A stretch of 64,000 bases of DNA from Hyphomicrobiales bacterium. Its GTDB lineage: Bacteria > Pseudomonadota > Alphaproteobacteria > Rhizobiales > Xanthobacteraceae. Location of the stretch: positions 62,001-126,000 of the forward strand of contig JAFKKH010000020.1 in assembly GCA_017305665.1 (NCBI GenBank), in the 5' to 3' direction. Positions 1 through 64,000 of the stretch are shown here, piece after piece. How positions within the stretch are numbered: the first letter of the stretch is position 1; each line of letters opens with the position of its first letter. Under the pieces are notes generated by a model. It was not told the DNA's origin. It worked only from the letters and a program-made list of their open reading frames with translations, and made no database searches. The translations under genes were made by a program, and so were the position numbers.

Positions 1-369
1 CCGGAACGCATGCAGACTATCTTCAAGCTGTTTCCGATCCTGGACGAGCGCCAGCAGCAGATCGGCGGCACGCTCTCGGGCGGACAGCAACAGATGCTGG
101 CCATCGGCATGGCGCTGATGCACGAGCCGCGCGTGGTTATTCTGGACGAGCCATCCATCGGCCTGGCGCCCAACCTGGTCGACAGGGTGATGCAGAGCAT
201 TGCCGAGATCAACAGGAGCTTCGGCACCTCCATTCTGATGGTGGAGCAGAACGTGCGCTACAGCCTGCCGATTGCCAGCCGGGTTGCCGTCCTGAAGGCT
301 GGCCGCAAAATCTATGATGGGCCGCCGGCGCATTTGCAGGATGACGTCGAGCTGATGAAGCTGTTTTGA
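1..369 (+). CDS. Branched-chain amino-acid-type ABC transporter ATPase (LivF-like), C-terminal part
   Basis: The reading frame is open from the first base, so the N-terminus with the Walker A motif lies outside the window. The visible part has the signature LSGGQQQ, followed by Walker B (VVILDEPSIGLAP) and a switch region (MVEQN). It ends with the short tail usual for LivF, the smaller ATPase of HAAT-family importers for branched-chain amino acids, amides or related compounds. The LivF family places the second ATPase last in the operon, which fits its position before a convergent gene. The substrate cannot be told from this fragment. Confidence 0.9.
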   Translation, partial: PERMQTIFKLFPILDERQQQIGGTLSGGQQQMLAIGMALMHEPRVVILDEPSIGLAPNLVDRVMQSIAEINRSFGTSILMVEQNVRYSLPIASRVAVLKAGRKIYDGPPAHLQDDVELMKLF

Positions 370-412
370 GATCTGTGCGCTCGCGGAAATCCGGCGGTCT
401 CGCACGCGCCGC

Positions 413-1438
413 TCAACCTATGGATACGCCCGCTTTGGCCCGCCTGATCCCAAGGGCCAGAATGCGATGCAATAAATCTGTGTAGTCGAGACCGTCATGC
501 CGAGCCGCCGTCGCGAACTCCTGGCTCTTCGCGATCTCGGGATTCGGATTTGCCTCGATGAAATACGGCGTTCCGTCGGATGAAAGACGAAAGTCGATGC
601 GCGCATATCCATCGAGCCCGAGCGTCCTGTAAATGCGCTTCGCCGTGCGCTGGATGCGAGCGGAGACGTCCGGCGCCAGACCCTTGGCTGGTCCGTCGAC
701 GATACCGACGCGCTCCTGATAACTGGTGTCGTGCTTGACCTTCTCGGTGGCGATGTGGTCGCCGCCCATGGTGCCGAACTTCAATTCCCAGACCGGCAGG
801 GCCTTCAGCCGATTGTTGCCGAGCACGCCGACATATAGTTCGCGTCCCTCGATGAACTGCTCCGCGATGGCGGCGGTTTCGATCCGCTCATGGATGAAGG
901 CGACGCGTTCAGCGAGCTTCTCGTCGGTGTCGACCACAGACGCCTGCGAGATACCATGCGATCCATCCTCGTTCAGGCTCTTGACGATCAGCGGCAGCGC
1001 GAGGCGTGTCGGCCGTTTGACCTTGTGACGCATGGGGAACACGGCGAAAGCCGGGACCGCGATCCGACGATGATGGACCAGCATCTTCGACAGATCCTTG
1101 CCGCGCGCCAGCACCAGACCGCGTGGATTGCAGCCCGTATAGGGCACTTTCATCAATTCGAGGAAGCTTGCGATATGCTGGTCATACGCGGTCTGATAAT
1201 GAAACTCCTCCAGCAGCGTGAACACCACATGCGGCTTGAAGTTTTCGATCTCGTCGCGCACCGGCTTGATTTCCTCCTGTACGCCGAGCGGGTGCACGTC
1301 ATGACCCGCCGCGCGCAAGGTGCTGACGACATCGTATTCCGTTTTCCATTTGTTGATTTCCTGCGCGCTGTATCCATCGCTCGAATCCGGCGGCACGAAG
1401 TCCGGATGCATGAGTACGAGGATTCGCAGGCGTCTCAT
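413..1438 (-). CDS. ATP-grasp ligase, D-alanine-D-alanine ligase-like
   Basis: A protein of about 341 aa with the ATP-grasp layout. The N-terminal Rossmann-like part (RILVLMHPDF) is followed by the nucleotide-binding lobe (PLIVKSLNEDGSHGIS) and by the metal-binding end of the fold (ARIDFRLSSDG, then YFIEANPNP). This superfamily joins a carboxylate to an amine or thiol through an acyl-phosphate. The chosen ATG at 1438 overlaps the TGA of the upstream metallopeptidase in an ATGA junction; an in-frame ATG four codons earlier is less likely. It differs from housekeeping Ddl and its substrate is unknown; a peptide or amino-acid ligase is an inference from the fold. Confidence 0.82.
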   Translation of the reverse strand: MRRLRILVLMHPDFVPPDSSDGYSAQEINKWKTEYDVVSTLRAAGHDVHPLGVQEEIKPVRDEIENFKPHVVFTLLEEFHYQTAYDQHIASFLELMKVPYTGCNPRGLVLARGKDLSKMLVHHRRIAVPAFAVFPMRHKVKRPTRLALPLIVKSLNEDGSHGISQASVVDTDEKLAERVAFIHERIETAAIAEQFIEGRELYVGVLGNNRLKALPVWELKFGTMGGDHIATEKVKHDTSYQERVGIVDGPAKGLAPDVSARIQRTAKRIYRTLGLDGYARIDFRLSSDGTPYFIEANPNPEIAKSQEFATAARHDGLDYTDLLHRILALGIRRAKAGVSIG

Positions 1439-2463
1439 AGTGCAATCCATTTGCGGCGTGATGGGCCGAACAGCGCGTGCATAGTCTTGGCGGTCAGCAG
1501 TACGGTGAAGTCCGTTACGAGTTTCCGTTCGGAGCCGACGGCACGCAGATCGAGCTCGCGGCAGCGAGAGATCATGTCGTCCAGCACGGCGTCGAGCGTG
1601 AGCTGATTTTCACCGGTCCACCGCGCAACCAACTCCCGGATATGGGCGCGGTGCCGCCGGATGAAGCTTGAGGCCGGTTGCGAGCGGTGATGTCGGGGGT
1701 CCACGGAAAACAGCCGCGAGAGGTCACGGTCGTACGTTTTGGGCGGGGTGAAGGCGTAGAACGCCTGTTTTTTTCGATAATGCTCGGCAAGCGTCTGGTT
1801 GAGTTCGTTCAGGGGATCGACACGCTCCCGCGTCGTGAGCAGCGGCTTCTTCCCCGCGATTTCGCCCATCAGTTCGTCAACGTATTCGAGCTTCTGCAAC
1901 GCCGGCCAGCCGGCATAGCGGGTCCGCCAGTTTGAACGCGGCCGCAGCCACACCGCAAAGGTTTCGGCGAAGTCCTCGTCCGGATGGCTCTGCGCGTACC
2001 AGAGCCGAAGATGCTGAACATATCGTCGACTGGCCGGATTGGGCTGATAGTAGCGCGGATAGTGTTTCGAGGATGGACCAAAGAGCTGCTGCCAACGTCG
2101 GCGGCGTTGCAGCTGATAGGCATGCTGCACGGTATGGCCGGCCTCATGACGGAGGATTGCCATACACTCGGACCAGGTGCCGCCTTCGACCTCCAGCATC
2201 ATCTTCTTCTCGATCTTCATCAGGCGAGGATGAGTGAGATAGAAAGGAATGGCGATGCCGGGAGAATTTGCCGGACTGAACCATTCACTCGAAATCCATG
2301 CGTGCGGCCGCAACAAGATCGCCCGCTCTTCAAGCTCCTCATGCAGAGTCTCAAGGCAATCCTCGAGCCAGGTGCCTTTAACTCGAACCTTTAAACTGCT
2401 GAGGCGGCGCGCAAGCAACTCCTCATCCGACAGCTTTTCCCAGGCAAATTTCAGGCGTGACAT
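1435..2463 (-). CDS. Putative zinc-binding metallopeptidase (HEXXH type)
   Basis: A 342-aa protein with a zincin motif HEAGH in ILRHEAGHTVQHAY and a downstream acidic stretch, HPDEDFAETFAVWL, whose glutamate is a plausible third zinc ligand. There is no signal peptide, so it probably acts in the cytoplasm. It resembles the group annotated as putative zinc-binding metallopeptidase, for which I know no substrate. Its stop codon overlaps the start of the ATP-grasp gene, so the two are translationally coupled and probably act in one pathway. The 169 bases between it and the CobW gene hold no other gene. Confidence 0.75.
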   Translation of the reverse strand: MSRLKFAWEKLSDEELLARRLSSLKVRVKGTWLEDCLETLHEELEERAILLRPHAWISSEWFSPANSPGIAIPFYLTHPRLMKIEKKMMLEVEGGTWSECMAILRHEAGHTVQHAYQLQRRRRWQQLFGPSSKHYPRYYQPNPASRRYVQHLRLWYAQSHPDEDFAETFAVWLRPRSNWRTRYAGWPALQKLEYVDELMGEIAGKKPLLTTRERVDPLNELNQTLAEHYRKKQAFYAFTPPKTYDRDLSRLFSVDPRHHRSQPASSFIRRHRAHIRELVARWTGENQLTLDAVLDDMISRCRELDLRAVGSERKLVTDFTVLLTAKTMHALFGPSRRKWIAL

Positions 2464-2632
2464 AGGATATCTGAAAGATCATGAAATCGACGCTCGGATG
2501 GTGTCACAGGATTTCGGGGACAACAACCGCGGAAATTCCGAGGTGCTACCCTATCCAGTCGCCCGCGGCCCTCGAACCTTTAGCTGACACCCACGCAGAG
2601 CGCCGGTCGGGAACAAAACGGAAATTGCAGCC

Positions 2633-3595
2633 TCACGGCTGATGTATGATCGAGCGTTGGATCATTCGTATCCAGGCACGGCCCGTATGCTCGGGATTGA
2701 AATCCGGCTTCGTTCCGATCGCCACAAATTCTGACGCCTCGAGCGTCTCATCTGTGTCCTCGAACGTAATCTCTGAGCCGACCTTATGAAGCAAGACTGT
2801 CCGGCCGTCGGCGAGGCGAAAACGCCCCTTGAGACGATAGATGTTGAGTGCGGAATCGCTCGCGAATGCCATCAGTTTATCGAAGTCGACGCGCTCAGTG
2901 CCTGTCCAGCTCCAGCTTTCGAACGGCAGACGATGAACTCTGAAAGGCGCGGCTTTTTTGGAGCTGGAAACCGCCGTCCTGCGTTCGTTCAGAATCTGCC
3001 AGGCTTGGCGATCGTCTTTTGGAAGAACCGCAACCGGCACGGAAAGACCCAGCTCGACGAGCATGATCTGAAAATCAGCGATTCCAGCTGTCGTCGTTGC
3101 GTCGATCTTGGTGAGCAGAATGAGGTCGGCCGACCGTACCTGCCGCAACAGCGTATCGTTCAGCCTCGGATCGGCCAGGATGTCGGTGAAATTGACGGCA
3201 TCGACGAGCACGACCGTTCGCAACAATTCGAGATCGGGTTCGGCGACGGCGATCTGAGCAACTTTCGCCGGATCGGCGACGCCGCTGGTCTCGACCAGCA
3301 AATGGTCGAACCGCTCGCGCATGCGCAAGATGCGATCGATAGCATCATAGAGATCGCCGCCGATCTGGCAGCACATACAGCCGTTGGCGAGAGCGATGAC
3401 ATCGTCGCTACGTGCGCCGATTAGCGTCTCGTCGATAGCAATCTCACCAAAATCGTTGACGAGCACCGCGATCCGCAGACTGTGATCGCCGGACAGGATT
3501 GAATTGACGAGCGTCGTTTTGCCGGCGCCGAGATAACCGCTGACGACCGTCATCGGCAGTGGCTTCGTGGATCTTGCGTCGAGCGACGCTGTCAT
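2633..3595 (-). CDS. CobW/COG0523-family GTPase metallochaperone
   Basis: A 320-aa G3E-family GTPase. Walker A lies at about residues 20-28 (GYLGAGKTT), the family metal-binding GCMCC motif at 72-76, and the guanine-specificity TKID further on (LLTKIDATT). The C-terminal CobW_C domain follows from about residue 215. COG0523 proteins use GTP hydrolysis to deliver zinc, cobalt or other metals to client enzymes. The gene lies 8 bp downstream of an amidohydrolase, a metal-dependent enzyme, in the same operon, which suggests that enzyme as the client (inference). It could also be a general zinc-starvation chaperone. Confidence 0.9.
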   Translation of the reverse strand: MTASLDARSTKPLPMTVVSGYLGAGKTTLVNSILSGDHSLRIAVLVNDFGEIAIDETLIGARSDDVIALANGCMCCQIGGDLYDAIDRILRMRERFDHLLVETSGVADPAKVAQIAVAEPDLELLRTVVLVDAVNFTDILADPRLNDTLLRQVRSADLILLTKIDATTTAGIADFQIMLVELGLSVPVAVLPKDDRQAWQILNERRTAVSSSKKAAPFRVHRLPFESWSWTGTERVDFDKLMAFASDSALNIYRLKGRFRLADGRTVLLHKVGSEITFEDTDETLEASEFVAIGTKPDFNPEHTGRAWIRMIQRSIIHQP

Positions 3596-3603
3596 GGTTC
3601 GCC

Positions 3604-5232
3604 TCAGATCGGGAAGTGATGTCCGCCTACGACCGTTCCGAGGACAGGCACATCTTTCAGTTCGACCGCCGGCACGGTAAGCGGATCCTTTTCGAGCACA
3701 GCGAAATCAGCTTTCTTGCCGGTCTCGATGGATCCGATCTCTCTGTCCAGCTTCAGTGTGAACGCCGCGCCCAGCGTGATGGCATGGAGCGCCGCCTTCA
3801 CGGAGATCTTTTGATCTTCGCCGAGTACACGACCACTTGGCGTCAGCCGATTCACGGCGCACCAGGCGACGTGCAGCGGCCCCATCGGCGTAACCGGCGA
3901 ATCCGAGTGGATGGCAAGCGGCACGTCGTGCCGCAAGGCGGAGCCGCACGCGTCGAGCCGCATCGCACGGTTCGGTCCCATGGTGCGCTCATAATGCTGA
4001 TCGCCAAAATACCAAATGTGGTTGGCGAAAAGATTCGCGCACAAACCGAGCGCCGCCATGCGGCGAAATTGAGAGTCGTCGGCCATCTGGCAATGCTGCA
4101 GCGTGTGCCGATGATCGAAGCGAGGATGACGCGCCTGCGCTTCCTCGATCGCATCGAGCGCGGCTTCCGAGGCCTCGTCGCCATTGACATGGATGTGCAT
4201 CTGCACGCCCTCGCGATGCAGGCAAACGATTTGCTCTTTCAGACGATCGGGCGGCGTGTTCCAGATGCCGTTTGGATGCCCCAATATATAGCCCGGCCAT
4301 TTGAGGCGGCCGGTGTAGCCCTGAATCGAACCGTCGGCCATCAGCTTCACGATTCCCAGCCTGAGCTTGTCGGTGGAGCGTTTGCGCAATTCCGCCACGC
4401 GACGGGCGACATCCTCAGGGGCCTGCGTCATCCCGTTCAGCGCGGGCACGATACGCAGTTGAAAATCGTCGCGCGCAGTCACGGCCACCAGCTTGGCGAT
4501 ATCTTCCTCGGGCAATTCGTTCAACAAGTCCGTGCTCGTCGTCACGCCGACACGCATTGCACTATTGGCGAATCCGCGCATGGCGGATTCGGCCCGGGCC
4601 AGCGCCCGGAAATCCACGCCGAGACGGCGCATCAATGGAAACATCGCCGCCATTTCCTGCAGCTCGCCGTTCGGTTCGCCGTCGTCAAAGCGCGCGACAC
4701 CGACCGCATTGGTGTTCCGGTCGTAGCCCGCAACGGCAAGAGCGGCCGAATTGACCGTCATCAGATGGAAATTGGAATGCATGATAACGACCGGTCTGTC
4801 TGTGGAGACCTCGTCGAGATGACGGCGGTTGAGCCGCTCGGTCGGCAGGAAGATCGGATCAAACCCCCAGGCGATCAGGGGCTTGTCGGCCGGCAGCGAT
4901 GCAAGCGCGCGCTTCAATCCCGCCATCACCCCGGCGATGTCAGTCAGGCCTTCCCATTTGCGCCCGTCCGGATCGATGCGGTCCTGGTGTCCGGCATAGG
5001 TGTAGGCCCACATCGCTCCGGTCATCATATGGGCATGACCTTCGACGAAGCCTGGCATCAGCACCGTGTCACGGTACCGATCGTCGCGACGGAAATCGCC
5101 CCAAGGCGTGGCGCAGTCCGCATCGCCCACAGCCAGGACAAGCCCGTCGCGCACGGCCACATGCGTGGCTTCGGGCAGCGTGGGATCCATCGTGATGATC
5201 TTGGATGCGCGATAGACGACGGTATCCGCCAT
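3604..5232 (-). CDS. Amidohydrolase family 3 (YtcJ-like) metal-dependent hydrolase
   Basis: About 542 aa. The N-terminal small beta domain leads to MPGFVEGHAH, carrying the metal-binding HxH. It is followed by HIHVNGDEASEAA, HTLQHCQMAD and HSDSPVTPMGPL, the further histidine and aspartate ligands of an amidohydrolase TIM barrel. I chose the ATG at 5232 because AGAGGAAA lies just upstream; a longer reading to 5289 has no such site. YtcJ-like enzymes hydrolyse amide or imide bonds. The gene is divergent from a LysR gene and near a peptide-type importer, which suggests intake and hydrolysis of an amide-like compound. Confidence 0.88.
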   Translation of the reverse strand: MADTVVYRASKIITMDPTLPEATHVAVRDGLVLAVGDADCATPWGDFRRDDRYRDTVLMPGFVEGHAHMMTGAMWAYTYAGHQDRIDPDGRKWEGLTDIAGVMAGLKRALASLPADKPLIAWGFDPIFLPTERLNRRHLDEVSTDRPVVIMHSNFHLMTVNSAALAVAGYDRNTNAVGVARFDDGEPNGELQEMAAMFPLMRRLGVDFRALARAESAMRGFANSAMRVGVTTSTDLLNELPEEDIAKLVAVTARDDFQLRIVPALNGMTQAPEDVARRVAELRKRSTDKLRLGIVKLMADGSIQGYTGRLKWPGYILGHPNGIWNTPPDRLKEQIVCLHREGVQMHIHVNGDEASEAALDAIEEAQARHPRFDHRHTLQHCQMADDSQFRRMAALGLCANLFANHIWYFGDQHYERTMGPNRAMRLDACGSALRHDVPLAIHSDSPVTPMGPLHVAWCAVNRLTPSGRVLGEDQKISVKAALHAITLGAAFTLKLDREIGSIETGKKADFAVLEKDPLTVPAVELKDVPVLGTVVGGHHFPI

Positions 5233-5349
5233 GGTTTCCTCTCGAAATTGGCAGTCGGAACGCACCGGAAGTAAACGACTTCCATTCATCGGAAAAATAG
5301 TATTTCCTTGGCTATAAACCTCATTTTACCGATCTTGGGGTGGCTTCCG

Positions 5350-6285
5350 ATGAACTTCACATTGAAGCAGCTGCGTTATGTTGAGGCGGCAGGCCGATGC
5401 GGGTCGATCACCGACGCCGCCGAGCTGCTGAGCATTTCCCAATCCTCCATCACTGCGGCGATCGATGCCCTCGAGCAGACACTCGGGTTCGATCTCTTCA
5501 TCCGGATGCCGGCAAAGGGAATTCAGCCGACGCCGTCGGGAATGGACGCGCTCGGCCATATCCGCAATTACCTGGAGCAGACCAATCATCTCGACAGCGA
5601 CCTTCGATCGATCGGCGGGCAGCCGGTCGGCGCGCTGCGCCTGGCCTGCTACGTGACGACGGCGCCGCATGTGCTGCCGCTCATGCTCAAGGGGTTTGTC
5701 CGTGACCAACCGGGCATCCGCGTCGAACTGGCAGAAGGCGACATGGTTTCCGTGGTCGAGCAACTGCTCGAAGGCAGCGTCGACCTCGCCTGCACCTACA
5801 ACAGCACTCTGCCTGAGCAGGTGTCGTTCACCCCGCTCTTTTCAGCGCCGCCCTATGCAATCATCAGCGCCGAGGACAGCCTCGCCGCGAAGTCATCCGT
5901 CACTCTGGCAGAACTCGCTGAGCGGCCGATGATCGTTCTCGACCTTCCATTTGGCCGCGACTACTACACTGATCTTTTTTATTCGCGTGGACTGCGGCCA
6001 ACGATCGCCCACTCGACCCGGTCCTCGGAGATCGTCCGGGCATTGGCCGCCGGCGGCTTCGGCTTCTCCATCCTCAACATCCGCGCGCGGGAAGCGGGCC
6101 GTCCGGAATACGTCTGCCTGCCGATCAAGGATCCCATCCCCGCGATTGATTTCGGAATTGTCTCAGTCGCCGGCGTTCGTCATCCGCGGATCGTCCAGGC
6201 TTTCCTCGATCATTGTGCGAAACTGAGCAGCAGGGGAATTTTCGACGAACTGATGGTCAAACAGTCCACTTCCGCAAGAAAATAG
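5350..6285 (+). CDS. LysR-family transcriptional regulator
   Basis: A 311-aa protein. The N-terminal winged helix-turn-helix runs through LKQLRYVEAAGRCGSITDAAELLSISQ and the following dimerisation helix, and the periplasmic-binding-like effector domain fills the rest. The start at 5350 gives the usual LysR N-terminus (MNFTLKQLRY); a longer frame from 5308 lacks homology-like sequence. It is divergent from the amidohydrolase and upstream of the peptide-type importer, so it probably controls one or both. The effector is unknown. Confidence 0.92.
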   Translation: MNFTLKQLRYVEAAGRCGSITDAAELLSISQSSITAAIDALEQTLGFDLFIRMPAKGIQPTPSGMDALGHIRNYLEQTNHLDSDLRSIGGQPVGALRLACYVTTAPHVLPLMLKGFVRDQPGIRVELAEGDMVSVVEQLLEGSVDLACTYNSTLPEQVSFTPLFSAPPYAIISAEDSLAAKSSVTLAELAERPMIVLDLPFGRDYYTDLFYSRGLRPTIAHSTRSSEIVRALAAGGFGFSILNIRAREAGRPEYVCLPIKDPIPAIDFGIVSVAGVRHPRIVQAFLDHCAKLSSRGIFDELMVKQSTSARK

Positions 6286-6376
6286 GGGAGGTTCGCGCAT
6301 AAAAGCCTTTTTTCCAAAGATTGGCCGTCGGCTAGCCTGTATGAACATAAGCAAAAACGAAGAGGGGAAACGGGTC

Positions 6377-7969
6377 ATGAAGTTGACGAGACGGGACATT
6401 CTCGGGTCCGCCGGTGCGCTGCTTGTCGCGCCGAACTTTGCCTTCGAGGCTCAGGCCGCCGAGCCGCAGATGGGCGGCACTATGGTGATGGTGTCGACGC
6501 AGGTGCCCCGCCATCTCAATCCGGCGGTGCAGTCGGGTATCGCCACGGCTATCCCCGGCACACAGATTTTTGCCTCGCCGCTGCGCTATGACGCGGACTG
6601 GACCCCCCACCCTTATCTGGCCGAAAGCTGGAAGGTCGCCGATGATGCACTGTCGGTGACGCTCAATCTCGTCAAGGGCGCCAAATTTCACGACGGCAAG
6701 CCGATCACGTCCGAAGACGTGAAGTTTTCGATCGAGACGATCAAGGCGCATCATCCGTTCAAGACCATGTTCGAACCGGTCAGTTCGGTCGAGACGCCGG
6801 ACGAACACACGGCGGTTATCCATCTCGCGCATCCGCACCCGGCCTTGCTTCTCTGCCTATCGGGCGCACTCTGCCCGATCATTCCGAAGCATGTGTTCGG
6901 CGACGGTCAGGACATCATGAATCACCCGGCCAATTCTAATCCCGTCGGAAGCGGCCCGTTCAAGATCGCCGAGTTCAAGGCAGGTCAGCAGATCGTGTTG
7001 GAGAAGAATCCGGATTTCTTCATCAAGGGCAGACCCTATCTCGACAAGATCGTCATCCGGATCGTTCCGGACCTGAGTTCGATCATACTTGCCGTTGAGG
7101 GCGGTCAGGCAGACTTCCTGCCCTTCCTGGCAGAGAGCCAGTCCATCATCCGCCTCCAGAAATCCGACCGTCTCGGCGTGACCGACAAGGGTTATGCGGC
7201 CGTTGGTCCGATCAACTGGCTGGCCTTCAACACTGCCAAGCCACCGCTCGACAACAAGGCGGTCCGGCAGGCGATCGGCTACGCCATTGACCGGAATTTC
7301 ATCACCAAAGCATTGCTGCGCGGCATCGCCAAGCCGCAGCGGTCGCCGATCATCGAATCAAGTCCGTTCTTCAATCCGAAGATGCCGTCCTATGGTCTCG
7401 ATCTCAACAAGGCGAATGCAATGCTGGACCAGGCCGGCCACAAGAAGGGGCCGGACGGCATGCGCTTCAAGCTGACGGTCGATTACATTCCCGGCGGCGG
7501 CGAGGAGCAGGAAGGCATCGCCCAATATTTAAAGTCGCAACTCAAGAAGGCGGGTATCGATATCGAAGTCCGCGCGTCGCCGGATTTCCCGACCTGGGCC
7601 AAGCGCATTTCAAACTACGATTTCGACCTGACGATGGACGAGGTCTACAATTGGGGCGACCCGGTGATCGGCGTACACCGCACCTACCTGTCCTCCAACA
7701 TCCGCAAGGGTGTCATCTGGTCGAACACCCAGCAATATCGGAACCCGAAGGTCGACGAATTGCTGAACAAAGCAGCGGTGGAAAAGGATCCTGCCAAACG
7801 CAAAGGATTCTATGACGAGTTTCAGATGATCGTCGGCGACGACCTTCCGATCTACTGGGTGAACGCGCTCCCCTACCATACCATCTACAACAAGCGACTC
7901 GGTAACGTTCCGGAATCGATCTGGGGCTCGATGCAGTCGATGGACGAGGTATACTGGAAGAAGGCCTGA
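6377..7969 (+). CDS. Peptide/opine-type ABC transporter substrate-binding protein (SBP_bac_5)
   Basis: About 530 aa. A twin-arginine-like leader (LTRRDILGSAGALLVAPN) ends near AQAAEP, so it is exported, perhaps by Tat. The mature part reads as a family 5 binding protein: GGTMVMVSTQ, LAESWKVADD, FHDGKPITSEDVKFS, VRQAIGYAIDR. This family delivers oligopeptides, dipeptides, opines or nickel complexes to an inner-membrane importer. The ATG at 6377 follows GAGGGGAAAC; an earlier ATG at 6341 would place extra residues before the leader. It is the first gene of a five-gene importer operon. Confidence 0.9.
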   Translation: MKLTRRDILGSAGALLVAPNFAFEAQAAEPQMGGTMVMVSTQVPRHLNPAVQSGIATAIPGTQIFASPLRYDADWTPHPYLAESWKVADDALSVTLNLVKGAKFHDGKPITSEDVKFSIETIKAHHPFKTMFEPVSSVETPDEHTAVIHLAHPHPALLLCLSGALCPIIPKHVFGDGQDIMNHPANSNPVGSGPFKIAEFKAGQQIVLEKNPDFFIKGRPYLDKIVIRIVPDLSSIILAVEGGQADFLPFLAESQSIIRLQKSDRLGVTDKGYAAVGPINWLAFNTAKPPLDNKAVRQAIGYAIDRNFITKALLRGIAKPQRSPIIESSPFFNPKMPSYGLDLNKANAMLDQAGHKKGPDGMRFKLTVDYIPGGGEEQEGIAQYLKSQLKKAGIDIEVRASPDFPTWAKRISNYDFDLTMDEVYNWGDPVIGVHRTYLSSNIRKGVIWSNTQQYRNPKVDELLNKAAVEKDPAKRKGFYDEFQMIVGDDLPIYWVNALPYHTIYNKRLGNVPESIWGSMQSMDEVYWKKA

Positions 7970-8036
7970 CGTTAACTGACGAATTCCGGTCCCGCTGCTG
8001 GGACCGGATCAACTACGGCCGGAGTGCAGGAGCGGC

Positions 8037-9017
8037 ATGGGACTGACCGCCTATATCGTCAGACGACTGATTTACGGGATCATCCTGCTCGCTGGTGTGC
8101 TCGTCCTCAACTTCTTTTTGATCCACGCGGCACCGGGCGATCCGGCCGAGACGATCGCCGGCGCAATGGGCGGCGCTACCGCCGAGATGCTGTCCGGGAT
8201 CCGGGCGGCGTATGGCCTCGACAAACCGCTCCTCACCCAACTCGCCATCTATCTCGGGCATGTCGCACACGGCGATCTCGGCATGTCGTATTATTTCAAT
8301 CAGCCTGTGATCAGCCTGATCGCGGCGCGCGTGGGGCCGACGATCCTGCTCGTCTTCGCCGCACAACTCATCGCGATAACAGTCGGCGTCGTGATGGGCG
8401 TACTCGCGGCGCGCAAGCCGTCGGGGCCGCTATCCGCTGTCATCACCGTGCTTTCCACGGTCGGCTATGCAGCGCCGGTGTTCTGGACCGGAATCATGCT
8501 CATCATCCTGTTCGCTTCGATCATTCCTATCTTCCCCGTGGATGGCATGACCAGCGCGCGCTTTTCGGGAGGCTTCGTCGCTCATGTCGTCGACGTGCTT
8601 TATCATCTCGCGCTTCCCGCCTTCACGCTCGCCATCATCTTCCTGGCGCAATATTCGCGTCTGTCGCGCGCATCGATGATCGACGTGCTTGGCGCGGACT
8701 ATGTGCGCACGGCACGCGCCAAGGGGCTGAGCGAAACCAAAGTCGTCTTCCGGCACGCGTTGCGCAATGCCGTGCTTCCCATCATTACGGTCGCCGGCAT
8801 CCAGTTCGGCAACCTGATTTCCGGGGCGCTGCTGGTCGAATCCGTCTTCAACTGGCCGGGCATGGGGCGCCTCGCTTTCGATTCCGTGTTGCGGCGCGAC
8901 TATCCGACCCTGCTCGGAATTCTCTTCTTCGCTGCTCTCATGGTCGTCATCGCCAATCTGCTGACGGACCTGTCGTATCGGTTCGCCGATCCGCGTATTC
9001 GAACGGGAGGCCGCTGA
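8037..9017 (+). CDS. ABC importer permease, DppB/OppB type
   Basis: A 326-aa inner-membrane protein with about six hydrophobic segments; the first is LIYGIILLAGVLVLNFFLIH. The periplasmic loop reads HAAPGDPAETI as in DppB. The cytoplasmic EAA loop is DYVRTARAKGLSETKVVFRHALRNA, which docks on the ATPases. It lies 67 bp after the binding-protein gene and one base before the second permease gene. The substrate is expected to be a peptide-like molecule, judged only from the family. Confidence 0.92.
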   Translation: MGLTAYIVRRLIYGIILLAGVLVLNFFLIHAAPGDPAETIAGAMGGATAEMLSGIRAAYGLDKPLLTQLAIYLGHVAHGDLGMSYYFNQPVISLIAARVGPTILLVFAAQLIAITVGVVMGVLAARKPSGPLSAVITVLSTVGYAAPVFWTGIMLIILFASIIPIFPVDGMTSARFSGGFVAHVVDVLYHLALPAFTLAIIFLAQYSRLSRASMIDVLGADYVRTARAKGLSETKVVFRHALRNAVLPIITVAGIQFGNLISGALLVESVFNWPGMGRLAFDSVLRRDYPTLLGILFFAALMVVIANLLTDLSYRFADPRIRTGGR

Positions 9018-9018
9018 G

Positions 9019-9906
9019 ATGAGCACGATTGAGCCCGCAATCGGCGGCGGCGTGCCGGAACCGGTTAGCCCGCTGAGGGAAGCCTGGACCGTCTATCGGC
9101 GCAATGCGCCGGCCGTGTTCGGGACGCTGCTTCTGTTCGCCATTGTGGCCTTTGTTCTCTACGGAACGTTCATCTACAAGGGCGACCCCTACGAGATCGT
9201 CTGGGCGCCGCAGACGCCGCCCGGGGTTGAGGCAACTGTACCGCTCGGCACCGACAATCTCGGCCGCGACCTCCTGCGCGGACTCCTCAAGGGCGGCGGT
9301 CCGACGCTTGCTGTGGGCGCGGCAGCGGCCATCATCACACTCGTCATCGGTATCCTTCTCGGCGGCATCGCCGGCTATTTCGGCGGCTGGATCGACGATC
9401 TCCTGATGCGCATCACCGAATTCTTCCAGGTCCTGCCGGCGTTGCTGTTTGCCATGGTCGTCATCACGTTGTTCTCGCCATCGACCATCACGACGTCCAT
9501 CGCGATCGGCGTCGTCCTCTGGCCGCAAACCGCACGCCTGACACGCGCAGAATTTCTCAAGATCCGTGAGTTGGAATATGTCATGGCGGCGCGGTCGATC
9601 GGCGCGCGCAACGGGCGCATCATGTGGAAGGTGATCCTGCCCAACGCGCTCCCGCCGCTTATCGTTTCGGCAACTCTTACGGTCGGCGTGGCGATCCTGT
9701 TTCAGGCGGGACTGTCCTTTCTCGGCCTCGACGACCCCAACACCATGTCGTGGGGACTGATGATCGGCACCAACCGGCAATACATCCTCGACGCCTGGTG
9801 GCCGGTCACTTTTCCCGGCGTCGCGATCTTCCTGACGGTGTTTGCGGTCAGCCTCGTCGGCGACGGACTCAACGACGCCTTCAATCCCAAGCTGCGCGAG
9901 CGCTGA
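9019..9906 (+). CDS. ABC importer permease, DppC/OppC type
   Basis: A 295-aa membrane protein with the OppC N-terminal segment (a long first helix, then LGTDNLGRDLLRGLLKGG) and an EAA loop (EYVMAARSIGARNGRIMWKVILPNALPPL). It forms the heterodimeric channel with the preceding DppB-type permease. The spacing is one base on both sides, upstream and downstream, which indicates translational coupling. Confidence 0.92.
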   Translation: MSTIEPAIGGGVPEPVSPLREAWTVYRRNAPAVFGTLLLFAIVAFVLYGTFIYKGDPYEIVWAPQTPPGVEATVPLGTDNLGRDLLRGLLKGGGPTLAVGAAAAIITLVIGILLGGIAGYFGGWIDDLLMRITEFFQVLPALLFAMVVITLFSPSTITTSIAIGVVLWPQTARLTRAEFLKIRELEYVMAARSIGARNGRIMWKVILPNALPPLIVSATLTVGVAILFQAGLSFLGLDDPNTMSWGLMIGTNRQYILDAWWPVTFPGVAIFLTVFAVSLVGDGLNDAFNPKLRER

Positions 9907-9907
9907 C

Positions 9908-10900
9908 ATGACGAAGCCGCTGCTCTCGATTCGCGATCTAAAGGTCGAATTCTCCACGCGCTACGGACATGTGACCGCGCTCAACGGCATCGACCTCGAT
10001 CTGCTGCCGGGCGAAACGCTCGGCATCGTCGGCGAATCCGGCTGCGGCAAGTCAATCACTGCGCTCACTACGATGGGTCTTATTCCCGATCCGCCGGGCC
10101 GCATCGCAGGCGGGCGCATTGTCTTCGATGGAGAAGATATCACCCAGGCCGATGCGCGACGGTTGCGAAGTCTGCGCGGCGCCGAGATCTCGATGATCTT
10201 CCAGGAGCCTATGACGTCGCTCAATCCGGTCTTCACCGCCGGCGACCAGATCGCCGAGGCGATCATGCTGCATCAGTCGGCAAACAGGGCCGAAGCCGAC
10301 CGCATGGCGGTCGAACTGTTGCGCACGGTCGGCATCCCCGAACCTGAACGACGCGCTCAATCCTTTCCGCACGAGCTTTCCGGAGGAATGCGGCAGCGCG
10401 TGATGATTGCAATCGCGATCTCCTGCCGGCCGCGCATTCTGATCGCCGACGAACCCACCACGGCGCTCGACGTGACGGTTCAGGCGCAGATTTTCGACCT
10501 GATGCGCGACATCCAGCAGCAATTCGGCGTTGCCATCATGCTGATCACCCACGATATGGGTGCTATTGCCGAGATGGCGGACCGGGTGGCGGTCATGTAC
10601 GCCGGCCGCATCGTTGAAAAGGGCAGCGCCGACGCCATCCTCGATAATCCCCTACACCCCTACACACGCGGGCTGATCGGCTGCATTCCCGTGCTCGGCA
10701 AGGAAGCCGGCCAGGAAGGCCGGATGCCGCCGCTGGCTGAAATCCCCGGCATCGTGCCGCCGCTGCACCTGCTTGGACAAGGCTGCGCCTTCGCGGACCG
10801 CTGTCCTCTTGCGTTTGATCGCTGCCGCACCGAGAGCCCGATGCTGAAAGGCGATGTTCACAAGGTCGCATGTTTCGCGGCGGAAATGGAGGCGGCGTGA
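9908..10900 (+). CDS. Peptide ABC importer ATPase, DppD/OppD type
   Basis: A 330-aa ATPase: Walker A GESGCGKS, signature LSGGMRQR, Walker [13 protein letters not shown], switch histidine in LITHDMG. The C-terminal oligopeptide extension has the Cys-containing iron-sulfur type motif ([20 protein letters not shown]) typical of OppD/DppD. The start at 9908 is one base after the permease stop; a longer reading begins inside the permease gene. It pairs with the next ATPase. Confidence 0.93.
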
Positions 10901-11880
10901 CGACAGAGACGCTGCTCGATGTGCGAGGGCTGTCGGTCCGCTTCGCCATGCCGCGCAAATCCCTGTTCGGCCAGCGGCCCGTGCTGCATGCGGTGCGCGA
11001 CGTGTCGTTTTCGCTGCGGCCCGGCCGCACACTGGGACTGGTCGGAGAGAGCGGCTCCGGCAAGACGACGGCGGCCATGGCCACGATCCGGCTCGCCGCG
11101 GCGCATACCGGTTCGGTCCTGTTCAACGGCATCGATCTTCTCAAGCTTGACGCCGAGGCAATGCGCCAGCAGCGGCGCCACCTGCAGGTGATCTTCCAGG
11201 ATCCCTATTCGTCGCTCAATCCGCGCGAACGGGTCGGCGCAATCGTGCGTGAACCTCTCGACCTCATGATGCCCGATAGCTCCAAATCGGATCGGGAGAA
11301 GCGCGTACGCGAACTGTTCGGTTTGGTCGGCCTGAGGCCGGACCAGATGGCACTGTTCCCGCATCAGTTTTCCGGGGGACAGCGGCAGCGAGTCTCCATC
11401 GCGCGGGCGCTCGCTACCAATCCCAGGCTGATCGTCTGCGACGAACCGGTTTCGGCACTCGATGTGGCGATCCAGGCCCAAATATTGAACCTGCTGCGCC
11501 GACTGCAGGACGACTATGGGCTTTCCTACCTGTTCATCAGCCACGATCTCGGGGTCGTGCAGTTCATCTGCGACGACATCGCCGTGATGTATCTCGGGCA
11601 GATCGTCGAATTCGCCGACCGCCCCACGCTGTTTTCCCGGCCGCGCCATCCCTATACCGCAGCGCTTCTTTCCGCGGCTCCATCGCTCGCGCGACGCAAG
11701 AGCGCGGGCTATGTACGCGAAGGCGCGGTGAAGGGTGATCCGCCGAGCCCGTTGAACGTTCCAGTAGGCTGTGCCTTCGCCTCACGGTGCCCGCGCGTAC
11801 AGTCAAAATGCCGCGATGAGCGGCCAGTCCTGCACCACAATGCCCACAGTGCCGTCGCTTGCCACTACCCGCTTGACTGA
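10897..11880 (+). CDS. Peptide ABC importer ATPase, DppF/OppF type
   Basis: About 327 aa: Walker A GESGSGKT, signature FSGGQRQR, Walker B LIVCDEPVSALD, switch LFISHDLG, and the Cys-rich C-terminal motif GCAFASRCPRVQSKCRDERP. The chosen start is the GTG at 10897, which overlaps the TGA of the previous gene (GTGA) and has GGAGG just upstream; an ATG at 10870 is possible. It is the last gene of the importer operon and is followed by a convergent kdpE. Confidence 0.92.
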   Translation: MTTETLLDVRGLSVRFAMPRKSLFGQRPVLHAVRDVSFSLRPGRTLGLVGESGSGKTTAAMATIRLAAAHTGSVLFNGIDLLKLDAEAMRQQRRHLQVIFQDPYSSLNPRERVGAIVREPLDLMMPDSSKSDREKRVRELFGLVGLRPDQMALFPHQFSGGQRQRVSIARALATNPRLIVCDEPVSALDVAIQAQILNLLRRLQDDYGLSYLFISHDLGVVQFICDDIAVMYLGQIVEFADRPTLFSRPRHPYTAALLSAAPSLARRKSAGYVREGAVKGDPPSPLNVPVGCAFASRCPRVQSKCRDERPVLHHNAHSAVACHYPLD

Positions 11881-11929
11881 TGATGTCTCCGCTCAGGGTC
11901 GACGCCGCGTTGTGAATATTTAATCGATC

Positions 11930-12619
11930 TCAGCTTTCACTGATGCGATATCCAACACCCGGCTCGGTCAGGATGATCTGAGGATCGTCGGCCCGGTCTT
12001 CGATCTTCTGCCGCAACTGGCCGATATAAACGCGAAGGTACTGGGTATCGGCTGTATGGGCGACGCCCCAAACCGCCGCCAGAATCTGACGATGGGTCAG
12101 AACCCGGCCGGCATTTTTCGCCAGAAACGACAACAACTCGAATTCCTTCGGGGTCAGCTTCAATTCGACGCCGCTGCGAATCGCCCTGTGTCGAACCGCA
12201 TCGATTTCAAGGCCACCCACCCGAAGCACTGGCGTCTCCGCGTTACGCTGCATGCGATGACGGAGTGCCGTGCGCATCCGCGCCATGAGTTCACCGACGT
12301 TGAAGGGCTTGTTGACGTAGTCGTCCGCACCGAGATCCAACGACTCGATTTTCTCCGCCTCGCGTTCGCGCGCGGACAGCACGATCACCGGCACATCGGA
12401 CCACTCGCGCACCCGACGGATCACATCCTTGCCGTCGCCATCAGCAAGCCCGAGATCGAGCAGAACGATATCGGGTGCCTCAGCCGCTATGCGCTTGACC
12501 GCATCGGCGACCGTGGCCGTGCTCGACATCTCGTAGCCGTTGGCCTCGAGTGCGGGCTTGAGGAAGCGCAGGATCGCCACCTCGTCATCGACGACCAGCA
12601 CGCGAGATTTCGCAGTCAT
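11930..12619 (-). CDS. kdpE: KdpE, response regulator of the high-affinity K+ system
   Basis: A 229-aa OmpR-type regulator: the receiver domain (VLVVDDEVAILRF, phospho-acceptor in DIVLLDLGLADGDG, LGADDYVNKPF) followed by a winged-helix DNA-binding domain (KLTPKEFELLSFLAKNAGRVLT). It is phosphorylated by KdpD and activates kdp transcription at low potassium or osmotic stress. Its start overlaps the kdpD stop (ATGA). It is placed at the end of the kdp cluster, as is usual. Confidence 0.97.
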   Translation of the reverse strand: MTAKSRVLVVDDEVAILRFLKPALEANGYEMSSTATVADAVKRIAAEAPDIVLLDLGLADGDGKDVIRRVREWSDVPVIVLSAREREAEKIESLDLGADDYVNKPFNVGELMARMRTALRHRMQRNAETPVLRVGGLEIDAVRHRAIRSGVELKLTPKEFELLSFLAKNAGRVLTHRQILAAVWGVAHTADTQYLRVYIGQLRQKIEDRADDPQIILTEPGVGYRISES

Positions 12620-15297
12620 GCCGAAGTGTCCTCTCGCGGAAACAGCATCACGAATCTGGCTCCAGGTTGCCCGTCGACCGGACTTTCGACGGTGATCGAT
12701 CCACCGTGAGCGTCCATGATCCCCTTGGCAATGGCAAGGCCGAGGCCAACTCCCTGGCCACCGTCGCGCAATTCGCGAGTGTCGCGTCCCTTGACGAAGC
12801 GGTCGAACACATGGACGAGCATATCGGATGGAATACCGGGCCCGTTATCGGTCACGCGCACGGCAACGCCCAGCGAGCTGACGTGGGCATCGATCATGAG
12901 ATGCGTATCCGGTGGGGTATGCACGAGCGCATTGGCCACGATATTTCCGATCGCCTGCTCCGCCAGCGCGGCGTCGGCACGCACCAGCGGAAGGTCGGAA
13001 GGCATGTTGACAACGATGCGTTGCGACGCACCGCGCCGTCGCGCAGCGCTAACGACGCGCTCGACGATCTCGCGCAAGTCGATCCAGTCGCGGCGCAACT
13101 CCAACGCCCCGGCGTCAATCCGCGTGATTGCAAGCAGATTGCGAACCATGGCGTCGAGGCCCTCGCTTTCCTGCTTGATCTGGGTCAGGAGATCGGTCTT
13201 GGCCACGGCGTCGATCTTGTCGCCATAGCTCAGGAGACTGGTCGCCGCGCCGAGGATGGATGACAGCGGCGTGCGGAAATCGTGAGAGATCGAGGCCAGC
13301 AAGGTGTTGCGCACGCGCTCGGTCTCAGTCGCCGTTCTGGCCCTGATCATCTCGCTTGCCAGCGTGGCGCGCTCCAGCGCCGCGGCGGCCTGCTCGGAGA
13401 GCGTGTCGAGCAAGGCGCGCGATTCGGAATCGAACGGCGGCGCCGATTGGTCCTTTGCAACACCGATGACGCCGAGCGTTTTGTCGCCGATCCGCAACGG
13501 AACAAAATACCACGGTATGATCGGCAACGTCCCGGTATCGGCGCCCGCAGGTTCTGCATGGTTGAAGGCCCAGCGCGCCGCTGTCATGGCGGCAGGATCG
13601 AGCGTATCCTCCGGCGGCCACGCCGCCACCAGTGCAAGGTCGTCATCCTGCCCAAGCAACACCACGACCGGCCGAGTTAAACTCGCATGAATTTCTCCAG
13701 CCGCTCCCTCTGCAATTCCATCTCGCGTCGCAATTCCCGAGAGACGCCGCGTGAATTCATAAAGTCGGCGCATGGCGCGGACCCGGCTCGCCGACACCTT
13801 TACCTGATCGCGGACACGGCCCGCCATCGCGGACGCGACAATCGCCACGACCAGAAAGATGACGAGCGCCAGCAATTCATACGGCTCGGCGATCGTGAAG
13901 TCGTAAAGCGGCGGGATGAAGAAGAAATTGTAGGCAAAGAACGAGAGAACCGAGGCATAGACCGCAGGCCAGACGCCGAAGTTGATGGCACTCACCAGCA
14001 CCGAGACCATGAATACCATCGACAGGTTCGGAATCGGCGTCAGTTTGGTCAAAACCTCGCTGACACCGAGTGCCGCCGCAACCGTCAGGGTGGCATATAT
14101 GAACTGAAGCGGGCGTAGCGAGATTCTCTCCTGCGGCAGCCACTTGGGTGGCGTCGGCCCATCGGCTCCTCCGGCGATCAGATGGATCGCAATATCCTGC
14201 GTCCGCCGCACCAGTTCGTGCGGTAGCGATCGCCGAAACAGTTCATTCAGGAACCCGCCGCGAGAGCGGCCCACCACGACCTGGGTGACGTTTTCGAATT
14301 TTGCGTAGCGGAGAAGCTCCGCAGGCAAATCCACGCTCGACAGGATTTGCGTCTCCGCGCCGAGGCTCTCCGCCAACTTCATCGCGTCATCGACGCGGCG
14401 GCGCGCCGCCGGACCGAGACTTGCACCGGGCCGCTCGACCGTCACCGCAATCCAAGGCGCATCCATCAGATCAGCGAGCCGCTTGGCGGCCCGAACTACA
14501 GCCGGCGACATCGGATCGGGACCGATGCAGGCCAGGATACGCTCGCCAGCAGCCCACGGCCCCTCGATCGCCTGCGCCTGCATCCTCTCGATCAGAGATG
14601 CATCCACCCGCTCGGCCGCACGCCGCATGGCAAGCTCTCGCAGCGCGGTCAGATTTTGAGGCTTGAAAAAATTCTCGACCGCGCGCGCAGCTGTATCCTG
14701 AACGTAGACCTTACCTTCCGCAAGCCGCTTCAGCAGTTCGTCCGGCGGAAGATCGACAAGCACCACCTCGTCGGCCTGATCGAACACCTTGTCCGGCACG
14801 GTCTCGCGCACCCGAACCTTGCTGATCTTCTGGACGACGTCGTTGAGGCTTTCAAGGTGCTGTATGTTGAGGGTCGTCCAGACATCGATGCCGGCACGCA
14901 GCAACTCGTCGATGTCCTGCCAGCGTTTGGGATGACGGCTGCCCGGCACGTTGGTGTGAGCATATTCATCGACCAGCAACAAATTCGGCTTGCGCGCACG
15001 CGCCGCATCGAGATCGAACTCGTGCATCACCTGATTGCGATAGATGATCGGCTTGCGCGGCAGCACTTCAAAGCCGTCAAGCAGTTGTCCGGTCTCACGA
15101 CGACCGTGAGTTTCGACCAAACCAGCGACCACGTCGCGACCACCTACAATCTCGCTACGCGCTGCCGTCAACATCGCATAGGTCTTGCCGACGCCTGGCG
15201 CAGCGCCGAGAAAAATCTTCAACCGCCCGCGCGATTCCTTGTTCGCGAGGCTCAATAGCGCATCAGGGGATGCTCTCAATCCATCTGACTCGGCCAT
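12616..15297 (-). CDS. kdpD: KdpD, osmosensitive K+ channel sensor histidine kinase
   Basis: An 893-aa protein with the full KdpD order. The N-terminal KdpD domain has Walker A (GAAPGVGKTYAML, about residues 32-44) and DEYAHTNVPG. A Usp-like domain, four close membrane helices (about 400-500) and a GAF-like region follow. The kinase core has the phospho-accepting histidine in SHDFRTPLSSILGAA and ATP-binding boxes DNGPGIPSD and GVGLGLAIAKG. It senses potassium and turgor and phosphorylates KdpE. The length matches E. coli KdpD. Confidence 0.97.
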   Translation of the reverse strand: MAESDGLRASPDALLSLANKESRGRLKIFLGAAPGVGKTYAMLTAARSEIVGGRDVVAGLVETHGRRETGQLLDGFEVLPRKPIIYRNQVMHEFDLDAARARKPNLLLVDEYAHTNVPGSRHPKRWQDIDELLRAGIDVWTTLNIQHLESLNDVVQKISKVRVRETVPDKVFDQADEVVLVDLPPDELLKRLAEGKVYVQDTAARAVENFFKPQNLTALRELAMRRAAERVDASLIERMQAQAIEGPWAAGERILACIGPDPMSPAVVRAAKRLADLMDAPWIAVTVERPGASLGPAARRRVDDAMKLAESLGAETQILSSVDLPAELLRYAKFENVTQVVVGRSRGGFLNELFRRSLPHELVRRTQDIAIHLIAGGADGPTPPKWLPQERISLRPLQFIYATLTVAAALGVSEVLTKLTPIPNLSMVFMVSVLVSAINFGVWPAVYASVLSFFAYNFFFIPPLYDFTIAEPYELLALVIFLVVAIVASAMAGRVRDQVKVSASRVRAMRRLYEFTRRLSGIATRDGIAEGAAGEIHASLTRPVVVLLGQDDDLALVAAWPPEDTLDPAAMTAARWAFNHAEPAGADTGTLPIIPWYFVPLRIGDKTLGVIGVAKDQSAPPFDSESRALLDTLSEQAAAALERATLASEMIRARTATETERVRNTLLASISHDFRTPLSSILGAATSLLSYGDKIDAVAKTDLLTQIKQESEGLDAMVRNLLAITRIDAGALELRRDWIDLREIVERVVSAARRRGASQRIVVNMPSDLPLVRADAALAEQAIGNIVANALVHTPPDTHLMIDAHVSSLGVAVRVTDNGPGIPSDMLVHVFDRFVKGRDTRELRDGGQGVGLGLAIAKGIMDAHGGSITVESPVDGQPGARFVMLFPREDTSA

Positions 15298-15318
15298 CTT
15301 CGATCCGCGCCAACGGCA

Positions 15319-15732
15319 TTAGCGCCTTTGTAATCCCTTCCACAATTCGGAGCGGCTGTCTGCTCTACCAGACCCCGGAAATGCCTTCTCTCGCAATTCG
15401 ATCCGACAGGCCAGAAGAAAGGCCCGCTGAAGCGGTCGCTGCTCGATCCTGCGCACATGCGCCATGAGCACCTGGCGGCGGCCCGGCGTATCCGGCGCCG
15501 CAATGGCAGTACACAGTCGCTCGCTGTAGCTTCGGAAGAATCGGAACACCTCTCGGTCTCTCATCCTATCCAACGTATCCATCTTCACGGCTAGGTCCAA
15601 GACCGTCTGCTGATCCCGAACATCACGAGACATCGCATAGCGCAACACCAAAAACAGCCAGTCCTGTACCATATGGTCGCCCGCATCACGGGCAGAGATC
15701 GCGTGCGGACATGTCGCGATCGGAAGCGGCAT
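15319..15732 (-). CDS. Uncharacterised 137-aa protein encoded between kdpC and kdpD
   Basis: A 137-aa basic, arginine-rich protein with no signal peptide and no motif I recognise. A hydrophobic patch (WLFLVLRYAM) starts a mostly helical sequence. It lies 8 bp after kdpC and 21 bp before kdpD on the same strand, so it is very likely co-transcribed with kdp. An internal ATG at residue 21 (MVQDWLFLV) is a possible alternative start. A kdp-linked accessory role is inferred from position only; a chance ORF is not fully excluded. Confidence 0.55.
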   Translation of the reverse strand: MPLPIATCPHAISARDAGDHMVQDWLFLVLRYAMSRDVRDQQTVLDLAVKMDTLDRMRDREVFRFFRSYSERLCTAIAAPDTPGRRQVLMAHVRRIEQRPLQRAFLLACRIELREKAFPGSGRADSRSELWKGLQRR

Positions 15733-15740
15733 GAGTCACG

Positions 15741-16346
15741 CTAACGCCCGCCACCCTGATCAAGGGCGAGATTAAGCCGAAGCACATTGACGCGCGGCTC
15801 GCCGAGCCACCCCATCAGACGTCCCTCTGTCTGGGCAGCGACCAGCGCGCGCACGCGATCCTCCGGCAACCCACGGGCCTTGGCCACCCGCGGCACCTGG
15901 AACAGGGCTGCAGCGGGCGAGATGTCTGGATCAAGACCGCTGCCCGATGTGGTGACCAGATCGACCGGCACCGGCTGCGACGGGTTCTCCCCTTTCAGTT
16001 TTTCAACGTCAGCCTTGACGCGGTCCGCCAGCACCTTGCTGGTCGGCCCCAAATTCGAGCCGCCGGAATTTGCGGCATTATAGGGCGCCGGCACCGTCTT
16101 GGAGGCATCCTTCGGATCCGGCCCCGTCGTCGCCGACGGCCGGCCGTGAAAATACTTGTCCGATGTGAATTGCTGTCCGATCAACGCCGATCCGACAATC
16201 TTGTTACCCTGCGCGATCAGGCTCCCCTGAGCCTGATAGGGAAACAGCAGTCGAGCCGCACCGGTGATGGTCAACGGATAGACAAGACCGGTCACAATCG
16301 TCAGCGCGACGAGAATAACGATGGCGGGACGCAATTCCTTCAACAT
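15741..16346 (-). CDS. kdpC: KdpC, K+-transporting ATPase subunit C
   Basis: A 201-aa subunit with one N-terminal membrane helix ([21 protein letters not shown]) and a periplasmic domain. The domain carries the family signatures [32 protein letters not shown] and [12 protein letters not shown]. KdpC is the small subunit of the KdpFABC pump and raises its ATP affinity. It lies 9 bp after kdpB. Confidence 0.97.
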
Positions 16347-16355
16347 GACAGCCTC

Positions 16356-18425
16356 TCAAGCGAGATGCAAAGCGGTGACGGCAAGGTCGATGGCCTTGAT
16401 ACCGATGAACGGCAGAACCACGCCGCCGAGCGCGTAGATCAACAAGTTACGGCGCAACAGCGCGGCAGCGCCGATCGGACGGTACTTGACGCCTTTCAGC
16501 GCCAGCGGAATCAAGGCAACGATGATCAGGGCATTGAAGATGATCGCCGATAGGATCGCGCTCTGCGGCGTCGACAGATGCATGATGTTAAGCACCCCGA
16601 GTTGCGGGTAGAACGTGGCGAACATCGCGGGAATGATCGCAAAGTATTTGGCGACGTCGTTCGCGATGGAAAACGTCGTCAGTGCACCGCGCGTCATCAG
16701 GAGTTGCTTGCCGATCTCCACTACCTCGATCAACTTGGTCGGATCGGAATCGAGATCGATCATGTTGCCGGCCTCGCGCGCGGCTTGTGTGCCGCTCTGC
16801 ATGGCAACGCCGACATCCGCCTGTGCCAGCGCGGGAGCATCATTGGTGCCGTCGCCACACATGGCGATCAGCCTGCCGCCCGCCTGCTCGCCGCGAATGT
16901 AGCGGAGCTTGTCCTCGGGCGTGGCCTCGGCAATGAAATCGTCGACACCGGCCTCGGACGCGATCGAAGCGGCGGTAACCGGATTGTCGCCGGTGATCAT
17001 GACCGTCTTGATGCCCATCCGGCGCAAGGCTGCGAACCGGTCCTTGACATCCGGCTTTACCACGTCCTTGAGATGGATGACTCCGACCAGACGGTCCCCG
17101 TCCACCAATCCCAGCGGCGTGCCACCGGTTCGCGCGATCCGATCAACTGCGGCACGAAATGCTGGCGGCTCGGCGATATCGCGCCCAGCCTGTTCGCGCG
17201 CAAACTTCAATACCGAGTCGATCGCGCCCTTGCGCAGCTTGCGGCCGAGCATATCGACGCCAGATAGTCGCGTCACAGCGGAGAACGGGATGAACGTCGC
17301 ATCCGTTCCGGCGTTCTCACGCGCGATCTGATATTTGTCCTGCACCAGTGTGATGATCGAGCGACCTTCGGCGGTGTCATCAGCCTCGCTTGCCAGAAGC
17401 GCGATGCGCGCCGCCTCTTGCTCGCTAATCCCAGGCGCCGGAATGATTTCCGACGCCAGCCGGTTGCCGAAGGTGATGGTGCCCGTCTTGTCGAGCAACA
17501 GGGTATCGACATCGCCCGCGGCCTCGACGGCGCGGCCGGACATCGCCAGCACATTGAACCGCACCAGCCGGTCCATACCGGCAATTCCGATCGCGGACAG
17601 CAAGGCGCCGATTGTCGTCGGGATCAGCGTGACGAATAGCGCCACTAGCACGACGACGGAAATCGCCCCGCCAGCGTAGGCGACATAACTCGGAATAGTC
17701 GCCGTCGCGAACACGAAGATGATGGTCAGACCGATCAGCAGGATGTTCAGCGCGATTTCGTTGGGCGTCTTCTGGCGCTCGGCGCCTTCCACGAGCTTGA
17801 TCATGCGATCGAGAAACGAGGAGCCCGGCGACGACATGATGCGAACGATAATGCGGTCCGAGATCACGGTGGTGCCACCCGTGACTGCGGACCGGTCGCC
17901 GCCGGATTCGCGGATCACCGGCGCAGACTCACCCGTCACCGCGGCCTCGTTGACAGACGCGATGCCTTCGATCACCTCGCCATCGCCGGGAATGATATCG
18001 CCGGCCTCGCACACTACGAGATCGCCGACTTCCAATTCGTCCGCGGAGACACCTTCGAACAGATCGTGATTATCAGCCGTCAGGAGACGCTTGGCACGAG
18101 TCTGCGTCCGTGTGCTGCGCAAGGCATCGGCCTGCGCCTTTCCCCTGCCCTCGGCCACGGCTTCCGCGAAGTTGGCGAACAGCACGGTGAACCACAGCCA
18201 GATCACGATCTGCAACTCGAACGCTATCGGCTGGCTTGCCATGATGTCCCGCACCAGCAGCGCGCTGGTGAGCAACGTGACCACCTCCAGCACGAACATG
18301 ACCGGATTTTTGATCAGCGTCCGCGGATCAAGCTTGACGAATGCCTGGCCGATCGCAGGGATCACGATCGCCGGATCGAATAATGCGGTCGCCGGCATCC
18401 GCTTGCGAAGTTTGAGAGTGTCCAT
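16356..18425 (-). CDS. kdpB: KdpB, K+-transporting P-type ATPase catalytic subunit
   Basis: A 689-aa P-type ATPase. It has the phosphorylation site DKTGT ([13 protein letters not shown]), the actuator loop VTGESAPV, and hinge-region motifs [10 protein letters not shown] and [17 protein letters not shown]. Hydrophobic helices lie at both ends. It hydrolyses ATP to drive potassium import through KdpA. The length and order A-B-C match the family. Confidence 0.98.
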
Positions 18426-18443
18426 GGACGGACTCCGATTTGG

Positions 18444-20147
18444 CTAGAACAGGCTGCCGGACTGCATCGCGAGATGCTCGACGATCGGGCCAAGCGCAAG
18501 CGCCGGGAAGAACGTGAGGCCGCCGACGATGAGAATGACGCCGATCAGAAGACCGACGAACAGCACGCCGGTGGTGGGGAATGTTCCGCTCGACACAGCG
18601 ACCTTCCTCTTGGCGGCAAGTGCGCCGGCGATCGCCATGGCCGGCACGATCATCCAGAAGCGGCCCAAGAACATCGTGACCGCGCCGGTGAGATTGTAGA
18701 ACAGTGTGTTGCCGGTCAGCCCAGCGAACGCGGATCCGTTATTCGCGGCCTGCGATGTGAAGGCATAAAGGACTTCACTGAAGCCGTGCGGACCGGCATT
18801 GCCCATCGATGCGACGGCGGGCGGATAGACAACGGCAACGGCCGTCCATCCCAGCATCACCAGCGGCAGAACCAGGATGGCGAGCATCGCCATCTTGACC
18901 TCGCGAGCGTCGATCTTCTTGCCGACATACTCCGGCGTGCGCCCGACCATCAGACCCGCGATGAACATCGTGACGATGACGAACAGCAACATGCCGTAAA
19001 GTCCAGCGCCGACGCCGCCGATCACGATCTCGCCGAGCTCCATGTTGATCAGGGGGATCATGCCGCCAAGCGCGGTGAACGAATCGTGCATGGCATTGAC
19101 GGCGCCACACGAGGCCGCTGTGGTAACCACCGCAAACAGAGCGGACGCAACAATGCCGAAGCGCACCTCCTTGCCTTCCATATTGCCCCCGGCGAGGCCG
19201 AGGCTGTCCAGCAACGTCGTGCCGTTGGCTTCGGCCCAATAGCAGACGGCAACGCCCGCTAAGAACAACACACCCATGGCCGCCAGAATTGCCCACCCCT
19301 GGCGCTGGTTGCCGACCATGCGACCGAACACGTTGGTCATGGCTGCGCCAAGCGCGAAAATCAGAACCATCTGAATGAGATTCGACAGCGCAGTGGGATT
19401 CTCGAAGGGGTGGGCGGCGTTGGCGTTGAAGAAGCCACCGCCGTTGGTGCCGAGCATCTTAATTACGACTTGCGATGCCACCGGACCGACCGCGATGGTC
19501 TGGTGTGCACCTTCGAGCGTCGTCGCATCAATGGAGGCGCCGAGCGTCTGGGGAATACCCTGCCAGATCAGGACGAGCGCAACGGGAATGCAGATCGGCA
19601 GCAAGACGTAGAGCGTGCACCTGACGACATCGACCCAGAAATTTCCGACCGTTCGTGCAGAGGTACGTGCAAAGCCGCGAACGAGTGCCATCGCGAGCGC
19701 AATGCCCGTTGCAGCCGACAGAAAGTTCTGCGACGTCAGGCCCAACATCTGCACGAGATAGGACATCGTGCTTTCGCCGCCGTAGTTCTGCCAGTTGGTA
19801 TTGGTGACGAAGCTCATAGCAGTGTTGAACGACAGATCGGGCGCGACCGCCGACTGATCTGCGGGATTGAAGGGCAGCAGCGTCTGCAACCGCATCAGGC
19901 CATAAAGAAGGAAAAAGCCGCCCGCGTTGAACAACAGCATGGCGATGGCATAGCTGAGCCAGTGCTGCTCGTGGTTTTTGTCAACGCCCGCGAGCCGATA
20001 GAACCCGGCTTCTACCGGCTGCAACACCGGAGAGAGGAACGTACGCTCGCCGCTGAAGACGCGCGTCATATAGCCACCGAGCAATGGCGCTAGGGCGACG
20101 ACGATGGCACAGAATAGAATGATTTGCGCCCAGCCAAAGACGGTCAT
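18444..20147 (-). CDS. kdpA: KdpA, K+-binding and translocating subunit
   Basis: A 567-aa membrane protein with about ten helices and four degenerate selectivity-filter loops, for example [36 protein letters not shown] and [16 protein letters not shown]. It is related to the Trk/Ktr/KcsA channel superfamily and conducts potassium for the KdpFABC pump. It is 9 bp after kdpF and 18 bp before kdpB. Confidence 0.98.
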
Positions 20148-20156
20148 GTCATTCTC

Positions 20157-20246
20157 CTAGAACCGTTCTGGAAACAGCAGCGCGTAGGTGAGATAGATGA
20201 GCAGTCCTGCCGTCACGAACGCGGCCAGGGAATAGTCGATGGACAT
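20157..20246 (-). CDS. kdpF: KdpF, 29-aa K+-transporting ATPase subunit F
   Basis: Reading the minus strand from the ATG at 20246 gives a 29-aa peptide: MSIDYSLAAFV, then a single membrane helix (TAGLLIYLTYALLF), then the PERF tail typical of KdpF. KdpF stabilises the KdpABC complex. It lies just upstream of kdpA and is too short for routine ORF calling. Confidence 0.92.
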   Translation of the reverse strand: MSIDYSLAAFVTAGLLIYLTYALLFPERF

Positions 20247-20258
20247 GGCGCACCTCTT

Positions 20259-20342
20259 TCACAGTCGGTCGCAGACGACGGCGTAGCCAATCGTCAGCGC
20301 GAAGAGTGCAGTGCCAAGAGCCAGCATAAGCAGATCGAGCAT
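20259..20342 (-). CDS. 27-aa single-helix membrane peptide upstream of kdpF
   Basis: A short frame from the ATG at 20342 (MLDLLMLALGTALFAL) ends with the sequence YAVVCDRL. It has a very strong ribosome-binding site (GGAGGGAG) 6-7 bp upstream. It is almost all one hydrophobic helix with a cytoplasmic Cys-Asp-Arg end. Small peptides of this shape precede kdpF in other alphaproteobacteria as I recall; no function is known to me. It is the first gene after the kdp promoter and 12 bp before kdpF, so it may be a second small subunit. Confidence 0.72.
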   Translation of the reverse strand: MLDLLMLALGTALFALTIGYAVVCDRL

Positions 20343-20391
20343 GGAAACTCCCTCCGGATCACGTGGAGCTTCGATGCAGGTAGGCGCGTCC

Positions 20392-20420
20392 AGATAAGGA
20401 AGCGATACGGATTTTGTGAA
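20392..20420 (-). promoter_or_regulatory. Predicted sigma-70-type promoter of the kdp operon
   Basis: On the minus strand TTCACA (20420-20415) and TTATCT (20397-20392) are separated by exactly 17 bases. The -35 box matches the consensus in five of six bases and the -10 box is weak, as expected for an activator-dependent promoter. It lies about 50 bp upstream of the first small kdp gene. Confidence 0.55.
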
Positions 20421-20425
20421 CCGCA

Positions 20426-20443
20426 CATAAAGGCGGCATAAAG
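20426..20443 (-). promoter_or_regulatory. Candidate KdpE-binding direct repeat
   Basis: The minus strand reads TTTATG-CCGCC-TTTATG (within 20443-20426), two identical half-sites with an 11-bp period. They sit 5 bp upstream of the -35 box of the kdp promoter. OmpR-type regulators bind tandem repeats of this period, and the E. coli KdpE site as I recall it is TTTATA-N5-TTTACA in the same place. Function is inferred. Confidence 0.6.
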
Positions 20444-20481
20444 ACAGGGACGATTGATGAGCCGATGCCGGCTTCGGCTTT

Positions 20482-20500
20482 GTCAACCGGTTGGGTTGAC
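20482..20500. repeat. Short inverted repeat between the RES toxin gene and the kdp promoter
   Basis: GTCAACC and GGTTGAC form a perfect 7-bp inverted repeat around five bases. It lies 18 bp downstream of the RES gene. There is no T-run, so it is a weak terminator at best; it could be an operator. Confidence 0.35.
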
Positions 20501-20517
20501 TGAACAAATTGCAGATT

Positions 20518-21210
20518 CTACAGCGCGAAGATTACGCCGGTCCTGCAGTTGCGCACCCTATCGACCCGATCACCGCTCCAGAAATAGTCGAAGTGATCGC
20601 CCTGGATCGGAACAGGTATCAAGTTTGGCCAAAAAATCGCAGCGCATTCCCCACCCGGGCAACGAACGCTGCGATAGAGGATTCCGTTCGACCCAGCGTC
20701 GCGCAGGTCTTTCGCGACAGCATGCGAACGCTTGTAGTCTATAGGATCGTGCAGCGTCGGATCGTTGCGCACGTCGTGCAGACCAAGATCGAGCGCATTG
20801 ATCAGTACGCGAAACTGCGAGGTCCAGCCCGGCTCTTCCCGGCTTTGGGACATGAACCGGCCATGGTGATAGGCAACTTCGCGGATGGCGACCTCTTCGC
20901 GATCTCCCGCGCTATACACGCCATAACTGCCATCGGTGAACCGGCCCGGACGGTCGCGGCTGACGTGAACAAATGGCGCCATGAGCAAACTCGCTCCAGC
21001 GCCGGATACTCGCCGCTCTGGCGGGACGAGATCGAGCCTGCCCAGATTTTCCCACACCCGCGGGTTTGTCTTCGACTCCGCGGAGGCAAGCGCTTCCCAA
21101 TCGCTCGGATCGGCGATGTCTTCGAACAGATCGATCGTCGGAAAAATCGAGCGGATAATGCGATAAGCTTTCGGCCATCGCGTCCGGACGACGGGAAAAT
21201 CGTCGATCAC
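20518..21210 (-). CDS. RES-domain toxin (NAD+-depleting type)
   Basis: About 230 aa with the three motifs that name the RES domain. An arginine sits near the start (KAYRIIRSIFP), a glutamate in the middle (REEVAIREVAYHHGRF), and a serine near the end (NGILYRSVRCPGGECAAIF). Studied RES toxins degrade NAD+ or ADP-ribosylate targets. The GTG start at 21210 overlaps the antitoxin stop (GTGA); a longer reading up to 21513 would only be the antitoxin gene in another frame. It is the second gene of a toxin-antitoxin operon. Confidence 0.9.
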   Translation of the reverse strand: MIDDFPVVRTRWPKAYRIIRSIFPTIDLFEDIADPSDWEALASAESKTNPRVWENLGRLDLVPPERRVSGAGASLLMAPFVHVSRDRPGRFTDGSYGVYSAGDREEVAIREVAYHHGRFMSQSREEPGWTSQFRVLINALDLGLHDVRNDPTLHDPIDYKRSHAVAKDLRDAGSNGILYRSVRCPGGECAAIFWPNLIPVPIQGDHFDYFWSGDRVDRVRNCRTGVIFAL

Positions 21211-21617
21211 CAACCACCGCGCTCCGCATCCAGATAGGCGCGCACGCGAGCCAGCGAGAAGATGTCGCCCTGCCCCATGACCTCCGCCGGCGTGCGGCCG
21301 CCGAATGCATCGTTCGGCTTGCCGATCCATGCATAACCGCGCTCCGGATCCGCGAAGAGGTAACGCAGCCCCTTGTGAATGCCCATCAACAGGGAAAGAC
21401 GGGTCGCAAGATCCCTGTCGATACGCCCGGGATCGCCGGCCTTCCAGCGTGCGTAAGTTCGCGCGGCCAAACCACCGAGCATCTCGCGCGCGGTGCCGTC
21501 GCCAAGCTTCCATTTCTCAAACAACTTGAGTACGGCGCGCGCCATCGCCTCTGCTTCAGCAGCTGTGACATGGGGCGTCTCGGGCGACGCAACTGTGGAC
21601 GCAATCTCGCGAAGCAT
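21207..21617 (-). CDS. Xre/MbcA/ParS-type antitoxin for the RES toxin
   Basis: A 136-aa protein. The N-terminal half has a helix-turn-helix-like region (LGGLAARTYARWKAGDPGRIDRDLATRLSLLMGI). The C-terminal half is the toxin-binding domain of the family formerly called DUF2384 (YLFADPERGYAWIGKPND, then FGGRTPAEVM and the final helix). It neutralises the RES toxin and normally represses its own promoter. The start has GGAG upstream and a promoter and palindrome directly before it. Confidence 0.9.
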   Translation of the reverse strand: MLREIASTVASPETPHVTAAEAEAMARAVLKLFEKWKLGDGTAREMLGGLAARTYARWKAGDPGRIDRDLATRLSLLMGIHKGLRYLFADPERGYAWIGKPNDAFGGRTPAEVMGQGDIFSLARVRAYLDAERGGW

Positions 21618-21628
21618 GGCTCCATTCC

Positions 21629-21668
21629 CTATATGGCCAAATATAGTCTAATTTATGCCAGATGGCAA
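21629..21668 (-). promoter_or_regulatory. Promoter and palindromic operator of the RES/Xre operon
   Basis: On the minus strand TTGCCA (21668-21663) and TATATT (21645-21640) are 17 bp apart, a good sigma-70 promoter. The -10 box lies inside the inverted repeat CTATAT-N6-ATATAG (21629-21646). A repressor on this palindrome would block the promoter, which fits antitoxin autoregulation. The leader is only about 15 nt. Confidence 0.65.
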
Positions 21669-21933
21669 CAACACACGCCCCCTGTCTTTTCAAAGAAACA
21701 GAGATATTCAATGAGATAAATCAAGATGTTATTAGAATCGCGTCGGAAAGCTGGCCATCTCGTCGCGGGAGAAGATGCCGATGGCGTCATTCCCGCCGCA
21801 CCTCGACCGTTAGTATCAACGCAGCTTCTCGCAGTGCCATTCTGCCAGAGACTTCGAATACCGCTGATGTCCTGCTTCCGGAGATCGGTTGGCACTCACA
21901 GGGCAAGCTCGTCTGGTTGCTGGCTGGAAATCA
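21669..21933. other. Intergenic region without a supported gene
   Basis: The stretch between the toxin-antitoxin promoter and the MFS gene is AT-rich on its left side. It holds only short frames in both strands that lack recognisable sequence. It probably contains the promoter of the MFS gene; I could not pick a convincing one. Confidence 0.5.
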
Positions 21934-23334
21934 ATGCAGCTACACTTCCGTGTGACTTCGATTTCCAAACCTGATCATTCCCATCCGTCAACGGCGCTGC
22001 TGCACAGGAGGTCCTGGCAGATTGCCATGATCGGTCTCGGCACGGCCGCGACGCAGCTGGACACGTCAGTCAATATCGCCTTCCCCGCCATTACCCGGTG
22101 GTTCGACCTCTCGATCGGCGACATCCAATGGGTCGTCATCTGCTATGTCCTGACCTATGCCAGCCTGCTTCTCGCACTCGGACGCATTGGCGACGCGATC
22201 GGTCATGCCCTTGTTTTCCGGATTGGCCTCATCTGGAGCACGGTCGCGCTTCTCCTTGTCGGCTGGTCGCCGAGCTTTGGCGCAATGCTCTTCTTTCGCT
22301 TCCTGCAGGGCGTTGGCGCCGCACTCGTGCTGAGTTGCGGCATAGCGCTGGTGACGAGTCTCTATGGCGAGGAACGGCGTAGCCGTGCGCTTGGCATCTA
22401 CACCATGATGTTCTCCGTTGGATTGATGCTTGGTCCTCTTGTTGGCGGCGCGTTGACAGCAGCCTGGGATTGGTCGGCGGTGTTCTTGTTCCGGGCTCCA
22501 ATCGCCGCCGCCGCGCTATTCCTGTTGCGCGGCATGCCGATTTCGGCGCGGAATCAATCCGCCGATCGCTTTGACATCCTGGGCGCGGCAGCACTGGTAT
22601 TTGGTCTGGTCATGATGCTGCTGGCCATCAATCGCGTTCGCGAATTCTCCGCCGTCTGGTTCGCCCTGCTATCCGCCGCGGGTTTTGCTGGCTTCATCTT
22701 CCGTGAGTCACGCGCGGCGCGTCCCATCATCGCGTTCGGAGTCCTGAGGCAACCGGGCTTCGCGCTGCTCAACCTCGTCAGTGTGTTGGCCAATCTCGCC
22801 GCATTCTCGGTCTGGATGCTGGTGCCTTATTTCCTGGCGCGCGTGCCCGGATATACTTTGACCGAAAGCGGCATCATCTTGGCGACCGCTGCGGTCGGAA
22901 CGGTACTGGCCGCCCCAATCGGCGGGCGCATCTCCGGACAATATATTTCGCCGGAAAGATTGGCGATCGCAGGCGCGGCTGCGATTGGCGGAGGCCTCTT
23001 GCTTGTCAGCACATGGACGGAGCAAACCCCGACAATCCTCCGGATTGCAGGGCTGGTCGTACAAGGCAGCGGCCTCGGCCTATTCCAGCTCGCCTATTCG
23101 GACATCGTGACAGAAATACTTCCAGCCCGAGATCGCGGCGTTGCAGGCAGTCTTGTATTGCTGACGCGAACGTTCGGCACTGTGACTGCCGCCTCGATCA
23201 CGCTGCTAATCTTCGGGATCCTGAGCACGAACGATGGCTTCTTCGGAGGCTTCCAGAGGACATTCCAGCTTGCGGCTGCGCTGGCATTTGCTGCAGCCGG
23301 ACTATTGGCCTTTTCATCGCGCCAAAAACGATGA
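21934..23334 (+). CDS. MFS drug/metabolite exporter, DHA2-like
   Basis: About 466 aa with 12-14 hydrophobic segments. Motifs are typical of H+ antiporter MFS exporters: LDTSVNIAFPAI in helix 1, GRIGDAIGHALVFRIG (motif A) and LMLGPLVGGAL (motif C). The last is the antiporter signature, so export is more likely than import. The start at 21934 is preceded by GGAAA, and an earlier ATG at 21889 is possible. No regulator is adjacent. Substrate unknown. Confidence 0.85.
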   Translation: MQLHFRVTSISKPDHSHPSTALLHRRSWQIAMIGLGTAATQLDTSVNIAFPAITRWFDLSIGDIQWVVICYVLTYASLLLALGRIGDAIGHALVFRIGLIWSTVALLLVGWSPSFGAMLFFRFLQGVGAALVLSCGIALVTSLYGEERRSRALGIYTMMFSVGLMLGPLVGGALTAAWDWSAVFLFRAPIAAAALFLLRGMPISARNQSADRFDILGAAALVFGLVMMLLAINRVREFSAVWFALLSAAGFAGFIFRESRAARPIIAFGVLRQPGFALLNLVSVLANLAAFSVWMLVPYFLARVPGYTLTESGIILATAAVGTVLAAPIGGRISGQYISPERLAIAGAAAIGGGLLLVSTWTEQTPTILRIAGLVVQGSGLGLFQLAYSDIVTEILPARDRGVAGSLVLLTRTFGTVTAASITLLIFGILSTNDGFFGGFQRTFQLAAALAFAAAGLLAFSSRQKR

Positions 23335-23518
23335 CGCTAAAAAAGCAAGATTCTCATCCGCGCGGATGCTGGCGCCTCGACGCTGATCAAGATCGTACTT
23401 GACCAGCAGGTTACCTCGCCGGCAACGCCGCAGTGCGCACGCCAGCGATTGGATGACAAGCACGCACAAGCCGTAAGATTCGCGAGCTGATGTAACTCGG
23501 CTATATCGATCGGCTCTA
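23335..23518. other. Intergenic stretch between the MFS gene and the 58-aa ORF
   Basis: No coding frame with recognisable content and no clear hairpin with a T-run was seen here. Confidence 0.4.
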
Positions 23519-23695
23519 CTAAGTTGGCTGCGCGTCAAGTTTCTGTTTGAGTTGATTGATCACATCCTGGTCGTCGGTGACGACACGAAGATAGCCATGC
23601 CAGGTGACCGGCCCGCATTTGGTATGTTCGCTCGCGAGCTGATCTTTCAGTGACGGGAACAATCCCTTGTGGCGGGGCGGAATCAGAAGTTCCAT
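23519..23695 (-). CDS. Small 58-aa protein of unknown function
   Basis: The minus strand from the ATG at 23695 encodes MELLIPPRHKGLFPSLK, continues through a Cys (HTKCGPVTWHGYLRVVTDD) and ends with a helical tail (VINQLKQKLDA). A strong ribosome-binding site GGAGG lies 7 bp upstream. The composition is soluble and protein-like, unlike the arginine- and serine-rich shadow frames nearby. No family is recognised. It is transcribed in the same direction as minCDE but 156 bp downstream of minE, so it may share the transcript. Confidence 0.6.
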   Translation of the reverse strand: MELLIPPRHKGLFPSLKDQLASEHTKCGPVTWHGYLRVVTDDQDVINQLKQKLDAQPT

Positions 23696-23851
23696 GTTGT
23701 ACCTCCACAGATGACGGACTTGAGATACCTCTCAACGAGATTATAGGCACCCGATTTTGGCGAGCCGTGGACATGACGACCCACCGCTATGATGACGGTG
23801 ACGCCACACAAGTAACGAGCCGCTACCAGAGGTGGGCGTCAGGCGGTCCCA

Positions 23852-24133
23852 TCAACTGGCAATCGCCATCTTCTTATCGAAGCCATTCGGGACTTCGATA
23901 TCGACTTCGAGCGTCGACACGCTCTCTCCCCTGTCCATCCGGACGACGACCTTCTCCGGATCCAGCACGACGTGCCGCGAGACCACGGCAAGAATCTCTT
24001 CTCGCAGAATCCCCAGCAGATCGGGCTGGCTGCGCAGCCCACGCTCATGCGCCAGGAGAATCTGCAACCTTTCCCGCGCAACAGGCGCGGAACCGGTCCG
24101 GCGGCGAAGCAGACGCAGAAGATTCATGCTCAT
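23852..24133 (-). CDS. minE: MinE, topological specificity factor of cell division
   Basis: A 93-aa protein with the N-terminal MinD-stimulating part ([27 protein letters not shown]) and the C-terminal dimerisation half ([35 protein letters not shown]). MinE drives MinCD off the membrane at midcell. The ATG at 24133 overlaps the minD stop (ATGA). An internal ATG two codons later is also possible. Confidence 0.96.
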
Positions 24134-24948
24134 GCTGCCCTCCGTCCAAACAACCGATCCATGAAACCTTTGCGCTGTTCGGTCGGAACCACCATCGTAA
24201 CCGTCTCGCCACTCAGGCGCCGCGCCGCATCCATGTAGGCGCGGGCAGGCATGCTCGTGGCGTCGTTCAATGTCACCGGCGATCCGACATTCGACGCCTT
24301 CAGGACATCCTGACTTTCAGGGATGATGCCCAGGAGCGGGACCGCGAGGATTTCAAGGATGTCATCGATGTTGAGCATTTCGCCGCGCGACGCGCGAGAC
24401 GTGTCGTAGCGTGTGATGAGGACATGCTTCTTCATCTGCTCGCCCTGCTCGGCCTTCACCGTCTTGGAATCGAGCATCCCGATAATACGATCGGCGTCCC
24501 GAACGGATGAGACTTCGGGATTGGTGACGATTACGGCCTCGTCCGCGTAACGCATCGCCAGTGTCGCACCGCGCTCGATGCCAGCCGGGCTGTCGCAGAT
24601 CACCCAATCGAACCGAGTGCGCAACTCCGCGATGATGTCGCGGATGCCCTCGTCCGTCAGCGCGTCCTTGTCGCGGGTCTGCGACGCAGGAAGCAGCCAG
24701 AGATTCTCGAGCCGCTTGTCGCGGATCAGTGCCTGCGAGAGCTTTGCAACGCCCTGCGCGACATTGATGAGATCGAATACGACGCGCCGTTCTGCCCCCA
24801 TGATGAGGTCGAGATTGCGCAGGCCGACATCGAAATCGACCACGACAACCTTCTCCCCCTGCTGCGCAAGCGCTGCGCCGAGCGCGGCCGTGGACGTTGT
24901 CTTGCCAACGCCGCCCTTGCCTGATGTCACGACCAAGACTTTGGCCAT
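24130..24948 (-). CDS. minD: MinD, septum-site-determining ATPase
   Basis: A 272-aa ParA-type ATPase with the deviant Walker A ([18 protein letters not shown]), the [14 protein letters not shown] region and [11 protein letters not shown] basic amphipathic C-terminal helix ([14 protein letters not shown]) anchors it to the membrane. It recruits MinC to inhibit Z-ring formation at the poles. It lies 18 bp after minC. Confidence 0.97.
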
Positions 24949-24966
24949 CGTTGTCTCCTGTGCTTG

Positions 24967-25665
24967 TTAGTTGAGCGGCGTGATTCGCATAACGTCGCCG
25001 TCCAGCCACGCCTGCGCGGGCTGCCGACGCAGCGTTTCACCGATATCTTCTGCAGTCTGGTAGTAGCCATCGATGGCCAGAAGTTCGGCCTCGATCTTCT
25101 GGCAATAGATTCGCGCAGCCGAATTGCCGTTGATTCCGGCCATCGCCCGCCCTCTCAGCGTCCCATAAACATGGATGGAACCGCTCGCGACGATCTCCGC
25201 ACCGGAGCCGACCGAACCGAGCACCGTGACATCGCCCTCGGTGAATACGATCCGTTGTCCCGATCGGACCGGGTTCTGAAGCAGGAGCGACGAGGATGGA
25301 GGTGGCGGCTGAACTTCGACCTTTTTCGGCTCCGCCTGCTGGATCAGGCAGCCGCGTCCGCCGCTCAGCACCGGCGGCAAACCCGAATCCAGTCCGCTCG
25401 CCTCCACGCCCTCGAGGCCGAGAATGCGAACCCCGCGCCCCTCGAGATTTGAAACCAGATGCGTGATGCCGTGCGAACTCAATTCGACCGCGGAAAGATC
25501 GAGCACGATCGGGCGCCCCGCGAAAAAGTCGGGTGAATGCGTCAGCGTTGCGTCGATTTCCTCAAGCCAGTTCATGATTGGCATGAACGGCGTGAACACG
25601 AACGCGACGTAGGACCGGCCTCGGAGGCGCATGATCTGACGTTTCGGCACCACCTTTGAATCCAT
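24967..25665 (-). CDS. minC: MinC, septum formation inhibitor
   Basis: A 232-aa protein with the N-terminal FtsZ-inhibiting domain and, after a proline/serine linker (QPPPPSSSLLL), the C-terminal beta-helix (GDVTVLGSVGSGAEIVASGSIHVYGTLRGRAMAGING) that binds MinD. Gene order CDE is the usual one. A CtrA-type box lies about 65-80 bp upstream of the start. Confidence 0.96.
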   Translation of the reverse strand: MDSKVVPKRQIMRLRGRSYVAFVFTPFMPIMNWLEEIDATLTHSPDFFAGRPIVLDLSAVELSSHGITHLVSNLEGRGVRILGLEGVEASGLDSGLPPVLSGGRGCLIQQAEPKKVEVQPPPPSSSLLLQNPVRSGQRIVFTEGDVTVLGSVGSGAEIVASGSIHVYGTLRGRAMAGINGNSAARIYCQKIEAELLAIDGYYQTAEDIGETLRRQPAQAWLDGDVMRITPLN

Positions 25666-25728
25666 AGTGACCGCTCTCTGCTTTCGAAAAAGTTTGTCAT
25701 TAGTTAATTTTAAATTGAGCAGTGTCGG

Positions 25729-25744
25729 TTAACGATTGGTTAAC
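25729..25744. promoter_or_regulatory. Candidate CtrA-binding site upstream of minCDE
   Basis: The sequence TTAA-CGATTGG-TTAAC matches the CtrA full-site consensus TTAA-N7-TTAA(C) exactly, and the reverse complement matches it too. It is placed 64 bp upstream of the minC start, followed on the minus strand by an AT-rich tract that could be the -10 region. CtrA is the alphaproteobacterial cell-cycle master regulator; as I recall, minC is a reported CtrA target in Brucella and Sinorhizobium. Binding is inferred. Confidence 0.65.
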
Positions 25745-26103
25745 AGCGACGTTTTTCTGGTCGCAGAATGTTGCGGAGCCACGAGGTGGAGCTTTGAGGT
25801 CACATGTCCGAATCGACAGGCGAATCAGGCGTGTCGACGTCAACCGTGTCGTGGATATGCAGACTGGAATCCGCCAGGCGGAGAGGTTTGCTCCGGCCTT
25901 CGAGCGCCAGCGGGCGGCGGGCACCTCGGCACTAGCCGAGATCGTGCTCGACCAAGAGTCATCTCGCCGGCGGAGACGATCAGCGCATTCAGGAAAACCC
26001 ACGGGCGGCAAAGCAGGCGGGAGCGCGACGGGCTATGTTGACATCGCCGTCTTTGAATTCCGACACCAGCACGACGATCGCGGCCAGCCCGCGATCCTGT
26101 CCA
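25745..26103. other. Intergenic region with no supported gene
   Basis: Open frames exist on both strands, but their translations are arginine- and serine-rich without motifs, and none has a good ribosome-binding site. I see no repeat or RNA structure that I can name. It may be decayed coding sequence. Confidence 0.45.
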
Positions 26104-26406
26104 TCACCGGACCGGAAAGTGCACCATGGTCACGCCACCGGAAGCGTAGTTGGGCACATCGCCTGCAACCGCCTTCCCTTCTTTCGACCCAAGCGCGTTC
26201 ATCAGCGCATCTTCACTTTCGAAGTCCGCCTCAAAGACGCAGAAATATGGCGTCTTGCCGGGTCCCAGAAGCTTCACGTCAAACGAATAGTGCGCAGCCT
26301 TCAGGCCCGGCATCTTGCTCGCGAGCGGTACGTGCGTCTCGACATAGTACTTCTTGAAATGCGAGGGGTCCTTCGGTTCGTTGTAAAGAACCAGCAACCT
26401 GTGCAT
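26104..26406 (-). CDS. EthD-family small protein
   Basis: A 100-aa protein with the ferredoxin-like EthD/dimeric alpha-beta-barrel pattern: MHRLLVLYNEPKDPSHFKKY, ETHVPLASKMPGL, then a second strand-helix unit ending in VTMVHFPVR. EthD proteins are small partners or enzymes of uncertain function. A terminator-like hairpin separates it from gfa upstream, so it may have its own promoter; the role in this island is unknown. Confidence 0.8.
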   Translation of the reverse strand: MHRLLVLYNEPKDPSHFKKYYVETHVPLASKMPGLKAAHYSFDVKLLGPGKTPYFCVFEADFESEDALMNALGSKEGKAVAGDVPNYASGGVTMVHFPVR

Positions 26407-26489
26407 TTGGAGTCCCTCCCGATGTCAGTTGATCCGTTCGTTGCCAAAGCCAAGCTTTGGAACAATGGTCATCAAGTCGTCCGGTTAAA

Positions 26490-26523
26490 CGGCTAGCCCG
26501 CGGAGCTATCCGCGGGCTAGCCG
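26490..26523 (-). terminator. Hairpin terminator downstream of gfa
   Basis: A perfect 15-bp inverted repeat (26490-26504 and 26509-26523) with a 4-base loop lies 74 bp past the gfa stop on the minus strand, followed by TTTAACC. The stem is GC-rich. The T-run is short, so termination may be partial. It probably ends the xoxF-xoxG-adhC-gfa transcript before the EthD gene. Confidence 0.75.
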
Positions 26524-26596
26524 CCAGCCGTGTGATCCGAGCGGATCGCAGTGCCCCCGCCTCTATGCAACCAAGTTCGACCGGACAGGTCGATCC

Positions 26597-27163
26597 TCAG
26601 GCTGCTTTCTGGGATTTTGCCACATGGGTGGCGATCGCATCCATCAATGGCGGCGACAGACAATCATAAGGCTCGAGCCCGAGCTCCTTCAGCCGTGACC
26701 TGATCCCGCTCATCGCACCGGGATCGACACCGGATTCGATGACCGACGATACGAACGCCGCGAAGCCCGGAGCCGCCGAGCCGCTTTCAGTGAAAAGCTC
26801 GGGATGAACGAAATCGAGGCCGTAGAACGGATGCGTCTTGTTCTCGATGCGGCCGAACATGTGGGTGCCGCAAACCTTGCAGGCGTGCCGTTGGATCGTC
26901 TTCGAAGCATCGACGATGTGAAGTTTGTCGCCGTTCTCAAGTATGGTCACGTTCTCGCGTGGAACCACCGCAACCACCGAGAAGGTCGCGCCGTTCGGCT
27001 TCCAACACTGGGTGCAGCCGCAAGCGTGATTATGCGCAACATCACCCTTGATGCCGATCTTGACCGGCTTGTCCTTGCATTTGCAGACAAGGGTTCCGCC
27101 GGCAAAGCTGCCCGAGCCCTTCTTGACACCATCATCAACCGACGGGTGGATATGGACGGTCAT
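26597..27163 (-). CDS. gfa: Glutathione-dependent formaldehyde-activating enzyme (Gfa)
   Basis: A 188-aa zinc protein with the Gfa pattern: [17 protein letters not shown], then [19 protein letters not shown] and a later CKVCGTH. These cysteines bind structural and catalytic zinc. The enzyme speeds formation of S-hydroxymethylglutathione from formaldehyde and glutathione. It lies directly after the class III alcohol dehydrogenase that uses this product, and downstream of XoxF that makes the formaldehyde. Confidence 0.95.
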
Positions 27164-27212
27164 GGTTATCCTCCTTGTGTCTGACGCTTTGATTTAGAAC
27201 GTGCTGTTAAAT

Positions 27213-28322
27213 TCAGAATACGACGACCGAACGGATCGACTTACCCTCATGCATCAAGTCGAATCCCTTGTTGATGTCCTCGAGCTTGAGGACGTGAGTA
27301 ATCATCGGATCGATCTGGATCTTGCCATTCACGTACCAGTCGACGATTTTCGGCACGTCGGTACGACCGCGAGCGCCTCCGAACGCCGTACCTTTCCAAA
27401 CCCGGCCGGTCACGAGTTGGAACGGCCGCGTGGCGATTTCCTTGCCGGCTTCGGCGACCCCGATCACAACCGATACGCCCCAGCCGCGATGGCAGGCTTC
27501 CAGCGCCTGCCGCATCACCGTGGTATTGCCGGTGCAATCGAAGGTGAAATCGGCGCCTCCGTCGGTCAGCCCGACCAGATGCTGCACGATGTCGCCATCG
27601 ACCTTCTTGGGATTGACGAAGTGCGTCATGCCGAAGCGGCGCCCCCATTCCTCCTTGGAATCGTTGAGGTCGACGCCGATGATCTTGTCGGCACCCACCA
27701 TCCGCGCGCCCTGGATGACATTGAGACCGATGCCGCCGAGGCCGAACACCACCACATTGGCGCCCGGCGTGACCTTGGCCGTGTTGACCACCGCACCGAC
27801 GCCTGTCGTCACGCCGCAGCCGATATAGCAACTCTTGTCGAACGGCGCGTCTTGACGAATTTTGGCGATCGCGATCTCCGGCAGCACCGTGAAATTCGAA
27901 AAGGTGGAGCAGCCCATATAGTGGAAGATGGTCTTGCCCTTGTGACTGAAACGCGAGGTGCCGTCGGGCATCACGCCTTTGCCCTGTGTGGCACGGATCG
28001 CTGTGCAGAGATTGGTCTTTTGGCTGAGGCAGCTTTTGCACTGCCGGCATTCCGGCGTGTAAAGCGGGATCACATGATCGCCCGGTTTCACCGAGGTGAC
28101 GCCCGGTCCGACCTCGCGAACGATGCCGGCACCCTCATGGCCGAGAATGGAAGGAAAGATTCCTTCACTGTCGAAGCCATCCAGCGTGTAGGCATCGGTG
28201 TGGCAAATTCCGGTAGCCTTGATCTCGACCAGGACTTCACCGGCCTTCGGGCCTTCCAGATCGAGCTCGACGATTTCGAGCGGCTTCTTGGCCTCAAAGG
28301 CGACTGCGGCGCGTGTCTTCAT
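27213..28322 (-). CDS. adhC: S-(hydroxymethyl)glutathione dehydrogenase / class III alcohol dehydrogenase
   Basis: A 369-aa MDR-family dehydrogenase with catalytic zinc ligands in [11 protein letters not shown] and [13 protein letters not shown], the structural four-Cys lobe ([15 protein letters not shown]) and the NAD-binding motif ([15 protein letters not shown]). It oxidises S-hydroxymethylglutathione to S-formylglutathione with NAD+. It lies between xoxG and gfa with short gaps of 35 and 49 bp, so it is part of the methanol operon. It is also named flhA in related bacteria. Confidence 0.95.
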
Positions 28323-28357
28323 TCCCTGCTCCCGTTGCGCTCTTCAGCAGCGTGCGC

Positions 28358-28882
28358 TCATTTGATTCCCGTACAGCTTTCCTCGGCCTTCTTCGCGGCT
28401 TCGGATTTGTCTTCATGAGACGGAGGACGGCCGCCCGGAATCGCACCATTGGCGCGTGCGCGCAGATACACATATATATCGTCGATGTAGCACATCACGT
28501 TGACGTTGGTCGCAAACGACGGCATCACCTTGTCGTTGGCGGCATTGACGTTCTTGCGGCCGTTGGTGACGACGTTGATGAAGTCGCTGTAGCTCAGCGT
28601 CTTCAGCGAATTGGCCAGCGCCGGCGCGTAACTCGATCCTTCTCCGTTGGGCCCGTGACAGACATGGCAATCGGAGTGATAGCGGCGGAATCCGGAGAAC
28701 GTGTACCAGTCGACCGTCCCGTCCGGGCTGATCTTGTAGGTCGGGTTGCCGTCCTTATCCATATACTTGCCGTTGTCGGATGAAGCTACGGCTGGATCGC
28801 CGGATCCGTCCGCGTGGGCTACGCCGCTCACCAGCACACCCGCCACAACAGCGAGCACAAACTTCCAGGTTTTGATTTTCAC
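28358..28882 (-). CDS. xoxG: XoxG-like c-type cytochrome, electron acceptor for XoxF
   Basis: About 174 aa. A signal peptide (WKFVLAVVAGVLVSGVAHA) is followed by a mature protein with one haem-binding CHVCH at residues 72-76. The sequence DGNPTYKISPDGTVDWYTFSGFRRYHS before the haem is typical of the methanol-metabolism cytochrome family. It takes electrons from reduced XoxF in the periplasm. I chose the GTG at 28882 because GCGAGGAAA lies upstream and it gives a normal signal peptide; the frame is open to 28954. A hairpin lies between it and xoxF. Confidence 0.9.
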   Translation of the reverse strand: MKIKTWKFVLAVVAGVLVSGVAHADGSGDPAVASSDNGKYMDKDGNPTYKISPDGTVDWYTFSGFRRYHSDCHVCHGPNGEGSSYAPALANSLKTLSYSDFINVVTNGRKNVNAANDKVMPSFATNVNVMCYIDDIYVYLRARANGAIPGGRPPSHEDKSEAAKKAEESCTGIK

Positions 28883-28912
28883 GTAAGATTTCCTCGCAGA
28901 GGATGGAGACAA

Positions 28913-28946
28913 AATCGGCGCGCAGCAGAACGGCGGCGCGCCGATT
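28913..28946 (-). terminator. Hairpin between xoxF and xoxG (partial terminator or processing site)
   Basis: A perfect 11-bp inverted repeat (28913-28923 and 28936-28946) lies 21 bp past the xoxF stop. On the minus-strand transcript the stem is followed directly by TTTTG. It could stop part of the transcripts or protect the xoxF 3' end, giving more XoxF than XoxG. Confidence 0.7.
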
Positions 28947-28966
28947 GATGTCACTTCACAGTGCTC

Positions 28967-30841
28967 TTACTCCGACGGCAGAGCGAACACGGTCAGCGTC
29001 CCGCCGAGCGAGGTGTAGGACGCGAGACCCGCATAACCACCGACGGCGCCAAGACCCGCGGTATCGACGGTCTTGTCCTTGGTCGGCAGCTTGCCCTGGT
29101 CAACCGCATTGTGCCACGCCGCGGCATTTTGAGGCTGCAGCAGGCCAGCCGCAAGGCCGATACCCGCCCAACCGCCGACGCCGGAGAGTACGGCAATGTA
29201 TTGCTTGCCGCCGTGCTCATAGGTCATGACGTTGCCGATGATGCCGGATGGGGTCTTGAACTTGTAAAGCTCCTTGCCCGTCTTGGCATCGACCGCCTTC
29301 AGATAACCTTCGAGCGTACCGTAGAACACGACGCCGCCGGCCGTTGCGAGAGCACCACCCCACGCGGAGAACTGCTCCTTGTTCGACCAGACGATCTTCC
29401 CGGTCTTGCCGTCCCAGGCGATGAAGTTGCCCATGTTGGAATCACCCTTGGGCGGATACATCGCGACGGCGGCACCGACATAAGCCTGACCTGCGGTGTA
29501 GGCCACCTTGTAAGGCTCATAGTCCATGCAGACGTGGTTGGTCGGGACGTAGAACAACTGCGTCTCCGGGCTGTAGGCTGCGGGCTGCTCGTCCTTGGTA
29601 CCCAGTGCCGCCGGGCAAATGCCCTTCGAGTTGTGGTCCTCGCCGCCATGCTGCGTGGAATAGGCGTCGACCACCAGCGGACGACCGTAGGTCTTGGACG
29701 ACTTGTCCATGTCGATCTTGGTAGCCCAGTTCACGACCGGATCGAATTTTTCCGCAACCAGCAACTCGCCGGTGGCGCGATCAAGCGTGTAGCCAAAGCC
29801 GTTACGGTCGAAGTGCGTCAGCACTTTCCGCATTTTGCCGCCGATCTTCTGATCGGTGAGGATCATCTCGTTGACGCCGTCATAATCCCACTCGTCGTGT
29901 GGCGTCATCTGATAGATCCACTTGACCTTGCCGGTATCGAGGTCGCGCGCCCAGATCGACATCGACCACTTGTTGTCGCCAGGCCGCTGTACCGGGTTCC
30001 ATGTCGAGGGGTTGCCTGAACCGTAGTAAACGAGGTTCAGCTCGGGATCGTAGGAATACCAGCCCCATGTGGCACCGCCACCGATCTTCCATTGATCACC
30101 CTGCCAGGTCTTGATCGATGAATCCGGTCCGACTGGCTTGCCGAGCGACGTCGTCTTCTCGGGATCGATCAGCGTGTCGGAGTCCGGCCCTTCCGAATAG
30201 CCGCGCCAGGCGAGCTTGCCGTCCTTGATGTTGTAAGCGCTGACCCAGCCACGAACGCCGAATTCGCCGCCGGAAACGCCAACTAGCACCTTGTCCTTGA
30301 ATACGAACGGCGCATCCGTTCCGGACTGACCCTTGCCGGCCTCGCCGTCCATCACCGACCACACCTTGGCGCCAGTCTTGGCGTCGAGCGCAACCAGTGT
30401 CGTATCCGCCTGATGCAGGAAAATCTTGCCATCGGCATAAGCGACGCCACGATTGACCGTATCGCAGCACATGATCGGAATGACATTCGGATCCTGCCGG
30501 GGCTCATACTTCCAGATGATCTTGCCTTCGTGATTGAGATCGAGCGCATAGACCGTGTTCGGGAACGGGGTATGCACGTACATCACGTCGCCAACGACCA
30601 GCGGGCCGCCTTCATGGCCGCGCAGTACACCGGTCGAGAAGGTCCAGGCGACCTGTAGCTTCTTGACGTTCGACGCGTTGATCTGCTTGAGCTTCGAGAA
30701 CCGCGTGTTCGCGTCGTCACCTTGCTGCATGACCCATTGCTTGGGATCCTTGGCAAGTTTGTCCAATGCCTCATCGGCGCGAAGCGCCGATGTCTGCATG
30801 ACCATGAGGCTAAGACCGGTAGCGAGTAACACTTTGCGCAT
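28967..30841 (-). CDS. xoxF: XoxF, lanthanide-dependent PQQ methanol dehydrogenase
   Basis: A 624-aa eight-bladed propeller quinoprotein with a signal peptide ending near ALRADE. The adjacent cysteines (MCCDTVNRG, about residues 125-126) form the disulfide ring next to PQQ. By alignment from memory, metal ligands are Glu193 (GGEFG), Asn277 (GSGNPSTW) and Asp319, with an extra aspartate at 321 in DEWDYDG. That second aspartate marks lanthanide-using XoxF; calcium MxaF has alanine there. It oxidises methanol, and perhaps formaldehyde, in the periplasm. GGGAGGA precedes the start. Confidence 0.97.
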
Positions 30842-31224
30842 AGTGAATCCTCCCAGTTGTTAGCGAAGTGTTTCCGTAAAAGACGGGCCACTTTTCAGTT
30901 TTCTTCACGAGTATCTTACCCGGTCCGGAATAGGAAACTTGCCCGAGAGAGAAGCGCGTTTGCGCGAAAGCGAAACACATCGATCTTTTTAACGGGACTC
31001 GAAACCTTCGCTGGCCGCAGGGCGTTTATGTTGCGCAGCATCATCGGCCGCGCTTCCTCTTGACGGCGCGAAAACTAAGTCCGAGGATTATCAGAGGGAT
31101 GACAGCAGGGCGTGCTGTTCCAAAGCCCCAAGACCGCCTTAAATCGGGGCCAGAATTATTTCGATCGTGACAGTGCCTTTATCGGTAAGCGGTCACGTTT
31201 CGATTTCAGATCGGTGGCTGGATA
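30842..31224. promoter_or_regulatory. Divergent upstream region of xoxF and an AraC regulator
   Basis: About 380 bp without a supported gene separates xoxF from the AraC gene. It must hold the promoters of both. A GC-rich alternating tract (CGCGTTTGCGCG) lies near 30956, and several AT-rich stretches lie on either side. I could not assign -35 and -10 boxes with confidence. Confidence 0.5.
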
Positions 31225-32199
31225 ATGTCCGACACGGTTCACTCGCTTAACACTAGCGGTTTCACACCGAAGAAGCAGATCCAGGTTTGGTCAGATGCAC
31301 TGACTGATCTTTGCGGCCGTTTCGACATCGATCCGCTGGAGGCTTCGTCATTCGAAGGCCGGATCAACTATACGACGGTCTCGAAGCTCAAGCTCTGTCA
31401 GATCGAGGCGAGTCAGCATCGGTTAGCACACGCAGCATCCCGCACCGAACCGGGCGGCCACCCCTTCGTCAAAATATTATTTCAAACTTATGGCATCTCG
31501 CACTTCGAGCAGAGCGACCGCCACATCGAGCTGATGCCTGGCGACTGTCTGGCCTACGATGTGTCCTGCCCGCATACGATCGTCAGCCCGACGCTGACTC
31601 GGCACGAGGTCGTTATCGTGCCGAAGACGCTGTTGCAGGAACGCGGCTTCCGCTCAGCGAAGATGACGGCATGCAAACTCTCGGCGCGGACGGGCACCGG
31701 CCGGATCGCGTACAATTTTGTCCACGCCGCGTTCGACGAAGCAGCCAAGTTGTCCCCGAACAACGCGATCGGGGTTGCTGATTCGCTTATCGACCTCCTG
31801 CTGTTGCCGCTCCGCGAGGCCGACGTGATGTTCGATCGGGGTGGGCCCGAGGCAATGCATGTCCGGGCTCAGTTCTTCATCCGCGAGCATCTGCGCGATC
31901 CTGATCTTTCCATCGATCGGATCTCGGCGGCCCTGGGCTGCACCAAGCGCTATCTGCACATGCTCTTCAGCGACCGGGGCACCACTATCAGCGACTATAT
32001 CCGGCATGCAAGGTTGCAAAACTGTCGCCAGGAGCTCGAGACCCAGGCTGGAAAATCCATCACGGATGTCGCATTTTCGTGGGGCTTCTCAAGCTCGTCC
32101 CACTTCAGCCGTGTATTCCGGGAATATTTCGGAGTCGTTCCGTCTGCGATCCACAAAGCACAGTACGGCAGCGCCTCGTCTGACGGTTCTTACGAATAA
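31225..32199 (+). CDS. AraC-family transcriptional regulator
   Basis: A 324-aa protein with an N-terminal AraC-binding-like domain (HFEQSDRHIELMPGDCLAYD, the cupin-type GDxxxYD) and two C-terminal helix-turn-helix units (LSIDRISAALGCTKRYLHMLFSDRG and SITDVAFSWGFSSSSHFSRVFREYFG). It resembles the FeaR-type group. It is divergent from xoxF, so it is a candidate regulator of methanol or PQQ-alcohol oxidation (inference). Confidence 0.9.
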   Translation: MSDTVHSLNTSGFTPKKQIQVWSDALTDLCGRFDIDPLEASSFEGRINYTTVSKLKLCQIEASQHRLAHAASRTEPGGHPFVKILFQTYGISHFEQSDRHIELMPGDCLAYDVSCPHTIVSPTLTRHEVVIVPKTLLQERGFRSAKMTACKLSARTGTGRIAYNFVHAAFDEAAKLSPNNAIGVADSLIDLLLLPLREADVMFDRGGPEAMHVRAQFFIREHLRDPDLSIDRISAALGCTKRYLHMLFSDRGTTISDYIRHARLQNCRQELETQAGKSITDVAFSWGFSSSSHFSRVFREYFGVVPSAIHKAQYGSASSDGSYE

Positions 32200-32201
32200 C
32201 C

Positions 32202-32220
32202 TCTGCCTAAGCACGGCAGA
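32202..32220 (+). repeat. Small inverted repeat after the AraC gene
   Basis: TCTGCC and GGCAGA form a 6-bp stem around seven bases, two bases after the stop codon. There is no T-run. It may be a weak terminator. Confidence 0.3.
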
Positions 32221-32276
32221 TACTTCGTATGCATCGTCGCTGGATATCTTGGAATCGTTGACAGGACGCCTGCCAC

Positions 32277-32305
32277 GGCTCGACACAAAGCTTGCTGATC
32301 GAGCC
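32277..32305 (-). repeat. Stem-loop downstream of pqqA
   Basis: GGCTCGA and TCGAGCC form a perfect 7-bp stem with a 15-base loop, 22 bp past the pqqA stop on the minus strand. It lacks a T-run. It could be a 3' end structure for the short pqqA transcript. Confidence 0.35.
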
Positions 32306-32327
32306 GGGCAGATCGCTTCGATGTCGC

Positions 32328-32408
32328 CTATTTGCGCGCCGCGCAAGCGTACATGTTGATTTCCATACCCACTTGCACTTCGACAATCTTAGGAGTCTTC
32401 CAGGTCAT
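32328..32408 (-). CDS. pqqA: PqqA, precursor peptide of pyrroloquinoline quinone
   Basis: A 26-aa peptide that begins MTWKTPKIVEVQVG and continues MEINMYACAARK. Glu16 and Tyr20 have the E-x-x-x-Y spacing that PqqE crosslinks to make PQQ. GGGAGGA lies just before the ATG. No pqqBCDE genes lie in this window, so it is an orphan or extra copy placed next to the quinoprotein genes. A hairpin lies in its 5' leader. Confidence 0.95.
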   Translation of the reverse strand: MTWKTPKIVEVQVGMEINMYACAARK

Positions 32409-32424
32409 TCCATCCTCCCAGGTG

Positions 32425-32455
32425 GTTCGGCGCAATCTCCACGCCAACGCCGAAC
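32425..32455 (-). promoter_or_regulatory. Hairpin in the pqqA leader
   Basis: A perfect 8-bp inverted repeat (GTTCGGCG / CGCCGAAC) with a 15-base loop ends about 7 bp before the pqqA ribosome-binding site on the minus-strand transcript. It could control translation or RNA stability, or it could be a protein-binding site. Confidence 0.45.
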
Positions 32456-32583
32456 TTAGGAGTCCGCCCAACATCACGCAAGTACGACAGATTGAAAGTC
32501 GAACACCCGTAGTTCTCTCCTGAATAAAACAACTTCTCTCTCGGACAATGCGCTCACGCAGCGACGTGATCTGAACGAGAAAA

Positions 32584-33786
32584 TTATTTAAGCGAGCATT
32601 TGGTCTCGGGGCGATCAAGACCGAGCGTATCGAGCGTCGATACCTGATGGAGGAAGCCTTCCTGAGGCGAAACGGATACCGTGTTTCTGCCATCGAACAA
32701 CAGGATCGGCTGCCGCAACTGCAAATTCCAGTCGCGAAGCGTCAACTTCTGACCCTTGAAAGCTGCGACAGAGAACGCCGGGCTTTTCAGGTACGCGAGC
32801 ATTTTCGCCGAATCGTTGGAGCCGGTTCGGGCCGCGGCTTCACCGATCATGCGAACCGCCGTCCACACCTGCATGTCGTGCGCTGTCATCGGGCGCTGGA
32901 ACGCCTTCGTAAAGCGGTTCTGCAGTTGCACGGCACCCCATTGATCAAACGCCGCGTCCCACGTGGTAGGCACTAATCCGGCAGAGCCGGCGACCGGGCG
33001 AGCGTCCCAGGTACGGTACGGCAGATAGCCAGCAAACACCTCGCTTTCGTCCGCCGCGACCAGAACATCATGGTCAGGAAGACTTTGCGTCACCACCGGC
33101 ATCTGCTTCTGGATCTCGGCAATACCGCTGTCGGTCCGCCGCGCGCCGCCGTTGTCCTTGAATACTCGTTCCTCGACGATCTTGGCGCCAAACCGCTTCG
33201 CTGCATGGCGCAACGCACCGGCGAACAGCTTGTCGTTGTCGTGCGACCCAACAATCAGCGCCCATTTGCGCCACTTCTTCCAGACCAGGTATTGCGCCAG
33301 CCCGTCGGCCAGCATGGAACGCGTGGGCGCGACATGAATGACATTGGCGCGGCAATTCTCTTCGCGCAGGCGCTCGTCCAGAGCCAAAGCGTTGAAAAAG
33401 GTTTCGCCACGCGCCTTGCCGGCATCAGCTGTCTTCAGAAGGCGGTCAGCATCGAGGCTCGTAACGATGAAGGACACGCCCTGATCGGCCAGCGCACTCA
33501 TGGCCGTGACCGGATCATCGTTGTCGCCGACGAGTTTCTCGATCAGCGTGTAATGCTGCTTGAGAAAGCGGCCGGTCGTATTGTCGTCTTTGATCGCCAG
33601 TTGAGCACCGGCAAGCCCATCGTTGGCGGCCGGCACGTCGATCAGCGATATCCGGATTCGCGACGGCGCCTGGTGCAGATAGCCGATCTTGATTTCCAGC
33701 GGCTGGTCGGCCCGGCCGGTTCCATTCAAAGCGATGAGCACGAGAACGCCAATCAGGAACCGGAGCAAATCGAATCTCCATGCCAT
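32584..33786 (-). CDS. Branched-chain-type ABC substrate-binding protein linked to quinoproteins
   Basis: About 400 aa with a signal peptide (WRFDLLRFLIGVLVLIALNGTGRA). The mature part is a Leu/Ile/Val-binding-type fold (GAQLAIKDDNTTGRFLKQHYTL, VSFIVTSLDADRLLK). It matches my memory of the binding protein of 'PQQ-dependent catabolism' ABC systems, a LutA-like role in Methylobacterium. There the system is needed for lanthanide uptake or sensing. I prefer the ATG at 33786 with GGAGCGG upstream; the frame extends to 33828. It is divergent from the beta-propeller gene. Confidence 0.82.
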   Translation of the reverse strand: MAWRFDLLRFLIGVLVLIALNGTGRADQPLEIKIGYLHQAPSRIRISLIDVPAANDGLAGAQLAIKDDNTTGRFLKQHYTLIEKLVGDNDDPVTAMSALADQGVSFIVTSLDADRLLKTADAGKARGETFFNALALDERLREENCRANVIHVAPTRSMLADGLAQYLVWKKWRKWALIVGSHDNDKLFAGALRHAAKRFGAKIVEERVFKDNGGARRTDSGIAEIQKQMPVVTQSLPDHDVLVAADESEVFAGYLPYRTWDARPVAGSAGLVPTTWDAAFDQWGAVQLQNRFTKAFQRPMTAHDMQVWTAVRMIGEAAARTGSNDSAKMLAYLKSPAFSVAAFKGQKLTLRDWNLQLRQPILLFDGRNTVSVSPQEGFLHQVSTLDTLGLDRPETKCSLK

Positions 33787-33971
33787 GTTCGACCGCTCCA
33801 TGCGCTCGTTTCGATTGCGCCGCAACATCGCCGACCGAAGCTCGCGCCTGTTTGAGCTTTCACGCTACTCCATCTATCGTCCGAAGCAAGCAACGCCGCC
33901 GGCTGATAAAAGTTGAAACGGCCGCGATTTGTTCGCCGGGCGTTTCGGGCTGCATGTTGGAGAACACACCC

Positions 33972-34955
33972 ATGTTCGCTTTGCGCTGGATCACAGTAAC
34001 AGGCCTGTCTTTGTTCGCGTTTCTTGTCTCATTCGATCCCGCCTTTGCGTTCCTTGCCTATGTTTCGAATGAAAAGGGCAACTCGATCTCGGTGATCGAC
34101 ACCGACAAAATGGAGACCGTCGACACCATCAAGACGGGACAGCGGCCGCGCGGCATCGAAGTTACTCATGACGGCAAATTGATTTTTGTCGCCGTCGGTG
34201 ACGACGACAAGATACAGACCTTCGATACCAAGACCCGCGAGGACGCCGGCGATTTACCGTCAGGCGCGGACCCCGAACAGTTCATCCTCGATCCATCCGG
34301 GAAATTCCTCTACGTCGCGAATGAGAACGATTCGATGGTGACGATCATCGACACGGCGAAACGTACGGCCATTGGACAAGTGTCGGTCGGTACGGAACCC
34401 GAAGGCATGGCAGTCAGCCCGGATTCCAAGATGCTGATATGCACCTCCGAGACGACGAGCATGGTTCACTTCATCGATCCGGCGACCCGCGAAGTTGTCG
34501 ACAATCTGCTCGTCGGCTCCCGGCCGCGTTTTGCTGAATTCAAGTCCGATGGATCGGAATTGTGGGTCACATCGGAAATCGGCGGGAGCCTCGCGATCAT
34601 CGACCCGACAACACGAAAGATCAAAAAAACCGTGACATTCGAAGTTCCGGGCCTGAGATCCGAATCGATCCAGCCGGTCGGCATCAATATCACCAAAGAC
34701 GGCAAGCTGGGCTTCATCGATCTGGGGCCAGCCAATCGCGTGGCGGTGGTCGACGGCGTCACGCACGCCGTCCTGAAATATTTGCTGGTGGGTCAACGCG
34801 TCTGGCACGGCGCATTCACACCCGACGAAAAGTACCTGCTCGTTGCCAATGGCGTTTCAAACGACGTTTCGGTGATCGACGTCGCAGCTCAGAAAGTGAT
34901 CAAATCCATTCAGGTCGGCGAACTGCCGTGGGGCGTTGCCTTCGGGCCGAAATAG
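33972..34955 (+). CDS. YVTN-type beta-propeller protein linked to quinoproteins
   Basis: About 327 aa. A signal peptide (TVTGLSLFAFLVSFDPAFA) is followed by repeats of about 42 residues that each hold a strand set like NSISVIDTDKMETVDTIKTG, with phrases such as GTEPEGMAVSPD and GELPWGVAFGPK. This is a seven-bladed YVTN propeller in the periplasm. Such proteins occur with the PQQ-linked ABC genes and may bind a metal complex or act as scaffold. The start at 33972 has GGAG upstream. Function is not established. Confidence 0.85.
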   Translation: MFALRWITVTGLSLFAFLVSFDPAFAFLAYVSNEKGNSISVIDTDKMETVDTIKTGQRPRGIEVTHDGKLIFVAVGDDDKIQTFDTKTREDAGDLPSGADPEQFILDPSGKFLYVANENDSMVTIIDTAKRTAIGQVSVGTEPEGMAVSPDSKMLICTSETTSMVHFIDPATREVVDNLLVGSRPRFAEFKSDGSELWVTSEIGGSLAIIDPTTRKIKKTVTFEVPGLRSESIQPVGINITKDGKLGFIDLGPANRVAVVDGVTHAVLKYLLVGQRVWHGAFTPDEKYLLVANGVSNDVSVIDVAAQKVIKSIQVGELPWGVAFGPK

Positions 34956-35000
34956 GTACGCGCAACGCCTCCGCTGCACCGCGCATGGGCGATGCCCGGA

Positions 35001-35207
35001 TCAAATCCTCCGTTTTTCATGGCCGGGATATTCGCAGCTCCATTTCTTGGCGGTCCACTGCGGATGATCGCCGATCCACTGGGCGATGTAGGGTTGTGCG
35101 GCCATCATGCATTGATTGATGGAGCCATCCCACGCGAATTGAAGATATTTTTCTTCACAATGGGCCGGATTCGCGATGGCGCAGACAGTCAGGATGATCT
35201 CGATCAT
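35001..35207 (-). CDS. Small exported-looking cysteine protein, 68 aa
   Basis: A 68-aa protein with a short hydrophobic start (MIEIILTVCAIA) and four cysteines at about positions 9, 17, 33 and 58, in a sequence rich in Trp (QWIGDHPQWTAKKWSC). The cysteines suggest disulfides outside the cytoplasm. I recall similar short proteins in Bradyrhizobium genomes but know no function. It lies in the quinoprotein island and converges with the propeller gene. Confidence 0.68.
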   Translation of the reverse strand: MIEIILTVCAIANPAHCEEKYLQFAWDGSINQCMMAAQPYIAQWIGDHPQWTAKKWSCEYPGHEKRRI

Positions 35208-35403
35208 TCCAGTGTCCTCTATCCAACAATGAACCCGAGGATATTACGCCGAGTTTGCCATCCCGTCTCGAATTTCGTTTGAACCGTGCCGAGCAGCCGT
35301 GGTTCCATGGCCGTCAGCCGCGCAACCGGACCACGCCCACGATTATCAGCCGCCGGCATCCGTGATAATCATCGCGCCGTTGGAACGCCGGAGACAGAAA
35401 GTT

Positions 35404-36249
35404 ATGTCCCTCGAAACTATCTCGCTGAACACGTCGTACGAAGGCACGCAGGGCGTTTACAGACACGCCAGCCGCGAGACGAAGACAGCGATGACCTTCT
35501 CCGTCTATGTGCCTCCGCATCGGGCGAACGCGAAACTGCCGGTGATTTATTATCTGTCGGGCCTGACCTGCACGCACGCCAATGTCACGGAGAAGGGCGA
35601 GTTTCGGCGGGCCTGCGCTGAACTCGGCATGGTTTTCGTTGCGCCGGATACCAGCCCGCGGGGCGAAGGCGTGCCGGATGATCCTGCCGGCGCCTACGAT
35701 TTCGGACTTGGCGCGGGCTTCTATGTCGATGCCACGCAGCCTCCGTTCGCGGAAAACTACCGCATGTGGAGCTACGTGACGGAAGAACTTCCCGAATTGA
35801 TCGCCGGGCATTTCCCGGTTGATGCAACGCGGCAATCTATTCTCGGGCATTCCATGGGCGGCCATGGTGCGCTCACGATTGCGTTACGCCATCCCAAGCG
35901 TTATCGCGCCGCCAGTGCTTTCTCGCCAATTGTTGCCCCGTCACAGGTGCCGTGGGGGATCAAGGCGTTGGGTGGCTATCTCGGGGGAGCGCGCGCGTCC
36001 TGGCGCGGCCACGACACGATCGCGTTGATCGAAGATGGCGCGCGCTTCTCTGAGTTTCTCGTCGACTATGGCGACGCCGATCAATTCCTGACCGAACAGC
36101 TTCGCCCCGAGCTTTTGCAGCAAGCCTGCACACAGGCAAACATCCCGCTGACCCTTCGCCGCCACGCCGGCTATGACCACAGCTACTATTTCATCTCGAC
36201 TTTCATGGACGACCATATCCGCTGGCATGCCGCACGATTGGCGGCATGA
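35404..36249 (+). CDS. fghA: S-formylglutathione hydrolase
   Basis: About 281 aa, an esterase-D family alpha/beta hydrolase with the nucleophile Ser150 in GHSMGG, an acid in the DYGDADQF region and the histidine near HAGYDHSYYF. The sequence LSGLTCTHANVTEKGEF is typical of the family. It splits S-formylglutathione to formate and glutathione, the last step of the glutathione formaldehyde pathway that starts with Gfa and AdhC here. The start at 35404 gives the usual N-terminus; the frame runs on to 35299. Confidence 0.95.
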   Translation: MSLETISLNTSYEGTQGVYRHASRETKTAMTFSVYVPPHRANAKLPVIYYLSGLTCTHANVTEKGEFRRACAELGMVFVAPDTSPRGEGVPDDPAGAYDFGLGAGFYVDATQPPFAENYRMWSYVTEELPELIAGHFPVDATRQSILGHSMGGHGALTIALRHPKRYRAASAFSPIVAPSQVPWGIKALGGYLGGARASWRGHDTIALIEDGARFSEFLVDYGDADQFLTEQLRPELLQQACTQANIPLTLRRHAGYDHSYYFISTFMDDHIRWHAARLAA

Positions 36250-36274
36250 TCCGGCCGCAACCGTTCCGTTCGGA

Positions 36275-36799
36275 CTATTTTGTAGGAGTGCCGTCGCCTG
36301 ATGGCGCGTCGGGCGGGAGCCGGTTCCGCACCAGAAAGCGCACGCCGTGCTCATAAGCCTCAGGTGTGTCGCCGCGAATCTGGCCGCCAAGGTGTGCAAT
36401 CCTGGCGCCGTTGGAAGCGTCGATGATCCAGATGTCCATGGATGAGATCAGCGACGACACCTTGTGAACCACGGACACGACTGCGTAGGCCGCACCGGCC
36501 TTACGCGCCACAGGCAGAAAGCAGTCGCCGCATCGATACCGTGGCACGGTTTTTGCGATCTCGGCACTGAACGGTTCGAGATCAATGGGAGAATAACGTC
36601 CGGTTTTCTCCAGTGCCTGCGACAGGACGCGCGTCGCCATCGCGAGCCTTTCAGCCCGGTCGGGCTGCGGAGGCTCACCGCTGGTGTCGTAGATCTCGAA
36701 GGGAAAGATGGCCGCTGCCGGCGCAGCCATGACACCGGTGCAACCCACGGCACAGACAACAGCTACCAATATCCTCGCCGACATTGCTGAGGACGCCAT
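36275..36799 (-). CDS. DUF3280-like exported protein
   Basis: About 174 aa. A signal peptide (LVAVVCAVGCTGVMAAPAAA) leads to a TolB N-domain-like fold with FPFEIYDTSG, a CGDC pair (RYRCGDCFLPVARKAGAAYAV) and a closing part (EAYEHGVRFLVRNRL). It looks like the DUF3280 family, often found near quinoprotein genes. The function is unknown. The start is uncertain: the frame opens at 36844 and a later ATG is at 36784. Confidence 0.7.
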   Translation of the reverse strand: MASSAMSARILVAVVCAVGCTGVMAAPAAAIFPFEIYDTSGEPPQPDRAERLAMATRVLSQALEKTGRYSPIDLEPFSAEIAKTVPRYRCGDCFLPVARKAGAAYAVVSVVHKVSSLISSMDIWIIDASNGARIAHLGGQIRGDTPEAYEHGVRFLVRNRLPPDAPSGDGTPTK

Positions 36800-36942
36800 C
36801 GTGACTCGATCCCGCGCGATCCCGAAGTCGTTTTCTGTTAACACGCACGCGGCGCGATGGCATCATCCATTTTTCGGCCACTACGGATGCAAGCTCTCGC
36901 AAGTGACGGAGAAAGTCATCAATGTTCCAGGAGCAGCGCAAC

Positions 36943-37284
36943 ATGACCAAGGCGATTATTCTGGCGACTTTCATTTTGGCATTCACGTCCGCGGGTGCGT
37001 TGGCAAAGGACACCCGGTTCTGGAACCTGACCGCTAACACGATCACCGCGCTGCAACTTTCACCAGCCGGCAAAAACGAATGGGGCCGCAATCAGACCGA
37101 CAACGACCGCGACCGCACCGTGGATCACGATGAGCGGCTGAAGATCACAGATACAGCCACCGGCGTCTACGACGTGAAATTCACCGACAAGAGCGGACGG
37201 ACCTGCGTGGTCCCGAATGTCGAGATCAAGGCAAATGGGATTTTCACGATCGAAGAGAAGGTTTTGAAAGACTGCACCAAATAA
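36943..37284 (+). CDS. Exported 113-aa protein with a lanmodulin-like EF-hand loop
   Basis: A signal peptide (IILATFILAFTSAGALA) is followed by a mature chain of about 92 aa that looks beta-rich. Residues 53-64 (DNDRDRTVDHDE, 37099-37134) have Asp at 1, 3, 5 and 9 and Glu at 12, with Thr at 7 and Val at 8. This matches the lanmodulin loop type D-x-D-x-D-G-T-I-D-x-x-E, except Gly6 is Arg. Cys88 and Cys111 may form a disulfide. Only one loop is present and helices around it are not obvious. A periplasmic lanthanide or calcium binder is inferred from loop and location. GGAG precedes the ATG. Confidence 0.78.
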   Translation: MTKAIILATFILAFTSAGALAKDTRFWNLTANTITALQLSPAGKNEWGRNQTDNDRDRTVDHDERLKITDTATGVYDVKFTDKSGRTCVVPNVEIKANGIFTIEEKVLKDCTK

Positions 37285-37482
37285 TCGCAGCCGAACCTTC
37301 GCCGTAGAAATGGATGCCTGTCAGAGCAATCAAGATGCGGTCTTTGCCGCGCCGCATCCAAAACCCGCACAGCCGACCCTAACGGCTTCTGCCACCATTG
37401 CCATCCCATCCGGAGAATGGACAGGATCTAGCGGTGAGTTCGCCATTCCTTTGATGAATGGACAGCGCGGATAATTTCTCGC

Positions 37483-38481
37483 ATGAATGACCGAGTGAGA
37501 ACCAACTCTCTATTCGGCGGTCTGGTAGTGGCACTCTGTCTCATAGTCGGGACAGCCCCGACGCTGGCCGCAGAGACGTTGCGCATCGGACTGCAGACCA
37601 CCGGCACATTTGCCTGGCAATTGGACGTGATCCGCCGCCACAACCTTGCGAAGCGCGCCGGTCTCGATCTGAAAATCAGCGGCTTTGCATCTCCCGATGC
37701 CGGCAAGCTCGCCATCAACAGTGGCTCGGTCGACATCGCCGTCGTCGATTTTCTGTGGGTCGCTCGCGCCCGTGCGCTCGGCGCCAAATTGCTGTTCTAT
37801 CCGTACTCCAGCGCGGTGGGCGCAATCATGGTGAAGAATGATTCGCCGCTGAACAAACTTAAGGACCTCAAAGGTCACGTTCTCGGCGTTGCCGGTGGCC
37901 CGCTCGACAAAAGCTGGCTGATCGTCCAGGCCGCCGCCATTCGCCAGGGCATCGATCTCAAGAAAAGTGCGACGCTGCAATATGGCGCGCCGCCGCTGAT
38001 TTCCCAGAAATTGCAACAGGGCGAGGCTGAAGCAAGCCTCAATTTCTGGAATTTCTGCGCCGACCTGGAGGCGCGAGGCTATCGTCGCATCTTCGAGGTG
38101 CGCGACGCTGAAACCTCCCTGGGGGTGAAAGAACCGGTCGCCATGATCGGTTATGTGTTTTCCGAGTCATTCGCCGCCACACACCGAAGTGCGATCGACC
38201 GCTTCATCGAAATCACGCAGCAAGCCAACGATATCATGCTGCAATCGGATCAAGAGTGGGACGCGCTGCGCCCCCTGATGAACGCGGAGGACGACCGGAC
38301 CTTCAAGGCCTATCGCGACCGAACCAGAGAGGGCATGCCGCGACGGCCCGTGACCGCCGAAGTCACCGATGCCAGCGCGCTGTTCCATACTCTCGCCGCG
38401 ATCGGCGGCTCGGACCTCGTAGGGCCGTCGCAAGAACTCGACCAGAGTCTCTACTATCAACCGGCCCGGCGCGGAGACTAA
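37483..38481 (+). CDS. NitT/TauT-type ABC transporter substrate-binding protein
   Basis: A 332-aa protein with a signal peptide ending near TLAAETLRIG. The mature domain is of the SsuA/NMT1 type (WQLDVIRRHNLAKRAGLDLKISGFASPDAGKLAINSGSVDIAVVDFLWVARAR). This fold delivers nitrate, sulfonates, thiamine precursors and other small anions or organics. It is the first gene of a three-gene importer set inside the quinoprotein island. The substrate is not known. Confidence 0.85.
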   Translation: MNDRVRTNSLFGGLVVALCLIVGTAPTLAAETLRIGLQTTGTFAWQLDVIRRHNLAKRAGLDLKISGFASPDAGKLAINSGSVDIAVVDFLWVARARALGAKLLFYPYSSAVGAIMVKNDSPLNKLKDLKGHVLGVAGGPLDKSWLIVQAAAIRQGIDLKKSATLQYGAPPLISQKLQQGEAEASLNFWNFCADLEARGYRRIFEVRDAETSLGVKEPVAMIGYVFSESFAATHRSAIDRFIEITQQANDIMLQSDQEWDALRPLMNAEDDRTFKAYRDRTREGMPRRPVTAEVTDASALFHTLAAIGGSDLVGPSQELDQSLYYQPARRGD

Positions 38482-38484
38482 GCG

Positions 38485-39222
38485 TTGCAGAGATTTCTTT
38501 CGCTAGCCGTCATGATCACGACCTGGGCTATCGCCGCAGCCCTGGTGCATTCGCGGTTGCTCCCCAGCCCGCTCACGGTCGGCGCGACCACTCTCGCGGA
38601 AATTCGCTCGGGCGAATTGCCATTCCAGATGGCCTGCACCCTTGGACGCGTCATCGGCTCCTTCGCTATCGCAATGCTCCTCGGCAGCACCATGGGTTAT
38701 GCGATGGGACGCTTGAAGCCATTGGACCGTTTCGCCGATTCATGGCTGGTCGTACTGATCAACATGCCGGCGCTGGTCATCATCATCTTCGCCTATATCT
38801 GGATCGGCCTGAACGAGACCGCTGCGATTTTGGCGGTCGCCATCAACAAGCTGCCGAATGTCATTGTGGTGATGCGCGAAGGCGCCCGCGCGCTCGATCC
38901 CGAGATCGACGAAATGGCGCGCGCTTTCCAGTTCTCCAGAATCAAGAGAATCCGTCATGTCGTGATCCCACAGCTTGCTCCTTATCTGGCGGCCAGTTCG
39001 CGCTCCGGCCTCTCCATCGTCTGGAAGATCGTGCTGGTTGTCGAACTGCTCGGGCGGCCCAATGGCGTGGGCTTCGTACTCGGCTCGGCATTCTCTCTGT
39101 TCGACATGGCGAAGATCCTGAGCTATGCGATTTGCTTCATCGTACTGATGTTGGTCATCGAAAGCCTTGTCGTGCAACCGCTCGAACGACGCGCAAACCG
39201 CTGGCGGCGCCGCCTTGCTTGA
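38485..39222 (+). CDS. NitT/TauT-type ABC transporter permease
   Basis: A 245-aa membrane protein with about six helices and an EAA loop (EIDEMARAFQFSRIKRIRHVVIPQLAPYL). The start appears to be the TTG at 38485, three bases after the binding-protein stop, with GGAG upstream. It belongs to the BPD_transp_1 group and works with the flanking binding protein and ATPase. Confidence 0.85.
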   Translation: MQRFLSLAVMITTWAIAAALVHSRLLPSPLTVGATTLAEIRSGELPFQMACTLGRVIGSFAIAMLLGSTMGYAMGRLKPLDRFADSWLVVLINMPALVIIIFAYIWIGLNETAAILAVAINKLPNVIVVMREGARALDPEIDEMARAFQFSRIKRIRHVVIPQLAPYLAASSRSGLSIVWKIVLVVELLGRPNGVGFVLGSAFSLFDMAKILSYAICFIVLMLVIESLVVQPLERRANRWRRRLA

Positions 39223-39940
39223 GCTCCGCATCGACGCCAAGAGCTACCGATCGGCAGAGGGTACGCCGATCGAGGTCGTTCGTGACCTGAAGCTTCAGCT
39301 CGAGGCCGGATCGTTCGGCGCGCTGATCGGCCCGTCCGGCTGCGGCAAGACCACCATCCTGAAGATCGCGGCCGGGCTCGACACCGACTTTCGCGGTGAA
39401 GTTCGAAGGCCGGAATCCGGTCGGCTCGGAATGGTGTTTCAGGAGCCGCGCCTGCTGGCATGGCGCACCGTCGATCAAAACATCCGGCTTGCGCTTCCGC
39501 CGGAGCGAGCGGGCGTCGATCTGACAGACCTCATTGAAACCCTCGGCCTCGGTGCTCACCTCGCGCTATATCCCGGCGAATTGTCGCTCGGACTTGCGCG
39601 CCGCGTCGCTATCGCCCGCGCTTTTGCCGTCGATCCGGATTTTCTGCTACTCGACGAGCCCTTCGTGTCGCTCGACGAGGCAACAGCCGACCGGCTGCGC
39701 GGCGAACTGATTGCGCTGACCGAACGAACCAAAGCGACGACTCTGCTTGTCACGCATGATCTGCCGGAGGCCGTGCAACTGGCTGATCGGCTGTTTTTCC
39801 TGTGCGATCGACCGACGCGGATCGTTCTGGAGCAAGAACTGCCCCCGCGTTACACGCGCAGCAAGGATACGGTGACATCGATCAGCGATGAAATGCGCGC
39901 GCTGGCGGTGCAGGCCGTGGCAGGCGCCCACGGAAACTGA
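39215..39940 (+). CDS. NitT/TauT-type ABC transporter ATPase
   Basis: About 241 aa with Walker A (GPSGCGKTT), Q-loop (VFQEPRLLAW), signature (LSLGLARR, altered from LSGGQ), Walker B (FLLLDEPFVSLDE) and switch histidine (LVTHDLPEA). I chose the TTG at 39215, which overlaps the permease stop, because the upstream part only repeats permease sequence in another frame; the open frame starts at 39167. The signature LSLG replaces LSGG, which is unusual but seen in some subfamilies. Confidence 0.85.
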   Translation: MLELRIDAKSYRSAEGTPIEVVRDLKLQLEAGSFGALIGPSGCGKTTILKIAAGLDTDFRGEVRRPESGRLGMVFQEPRLLAWRTVDQNIRLALPPERAGVDLTDLIETLGLGAHLALYPGELSLGLARRVAIARAFAVDPDFLLLDEPFVSLDEATADRLRGELIALTERTKATTLLVTHDLPEAVQLADRLFFLCDRPTRIVLEQELPPRYTRSKDTVTSISDEMRALAVQAVAGAHGN

Positions 39941-39943
39941 AGG

Positions 39944-40564
39944 TCAGACCAGCCGGCTCTCGATCGCGAAGCGCACGAGTTCCGACAACGAGCGCAGACC
40001 GAGCTTCTGGCGAATGATTGAAGATGCATTGGCAATCGTCTTGTATGACGAATGAACCAGCCATGCGATCTCGGAAAGGTTCTTGCCGTTGCTGAGCAGC
40101 CGCAAGATCTCGATCTCGCGCGTCGTTAGCTTCGACAGCGGACTTTGAGCGAAAGCCGGTCCTGCGAAGGCCACGCTTCGCGCGATCGCCGCCGGCAGGT
40201 AGACCCCACCATTGCCGACTTCACGAATGGCCTCGACGAGGTCGTTGGGATCGCCGGATTTCGAGACATAACCCTTGGCGCCAACCTCGATTGCGCGCGC
40301 GGCGAACACCGGATCATCGTTCATGCTGAACATGATGATGCGCGCGGTGGCCACATGCGCAAGAATGCGCCGTGCCAGCTCAAATCCCGAAACCGTCGGC
40401 AGATTGATGTCAAGGACGCAGATATCGGGCTTTTCGGCGACGAACATCCGCTCGCCACTCTCTGCGTCGGACGCCTCCAGGATCGCGATCTCCGGGTCGC
40501 CCGCGAGCAGCGCACGGCACCCCGAAGCCACAATCGGATGATCATCGACGATCAGAACACGCAT
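39944..40564 (-). CDS. NarL/LuxR-family response regulator
   Basis: A 206-aa regulator with a receiver domain (VLIVDDHPIVASGCRALL, phospho-acceptor in CVLDINLPTVSGFE, KGYVSKSGDP) and a LuxR-type DNA-binding domain (LSKLTTREIEILRLLSNGKNLSEIAWLVHSSYKTIANASSIIRQKLG). It is divergent from a histidine kinase that starts about 210 bp away, clearly its partner. Regulators of this type (ExaE/AgmR, PedR2) control quinoprotein alcohol dehydrogenases in Pseudomonas. Confidence 0.92.
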   Translation of the reverse strand: MRVLIVDDHPIVASGCRALLAGDPEIAILEASDAESGERMFVAEKPDICVLDINLPTVSGFELARRILAHVATARIIMFSMNDDPVFAARAIEVGAKGYVSKSGDPNDLVEAIREVGNGGVYLPAAIARSVAFAGPAFAQSPLSKLTTREIEILRLLSNGKNLSEIAWLVHSSYKTIANASSIIRQKLGLRSLSELVRFAIESRLV

Positions 40565-40773
40565 CGGCGTTGGCCCGAATCCCGTGTCAGCCTTCGTTAT
40601 TGCATCGCATCGAACAGAGCAGCAAACGTATCATTCGCCTCAAACCTGTTCTGGTCAGGATTGTGCATCCCGGCCGCAGTTGCGGTACGCTTCAATTAGA
40701 TAACCACCCTTTTTGTCTGTCAACGTTCCTCTTGATGCAACAGCGGCGCGGGCCGCGATACTGGACGAAGACG

Positions 40774-42237
40774 ATGTGGCAGAAATTATCCTTGCGCTCT
40801 CGCCTCACCTTGCTGCTGGCGCTGGTTCTCACGTTGGGTCTCGCGATCAACATCGCGCGGCTGGTGTTCGAAGCTGGCCCTCGCGTTCAGGCAGAAGACC
40901 AGAGCGTGATTCGGCTGGCTCGCGAGTTCACCGAAACATTGGTGGCGGGATTGAATGAAATGCGCGATCCCGACGCGCGGCTCATACAGATCGTCCAAAA
41001 CCTCAACCGGTTGCGCCACGTCAGTATCACGCGGCAGGAAGATACGGCGGATAACTCCGAGACGGCCGCGAACAGCGATAATAACGAGAAGCGATCCTCG
41101 GTTCCGGCGTGGTTCGTTTCCCTCATCCACCCGGAAAAGACCGCAGTCAGCGTTCCGATTTCGATCGGCGACCGGGCGGAACATCTGGTGATCACGTCAC
41201 ATCCGGACGACGAGATGAACGAAATCTGGGACGGGATCATGACCCAGCTCGAAGTCGGCTCCGCGATCGCGGTGGCGCTTTTTCTGATCACGATGATGGT
41301 GGTCAACCGGGCGCTGGCGCCCCTTCAGTCGCTTTCCGACGCCATGACCGATATCGAATCCGGTAGCTACGATACACGCGTAAAGCCCGACGGCTCGCCC
41401 GAACTCGCCGCTATCTGCATCAAGCTCAATCACCTTGCAGCAACGCTTGGCAAAGCCGTCGAAGAAAAGCGGCAACTGGCCGAGCGCGCGGTTTCTCTGC
41501 AGGATGCAGAGCGCAAGGAGATTGCGCGCGAGCTCCACGATGAGGTTGGCCCCTATCTCTTTGCCCTGAGAGCGCATGCCAGTTCGCTGATGCGGACCGC
41601 CGGCTTATCCGAGCCGAACGCCGAGGTTCTACACAAGCACGGCACTGCGATTCTTGAGCACGTCAACGCCTTGCAACAATTCAATCGGCGGGTGCTCGAA
41701 CGACTGCGGCCGATTGGCCTTGCGGAACTCGGCCTGCGCGAGGCGATCGGTGCATTGCAGCGCCTGTGGCGCGAGACGCATCCGGGCGTGGCGATCGAAA
41801 CTGCGATCTCGTCTTCCCTGGGCGCCGCCGGCGAGACCGCGGAATTGACGATCTACCGCATCGTCCAGGAGGCCCTGACCAACGTATTCCGGCACGCCCG
41901 CGCGACCGAAGTCGAGATTACAGTTCAGCCTGCATCCTATCGGCAGATAGGAACCACATCTGATAGGATCGAAGCAACCAAAGTCAGCGTGCGCGACAAC
42001 GGCGCTGGTCTTCCGCCCGATCACAAGCAAGGTTTCGGCATGATCGGGATGCGCGAGCGGGTGCTTGCGCTGGGCGGCACCATGACGGTCGCCTCGACAG
42101 CCCGAGGGGTAACTGTCGAGGCGCTCGTTCCCAATGCCCCCTCCATGCCACCGAGTTCTGATAGCTTGCGCAAGTACATCCGCGATAGGACTCATTCGCG
42201 GTCGGACCGAGAAATGCTGCCTAGAACTTTGCCCTGA
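40774..42237 (+). CDS. Membrane sensor histidine kinase (HisKA_3 type)
   Basis: About 487 aa. One N-terminal helix (RLTLLLALVLTLGLAINIARLVF) is followed by a periplasmic domain of about 120 aa that ends in an acidic stretch (HPDDEMNEIWDG). The second helix (GSAIAVALFLITMMVVN), a HAMP domain, the phospho-site ARELHDEVGPYLFALRAHA and an ATPase domain (DNGAGLPPDHKQGFGMIGMRERV) follow. It pairs with the divergent NarL-type regulator. The frame is open from 40570, and an ATG at 40735 is also possible. Its last 17 bp overlap the convergent receptor gene. Confidence 0.9.
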   Translation: MWQKLSLRSRLTLLLALVLTLGLAINIARLVFEAGPRVQAEDQSVIRLAREFTETLVAGLNEMRDPDARLIQIVQNLNRLRHVSITRQEDTADNSETAANSDNNEKRSSVPAWFVSLIHPEKTAVSVPISIGDRAEHLVITSHPDDEMNEIWDGIMTQLEVGSAIAVALFLITMMVVNRALAPLQSLSDAMTDIESGSYDTRVKPDGSPELAAICIKLNHLAATLGKAVEEKRQLAERAVSLQDAERKEIARELHDEVGPYLFALRAHASSLMRTAGLSEPNAEVLHKHGTAILEHVNALQQFNRRVLERLRPIGLAELGLREAIGALQRLWRETHPGVAIETAISSSLGAAGETAELTIYRIVQEALTNVFRHARATEVEITVQPASYRQIGTTSDRIEATKVSVRDNGAGLPPDHKQGFGMIGMRERVLALGGTMTVASTARGVTVEALVPNAPSMPPSSDSLRKYIRDRTHSRSDREMLPRTLP

Positions 42238-44782
42238 TACCGGCATACGCGGAGAGCGGCATGCCCGGCACGAAGGAGCGGGGATCGCTCAGTTGCGCCA
42301 TCAGATTGGGGGCACCGCCGGCACTCGTAAAGCCACCGGCCCCGAAGAACGTGCCGCCGAGATAGTAGTGCTGGTTGAAGACGTTGTTGATCAGGCCGAA
42401 CACCTCAATATTCGGCGTGATTCGATATGAGGTGTGCAGGTTGACGACAGTATAGGCCGGCACCTTCGGGCTCTGGTTGGTGGAGTCGCCAGCGAGCCAT
42501 TGGCTACCCACGACGTTCACGTCGGCTCCGACCTTCCATGCGTCCGTGGCTTGGTACTCGATGCCGGCCTTGAATCGATGCGCGGGAATGCCCGGAATAT
42601 GGTCGCCCGGCTTGACATTGATAAATTGCACGTCGTCGTTATTTGGGTCGGTCAAAGCATTTGGATTGCCCGGAGACGACAGTGTGTTCGCGCTTTGGTA
42701 GGTCGCGTCGATATAGGTGTAGTTTGCGTAGGCATTCCATCGCCCGAATCGATAATCGAGCTTGGCCTCGATGCCTTGCCGCAGCGTCTGTCCCGCATTC
42801 TGGAAGAAGCCGAAATTATTCACGCCAAGCGGGCTTGTGACCTGGATGATGTCATCGTCGGACATGGTCCGGAACACGCCGAGGCCCCACGTTAGCATGC
42901 CGAACCGTGCATCGCGTCCCCAGCCACCGCGCAGTCCTGCCTCGATAGTATGCGACACGACTTGCTTGAGTGGCGGATCGGCCACCAGAAAGCTGTCAAT
43001 CATGCAGGGATGGTTGGGATCAGAACAGCCGAGCTCGAGCGGCGTCGGCGCTCGATTGGCCTCTGAATAGCCGGCATAGGCGGTGAGGTTCGGAGTGATC
43101 TTGAAGGTGCCGCCGATTACCGGGTTGAAGCGCTGGAAGCGGTTGTTGCTGTTGAGCAGGTCATTGGTTCCGGTCTGGTCCTGCAAATCGATCTGCGCGT
43201 AATTGAATCGCCCGCCCGCCGTCACCGAAAACCTGTTGGTTACATCGAACGTATCGGTGAGGTAGACGCCGGTGTAGGTGTTGGTGGCACGCAGATCGAC
43301 CGGGCTGAGGCCGGCATCCGGCTGGTTGATGAAGACCCCGGTGCCGCTGACGAACAGATTGTTCGGATCGATTGTCCCGAGTTCGCTGGTTGCAGTGAAT
43401 TGTGTATTCCCATGATCGACACTGACGCCCATCACGACGTGGTTATCGTGCCCGAACAGCCGGTCCGTATTGGTCAACTGGGCTGTGCCGCCGAAGCTGT
43501 TGGTCGCAGCCTGGTTGCGATCGATTTCGCCAAGGAAAGCGTTCCCGAGCGTGTTCGGTGTCGGTGGACCACCGCTCGCTGGACCTGAGATCGGAAGGCC
43601 ATCGCCGATGCACAAGTTCGTGGGATCGTCGCAGGGCGCGACATCCGTGCCGTTGCCGTCGATATGGGACTGCCGGAAGCCGCGGAAGTAGGCGTTACCT
43701 TGGAACGACCATGTGTCCGAAAAATTGTGATTCAGGGTCGCGTTAACGAAAGCGAGTTGAAGCAGCGTCGACTGCGGCCAGGTATAGACGCTCGACCACC
43801 GCTGATTGAGCATCTGGATCGGCGTTGCCGCGACATTCCCGAGCAAATTGCTGGCGCCGGTGAAATTGACGTGGAATTCGGTGTCGTCGTTGCGCGCACC
43901 AACGTCCACGTACATGCGATTCACGTGAGACGAATTTGCGAAGTCGCGCCAGCCTCTGTCGTAAGCGGATTCGAACGCCGCGTATGCGGAGACGTTGTCC
44001 TTCTGGGCGCCGGCCTGCACGCTGCCCTGCACGCGTCCGTAGGAGCCCCCGAACAGTTCGGCCTCGGAGCCCTGATAGGTGAAGCCGTTCTTCATCTGGA
44101 TGCTCAGCGCGCCACCGATCGCATTGAGGCCGAAGACAGGATTGTTGGGAAAGAGCGAAACCCGATCAATGGCCTTCTCTGGAATGAAATCCCAATTGAC
44201 GACGTCGCCCCAGGACTCGTTGATCCGCACGCCGTTCTGGTAGACCGCGATACCCTGCGGCGTCCCCTGAACTGGCGAGGCGGTGAAACCGCGGTAGTCG
44301 AGATCGCGCTGGAACGGATTGCCGGTCTGGTCGCCCAACGTAACGCCGGGCAATTTCCGATTCACGGAATCAAGAAAGTTCGTCGAATAGTTGCGGCTGA
44401 AATCCGCCGATGTCAGCACCTCGGTATTGGACGGAACCTTGTCGCGATCAATCAGGCTCGCGTCGCGATCGGAAGCCCCCGGGGCCCTTGAGGCCGCCGT
44501 CTGCACTATCGGCGCCTGAACGCGCGCGCGTCGTACTCGGGTGGTTCGCGGTCTGCTTGCTACCTGCCGACTTGCCGGCTTCGGACTGCGCGTCCCGGAT
44601 AGCGGCGATGGAGCAATCACGGTAACTGGCGGCAGTTCGGTCGATGCGGATGCGTTAGCCTGAGCGCGTGCGCTCGTAGGTTCCATTGCGATCCCAACGG
44701 CAAGCAGGACGGCCGTGGCTCCGCACATGTGCGGGAAGAAGAATGGATATCGAGTCGCTGCACGTAACAACGCAACGTTCAT
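42221..44782 (-). CDS. TonB-dependent outer-membrane receptor
   Basis: About 853 aa. A signal peptide (ending near SARAQANAS) is followed by a TonB-box-like ELPPVTVIAPS, a basic proline-rich linker, a plug domain (PSNTEVLTSADFSRNYS, VNWDFIPEKAIDRVSL) and a 22-strand barrel ending in AGIRAKF. In Methylobacterium the receptor LutH lies in the same kind of island and brings in lanthanides with a chelator; this protein is a good candidate for that role (inference). I chose the ATG at 44782 with GGGTGGG upstream; the frame opens at 44866. Confidence 0.9.
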   Translation of the reverse strand: MNVALLRAATRYPFFFPHMCGATAVLLAVGIAMEPTSARAQANASASTELPPVTVIAPSPLSGTRSPKPASRQVASRPRTTRVRRARVQAPIVQTAASRAPGASDRDASLIDRDKVPSNTEVLTSADFSRNYSTNFLDSVNRKLPGVTLGDQTGNPFQRDLDYRGFTASPVQGTPQGIAVYQNGVRINESWGDVVNWDFIPEKAIDRVSLFPNNPVFGLNAIGGALSIQMKNGFTYQGSEAELFGGSYGRVQGSVQAGAQKDNVSAYAAFESAYDRGWRDFANSSHVNRMYVDVGARNDDTEFHVNFTGASNLLGNVAATPIQMLNQRWSSVYTWPQSTLLQLAFVNATLNHNFSDTWSFQGNAYFRGFRQSHIDGNGTDVAPCDDPTNLCIGDGLPISGPASGGPPTPNTLGNAFLGEIDRNQAATNSFGGTAQLTNTDRLFGHDNHVVMGVSVDHGNTQFTATSELGTIDPNNLFVSGTGVFINQPDAGLSPVDLRATNTYTGVYLTDTFDVTNRFSVTAGGRFNYAQIDLQDQTGTNDLLNSNNRFQRFNPVIGGTFKITPNLTAYAGYSEANRAPTPLELGCSDPNHPCMIDSFLVADPPLKQVVSHTIEAGLRGGWGRDARFGMLTWGLGVFRTMSDDDIIQVTSPLGVNNFGFFQNAGQTLRQGIEAKLDYRFGRWNAYANYTYIDATYQSANTLSSPGNPNALTDPNNDDVQFINVKPGDHIPGIPAHRFKAGIEYQATDAWKVGADVNVVGSQWLAGDSTNQSPKVPAYTVVNLHTSYRITPNIEVFGLINNVFNQHYYLGGTFFGAGGFTSAGGAPNLMAQLSDPRSFVPGMPLSAYAGIRAKF

Positions 44783-45028
44783 GGCGCCCACCCTGTTGCC
44801 GCGGCTCGTCATTGTCCTCAACAAACCTGCGCTTGAGAGACTGCTCAAGGAGGCTGCGTTTGGCAAACGCGAATCCGTTGCGCGTTCGGGATTTTTTTTC
44901 CAACTGATCGGGAAAAATTCCCGGCTTCTGATCGAGCCAGCGGCTCGGCCTCGCGCGTTCTACGCCGGCATGAAGGTCACGTTCTGAAACATCAAAACGA
45001 ACCTCCAGTCGCGAGCACACCGGGAATT
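44783..45028. promoter_or_regulatory. Upstream region of the TonB receptor gene with a palindrome
   Basis: About 246 bp without a supported gene. It contains the perfect palindrome CGGGAA-AAA-TTCCCG (44909-44923) and a run of eight T at 44892-44899 on the plus strand. Either could be part of the receptor promoter; the palindrome may be an operator or the end of the upstream ABC transcript. Confidence 0.45.
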
Positions 45029-45877
45029 TCAGGCTGGTGGCCCACCACCACGGCGGGCGAGGAAGCCGCGAGCCGGATCGTAGGCGAGTATCGCACCAAA
45101 GAGGAACACGGCGGTGCAGCCGACCACTACGCCCAGGGAAATCCACGCGACCCGCCCGTACAGTGCGAAGCGAATGAGCTCGGTCGCATGCGTGAAGGGA
45201 TTGAGCTCGCAGATGTAATACAATAGCGGGCTCGACTCCTTGACTCGCCATAGCGGGTATAGCGCCGAGGATGCGAAGAACATCGGGAAGATCACGAAAT
45301 TCATTACGCCTGCAAAATTCTCCAGTTGCTTGATCAGCGACGAGATCAGCATTCCCAGGGCGCCCAGCATGAAGCCGCTGAGCAGCAATGCGGGCAGCAG
45401 CGCAAAATAACCGATCGGAGGCGCCTCGATCTCCCAGAACCAGGCGATCACCAGAAAAGCGTAAGCCTGCAGGACGGAAACCAACGTGCCTGCCAGGAGT
45501 TTCGAGGCCAGCAGCCACCAGCGCGGGAATGGACTGACCAGCAGTGTGCGCATTCCCCCGGTCTCCCGATCATAGACCATGGTCAGCGACGACTGCATGC
45601 CATTGAAAAGCTGGATCATCGCAATCAGTCCCGGCGCGATATAGACCTCGTACAGTACATAGGTCTCGTAAGGCGGAATGATCGAAACGCCGAGTACCTG
45701 ACGAAATCCCGCGGCGAAAATAAACAGCCACACCAGCGGACGGACCAGCGCGGAAATGAAACGTTCGCGCTGATGGATAAAGCGCAGGGTTTCACGCCAG
45801 ACGATGCCCCTGAGACAGATGAAATACTGCGCCAGCGAAAAGCTGTGTTTGCTGGTTGCGCCGGCGATCACCGTCAT
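45029..45877 (-). CDS. ABC-2-type permease linked to quinoproteins
   Basis: A 282-aa membrane protein with about six helices in the ABC-2 pattern (FISALVRPLVWLFIFAAGFRQVLG, then LLVSPFPRWWLLASKLLAG and the late FPMFFASSALYPLWRVKE). It pairs with the upstream ATPase, whose stop overlaps its start (ATGA). It matches my memory of the permease in PQQ-dependent catabolism islands (LutF-like). ABC-2 permeases usually export, so the direction of transport here is an open question. Confidence 0.88.
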   Translation of the reverse strand: MTVIAGATSKHSFSLAQYFICLRGIVWRETLRFIHQRERFISALVRPLVWLFIFAAGFRQVLGVSIIPPYETYVLYEVYIAPGLIAMIQLFNGMQSSLTMVYDRETGGMRTLLVSPFPRWWLLASKLLAGTLVSVLQAYAFLVIAWFWEIEAPPIGYFALLPALLLSGFMLGALGMLISSLIKQLENFAGVMNFVIFPMFFASSALYPLWRVKESSPLLYYICELNPFTHATELIRFALYGRVAWISLGVVVGCTAVFLFGAILAYDPARGFLARRGGGPPA

Positions 45878-46677
45878 CGGTCTGTTTCCGGTTCGATCTG
45901 ATCGGCCGTCCCAGTCAGCCGGTTGAACGCCTCGCGCAAATCGGTACCGCCAGACCGATCTATCACGTCGCGCACCGTGCCCTGCGCAAGCACCCGACCC
46001 TTGTGCAGCACCACGACGTCGTCGCCGTCGCTGACCTCGTCGATCAAGTGCGTCGCCCAGAGCACGCCGATACCCTGCTCCACCGACAAGCGGCGAACGT
46101 GATCGAGAATATCGGCACGCGCCTTGATATCGAGACCGACGGTGGGCTCATCCAACAGCAACAGGCGTGGCTGATGGAGCAGCGAACGGGCGATCTCGAT
46201 ACGCCGCATTTGGCCGATGGAAAGATTGCCGACGCGATCGAGGCTGCGGTCGGCCATGGCGACCCGATCCAGTACCTGCGCAATCAACTCGTTGGCGCGC
46301 CTGGTACCGATGCCATGCAGGGCGGCGTGGTACATCAGGTTCTGCCGCACCGAAATGTCGATGTCGAGTGCGCGAGACTGAAACACGACTCCAAGCTGGC
46401 TCAACGCCGCACCGGCTTCACGCCCGACATCATGGCCAAAGATGCGTATTTGACCCGACCGGATCGCGTAGAGCCGCGTAATCAGGGAAAACAGCGTCGA
46501 CTTGCCGGCACCGTTCAATCCAAGCAACACCGTAAACGACGACTGCCGAACATCCAGTCTCACGTCGTTCAACGCAACGCGCGCACCATAGCGATGGCTA
46601 ACGTTGTCAACCGCAAGCGCCGAAATCTGAGCACGATCGAATGGCGTCATGACCATTCCCGAAAATTCCGTACCCAT
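45874..46677 (-). CDS. ABC-2-type transporter ATPase linked to quinoproteins
   Basis: A 267-aa ATPase with Walker A (GLNGAGKST), signature (LSIGQMRR), Walker B (LLLLDEPTVGLD) and switch histidine (WATHLIDE). It is the partner of the ABC-2 permease, with an ATGA overlap. It resembles the ATPase of PQQ-linked ABC systems (LutE-like). A shorter start at an internal ATG (MTPFDRAQ) is possible. Confidence 0.88.
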   Translation of the reverse strand: MGTEFSGMVMTPFDRAQISALAVDNVSHRYGARVALNDVRLDVRQSSFTVLLGLNGAGKSTLFSLITRLYAIRSGQIRIFGHDVGREAGAALSQLGVVFQSRALDIDISVRQNLMYHAALHGIGTRRANELIAQVLDRVAMADRSLDRVGNLSIGQMRRIEIARSLLHQPRLLLLDEPTVGLDIKARADILDHVRRLSVEQGIGVLWATHLIDEVSDGDDVVVLHKGRVLAQGTVRDVIDRSGGTDLREAFNRLTGTADQIEPETDR

Positions 46678-46996
46678 TCATAGGCCGACGGGCGGATATT
46701 TCAAAATGAAGAGGCCAGCACCATCAAGAGCCGATGAAGCGCACTATGCGATCCGTTCTCGACACACGACCTTGTGAAGCTCGAAAGTGGCGATTTAGCT
46801 TACGGCATTCGCGGCAGCAAGATGGCCAACATGCATAATGCGCCTGACGCTACGACCAAAAGCTAGTCTCGAGTTTTCGAGCATTACCGGACCCAAGCTT
46901 GACCTCGATAGTTGGTCCTGACAAAATTGTTCACCTTCCGCAGTGCAACTTCGCCATTCCAATTGGATAAAGCCGCAATCAAAAACGGGTGAGCCA
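46678..46996. promoter_or_regulatory. Divergent region between the ABC ATPase and a cytochrome c gene
   Basis: About 320 bp with no supported gene. It should contain promoters for the minus-strand ABC/receptor genes and the plus-strand cytochrome. A weak 5-bp stem (CTCGA-N4-TCGAG, near 46870) is the only repeat I noticed. Confidence 0.45.
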
Positions 46997-47389
46997 GTGA
47001 CACAATATCGGATTTACGCATTCGCAGCTTTCGCTCTGGCATTCTCGATTGGCGCGGCAAACGCTCAGGATGCGGCGCTCGGCGAAAAGGTGTTTGTCAA
47101 ATGCAAGGCCTGTCACCAGATCGGCGAAGGCGCCAAAAACGCCGTCGGACCGGTGCTGAATGGTGTGGTCGGCCGCAAAGCCGGCTCCTATCCAGGTTAT
47201 TCCTACAGCGATGCCAACAAAAAATCAGGACTTACCTGGGATGAGGCGACCCTGAAGGAATATCTGAAGAATCCCCGGGTCAAGGTTCCCGGCACCAAGA
47301 TGATCTTCCCCGGTCTGACCAAGGAAGCGGACATCGACAATGTCATCGCCTATCTCAAGCAGTTCGGGGCCGACGGCAAGAAATCCTGA
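46997..47389 (+). CDS. Class I c-type cytochrome
   Basis: About 130 aa. A signal peptide (RIYAFAAFALAFSIGAANA) leads to a mature cytochrome of the c2/c550 type with one CKACH haem site and the sixth-ligand methionine in PGTKMIFPG. The GTG at 46997 is the likely start, with GGGTGAG upstream. It is probably a periplasmic electron carrier between XoxG or another quinoprotein and the terminal oxidase (inference). Confidence 0.88.
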   Translation: MTQYRIYAFAAFALAFSIGAANAQDAALGEKVFVKCKACHQIGEGAKNAVGPVLNGVVGRKAGSYPGYSYSDANKKSGLTWDEATLKEYLKNPRVKVPGTKMIFPGLTKEADIDNVIAYLKQFGADGKKS

Positions 47390-47771
47390 GCGGCACAATT
47401 CTGAACTGAAGACTAACCTGCGCGGTTTGCTTTGGCTTACGGCTGTGTCAGTGGCATGGATTTCCATTGCCGCGCCGCACGCTCAAGCCGAGGATCTCAA
47501 CGATTATCCGACATCTGCGCGTGCCGACTACGTTTTTGCTTGCATGAAAGCCAATGGCGAGACGCAGGAACTCCTGCGGAAATGCTCCTGCTCGATCGAC
47601 GTGATCGCCTCGATCATTCCGTACGATCACTATGTCACAGCCGAGACCATTCTTTCGATGTCGCAGGTTACAGGCCCGGTCGGGTCCGAATTCAGGTCGA
47701 CCGAGCAGGCCCGACTTGCCTTGCAGAATTTCCGCCGCGCGCAAGCGGAAGCAGAAATCCGCTGCTTCTGA
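47340..47771 (+). CDS. Exported small cysteine protein of unknown function
   Basis: The convincing part is a signal peptide (LWLTAVSVAWISIAAPHAQA) and a mature chain of about 93 aa with four cysteines (YVFACMKANGETQELLRKCSCSID, and Cys next to last). The open frame begins at 47340, inside the cytochrome gene, but the true start is probably a non-ATG codon near 47406-47427. It is directly downstream of the cytochrome, in the same transcript. No family is known to me. Confidence 0.65.
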   Translation: MSSPISSSSGPTARNPERHNSELKTNLRGLLWLTAVSVAWISIAAPHAQAEDLNDYPTSARADYVFACMKANGETQELLRKCSCSIDVIASIIPYDHYVTAETILSMSQVTGPVGSEFRSTEQARLALQNFRRAQAEAEIRCF

Positions 47772-47809
47772 ACCAATGACCCCCAATGCCGGCTGTCAGG
47801 ACGCCAGCG

Positions 47810-48661
47810 CTACAGCATCGACTTCTCGACACTCCATTCGTTCTTGAAGATATGCTTGCTGGTATCGACCGCCTCGACGCGGAAGTGACCGGTGCCATTG
47901 GGCTCGTAGTTAAAGCGAATGTTCGGATCTTCCGAAATCGAAATCCCGCCGTCCATCTCCACCATCAGTTCGTCGCCCTGCCAGATCTTGAGATCTTGGA
48001 TAAAGAACGGCGGAATGTAGAGCCGCGTCAGCTGATCCATTTGCAATCCGGAATTCTGCGGATGACGCACCATGATTTGCGCTTCTGGCGCTGCGCTGGC
48101 TTGTTGCGGGAAAGCGCGGAATTTCATCTGGCCAAGCATCGACTTGGTCGCATCTGAATTCGAAGCCGCCGGCGCCGAACAACCGCCGGATGCCTTCACG
48201 AACGTCTTGACGCCATAGAGCTTGCCATCACTGAGCTCGGCGATCAGGCGAACGTAGGAATACGAATTGACCCGAACCCGCGTCGAAATCGACGTCACGC
48301 CAGCATGGGGGCCGATCGTGAAGGTGCCGGCGACAGGCGCTGGATTTTCATCGATCACCAGCGTCAGCGATTTCAGGGTGCGCTTGTCGCCGCCGCTAAG
48401 GTTGACGCGCATGCCTACCGGTACGACCGCGGCGTCTTCCGCACGACGCGGCGCATCAAGCGTCACCAAACCCGACCCGTCGAGAATGGGGCGACCCTTG
48501 AAGATATCTCCCTTGATGCTGTTCCAGGTTTCTTCCGATGGCTGGTCCTGGCTGGCAGCGGCTTGGGCATTCACCCGCGACAACCCAACCAAATTCGGCA
48601 GTCCACCGAAACACAGCGCGGCCATCAAGGTCGGAGCGATCACTCTGGAAAAAATCGACAT
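47810..48661 (-). CDS. SoxYZ-like carrier protein linked to quinoproteins
   Basis: About 283 aa. A signal peptide ends near RVNAQA. A SoxY-like domain (PILDGSGLVTLDAPRRAEDAAVVPV) ends with the cysteine motif SGGCSAP (Cys161), like the GGCGG carrier cysteine of SoxY. A SoxZ-like domain follows (FFIQDLKIWQGDELMVEMDGGISISEDPNIRFNY). SoxYZ holds sulfur intermediates on this cysteine in thiosulfate oxidation; here a fused copy occurs without other Sox genes. The ATG at 48661 follows AAGGAA; the frame opens at 48724. Confidence 0.9.
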   Translation of the reverse strand: MSIFSRVIAPTLMAALCFGGLPNLVGLSRVNAQAAASQDQPSEETWNSIKGDIFKGRPILDGSGLVTLDAPRRAEDAAVVPVGMRVNLSGGDKRTLKSLTLVIDENPAPVAGTFTIGPHAGVTSISTRVRVNSYSYVRLIAELSDGKLYGVKTFVKASGGCSAPAASNSDATKSMLGQMKFRAFPQQASAAPEAQIMVRHPQNSGLQMDQLTRLYIPPFFIQDLKIWQGDELMVEMDGGISISEDPNIRFNYEPNGTGHFRVEAVDTSKHIFKNEWSVEKSML

Positions 48662-48730
48662 GGTCGAATTCCTTTTCCACAAGGGAGCCACGGTAAATTT
48701 ATCCAAAACCTCCTCCTGCGACAAGAACGG

Positions 48731-49747
48731 TCATTCCCATTCGAGTTCACCGAACACGGCAATGACATTGCGCGAACCGTACTCATCGAACAACTTCCAC
48801 TGCGATTGCTGACTTCTGCCGGCTATTTCTGCCGCCCTGGTCAGAGGTACCCCCTTCGCAATCAGGCCGCGCACTTCCTTGACCAGATTTTCGAAATAAC
48901 GCTGCTCGTTTGTAACCGCGCCACGCCAATCGGCCACGACCGGTCCATGTCCTGGAACGACGCGCGCAGCCGGCATGCGCAACAATTTCGGCATGTCAGC
49001 GAGAAAGCCGCGGACACTGCCATCGATCACCGGCAGATGTTCGACAAACAACAAATCGCCCGCAAATAGCGTCGAACTGGCATCGTCGAATACCGTGAGA
49101 TCATTGTCGGTATGTCCGGGTGGCCACGCCTTTAACGTCAACGTGCGGTTGCCTAGATCAATTTTCATTTCATCATCGACGAGCAACGTCGGCGGAACGA
49201 TCTTTACCTCATCGATCAGGGAATCGCCGAGCACGCTGCGAAATGCCTTGAGATAATAATCGCCCCGCGCCGTCAACGCACGCGGCAAATTCTTGTGTCC
49301 AACAAAGATAGTTCGCTCTCGTGCAAGAGAATTTCCCTCTCGCACAAATGCAGCATTGCCGAAAATGTGATCGGGGTGAACATGTGTATTGATGACGTAG
49401 CGAATAGGCTTCGGCGTCACGGAGCGGATCGCAGCAAGGAAGCGTGCGCCTTCGCGAGCACTTCCGCCAGTGTCGATCACGGCCACAGCATCATCGCCAA
49501 CGATGAAGCCAACATTGGCCGCGTCGCCCTGGTTGGCCTCGTTCATCATAGCGATATGACCAATGTGAACAAACACGCCCGGCGCGATCTCGGAGATTTG
49601 CAACGGCGTCAGCGACGTTTCCGATTGTGCATCGCAATCGAAAGAGCCCAGAACGAAAAAGAAAACGACAGCGAGGAAAGCGCTCGTAACGTATCGAGGC
49701 CAAGCGAAATCCCTATAAAAATAGGCCTTTCCAACCATTGCGGCCAT
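48731..49747 (-). CDS. SoxH-related metallo-beta-lactamase-fold hydrolase
   Basis: About 338 aa. An N-terminal membrane or signal segment ([22 protein letters not shown]) is followed by an MBL fold with the zinc motif [34 protein letters not shown] and VVPGHGPV. It matches the 'quinoprotein relay system' hydrolase group. It lies 69 bp upstream of the SoxYZ-like gene on the same strand and probably acts on a group carried by that protein (inference). The frame opens at 49936; the chosen ATG gives the signal-like N-terminus. Confidence 0.87.
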
Positions 49748-50113
49748 AGGACGTCGAGAAGTCCTCGACCTGGTGACGCGACTTTGCGTGTGACCACTCG
49801 CATGGAGCAGCGCGCCGTAAGCTGCTCGTCGTGCTTCGCAACTGTCAGGTTTGATTGACATCATTGCTCCGCGTATCAACCTTTGGGTTCCTACGCACGC
49901 TGCAGCGCAAGGGATCGCCGATCTGTTCCAAATCATACCTTGCTTATGACGGACCAGTTACCTAATCTTTTTTCGCTTTCACTCGCTGCCTGCAGCGCTA
50001 CGCGACACCAGCAATTCTTTATCCAGATGAGACTAATGATGCTCCTGGAGAATTTGCACGTATCGCAGCAAGGCCAGCGCTCCAAAAGCCGACGCCAGTC
50101 ACGCAGGTATCAG
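49748..50113. promoter_or_regulatory. Divergent region between the SoxH-like and XoxJ-like genes
   Basis: About 366 bp with no firm gene. Both flanking genes have open frames running into it, but their translations lack motifs. A 6-bp perfect stem (GTCGAG-N5-CTCGAC, 49753-49769) lies just upstream of the SoxH-like start. Confidence 0.4.
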
Positions 50114-51049
50114 ATGAACGCAACCCATGCCCAAGACTTCGTTCGGCCTTTGCCACGGTCATCGACCCGAACGGCGATTGTGATTGCCGCACTCGGTATG
50201 CTGACTTGCGGATTGATTACGCTCCTGCCGGTCAAGGCCCTTGCGCAAACACCTATGCAGGACAACAAAGCCGGCTCGCTCGAACTCGTCGATCCTGACG
50301 TGTTTCGCGCCTGTGGTGATCCGCGCAACCTGCCGTTCTCGAACGACAAGAGCGAAGGCTTTGAAAATAAGCTCGCTGAATTGTTCGCTGCCAAGCTCGG
50401 CAAAAAACTCAGCTACACGTATTTCCCGCAAGCTACGGGTTTTGTCCGGATGACGCTCGGCTCATACCGTTGCGATGTGATCATAGGATTCCCGCAAGGC
50501 GACGATCAGGCGCAGGCAACCATCCCCTACTACCGAACGACCTATGCCCTGATCACTAAACGCGGTAGCGGACTTGAAGATGTCACCGCCATCAACGACC
50601 CACGGCTCAAGGGCAAACGGATCGGCGTCGTCGCCAAGACGCCACCAAGCACCTATATGGCAGCCAACGGCCTTTTGGGGCACGCCAAATCCTATCCGCT
50701 ATTCATCGACACGCGCGCGGACTCTTCTGCGCAAGCCATGATCGACGATCTCAATCAAGGCAACATCGATTGCGGCATATTGTGGGGGCCGATGGCAGGC
50801 TATTACGCTGCCAAAGCCAACCCGCCCTTAGTAGTGGTGCCGCTGGTGAAGGAGACCACGGGTCCACAAATGATGTATCGGATCGGCATGGCTGTCCGTC
50901 CGGCAGATCAGGAGTGGAAACGCACGCTCAACAAGCTGATTACGGAGAACCAGGTTGAGATCAACAAGCTCCTGATCAGCTACAACATCCCGATTCTCGA
51001 TGAAACCAATAAACCGATCACATCAGAGACGCTTTCCAAACGGCCATGA
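50114..51049 (+). CDS. xoxJ: XoxJ-like periplasmic binding protein
   Basis: About 311 aa. A hydrophobic leader (TAIVIAALGMLTCGLITLLPVKALAQ) precedes a family 3 binding-protein fold (FRACGDPRNLPFSNDKSEGFENKLAELFAAKLGK, DVIIGFPQGDDQAQ, KGKRIGVVAKTPPSTYMA). This is the MxaJ/XoxJ group, which helps mature or activate the methanol dehydrogenase. XoxJ is usually next to xoxFG; here it is 20 kb away. The start at 50114 is a choice; the frame opens at 49883. Confidence 0.87.
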   Translation: MNATHAQDFVRPLPRSSTRTAIVIAALGMLTCGLITLLPVKALAQTPMQDNKAGSLELVDPDVFRACGDPRNLPFSNDKSEGFENKLAELFAAKLGKKLSYTYFPQATGFVRMTLGSYRCDVIIGFPQGDDQAQATIPYYRTTYALITKRGSGLEDVTAINDPRLKGKRIGVVAKTPPSTYMAANGLLGHAKSYPLFIDTRADSSAQAMIDDLNQGNIDCGILWGPMAGYYAAKANPPLVVVPLVKETTGPQMMYRIGMAVRPADQEWKRTLNKLITENQVEINKLLISYNIPILDETNKPITSETLSKRP

Positions 51050-51603
51050 TGAATCCCGCTGCTCTGACTGCATTTGCGATGATTGCATTTGCCGTCATGG
51101 GCGCTCGGGCGGCGGAAGTACTTGAGCCGAATGATTATCGTCTTGAGGATTATCGCGCGCCGACACCTGCAACGTTGCGGGGCGCCAGGGTCGTAGGGAC
51201 GCCAGAGGCGGAAAAAATCTGGCGGAGCCGTACCGCGTCTTTCATCGATGTGCTGCCGAGACCACCGCGGCCACGGAGCCTGCCGGAGGGAACGCTTTGG
51301 CACGACAAGCCGCGCGCCGATATTCCCGACAGCATTTGGTTGCCTGACACCGGCTACGGCAAGCTCGCGCCCAGCATGGCCGATTACTTTGCGAAGGGAT
51401 TGGAGAAAGCGACCCATGGCGATCACACCAGACTGATCGTGCTTTATTGTCTGACGGATTGCTGGATGTCGTGGAACGCAGCGAAGCGAGCGCTCTCGCT
51501 CGGCTACTCAAATGTTGCGTGGTATCGCGAAGGGACCGACGGCTGGCTTGCGGCCGGCCTGCCGCTGAAAGATGCCACGCCGGAGCCGCGCCCTGCCGAA
51601 TAG
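51046..51603 (+). CDS. CW-motif rhodanese-like protein linked to quinoproteins
   Basis: A 185-aa protein with a signal peptide (AALTAFAMIAFAVMGARA) and a rhodanese-like fold. The motif YCLTDCWMSWNAAKRALSLGY carries two cysteines before a Trp; the spacing here is C-x3-C-W. It matches the 'PQQ-dependent catabolism CXXCW' family. Its ATG overlaps the xoxJ-like stop (ATGA), so the two are coupled. A thiol or sulfur role together with the SoxYZ-like and SoxH-like proteins is plausible but unproven. Confidence 0.87.
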   Translation: MMNPAALTAFAMIAFAVMGARAAEVLEPNDYRLEDYRAPTPATLRGARVVGTPEAEKIWRSRTASFIDVLPRPPRPRSLPEGTLWHDKPRADIPDSIWLPDTGYGKLAPSMADYFAKGLEKATHGDHTRLIVLYCLTDCWMSWNAAKRALSLGYSNVAWYREGTDGWLAAGLPLKDATPEPRPAE

Positions 51604-51647
51604 CCGACTTCCCTTTCCCGATCTTCCCGATCGGGAACTTCTGGCCT

Positions 51648-52292
51648 TCATGGCTTTGACGAGTCGGCGTTCATGGCGTCCTGAATTGCACGTCCTAAAT
51701 CAAACAGTCGTTTCTCGATCAGGACAGGTACATCACATACATAGGATGTCGATTTCCGCCGATCCTCGAAGATGCGCGTCTGCCACGCAAGCCGGCTAGT
51801 GAGTTCCTGGACCTGCGTCTGATCGCCGTTCGATTTGTCCTGTATTTCCCGCAGCTTGTCCACTTCCTTACGGATGTCATCGGCGGCGGCCTTTTGCTTG
51901 CGCGAAAAACGCTCGATGCCGTTCATCACCTCGTCACGCTGCGCATCAAGCGTCGAGTACAAGGCGGCGAAAAGTGCTGTTCCTTTTTTCTGTCTTTCCG
52001 CGCTCGTGCCAACGACATAGTCAGCAATCAATTTCCGGGCATCCTCAATCGGAGTACGGCGAGCCGCCAGCCGCGATACCAGTTCGGCTTGTTTCGTGTC
52101 GACCGGTTTTGCCTGATCTCCAGTGTCGATCGACGGCCCGGCCCAGACGCTTGCAACTGCAATTCCCGGCACCTTCAGTTGCTGGCATGGCCAATCCGGA
52201 TACCGAGGGTCCAGCGCAAAGGCCGACTGAATCCAGCACGTGACAATCGCGGCCACGATGCAGCGCAAAAAGTTTCGCTTTGAAAGAGCCAC
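51648..52292 (-). CDS. Exported coiled-coil protein of unknown function
   Basis: About 214 aa. A signal peptide (LRCIVAAIVTCWIQSAFA) leads to DPRYPDWPCQQLKVP, a helical and charged middle (FSRKQKAAADDIRKEVDKLREIQDKSNGDQTQVQELTSRLAWQTRIFEDRR) likely to form a coiled coil, and a late Cys. The GTG at 52292 has AGGGAG about 9 bp upstream; the frame opens at 52349. It converges with the CW-motif gene and closes the quinoprotein island. No family recognised. Confidence 0.75.
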   Translation of the reverse strand: MALSKRNFLRCIVAAIVTCWIQSAFALDPRYPDWPCQQLKVPGIAVASVWAGPSIDTGDQAKPVDTKQAELVSRLAARRTPIEDARKLIADYVVGTSAERQKKGTALFAALYSTLDAQRDEVMNGIERFSRKQKAAADDIRKEVDKLREIQDKSNGDQTQVQELTSRLAWQTRIFEDRRKSTSYVCDVPVLIEKRLFDLGRAIQDAMNADSSKP

Positions 52293-52443
52293 GCTGCAAC
52301 TCCCTATGGTCAGCAACCGCCCCCTCGTCTCGCCGACGCCAGACATCATAGAAGCTATTCTATATCCATCACCCGCCGCAATTGGGTTTTCTAATCAAAC
52401 TTGGCCGCCGGCTAAGCGAGAAAAATTTACCCGAAAGAAAATT

Positions 52444-53256
52444 TTACGGAAAGTGACGTTGAATGGTGGCACGCATCGCGCGGATGATACGCTTCTTTTG
52501 ACGGTCGATGTCCTCGATCCAGCCGGACACGCCAATGGCGAGAGACCTCTGAGCGCGCCCCTCCGTCAACGGCAGCCGCATCGAAATATGCCCGCCGCCT
52601 GGCGTCACCAACTCGCGTGAGAAGAAATAACCCTGGCGGCGAAACTCCCTCACGTTCTCGAGAACCTGCTTGATCTCCAGTTTGTGGGTCTGCTGCTCGG
52701 CCGCCGTCCTTCGAACGAGAATCCGGATTTCGTCATCGGGAACGTCACGCAGAAGCGCGAAACCCGCGGCCGACCATACCAGCAAACGATTGGTTCCTGT
52801 CGGCGTGTGCAGCCGCAACGTGCTGTTGATCGCCTGAATGACGTGGACATATTGCGCATAGATCCCGTTGCGCAACGCAACAGTGATCGTTGCGCCGGTC
52901 TCCGCGCTGAGTTCATCCATCAGGCGCCCGACCGTGCCGTTTGCCGCCATCCCGTTCGCGATCCACGAACCCAATAATGCCACCTGCATGGTTGGGATAT
53001 AGGACCGATCGATGGAATCGAATTCCAGGTAACCGAGCTTTGTCAGACTTTGCAGCAATACCGACGTGGACGATTGGGGATAGCCCGCACGTTCGGCGAT
53101 CTCGCCAACCCGCATCCCGCGCTGCACGTCGTCGAATATCGCAAGAATGCGCAGCACGCGCGCAGCCGATTTGACCACCGCATGCTTTTCTGTCGTCGCA
53201 TCGACGACAGAAACTTCGCGCGCGCGGCGCGTCATGGATCGATTCTTCACTGGCAT
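52444..53256 (-). CDS. IclR-family transcriptional regulator
   Basis: A 270-aa protein with an N-terminal winged helix-turn-helix (AARVLRILAIFDDVQRGMRVGEIAERAGYPQSSTSVLLQSLTKLGYL) and a C-terminal IclR effector domain (SLAIGVSGWIEDIDRQKKRIIRAMRATIQ). It lies 85 bp downstream of the acyl-CoA dehydrogenase genes on the same strand and probably controls that operon and perhaps the divergent TRAP genes. Confidence 0.92.
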   Translation of the reverse strand: MPVKNRSMTRRAREVSVVDATTEKHAVVKSAARVLRILAIFDDVQRGMRVGEIAERAGYPQSSTSVLLQSLTKLGYLEFDSIDRSYIPTMQVALLGSWIANGMAANGTVGRLMDELSAETGATITVALRNGIYAQYVHVIQAINSTLRLHTPTGTNRLLVWSAAGFALLRDVPDDEIRILVRRTAAEQQTHKLEIKQVLENVREFRRQGYFFSRELVTPGGGHISMRLPLTEGRAQRSLAIGVSGWIEDIDRQKKRIIRAMRATIQRHFP

Positions 53257-53341
53257 CCGGCAATCGCCTCGACCGTATCAACGTGTCGGCAAATCTTGCT
53301 TCAAGAGCCGGGCTGACGCAATTCAGCGCGTCGATTCGCGC

Positions 53342-54418
53342 TCAGCGAAACCCGGTAATCGACGGCCACAGCGCTTCGCCGCCCATCGCGCAGACGTTCC
53401 GGCCGATCCATTCCTGCCAATAACTTTCCGAGCCGCCCTCATCGCGCCACGACCAAAGGCGGCGCGTGACGAAGTGCAACGCATGCTCGTGGGTAAATCC
53501 CATCGCGCCGTGAACCTGATGGCATACCGCAGCGACATGCCCCGCCGCTTCGCCGCACCGCGATTTCGCGACCGCAATTGCAAAGCGGTCGCCGGCGAAG
53601 ATGTCACTCTCGCCCATGGCGTCGGCCGCGGCCGACGCCGCAGCAAAATGTCCTGCGGCGACGGCCAGCATATGCTGAATGGCTTGAAACTTTCCGATTG
53701 GTCGACCGAACTGCACGCGTTCGTTGGCATAGGTCAGCGCATAATCGAGCGCGCGCTCCATGCCGCCGACCATCTGCTGCACGCGTATCGCAGCCACGTA
53801 AGACAGAAGTCCATCGCCACCCAAGGTGTCCGGAGCCTTGAGGACCGCGTTAAGCGGTACGTCGATCCGATCCAGTTGCAGATTATCGCGTGGCTCGTAC
53901 GCGACGTTGCGCCGGCGCTGATTGGTTCCAACCGTATCGCGCTCTACATGCGCAAGGTAACCCACCCCCTTCTCGTCGCGCGCAAAAATCACGAGATGAC
54001 GGACATCGCCGCCCCAGGGCACATGGCCGATCGTGCCGTTCAGTGTTGCGCCTTCGCGGTTGAAGGCGATCGCGATCCTGTCGTCCGCGGTAACGGGCGC
54101 AAAGGTCGTCGGTCCGTCGAGCAGCGAACCTCCGGCCTCGACCCACAGGTGATTGGCGACCATCGTCTCGGCAAGCGGTAACGGCAACGCATGATAGCCC
54201 ATCCGCCGCATCAGACTCATGGCGTCCGCCGGCGCGAGGCCGAGACCGCCGGAGGCCTCAGCGACCATGGCGTGAGGAAGGCCGGCTTCACTGACGGCCT
54301 CCCACAATCCTTCCTGCCACTCGCCGCTGTCGGCTGCCGTCAGCACGTCCTTGGACACCTGCTTTTCGAACAGGCGCCCCACCTGCTCGATCATGATCTT
54401 TGAGAAATCTTCCGACAT
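53342..54418 (-). CDS. Acyl-CoA dehydrogenase, small-subunit-like
   Basis: A 358-aa acyl-CoA dehydrogenase with an early helical domain (SEAGLPHAMVAEASGGLGLAPADAMSLMRRMGYHALPLP) and a late FAD-binding helical part (ALTYANERVQFGRPIGKFQAIQHMLA). It is somewhat short and, with the next gene upstream, forms a pair. Such pairs make heteromeric enzymes, as PimC/PimD do in pimelate breakdown. GGAGG precedes the ATG, 15 bp after the partner gene. Confidence 0.9.
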   Translation of the reverse strand: MSEDFSKIMIEQVGRLFEKQVSKDVLTAADSGEWQEGLWEAVSEAGLPHAMVAEASGGLGLAPADAMSLMRRMGYHALPLPLAETMVANHLWVEAGGSLLDGPTTFAPVTADDRIAIAFNREGATLNGTIGHVPWGGDVRHLVIFARDEKGVGYLAHVERDTVGTNQRRRNVAYEPRDNLQLDRIDVPLNAVLKAPDTLGGDGLLSYVAAIRVQQMVGGMERALDYALTYANERVQFGRPIGKFQAIQHMLAVAAGHFAAASAAADAMGESDIFAGDRFAIAVAKSRCGEAAGHVAAVCHQVHGAMGFTHEHALHFVTRRLWSWRDEGGSESYWQEWIGRNVCAMGGEALWPSITGFR

Positions 54419-54433
54419 GGCAACCTCCGAAAG

Positions 54434-55582
54434 TCAGCGCAATCCCAGGCCGCGGGCAATCATGCCGCGCAGGATTTCCGGCGTGCCCCCGCGAAGGGTG
54501 AACGACGGCGCATGCAGCAGCACATGCGCCAGCGCTTGCGAAAATTCGTCCTCGTCATCGAGACTGGACTCGCTAGGCACCAGACTGCGGACCATCTCGG
54601 GAATCTCGCGCTCGAACGCAGTGCCGACATCCTTGACGAGCGCCGCCTCGGTGATCGGGCGCTCGCCACGCTCGAGCAGCCCCGCGATCGACGCCGACAT
54701 CCGCCGCAGCGCGGAGAAATGCGCGACACAACGGCCCACCGCGATCGCCTGTCGTTCGGACGGCTCGGCGCCAACCTTATCGATGAGGCTCACCAGAAGA
54801 CGAATATCCGACATGAACCGGTCCGGACCGGCGCGTTCGAACGCCAGTTCACCGGTGACGTGCTTCCAGCCCTCGCCGGGTTGGCCCATCACCATGTCGT
54901 CCGGCACGAACACGTCCTTGAAGAACACCTCATTGAACTCGTGGCCACCGGCCATGTTGAGGATCGGCCGGATCTGGATGCCTTTGGAGTCAGTCGCAAC
55001 GATGAATTGCGTCAGCCCGGCGTGCCGGTCCTGGTCGAGCGGCGAGGTCCGCGCCAGGACAATAAGATAGTGAACGCGATGCGCATTCGAGGTCCAGATC
55101 TTCGATCCGTTGATGGTCCAGCCGCCATCGACTCGCGTCGCTTTGGTCCTGACGGCGGCGAGATCAGACCCCGAATCCGGCTCGCTCATGCCAATCCCGA
55201 AATAGCATTCGCCGGCCGCGATCTTCGGCAGGATTGTTGCGCGAGCACGCTCGCTGCCATGCTTGAGGATCTGCGGTCCCGACTGACGATCGGCGATCCA
55301 GTGTGCGCCAGCGGGCGCACCCGCGGCCAGCATTTCCTCGGTGACGACGAAGCGCTCGAGATTGGAATATTCACCACCGCCGTATTGCTTGGGCCAGGTC
55401 ATGCCGACGAAGCCCGCGGCCGCGGCGCGACGGCTGAATTCAGCATCGAAGGTCGACCACGAGGAGCGATGCGCTGCAAAACGGTTGTGCGACCGTTCGT
55501 CCTGCAGGAAGGCTCGGACCTTTTTGCGCATGGCCTGAGCTTCGGGCGGAAGCGAGAGAGCCTCGAATCGAAACGCCTGCAT
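54434..55582 (-). CDS. Acyl-CoA dehydrogenase, large-subunit-like
   Basis: A 382-aa acyl-CoA dehydrogenase with the FAD/substrate signature (CYFGIGMSEPDSGSDLAAVRTKA), WTINGSKIWTSNAH and the C-terminal helical domain ending in GGTPEILRGMIARGLGLR. It oxidises an acyl-CoA to the 2-enoyl-CoA for the enoyl-CoA hydratase encoded just upstream. The substrate is not known; the pair arrangement suggests a dicarboxyl- or cyclic acyl-CoA (inference). Confidence 0.93.
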   Translation of the reverse strand: MQAFRFEALSLPPEAQAMRKKVRAFLQDERSHNRFAAHRSSWSTFDAEFSRRAAAAGFVGMTWPKQYGGGEYSNLERFVVTEEMLAAGAPAGAHWIADRQSGPQILKHGSERARATILPKIAAGECYFGIGMSEPDSGSDLAAVRTKATRVDGGWTINGSKIWTSNAHRVHYLIVLARTSPLDQDRHAGLTQFIVATDSKGIQIRPILNMAGGHEFNEVFFKDVFVPDDMVMGQPGEGWKHVTGELAFERAGPDRFMSDIRLLVSLIDKVGAEPSERQAIAVGRCVAHFSALRRMSASIAGLLERGERPITEAALVKDVGTAFEREIPEMVRSLVPSESSLDDEDEFSQALAHVLLHAPSFTLRGGTPEILRGMIARGLGLR

Positions 55583-55620
55583 GGATGATCCCTCAAGATT
55601 CTTTGGGTCGACGTTTGTGG

Positions 55621-56418
55621 TCAGATGCCCTTGAACACCGGCTTGCGCTTATCGAGGAACGCAGTCACCGCCTCGTGCTGATCCGCGGTGTGCTGGATCA
55701 GCGCCTGCATGCTCGCGGCCATCTCGAGATGGGTCGGCAGTCCGATGGCGGCGGAATCACGAACCAGCTTCTTGCACATCCGGATCGACTGCGCGGGATA
55801 GGCGGCGATCTGCTTCGCCATCTTCTGCGCTTCGGCCAGCAATTCACCCTTCGGGACCACGCGGGAGACAAGGCCCCATTCGAGCGCCTTGTCGGCTTTG
55901 ATGAAATTGCCGGTGAAGGTCATCTCGTAGGCCCGCGACAGGCCGACGACGCGCGGCAGGAACCAGGCGCCGCCATCGCCGGACACCAGACCCACACGCA
56001 TGAAGCTTTCGGCGAATTCGGCATTATCGGCCGCGATACGGATGTCGCACATCAGCGACAGGTCGCAGCCCGCTCCGACGGCGAACCCGTTGACGGCGGC
56101 GATCGACGGCACCTGCAGATCATACATCGCCAGCGGGATCTGCTGGATGCCGTGAAGATAGCCGCGCCGGATTTCAGCCGGCGTCCCGCCGAACAGACCG
56201 GTGCGATCCCGCATTTCCTTGACGTTGCCCCCGGACGAAAAGCCCTCGCCAGCGCCGGTCACGATGACGCACCGCACCGACATGTCCTGATTGATCCGGG
56301 CGCAATACGCGACAAGCTGCTCGACGATCGCCGGCGAAATCGCGTTACGGGTAGCCGGCTCGTTCAGCGTCAGCGTGACGACACCATCGTCCTGCTCGTA
56401 TTTCACGCTCTCAGACAT
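55621..56418 (-). CDS. Enoyl-CoA hydratase/isomerase family (crotonase)
   Basis: A 265-aa crotonase-fold protein. Oxyanion-hole elements are visible in TGAGEGFSSGGNVKEM and AAVNGFAVGAGCDLSLMCDIRIA. It adds water to the enoyl-CoA made by the acyl-CoA dehydrogenases or isomerises it. The gene is 38 bp from its neighbours on both sides in the same operon. Confidence 0.92.
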   Translation of the reverse strand: MSESVKYEQDDGVVTLTLNEPATRNAISPAIVEQLVAYCARINQDMSVRCVIVTGAGEGFSSGGNVKEMRDRTGLFGGTPAEIRRGYLHGIQQIPLAMYDLQVPSIAAVNGFAVGAGCDLSLMCDIRIAADNAEFAESFMRVGLVSGDGGAWFLPRVVGLSRAYEMTFTGNFIKADKALEWGLVSRVVPKGELLAEAQKMAKQIAAYPAQSIRMCKKLVRDSAAIGLPTHLEMAASMQALIQHTADQHEAVTAFLDKRKPVFKGI

Positions 56419-56456
56419 TCGAGATTCCTTCTTTCAACTCAGCGACCAGCACATCG

Positions 56457-57362
56457 TCAGCCGCCATGCATTCCCCAACGCCGCACCGTGAGGCGCTCGA
56501 TGGTCTGGAAGATCACGCCTTCCACGAACAGGCCGACGATCATCACAGTGATCAGGCCGGCAAACACACCGGATGTTTCGAGCAGGTTGCGCTTTTCGAA
56601 GATGTACCAACCGAGGCCGCCCTGTCCCGCCGAGACGCCGAACACCAGTTCGGCCGCAACAAGCGTTCGCCATGCGAAAGCCCAGCCGATCTTGAGACCA
56701 CTGAGAATGGCCGGGAATGCCGCCGGAATCAGGATGCCCGTGACAAAGCGCAATCCGCGCAATCCAAAAGTCTGGCCGGCCATCCGCAGCGTGTTGGACA
56801 CCGACAGGAAACCGGCATGGGTGTTGAGCGCAACCGCCCAGAGCACGGAATGCACGATAACGAAGATCAGGCTGGGCACGCCAAGTCCGAACCACAGAAG
56901 CGCCAGCGGCAGGAGTGCGATCGCCGGCATCGGATTGAACATCGCAGTCAGCGTCGACAGCAGGTCCGTGGCAAAACGCGTCGAGACCGCCAACGTCGTC
57001 AGTAACGCTGCCAGCAGAATACCGAGACCATAGCCCATCAGAAGGATGCGCAGGGTGACCTGCAATCGCTCTGGAATCGTGCCGCTGGCAATGTCGGTCC
57101 AAAGCGAGGTCAGGGTCTCGCTCAGCGTCGGGAAACTCAGGGGGTTATCGAGCCAGCGGCCGTAACTCTCCCATACGATGGCCAGGATCACCAGAATGAC
57201 GCCGCGCCGGACCAGCGACGAGTTCCAGATGCGCTGCGTCCATGGCAGCGGCACCTCGATCGTCCCGATTTCAGACACGGGAACGACCTTCCGTGTGAAA
57301 TCCTGGCGCTTCACTGGAGATACGAACGGCGGCCGAACTCCGGCCTGCTTGGCGTCGATCAT
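56457..57362 (-). CDS. TauC/SsuC-type ABC transporter permease
   Basis: A 301-aa membrane protein with about six helices and an EAA loop (NTLRMAGQTFGLRGLRFVTGILIPAAFPAILSGLK). It is the channel of a nitrate/sulfonate/taurine-type importer. Its start overlaps the ATPase stop (ATGA). Confidence 0.92.
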   Translation of the reverse strand: MIDAKQAGVRPPFVSPVKRQDFTRKVVPVSEIGTIEVPLPWTQRIWNSSLVRRGVILVILAIVWESYGRWLDNPLSFPTLSETLTSLWTDIASGTIPERLQVTLRILLMGYGLGILLAALLTTLAVSTRFATDLLSTLTAMFNPMPAIALLPLALLWFGLGVPSLIFVIVHSVLWAVALNTHAGFLSVSNTLRMAGQTFGLRGLRFVTGILIPAAFPAILSGLKIGWAFAWRTLVAAELVFGVSAGQGGLGWYIFEKRNLLETSGVFAGLITVMIVGLFVEGVIFQTIERLTVRRWGMHGG

Positions 57363-58159
57363 TGTGCTTCTCCAGCAGACGGAAACAACAGGTCATGAAT
57401 CCGGCGGCAGGCAGCTTGAAAATCCTCGCCGCTGGAATTTGGTCCACCGAGATGATCAACGTTGATCTCGGCACAGACCTGTCCGGGATGCGGCGACAAC
57501 ACCACGACGCGGCTGCCGACCAGGACCGCCTCCTCGATCGAATGGGTGACGAAGATCAGCGTGAAGCCAACCGCCTCCCATAGCGCGACCAGCTCTTCCT
57601 GCATCTTGCGGCGGGTGAGCGCGTCAAGCGCCGCGAACGGCTCATCCATCAGCAGGATATACGGACGCATGGCCATGGCCCGGGCGATCGCGACGCGCTG
57701 CTTCATGCCGCCGGACAGCGTATGCGGATAGGAGTCGATGAATCCGGACAGGTTGACACTCTCGATCACCTGCTCGGCGCGCCGGTTGGCTTCTTCGGCT
57801 GAGACACCATTGCAGCGCATCGGGTACGTCACGTTGTGGCGCACCGTCTTCCACGGCAGGAGCTGATCGAACTCCTGAAAAACCATCATCCGGTCAGGGC
57901 CGGGGCGCGTGATCGGCGCGCCGCTGAGTCGGATCGATCCCTCGACCGGCCGGATGAATCCAGCGATGGCCTTCAACAAGGTGGATTTGCCGCAACCAGA
58001 CGGTCCCAACAAAACCAGCCGCTCGCCAGGGTGGATGTCGAAATCCACCCTATAGGTCGCGGTCACCCGCCGTTCCGGCGTGCGATATTGCAGCGTCACG
58101 CCATTGACCTGCAAAAGCGCTTCACCGCCGCTTGAATCGTTCACGTTGGGCTGAAGCAC
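57359..58159 (-). CDS. TauB/SsuB-type ABC transporter ATPase
   Basis: A 266-aa ATPase with Walker A (GPSGCGKSTLLK), Q-loop (VFQEFDQLLPW), signature (LSGGMKQRVAIARA), Walker B (ILLMDEPFAALD) and switch (FVTHSIEEA). It energises the adjacent TauC-type permease. It lies 27 bp after the binding-protein gene. Confidence 0.93.
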   Translation of the reverse strand: MLQPNVNDSSGGEALLQVNGVTLQYRTPERRVTATYRVDFDIHPGERLVLLGPSGCGKSTLLKAIAGFIRPVEGSIRLSGAPITRPGPDRMMVFQEFDQLLPWKTVRHNVTYPMRCNGVSAEEANRRAEQVIESVNLSGFIDSYPHTLSGGMKQRVAIARAMAMRPYILLMDEPFAALDALTRRKMQEELVALWEAVGFTLIFVTHSIEEAVLVGSRVVVLSPHPGQVCAEINVDHLGGPNSSGEDFQAACRRIHDLLFPSAGEAQ

Positions 58160-58186
58160 GGCTCGCCTCCGGATGCTGGGGAGAGG

Positions 58187-59179
58187 TTAGTGGTTGTTGC
58201 CACCATCGATCGGAAAGAACACGTCCTTCCAGCCCGCTGGCGCCTTACGCAGCATGCCCTGATCGATCATGAACTTGGCAAACAGTTCGATACCTTCCGG
58301 CTCGGTCGAATAGCTGACCGTGCCATCGGTCAGGATCTTCTGAACGTCCTCGACCGTCATCTGGACCTTCTCGGACTTCAGATAGATCTCGGCGGCCTGC
58401 TTCGGATCGTCCTTGATCAGCTTGTCAGCGTCCTGCAATCCGCGCAGCAACGCCTGCGCGACCTTCGGATTGGCATCGACGAAGGACTGCTGCGCCGTCA
58501 GCGTGGCGCCCGTGACCTTCTGCCCGTCGCTGATCGCCGTTGATTTCATCACGACATGAACGTTTGGATTTTTCTCCACCATCTGGGTGAATGGCGGTGT
58601 CGCAAAATAGCCACCGATCGCCTTTCCGCTCATGATCGCAGCGGACGCATCCGGATGCGGCAGAGTCACCATCAGCTTGTCTGCTCGCGATGCATCTCCG
58701 TCCTTCGCCGCCATGGCCCGCAAAAGGATCGCCTGCGGCGAGTTGAAGGCCGGCACGGCGATCTTGTCGTTCGGCGTGAAATCCTTGAACGATTTAATGT
58801 TTTCGCGATTGGTAAACAGCACATACACGATGCTCGAGAGCGACCCGATGGTCTTGATGTGCTGCTGTCCGCGCGTCTTGTCCCATGCGATCAGAGCCCC
58901 GGCGGTACCCAGTGTTCCTGCTTCGACGTTCTTCGAGAGCAGCGCCTCGTTCATCGCGGTCGATCCGCTGAAGCGGGTCAGTTCGACATCGAGGCCGGGC
59001 AGCCCGAGCGCTTTGGCGTTCTTGTCGAACAGGCCCGCGCTCTGCCCGACGACGACCGGCAGGTAGGTCAGGCCGTACTGCAGGCCGATACGCACCTTCG
59101 CAACTTCAGCGGCTGCGGGCCCGATCAGTGCGCAGCTGAGCGCGGCCGTTAGAAGCATTCGTCTGGTGGTGGACAGCAT
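58187..59179 (-). CDS. TauA/SsuA-type ABC substrate-binding protein
   Basis: About 330 aa with a signal peptide (TRRMLLTAALSCALIGPAAA) and an NMT1/SsuA-type fold (KVRIGLQYGLTYLPVVVGQSAGLFDKNAKALGL, FNSPQAILLRAMAAKDG). It captures a small organic acid or sulfonate-like molecule in the periplasm. I chose the ATG at 59179 with GGGAG upstream. Given its catabolic neighbours it probably imports the substrate of the CoA pathway. Confidence 0.9.
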   Translation of the reverse strand: MLSTTRRMLLTAALSCALIGPAAAEVAKVRIGLQYGLTYLPVVVGQSAGLFDKNAKALGLPGLDVELTRFSGSTAMNEALLSKNVEAGTLGTAGALIAWDKTRGQQHIKTIGSLSSIVYVLFTNRENIKSFKDFTPNDKIAVPAFNSPQAILLRAMAAKDGDASRADKLMVTLPHPDASAAIMSGKAIGGYFATPPFTQMVEKNPNVHVVMKSTAISDGQKVTGATLTAQQSFVDANPKVAQALLRGLQDADKLIKDDPKQAAEIYLKSEKVQMTVEDVQKILTDGTVSYSTEPEGIELFAKFMIDQGMLRKAPAGWKDVFFPIDGGNNH

Positions 59180-59283
59180 TTTATTGATCTCCCGTTTTTT
59201 GCTGTTCTTGTTGAGTGCGAGCAACGTCGCCCGCATAGTTGGAAATGACAGCCGACCTATCGGCTTCGCACGTCACCGCTGCC

Positions 59284-60468
59284 TCATTCGGTTGCTGCCG
59301 CTGCATCTTTCGGCAAGCCGATCTCCCTGAGGATCTCGTCGGTATGCTCGCCAAGACGAGGCGCATGCCGGCGAATACGGAATGGCGCGGAACTGAATGA
59401 CACCGGTCGCCGGATCGTCTTGTACCGGCCCTCGGTCGGATGATCGTCATAACCGAACATGCCGACGGCTTTCATGTGCGGGTCGTCGGGGAGATCGCCG
59501 AGCGACAGAACCGGCATGCAGGGAATGCTGACGCGATCACAGAATTCGACCCATTCGGCGTTCGTTCGCTTGACGGCTTCCTCCTCGACGATGCCGTAAA
59601 GATATTCGATGTGCAGGACGCGCTCGGTGAGGTAGTGGAAGCGCGTATCCTCCTTCATTTCCGGCCGTCCGATGAAATCGAAAAAATCGCGCCAGTTCCG
59701 ATCCGAATACGGCAACAGGCACATATAGCCGTCGCTGGTCTTGAACGGCTTGCGTGTCGGACTGACGACCCTTGTATAGCCGGGCTCGCTCAATGGCGGA
59801 TCGAAAGCAAACCCCAGCAGATGCTCGATATAGGCGAACTCCGCCGTGGTCTCGAACATCGGCACTTCGATCGCCTGACCGCCGCCGCCGCGCTCACGCT
59901 GAAACAGCGCCGCGAGCACCGAATAGGCAATCGCCTGCCCCGACAGCTTGTCGCACAAAACGGTAGGCATGAAGGCAGGTGCGCCCCGCGCCGCCTGATG
60001 AAGTGCTGCAAGGCCGGCACCGGCCTGAATGATATCGTCGTAGGCCGCCTTGTCGCGATAGGGCCCGGCATTGCCGAACCCGTAGGCACCGCAATAAATG
60101 ATGTCAGACCGGATCGTCTTGACCCGATCATAGGTGTATCCAAGCTTCTCGATCGCCTTGGGGCGCAGCGAGTGAACAAAAACATCCGCTGTCGCAATCA
60201 GCCTGTCGAGGGCCTCACGACCCGCCGCCGTCTTGAGATCCAGCACTACGCTGCGCTTGTTGCGATTGAGATGCAGGAATCCGCCTGCCATGCCGGTGTT
60301 GCGGTTCGGCTTGTAAGACCTGAACGAATCGCCTTCGGGACTTTCGACCTTGATGACGTCGGCTCCCATATCGGCGAGCACATGGGTCGCATACGGTCCC
60401 ATGATGACGTTGGTGAAGTCGATGACGCGAATGCCCCCCAAAGGGCCGTCGGTCGGTGTTGTGTCCAT
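59284..60468 (-). CDS. CaiB/BaiF-type CoA-transferase
   Basis: About 394 aa of class III CoA-transferase: LGGIRVIDFTNVIMGPYATHVLADMGADVIKVESPEGD at the start and the likely catalytic aspartate in AAYDDIIQAGAGLAALH. It moves CoA between acids to activate the substrate. The start at 60468 gives the usual N-terminus (MDTTPTDGPLGG); the frame extends to 60609 over the divergent promoter. It is the first gene of the minus-strand operon. Confidence 0.92.
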   Translation of the reverse strand: MDTTPTDGPLGGIRVIDFTNVIMGPYATHVLADMGADVIKVESPEGDSFRSYKPNRNTGMAGGFLHLNRNKRSVVLDLKTAAGREALDRLIATADVFVHSLRPKAIEKLGYTYDRVKTIRSDIIYCGAYGFGNAGPYRDKAAYDDIIQAGAGLAALHQAARGAPAFMPTVLCDKLSGQAIAYSVLAALFQRERGGGGQAIEVPMFETTAEFAYIEHLLGFAFDPPLSEPGYTRVVSPTRKPFKTSDGYMCLLPYSDRNWRDFFDFIGRPEMKEDTRFHYLTERVLHIEYLYGIVEEEAVKRTNAEWVEFCDRVSIPCMPVLSLGDLPDDPHMKAVGMFGYDDHPTEGRYKTIRRPVSFSSAPFRIRRHAPRLGEHTDEILREIGLPKDAAAATE

Positions 60469-60604
60469 CAGAACGCTGCTCTTCCGACTGAATTTGTTCT
60501 GCACAATCTGATTGCAGCGACCGATGGCACGACCGCCGCGCGTCGCTCGATAAACTGCATCGAGCGGTACAGTCGCAACACGTTTTGCCGTCGAAAACGC
60601 ACAT

Positions 60605-60628
60605 ATCACATATGTGATGTTTTACATC
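60605..60628. promoter_or_regulatory. Palindromic operator between the CoA-transferase and TRAP genes
   Basis: ATCACATATGTGAT (60605-60618) is a perfect 14-bp palindrome. It overlaps a second inverted repeat GATGT-TTT-ACATC (60616-60628). The position in the divergent promoter region suits a shared regulator such as the IclR protein encoded downstream (inference). Confidence 0.6.
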
Positions 60629-60698
60629 CGATCTTTCCCTCCACTGCGGTACGTTGTTTGATGGCAGTTAGAAAAACAAAAGACATGAGGAAACGAGA

Positions 60699-61700
60699 AT
60701 GCGAATTGCTCAATTTCGCGCCGCAGCACTGGCAACGTTTTTCGCCCTTGCAACGCTGCTGCCATCGATCCCCGCCGCTACCGCCGCCGAAAACTGGAAT
60801 CTCTATGTTTACAATCCCGTGGCGACTGTTGCCGCGGTGAAAGGCCTCAATTCCGCGATTGAGCAAATCCAGAAAGACACCAATGGCGCGTTGAACATTC
60901 GCCTGCATCTCGGCGGGTCGCTTCCTATCAACACGACCAACATCACACCTGCCGTGAGCGACGACGTCGTTCAGATGGGCGATGATGGATACTTCCTCGG
61001 TAACGTGCCGATTGGCGGCGTCCTGCGGTTGCCGATGCTGATCCGCTCGCGCGAGGAATACGACAAGGCCGCCGCGATCATGACGCCGCACCTTGAAAAA
61101 GCCTTCGGGCGAAAGGGCCTCGTCGTTCTCGGCCAGTACCTCTATCCATATCAGGTCGCCTATTCGCGCAACAAGCTGACTTCCCTGGCGGACTTCAAGG
61201 GCCAGAAGATTCGCGTGACGTCACCCGAGCAAGGTGAGTTCATCAAGCGCCTCGGCGGCGTTCCCGTCACCATCGGCGCTCCTGAAGTGCCCTCCGCACT
61301 CGATCGAGGCGTCGTCGATGGCGTGCTGACCGCCAATACCGGCGGCGGCAACATCTGGCGCGATCTGCTGAAGTTCAACTTCAGGCTCGGTATCAACTAC
61401 TTCAACTCCGTCATCATCGTGAACAAGGATCGGTTCGATAAACTCTCGCCCGATATCCAGACCAAGGTCCGCAAGGCGTTCGCAGACAACCTTCCGCGCA
61501 TCACCCAGGCGATGGAAGACGAGGAAGACGGCCTAACCAAGAAACTCGCCGAAGGCGGCATGACCATCACCAAGCCGACTCAGGCCGATGTGGATGAAGC
61601 CACCAAGATAATCTCGAGCTACTGGGACCAATGGGCAAAATCCAAAGGCCCTGAGGCCGTTGAAGCTCTGAAGCAGGTGCGTGCCGCTCTTGGAAGGTGA
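60699..61700 (+). CDS. dctP: TRAP transporter solute-binding protein (DctP)
   Basis: A 333-aa protein with a signal peptide (AALATFFALATLLPSIPAATA) and a DctP-type fold (KGLNSAIEQIQKDTNGALNIRLHLGGSLP, GQKIRVTSPEQGEFIKRLGGVPVT, ALDRGVVDGVLTAN). It binds a carboxylate in the periplasm for the DctQM membrane proteins. GAGGAAACGAG precedes the ATG. Confidence 0.93.
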   Translation: MRIAQFRAAALATFFALATLLPSIPAATAAENWNLYVYNPVATVAAVKGLNSAIEQIQKDTNGALNIRLHLGGSLPINTTNITPAVSDDVVQMGDDGYFLGNVPIGGVLRLPMLIRSREEYDKAAAIMTPHLEKAFGRKGLVVLGQYLYPYQVAYSRNKLTSLADFKGQKIRVTSPEQGEFIKRLGGVPVTIGAPEVPSALDRGVVDGVLTANTGGGNIWRDLLKFNFRLGINYFNSVIIVNKDRFDKLSPDIQTKVRKAFADNLPRITQAMEDEEDGLTKKLAEGGMTITKPTQADVDEATKIISSYWDQWAKSKGPEAVEALKQVRAALGR

Positions 61701-61703
61701 ACC

Positions 61704-62240
61704 ATGTCGGAACTCACACCGAATGACATGCCTCACCGCATCGATGCCCCGGTCGCCGGGGCATCGATCATCGACCGGGTGTCCGAAGCCGTCTGCAGCC
61801 TGCTTCTGGTCGCAGCCATCGCACTCATTTCCATGGAGGTGATTGCGCGAAACGTTTTCGGCACGTCACTGCAGATTTCCGACGAAGTGGTCGGCTACCT
61901 GCTCGTCGCGATCACCTTTCTCAGCATGCCGGTCGCAGAAGCTCACGGCGCCTTTCACCGGGTCGAACTGATCCAGATGCGGCTTGGCCGTCGCGGGCAA
62001 TTGATCTCGCAAACAATCTTCGATCTGCTATCGCTCGCAGCTTCGATTGCCGTCACCTGGCAGTTGATCCGTCTCGCCATGAATTCGTGGCGCTCGGCAG
62101 ACGTCGCGGCGACGCTGCTGCAGACCCCGCTTTGGTTCCCGCAAAGCGCAATGGGCCTCGGTATGGCCCTGCTCTGTCTTGCACTTGTGCGATCGATCAT
62201 GGTCAAGCTCGCGCTGCTGCGCACCGGTGGTGCGGCATGA
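61704..62240 (+). CDS. dctQ: TRAP transporter small membrane subunit (DctQ)
   Basis: A 178-aa membrane protein with four helices (SLLLVAAIALISMEVIARNVFG, VVGYLLVAITFLSMPVA, and two later). The pattern is of DctQ, which links DctP to DctM. It starts three bases after dctP and overlaps dctM (ATGA). Confidence 0.92.
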   Translation: MSELTPNDMPHRIDAPVAGASIIDRVSEAVCSLLLVAAIALISMEVIARNVFGTSLQISDEVVGYLLVAITFLSMPVAEAHGAFHRVELIQMRLGRRGQLISQTIFDLLSLAASIAVTWQLIRLAMNSWRSADVAATLLQTPLWFPQSAMGLGMALLCLALVRSIMVKLALLRTGGAA

Positions 62241-63544
62241 CACCAGGCGTCGAGCTTTTTGTCGTTCTGGCCGTGTTCATCGGCCTTCTCTGCGCCGGCA
62301 TGACGATCCCGTTCGCGATCCTCGTTCCGTCTATTCTGTATCTTCTGCTTCAATCGGGTATGGCCGGACTGAAAGGCCTAGGCCTGGTCAGTTGGGGCAG
62401 CATGAACAGCTTCACGCTGAGCGCGATCCCGCTTTTCATCCTGATGTCGGAAATCCTGCAGGAAAGTCGGCTCAGTCAACGTGTCTATCGCGGCCTGTCC
62501 GTACTGCTGACCTGGCTTCCCGGCGGCTTGCTGCAGACCAATATCGCGGGATGCGCGATTTTCGCCTCGATCAGCGGCTCGAGCGTCGCCACAGCGGCGT
62601 CGATCGGCCGCGTCGCGCTGCCGGAACTGATGCGGCGCGAATACGGCCCGCGCATCTCCGCCGGCTCGCTGGCCGCTGGCGGGACTCTCGGCATCCTGCT
62701 GCCGCCGAGCATCGCCATGATCGTCTATGGCACGTTCACCGAAACGTCGGTGGCGAAGCTTTTCATGGCCGGCGTGATGCCCGGACTGCTGCTCGCCGCG
62801 ATGTTCATGGCCTACATCGCACTCCATAGCTGGCAGCGGCCACACACCGCGCCGAAGATGGCGGGCCCGAAATCGGTGCGCGAAGTCGCCCTGGCGTGCG
62901 TCGATGTCGTCCCGTTCGTCGTCCTGATCGGCGGAACGATCGGCAGCATTTACACCGGCCTCGTCACTCCGACCGAAGCCGCAGCGGTCGGCTGCCTGCT
63001 GTCGGTGCTGCTTGCCTGGTGCTGCGGCGATTTCAATTTCGCCATTTTAAATCGCGCGCTGCAGGCGACGGTCAGGGTCTGCGGCAACATCCTGTTCATC
63101 GTCTATGCCGCCTACGCTTTCTCCTACGCGATCAGCTACGCGGGCGTGGGAGAACAGATCACGCAGTTCCTGGTCGGCCTCAAGCTCTCCCAACTGGAGT
63201 TCTTCGTCGCGCTCTTCGTGCTCTACACGGTTCTGGGATGCCTGGTCGAAAGCCTCGGCATGATCGTCGTGACCGTGCCCCTGCTCTATCCCGTGCTGGT
63301 TCAGTACGGCATCGATCCGATCTGGTTCGGCGTGATTCTCGTGCTGTTCATCGAGATGGGACAGATCTCGCCGCCGATCGGCATCAACCTGTTCGTGATC
63401 CAGAGCATCTGGAGCGGCAAGCTGAGCGACGTGGTGATGGGAACGATTCCCTTTCATCTCATCATGTTTATCCTGCTTGCGTTACTGGTGTTCTTCCCTG
63501 AAATCGCGATGTGGCTGCCCTCCCGGGTGGCCGCGCTACCCTGA
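62237..63544 (+). CDS. dctM: TRAP transporter large membrane subunit (DctM)
   Basis: About 435 aa with 11-12 helices (ELFVVLAVFIGLLCAGMTIPFAILV, GTLGILLPPSIAMIVYG, QISPPIGINLFVIQSI). It is the sodium-driven channel subunit of the DctPQM importer. I set the start at the ATG that overlaps the dctQ stop, as the frame itself opens at 62087 inside dctQ. Confidence 0.94.
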   Translation: MTPGVELFVVLAVFIGLLCAGMTIPFAILVPSILYLLLQSGMAGLKGLGLVSWGSMNSFTLSAIPLFILMSEILQESRLSQRVYRGLSVLLTWLPGGLLQTNIAGCAIFASISGSSVATAASIGRVALPELMRREYGPRISAGSLAAGGTLGILLPPSIAMIVYGTFTETSVAKLFMAGVMPGLLLAAMFMAYIALHSWQRPHTAPKMAGPKSVREVALACVDVVPFVVLIGGTIGSIYTGLVTPTEAAAVGCLLSVLLAWCCGDFNFAILNRALQATVRVCGNILFIVYAAYAFSYAISYAGVGEQITQFLVGLKLSQLEFFVALFVLYTVLGCLVESLGMIVVTVPLLYPVLVQYGIDPIWFGVILVLFIEMGQISPPIGINLFVIQSIWSGKLSDVVMGTIPFHLIMFILLALLVFFPEIAMWLPSRVAALP

Positions 63545-63555
63545 AGGCGCCCATC

Positions 63556-64000
63556 ATGTTTGCTCCGCCCCCGGTTATCGAAACCAAGGTCTTCGCACGG
63601 CTTCCGGACAAATTCCGTCGCAAGGACAAGGACAATGCGTGGGCCATCGTGAACCGGCGCGGAATACCGGTCGATTCCTTCATCGAAGGCCCGTCCTTCG
63701 ACAAGAGCGGCAATCTCTACATCGTCGACATTCCCTATGGACGGGTTTTCCGCATCGACCCGGCCGGTGCGTTCACGCTCATCACCGAATATGACGGCGA
63801 ACCCAACGGCCTGAAGATCGACAAAGATGGCCGCATCGTCATTACCGACTACAAGAACGGGCTGGTGCAACTCGATCCCGCGACGGGGACTATCACCCCG
63901 CTGATCGACCGCCGATGGTCGGAGCGGTTCAAGGGCGTCAACGATCTGTTCTTTGCCCGGAACGGCGACATCTACTTCACCGACCAAGGCCAGACCGGCC
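63556..64000 (+). CDS. SMP-30/gluconolactonase-like protein, N-terminal part
   Basis: The frame from the ATG at 63556 is open to the end of the window (148 aa). It has SMP-30/LRE-type repeats: VDSFIEGPSFDKSGNLYIVDIPYGRVFRID, YDGEPNGLKIDKDGRIVITDY and FKGVNDLFFARNGDIYFTDQG, with the metal-ligand Glu and Asn of a six-bladed lactonase propeller. It is 11 bp after dctM, so it may hydrolyse a lactone in the same catabolic pathway. The C-terminus lies outside the window. Confidence 0.88.
   Translation, partial: MFAPPPVIETKVFARLPDKFRRKDKDNAWAIVNRRGIPVDSFIEGPSFDKSGNLYIVDIPYGRVFRIDPAGAFTLITEYDGEPNGLKIDKDGRIVITDYKNGLVQLDPATGTITPLIDRRWSERFKGVNDLFFARNGDIYFTDQGQTG

Follow-up and report, generated by a model that had tools for sequence, protein, structure and literature searches.

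What does a small protein with a single acidic loop, apparently exported to the periplasm, do inside a gene island built around XoxF and the Lut proteins? The question is raised by the gene at 36943..37284 (+ strand) of the window, by which we mean the whole stretch of 64,000 nucleotides that was analysed. To our knowledge, few lanthanide-binding proteins are known outside enzymes. Lanmodulin (LanM) is a helical protein with four EF-hand loops, most of which carry Pro at position 2, and landiscernin is the LutD protein of Methylobacterium extorquens. Together with lanpepsy (LanP), these two are named as small periplasmic lanthanide binders in the portions of the literature at hand. An earlier note on this DNA had read the loop as a lanmodulin-type EF-hand and had supposed that the protein might take the place of lanmodulin.

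The gene encodes a protein of 113 amino acids. The presence of AGGAG 8 bases 5' of the ATG at 36943, together with Met at the same start in several homologues, makes this start credible. The N-terminal stretch MTKAIILATFILAFTSAGALA, followed by KDT, resembles by eye a Sec signal peptide (residues 1-21, 36943..37005, + strand) with cleavage after Ala21. The protein is therefore described here as apparently exported to the periplasm, with a mature form of 92 residues (22-113). Cys88 and Cys111 (37204..37275, + strand) are invariant in all 68 homologues of our alignment and probably form a disulphide.

The gene was said to sit in a XoxF island, and analysis of the window shows this to be a XoxF/Lut island. 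The XoxG-like cytochrome c gene (28358..28954, - strand, TIGR03874) is located next to that of the XoxF-type methanol dehydrogenase (28967..30841, - strand), which contains WDYDG at residues 318-322; the second Asp of this motif is what we take to mark the XoxF type. A LutA-like substrate-binding protein (32584..33828, - strand, TIGR03863) and a PQQ-associated beta-propeller (33780..34955, + strand, TIGR03866) are encoded closer to the acidic-loop gene. On its far side are the genes for a TonB-dependent receptor (42221..44866, - strand), which is LutH-like in position and shares about 39-41% identity with Methylobacterium-like lut-cluster receptors, a LutF/PedC-type permease (45029..45877, - strand, TIGR03861) and a LutE-like ATPase (45874..46677, - strand). 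The island also holds glutathione-linked formaldehyde genes, an SsuABC-type importer and a two-component pair. The importer genes, in the order SsuA/SsuC/SsuB (37483..39940, + strand), are co-directional with the acidic-loop gene; this importer is a recurrent neighbour and we assign no substrate to it. The response regulator and histidine kinase genes (39944..42237) separate the importer genes from that of the TonB receptor. The pair is kept in the relatives L002-L004, L006-L008 and L011, and a role as lanthanide or methanol sensor is possible. The divergent neighbour of the acidic-loop gene is a DUF3280 gene (36275..36844, - strand). A DUF3280 gene also adjoins lutA in 3 of 7 lut regions of other genomes (29-36% identity), and for this reason its product may be a lut component. 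No Rfam family was found in the window at the gathering score. The family protein, LutF, XoxF and LanM were not found, at the thresholds used, in the eight further genomes that were sampled from the genus, which suggests that the island (26597-51049) was horizontally acquired by the lineage of the window, or was retained there and lost elsewhere in the genus.

The acidic loop, DNDRDRTVDHDE, spans residues 53-64 (37099..37134, + strand), and the ORF translation shows the residues that had been reported for it: Asp at loop positions 1, 3, 5 and 9, Thr at 7, Val at 8 and Glu at 12. Its conservation was analysed in an alignment of 68 distinct homologues from the fetched loci, two of which lack the acidic loop. 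A core of the form N-D-x-D-x-x-V-D-x-D-E-R (N54, D55, D57, V60, D61, D63 and E64, then R65) is near-invariant: Asn54 is kept in 61 of the 68 sequences, Asp55 in 67, Asp57 in 64, Val60 in 64, Asp61 in 64 (with Glu in 3 more), Asp63 in 65, Glu64 in 66 and Arg65 in 64. Seven close sequences of equal length, one of them from the window, show nothing but synonymous differences in the codons for N54, D55, D57 and D63. When the mature sequence was shuffled 200,000 times, the strict loop pattern arose in 3 shuffles. A loose EF-like pattern arises by chance in 1.2% of them, and it is therefore the conservation that has to carry the argument. The earlier note had made its reading depend on such conservation of the acidic residues among homologues, and the alignment does show this conservation.

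The assignment of the loop as a lanmodulin-type EF-hand, in contrast, finds no support in the comparison. Position 53, which is position 1 of an EF loop, is acidic in the protein of the window but only in 10 of the 68 homologues; the residues found there are Leu (38), Lys (13), Asp (8), Ala (5) and Glu (2), so that Leu or Lys occupies it in 51. Position 58, EF position 6, is mostly Lys (36) or Gly (22). Since positions 53 and 58 vary and the core stays, the motif is real but its conserved core departs from the canonical EF register. Conserved residues also flank the loop on both sides, with Gly43 (63/68) and Gly48 (64/68) before it and Gly74 (68/68), 10 residues past Glu64 and preceded by Pro73 in 44 of the 68, after it; flanking helices as in an EF-hand are therefore unlikely. 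Profile comparison with a LanM alignment (hhalign) pairs the loop alone, over 16 columns and with a probability of 4%. Judged from these alignments, the protein is probably not an EF-hand. It is nevertheless like lanmodulin in being a small, apparently exported protein of lanthanide users with Asp at loop positions 3, 5 and 9 and Glu at position 12, and Asp at position 9 (Glu in three homologues) is a likeness of its own; the two genes also co-occur and sometimes adjoin. The differences are that lanmodulin has four loops where the 113-residue protein has one, that lanmodulin mostly has Pro at loop position 2 where Asn stands in 61 of the 68 homologues, and that the acidic-loop family, beta-rich in sequence, lacks a conserved acid at position 1 and has no homology to lanmodulin that profile comparison detects.

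A relationship to landiscernin was considered and rejected. In a lut cluster of a Methylobacterium-like genome, lutE/lutF are directly preceded by a gene for an 80-residue protein that matches the landiscernin entry of the PDB (9c8w) at 5e-19. This LutD protein shows no similarity to the acidic-loop protein, and neither the latter nor its profiles A1 and A4 match 9c8w. Among the fetched loci that were searched, a LanD-like sequence is present only in nine Methylobacterium-like ones and not in the window. The likeness between the two is that of small proteins from a lut gene cluster, periplasmic in the case of landiscernin and apparently so in that of the acidic-loop protein; in sequence, as far as these searches reach, the acidic-loop family is unrelated to both lanmodulin and landiscernin. 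Lanpepsy, in the literature portions at hand, is a periplasmic lanthanide binder outside the EF-hand kind. It has two PepSY domains, however, and the Pfam scan finds none in the acidic-loop protein.

Further searches give the family no place among described domains. The Pfam scan yields no model for the protein, a sub-threshold EVI2A match being the only one, and nothing above the cut-off for four distant or divergent relatives; no NCBIfam model matches the family, and searches of the PDB sequences with sequence and profiles give no assignment. No match to the protein was found among plasmids at E 1e-4. With the wide alignment A4, the profile search pairs 65 columns, weakly and at E 0.002, with an X-module of a cellulosomal scaffoldin (PDB 4wi0_B), a fold of the beta-sandwich kind. 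The same match has an E of 0.28 with alignment A1 and is too weak for a fold assignment; the acidic-loop protein is perhaps a beta-sandwich.

Homologues with 47-76% identity are present in 13 contigs assigned to Bradyrhizobium, Xanthobacteraceae, Roseiarcus, Hyphomicrobiales, Rhizobiales, Alphaproteobacteria and one Acetobacteraceae MAG. Of 248 genomes from the family to which the window belongs, 53 carry the acidic-loop gene. In a sample of the order, 33 of 397 genomes were matched, 11 of these by weak matches only, and in a sample of the class 2 of 142, namely the genome of the window and one weak match. Outside the family, the acidic loop occurs in seven order-level genomes (G299, G330, G416, G451, G526, G559 and G563). 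Loci from 8 of the 11 weak-match genomes contain a family-like protein lacking the acidic core in six cases and, among the proteins listed, no clear family protein in two. Distant relatives without the acidic core (L066-L071 and L075), several of which have paired Cys at similar locations, come mostly from genomes without XoxF or LutF, L075 (G013) being the exception. This distribution suggests either a gain of the loop in the lanthanide lineage or its loss outside that lineage.

The link to the lut, xoxF and lanM genes was followed across the 248 genomes of the family (53 carriers and 195 non-carriers of the acidic-loop gene), a sample in which related genomes are not independent. LutF/PedC is encoded in 52 of the 53 carriers versus 46 of the 195 non-carriers. 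XoxF with at least 65% identity, counted among the matches listed, which reach below the identities used, is encoded in 45 carriers versus 36 non-carriers, leaving 8 of the 53 carriers without it. For LanM, 42 clear matches (best E of 4.3e-30 or lower) were set apart from 10 divergent ones (E of at least 5e-26, one at 2.4e-25), a split made after the scores had been seen. Clear LanM is present in 39 of the 53 carriers versus 3 of the 195 non-carriers, or 13 of 195 with the ten divergent matches added, and 39 of the 42 genomes with clear LanM have the acidic-loop gene. With all 52 LanM matches counted, the 248 genomes divide into 39 with both genes, 14 with the acidic-loop gene only, 13 with LanM only and 182 with neither. 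Among the 81 XoxF-positive genomes, 33 have both the acidic-loop gene and clear LanM, 12 the acidic-loop gene only, 1 LanM only and 35 neither. Shuffling of LanM within genera (114 of the 248 genomes, those with a genus listed) gave a mean of 31.8 and a maximum of 38 double carriers versus the 39 observed (p about 5e-5). A genomic link of the family to xoxF, which the earlier note had made one test of its reading, thus holds in this sample, as do links to lut and lanM.

The seven order-level loop carriers outside the family show a similar tie to LutF (6 of 7, not G559) and to XoxF with at least 67% identity (5 of 7, not G559 and G563). LanM is present in 2 of the 7, one of them divergent. Since these carriers mostly have LutF and XoxF and rarely LanM, the tie to LutF/XoxF genomes is wider than that to LanM. 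The 11 genomes with weak matches only have neither LutF nor XoxF at the thresholds used and show one weak match to LanM. Lut genes are located beside the homologue only in G563; none were seen in the stretches from G299, G330, G416, G451 and G526 or on the short contig of G559. In genus g128, which we read as Methylobacterium-like, the acidic-loop gene is present only in G416 among the eight genomes with LutF, and lanM is near lut in 5 of these eight.

Gene neighbourhoods were compared in 28 loci from the family, each about 19-20 kb long and selected from the larger number fetched. At the thresholds used, a SoxYZ-like fusion is encoded near the acidic-loop gene in 23 of the 28, a xoxJ-like gene in 22, lutF in 17, xoxF (at least 60% identity) in 17, xoxG in 16, ssuA in 15 and lanM in 5. 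lanM lies within 5.1 kb of the acidic-loop gene in 15 of the 39 double carriers; distances were computed for 17 of the 39, and the other 22 were judged from coordinates to have the genes far apart or on different contigs. In the g3 genomes lanM directly adjoins the acidic-loop gene, and in G134, G192, G232 and G239 it lies downstream on the same strand, with 120-130 bases between the matched stretches. Of seven close relatives, L006, L007 and L008 have lanM in the same stretch as the acidic-loop gene; in the fetched DNA of the remaining four, L002-L005, no lanM was found.

It had been stated correctly that the window lacks lanmodulin, as a tblastn search with LanM finds no match in it at E 1e-3. 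The genome of the window, however, does encode a four-loop LanM of 133 amino acids on contig C6 (10904-11296, E 1.8e-48; L209:9902-10303), and we therefore reject a replacement of lanmodulin in this genome. Its lanM lies apart from the lut/xoxF island, whereas L006, L007 and L008 carry lanM and the island together in one stretch. As a general reading, too, the idea that the protein replaces lanmodulin as lanthanide carrier appears the least probable of those considered here, since the two genes strongly co-occur overall and genomes with both (39) outnumber those with the acidic-loop gene only (14) or clear LanM only (3). What speaks for it is that no LanM was found at E up to 1e-10 in 14 of the 53 carriers, five of which (G086, G125, G140, G156 and G234) are assembled as a single contig with a listed completeness of 99% or more. 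These 14 carriers indicate that the gene occurs without LanM in some lineages and that the partnership of the two is usual but not obligate.

The neighbourhoods also bear on explanations that do without a lanthanide in the loop. The protein might serve as an accessory of the SsuABC-type importer, its loop binding calcium or being structural and the lanthanide link being indirect, with the importer a part of the methanol island. ssuABC adjoins the acidic-loop gene in the window and is present in the stretch at 15 of the 28 loci; 14 of these 15 have both on one strand, and in 8 the gap between them is 51-184 bases. In the other 13 loci, however, ssuABC is outside the stretch, and 11 of these show xoxF, lutF, soxYZ or lanM there (L077 and L086 show only a LutE-like gene); moreover, the direct neighbour in the g3 genomes is lanM. 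We regard an importer accessory as unlikely. A factor for the maturation or docking of XoxF/XoxG or another quinoprotein, with a loop making protein contacts and holding no metal, would fit the frequent xoxF, xoxG, xoxJ-like and SoxYZ-like neighbours. Against such a factor, which we consider rather improbable, stand the closer tracking of LanM than of XoxF, seen among the 81 XoxF-positive genomes, and the spacing of the invariant acids, which is similar to that of metal loops. A beta protein that binds calcium and has a general role in the periplasm could also have merely hitch-hiked in the island, and in most sampled genomes of other families the homologue is indeed located away from the lut genes. 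The absence of the gene from 195 of the 248 family genomes and its concentration in lut and lanM carriers make a general function of this kind quite improbable.

The explanation we favour, and to which we give about an even chance, is that of a periplasmic metal binder, with a lanthanide as the likeliest metal, that would work together with the Lut and XoxF proteins and usually alongside LanM. The protein would be small, beta-rich and probably disulphide-linked, and its one acidic loop would most likely bind a single metal ion, in the first place a lanthanide, with the near-invariant acids 55, 57, 61, 63 and 64 supplying the ligands. Its partners in the periplasm would be XoxF, the LutAEF importer, the LutH-type receptor and usually lanmodulin, and it may hold a lanthanide or pass it on among these proteins. 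From sequence and gene distribution we infer export, disulphide, fold, the binding of a metal, a preference for lanthanide over calcium and the role in hand-over. Among the observations that run counter to the favoured explanation are the 36 XoxF-positive and 46 LutF-positive genomes of the family without the acidic-loop gene, and the Leu or Lys that most homologues have at position 1, where a canonical EF loop has a ligand. The loop could also bind calcium or merely shape a turn. A bolder version, which we put forward tentatively and hold to be possible rather than probable, is that the family represents a class of dedicated lanthanide chaperone structurally unrelated to those described. Such a chaperone would be a disulphide-braced beta-sandwich with a single acidic loop on its surface, would swap lanthanide with lanmodulin, possibly through a metal-bridged contact, and would provide a missing handling step in users of the Bradyrhizobium type; LanD was not found in the loci of this type that were examined.

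The literature searched, which covered few subscription papers, contains no description of the acidic-loop family that we could find. A study of lanthanides in Bradyrhizobium reports homologues of lutA, B, E, F and G, and the words 'lanM' and 'hypothetical' are absent from its main text (PMC12628762). A published RNA-seq set for Bradyrhizobium sp. USDA 3456 contrasts growth on methanol with growth on succinate, La being supplied in both. According to the available part of another study, one Bradyrhizobium genome encodes lanmodulin at a site away from XoxF, and in Acidobacteria and Gemmatimonadetes the neighbours of xoxF3 include genes for conserved hypothetical proteins of small size, about 110-130 residues (PMC10875860).

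In the family studied here, the acidic-loop proteins are a concrete candidate for the movement of lanthanides between uptake and XoxF. Their candidate status rests on the tracking of lanM in one bacterial family, the occasional adjacency of the two genes, the near-invariant acidic loop and a scaffold unrelated to those of known binders. The same scaffold makes the protein a possible new starting point for rare-earth separation.
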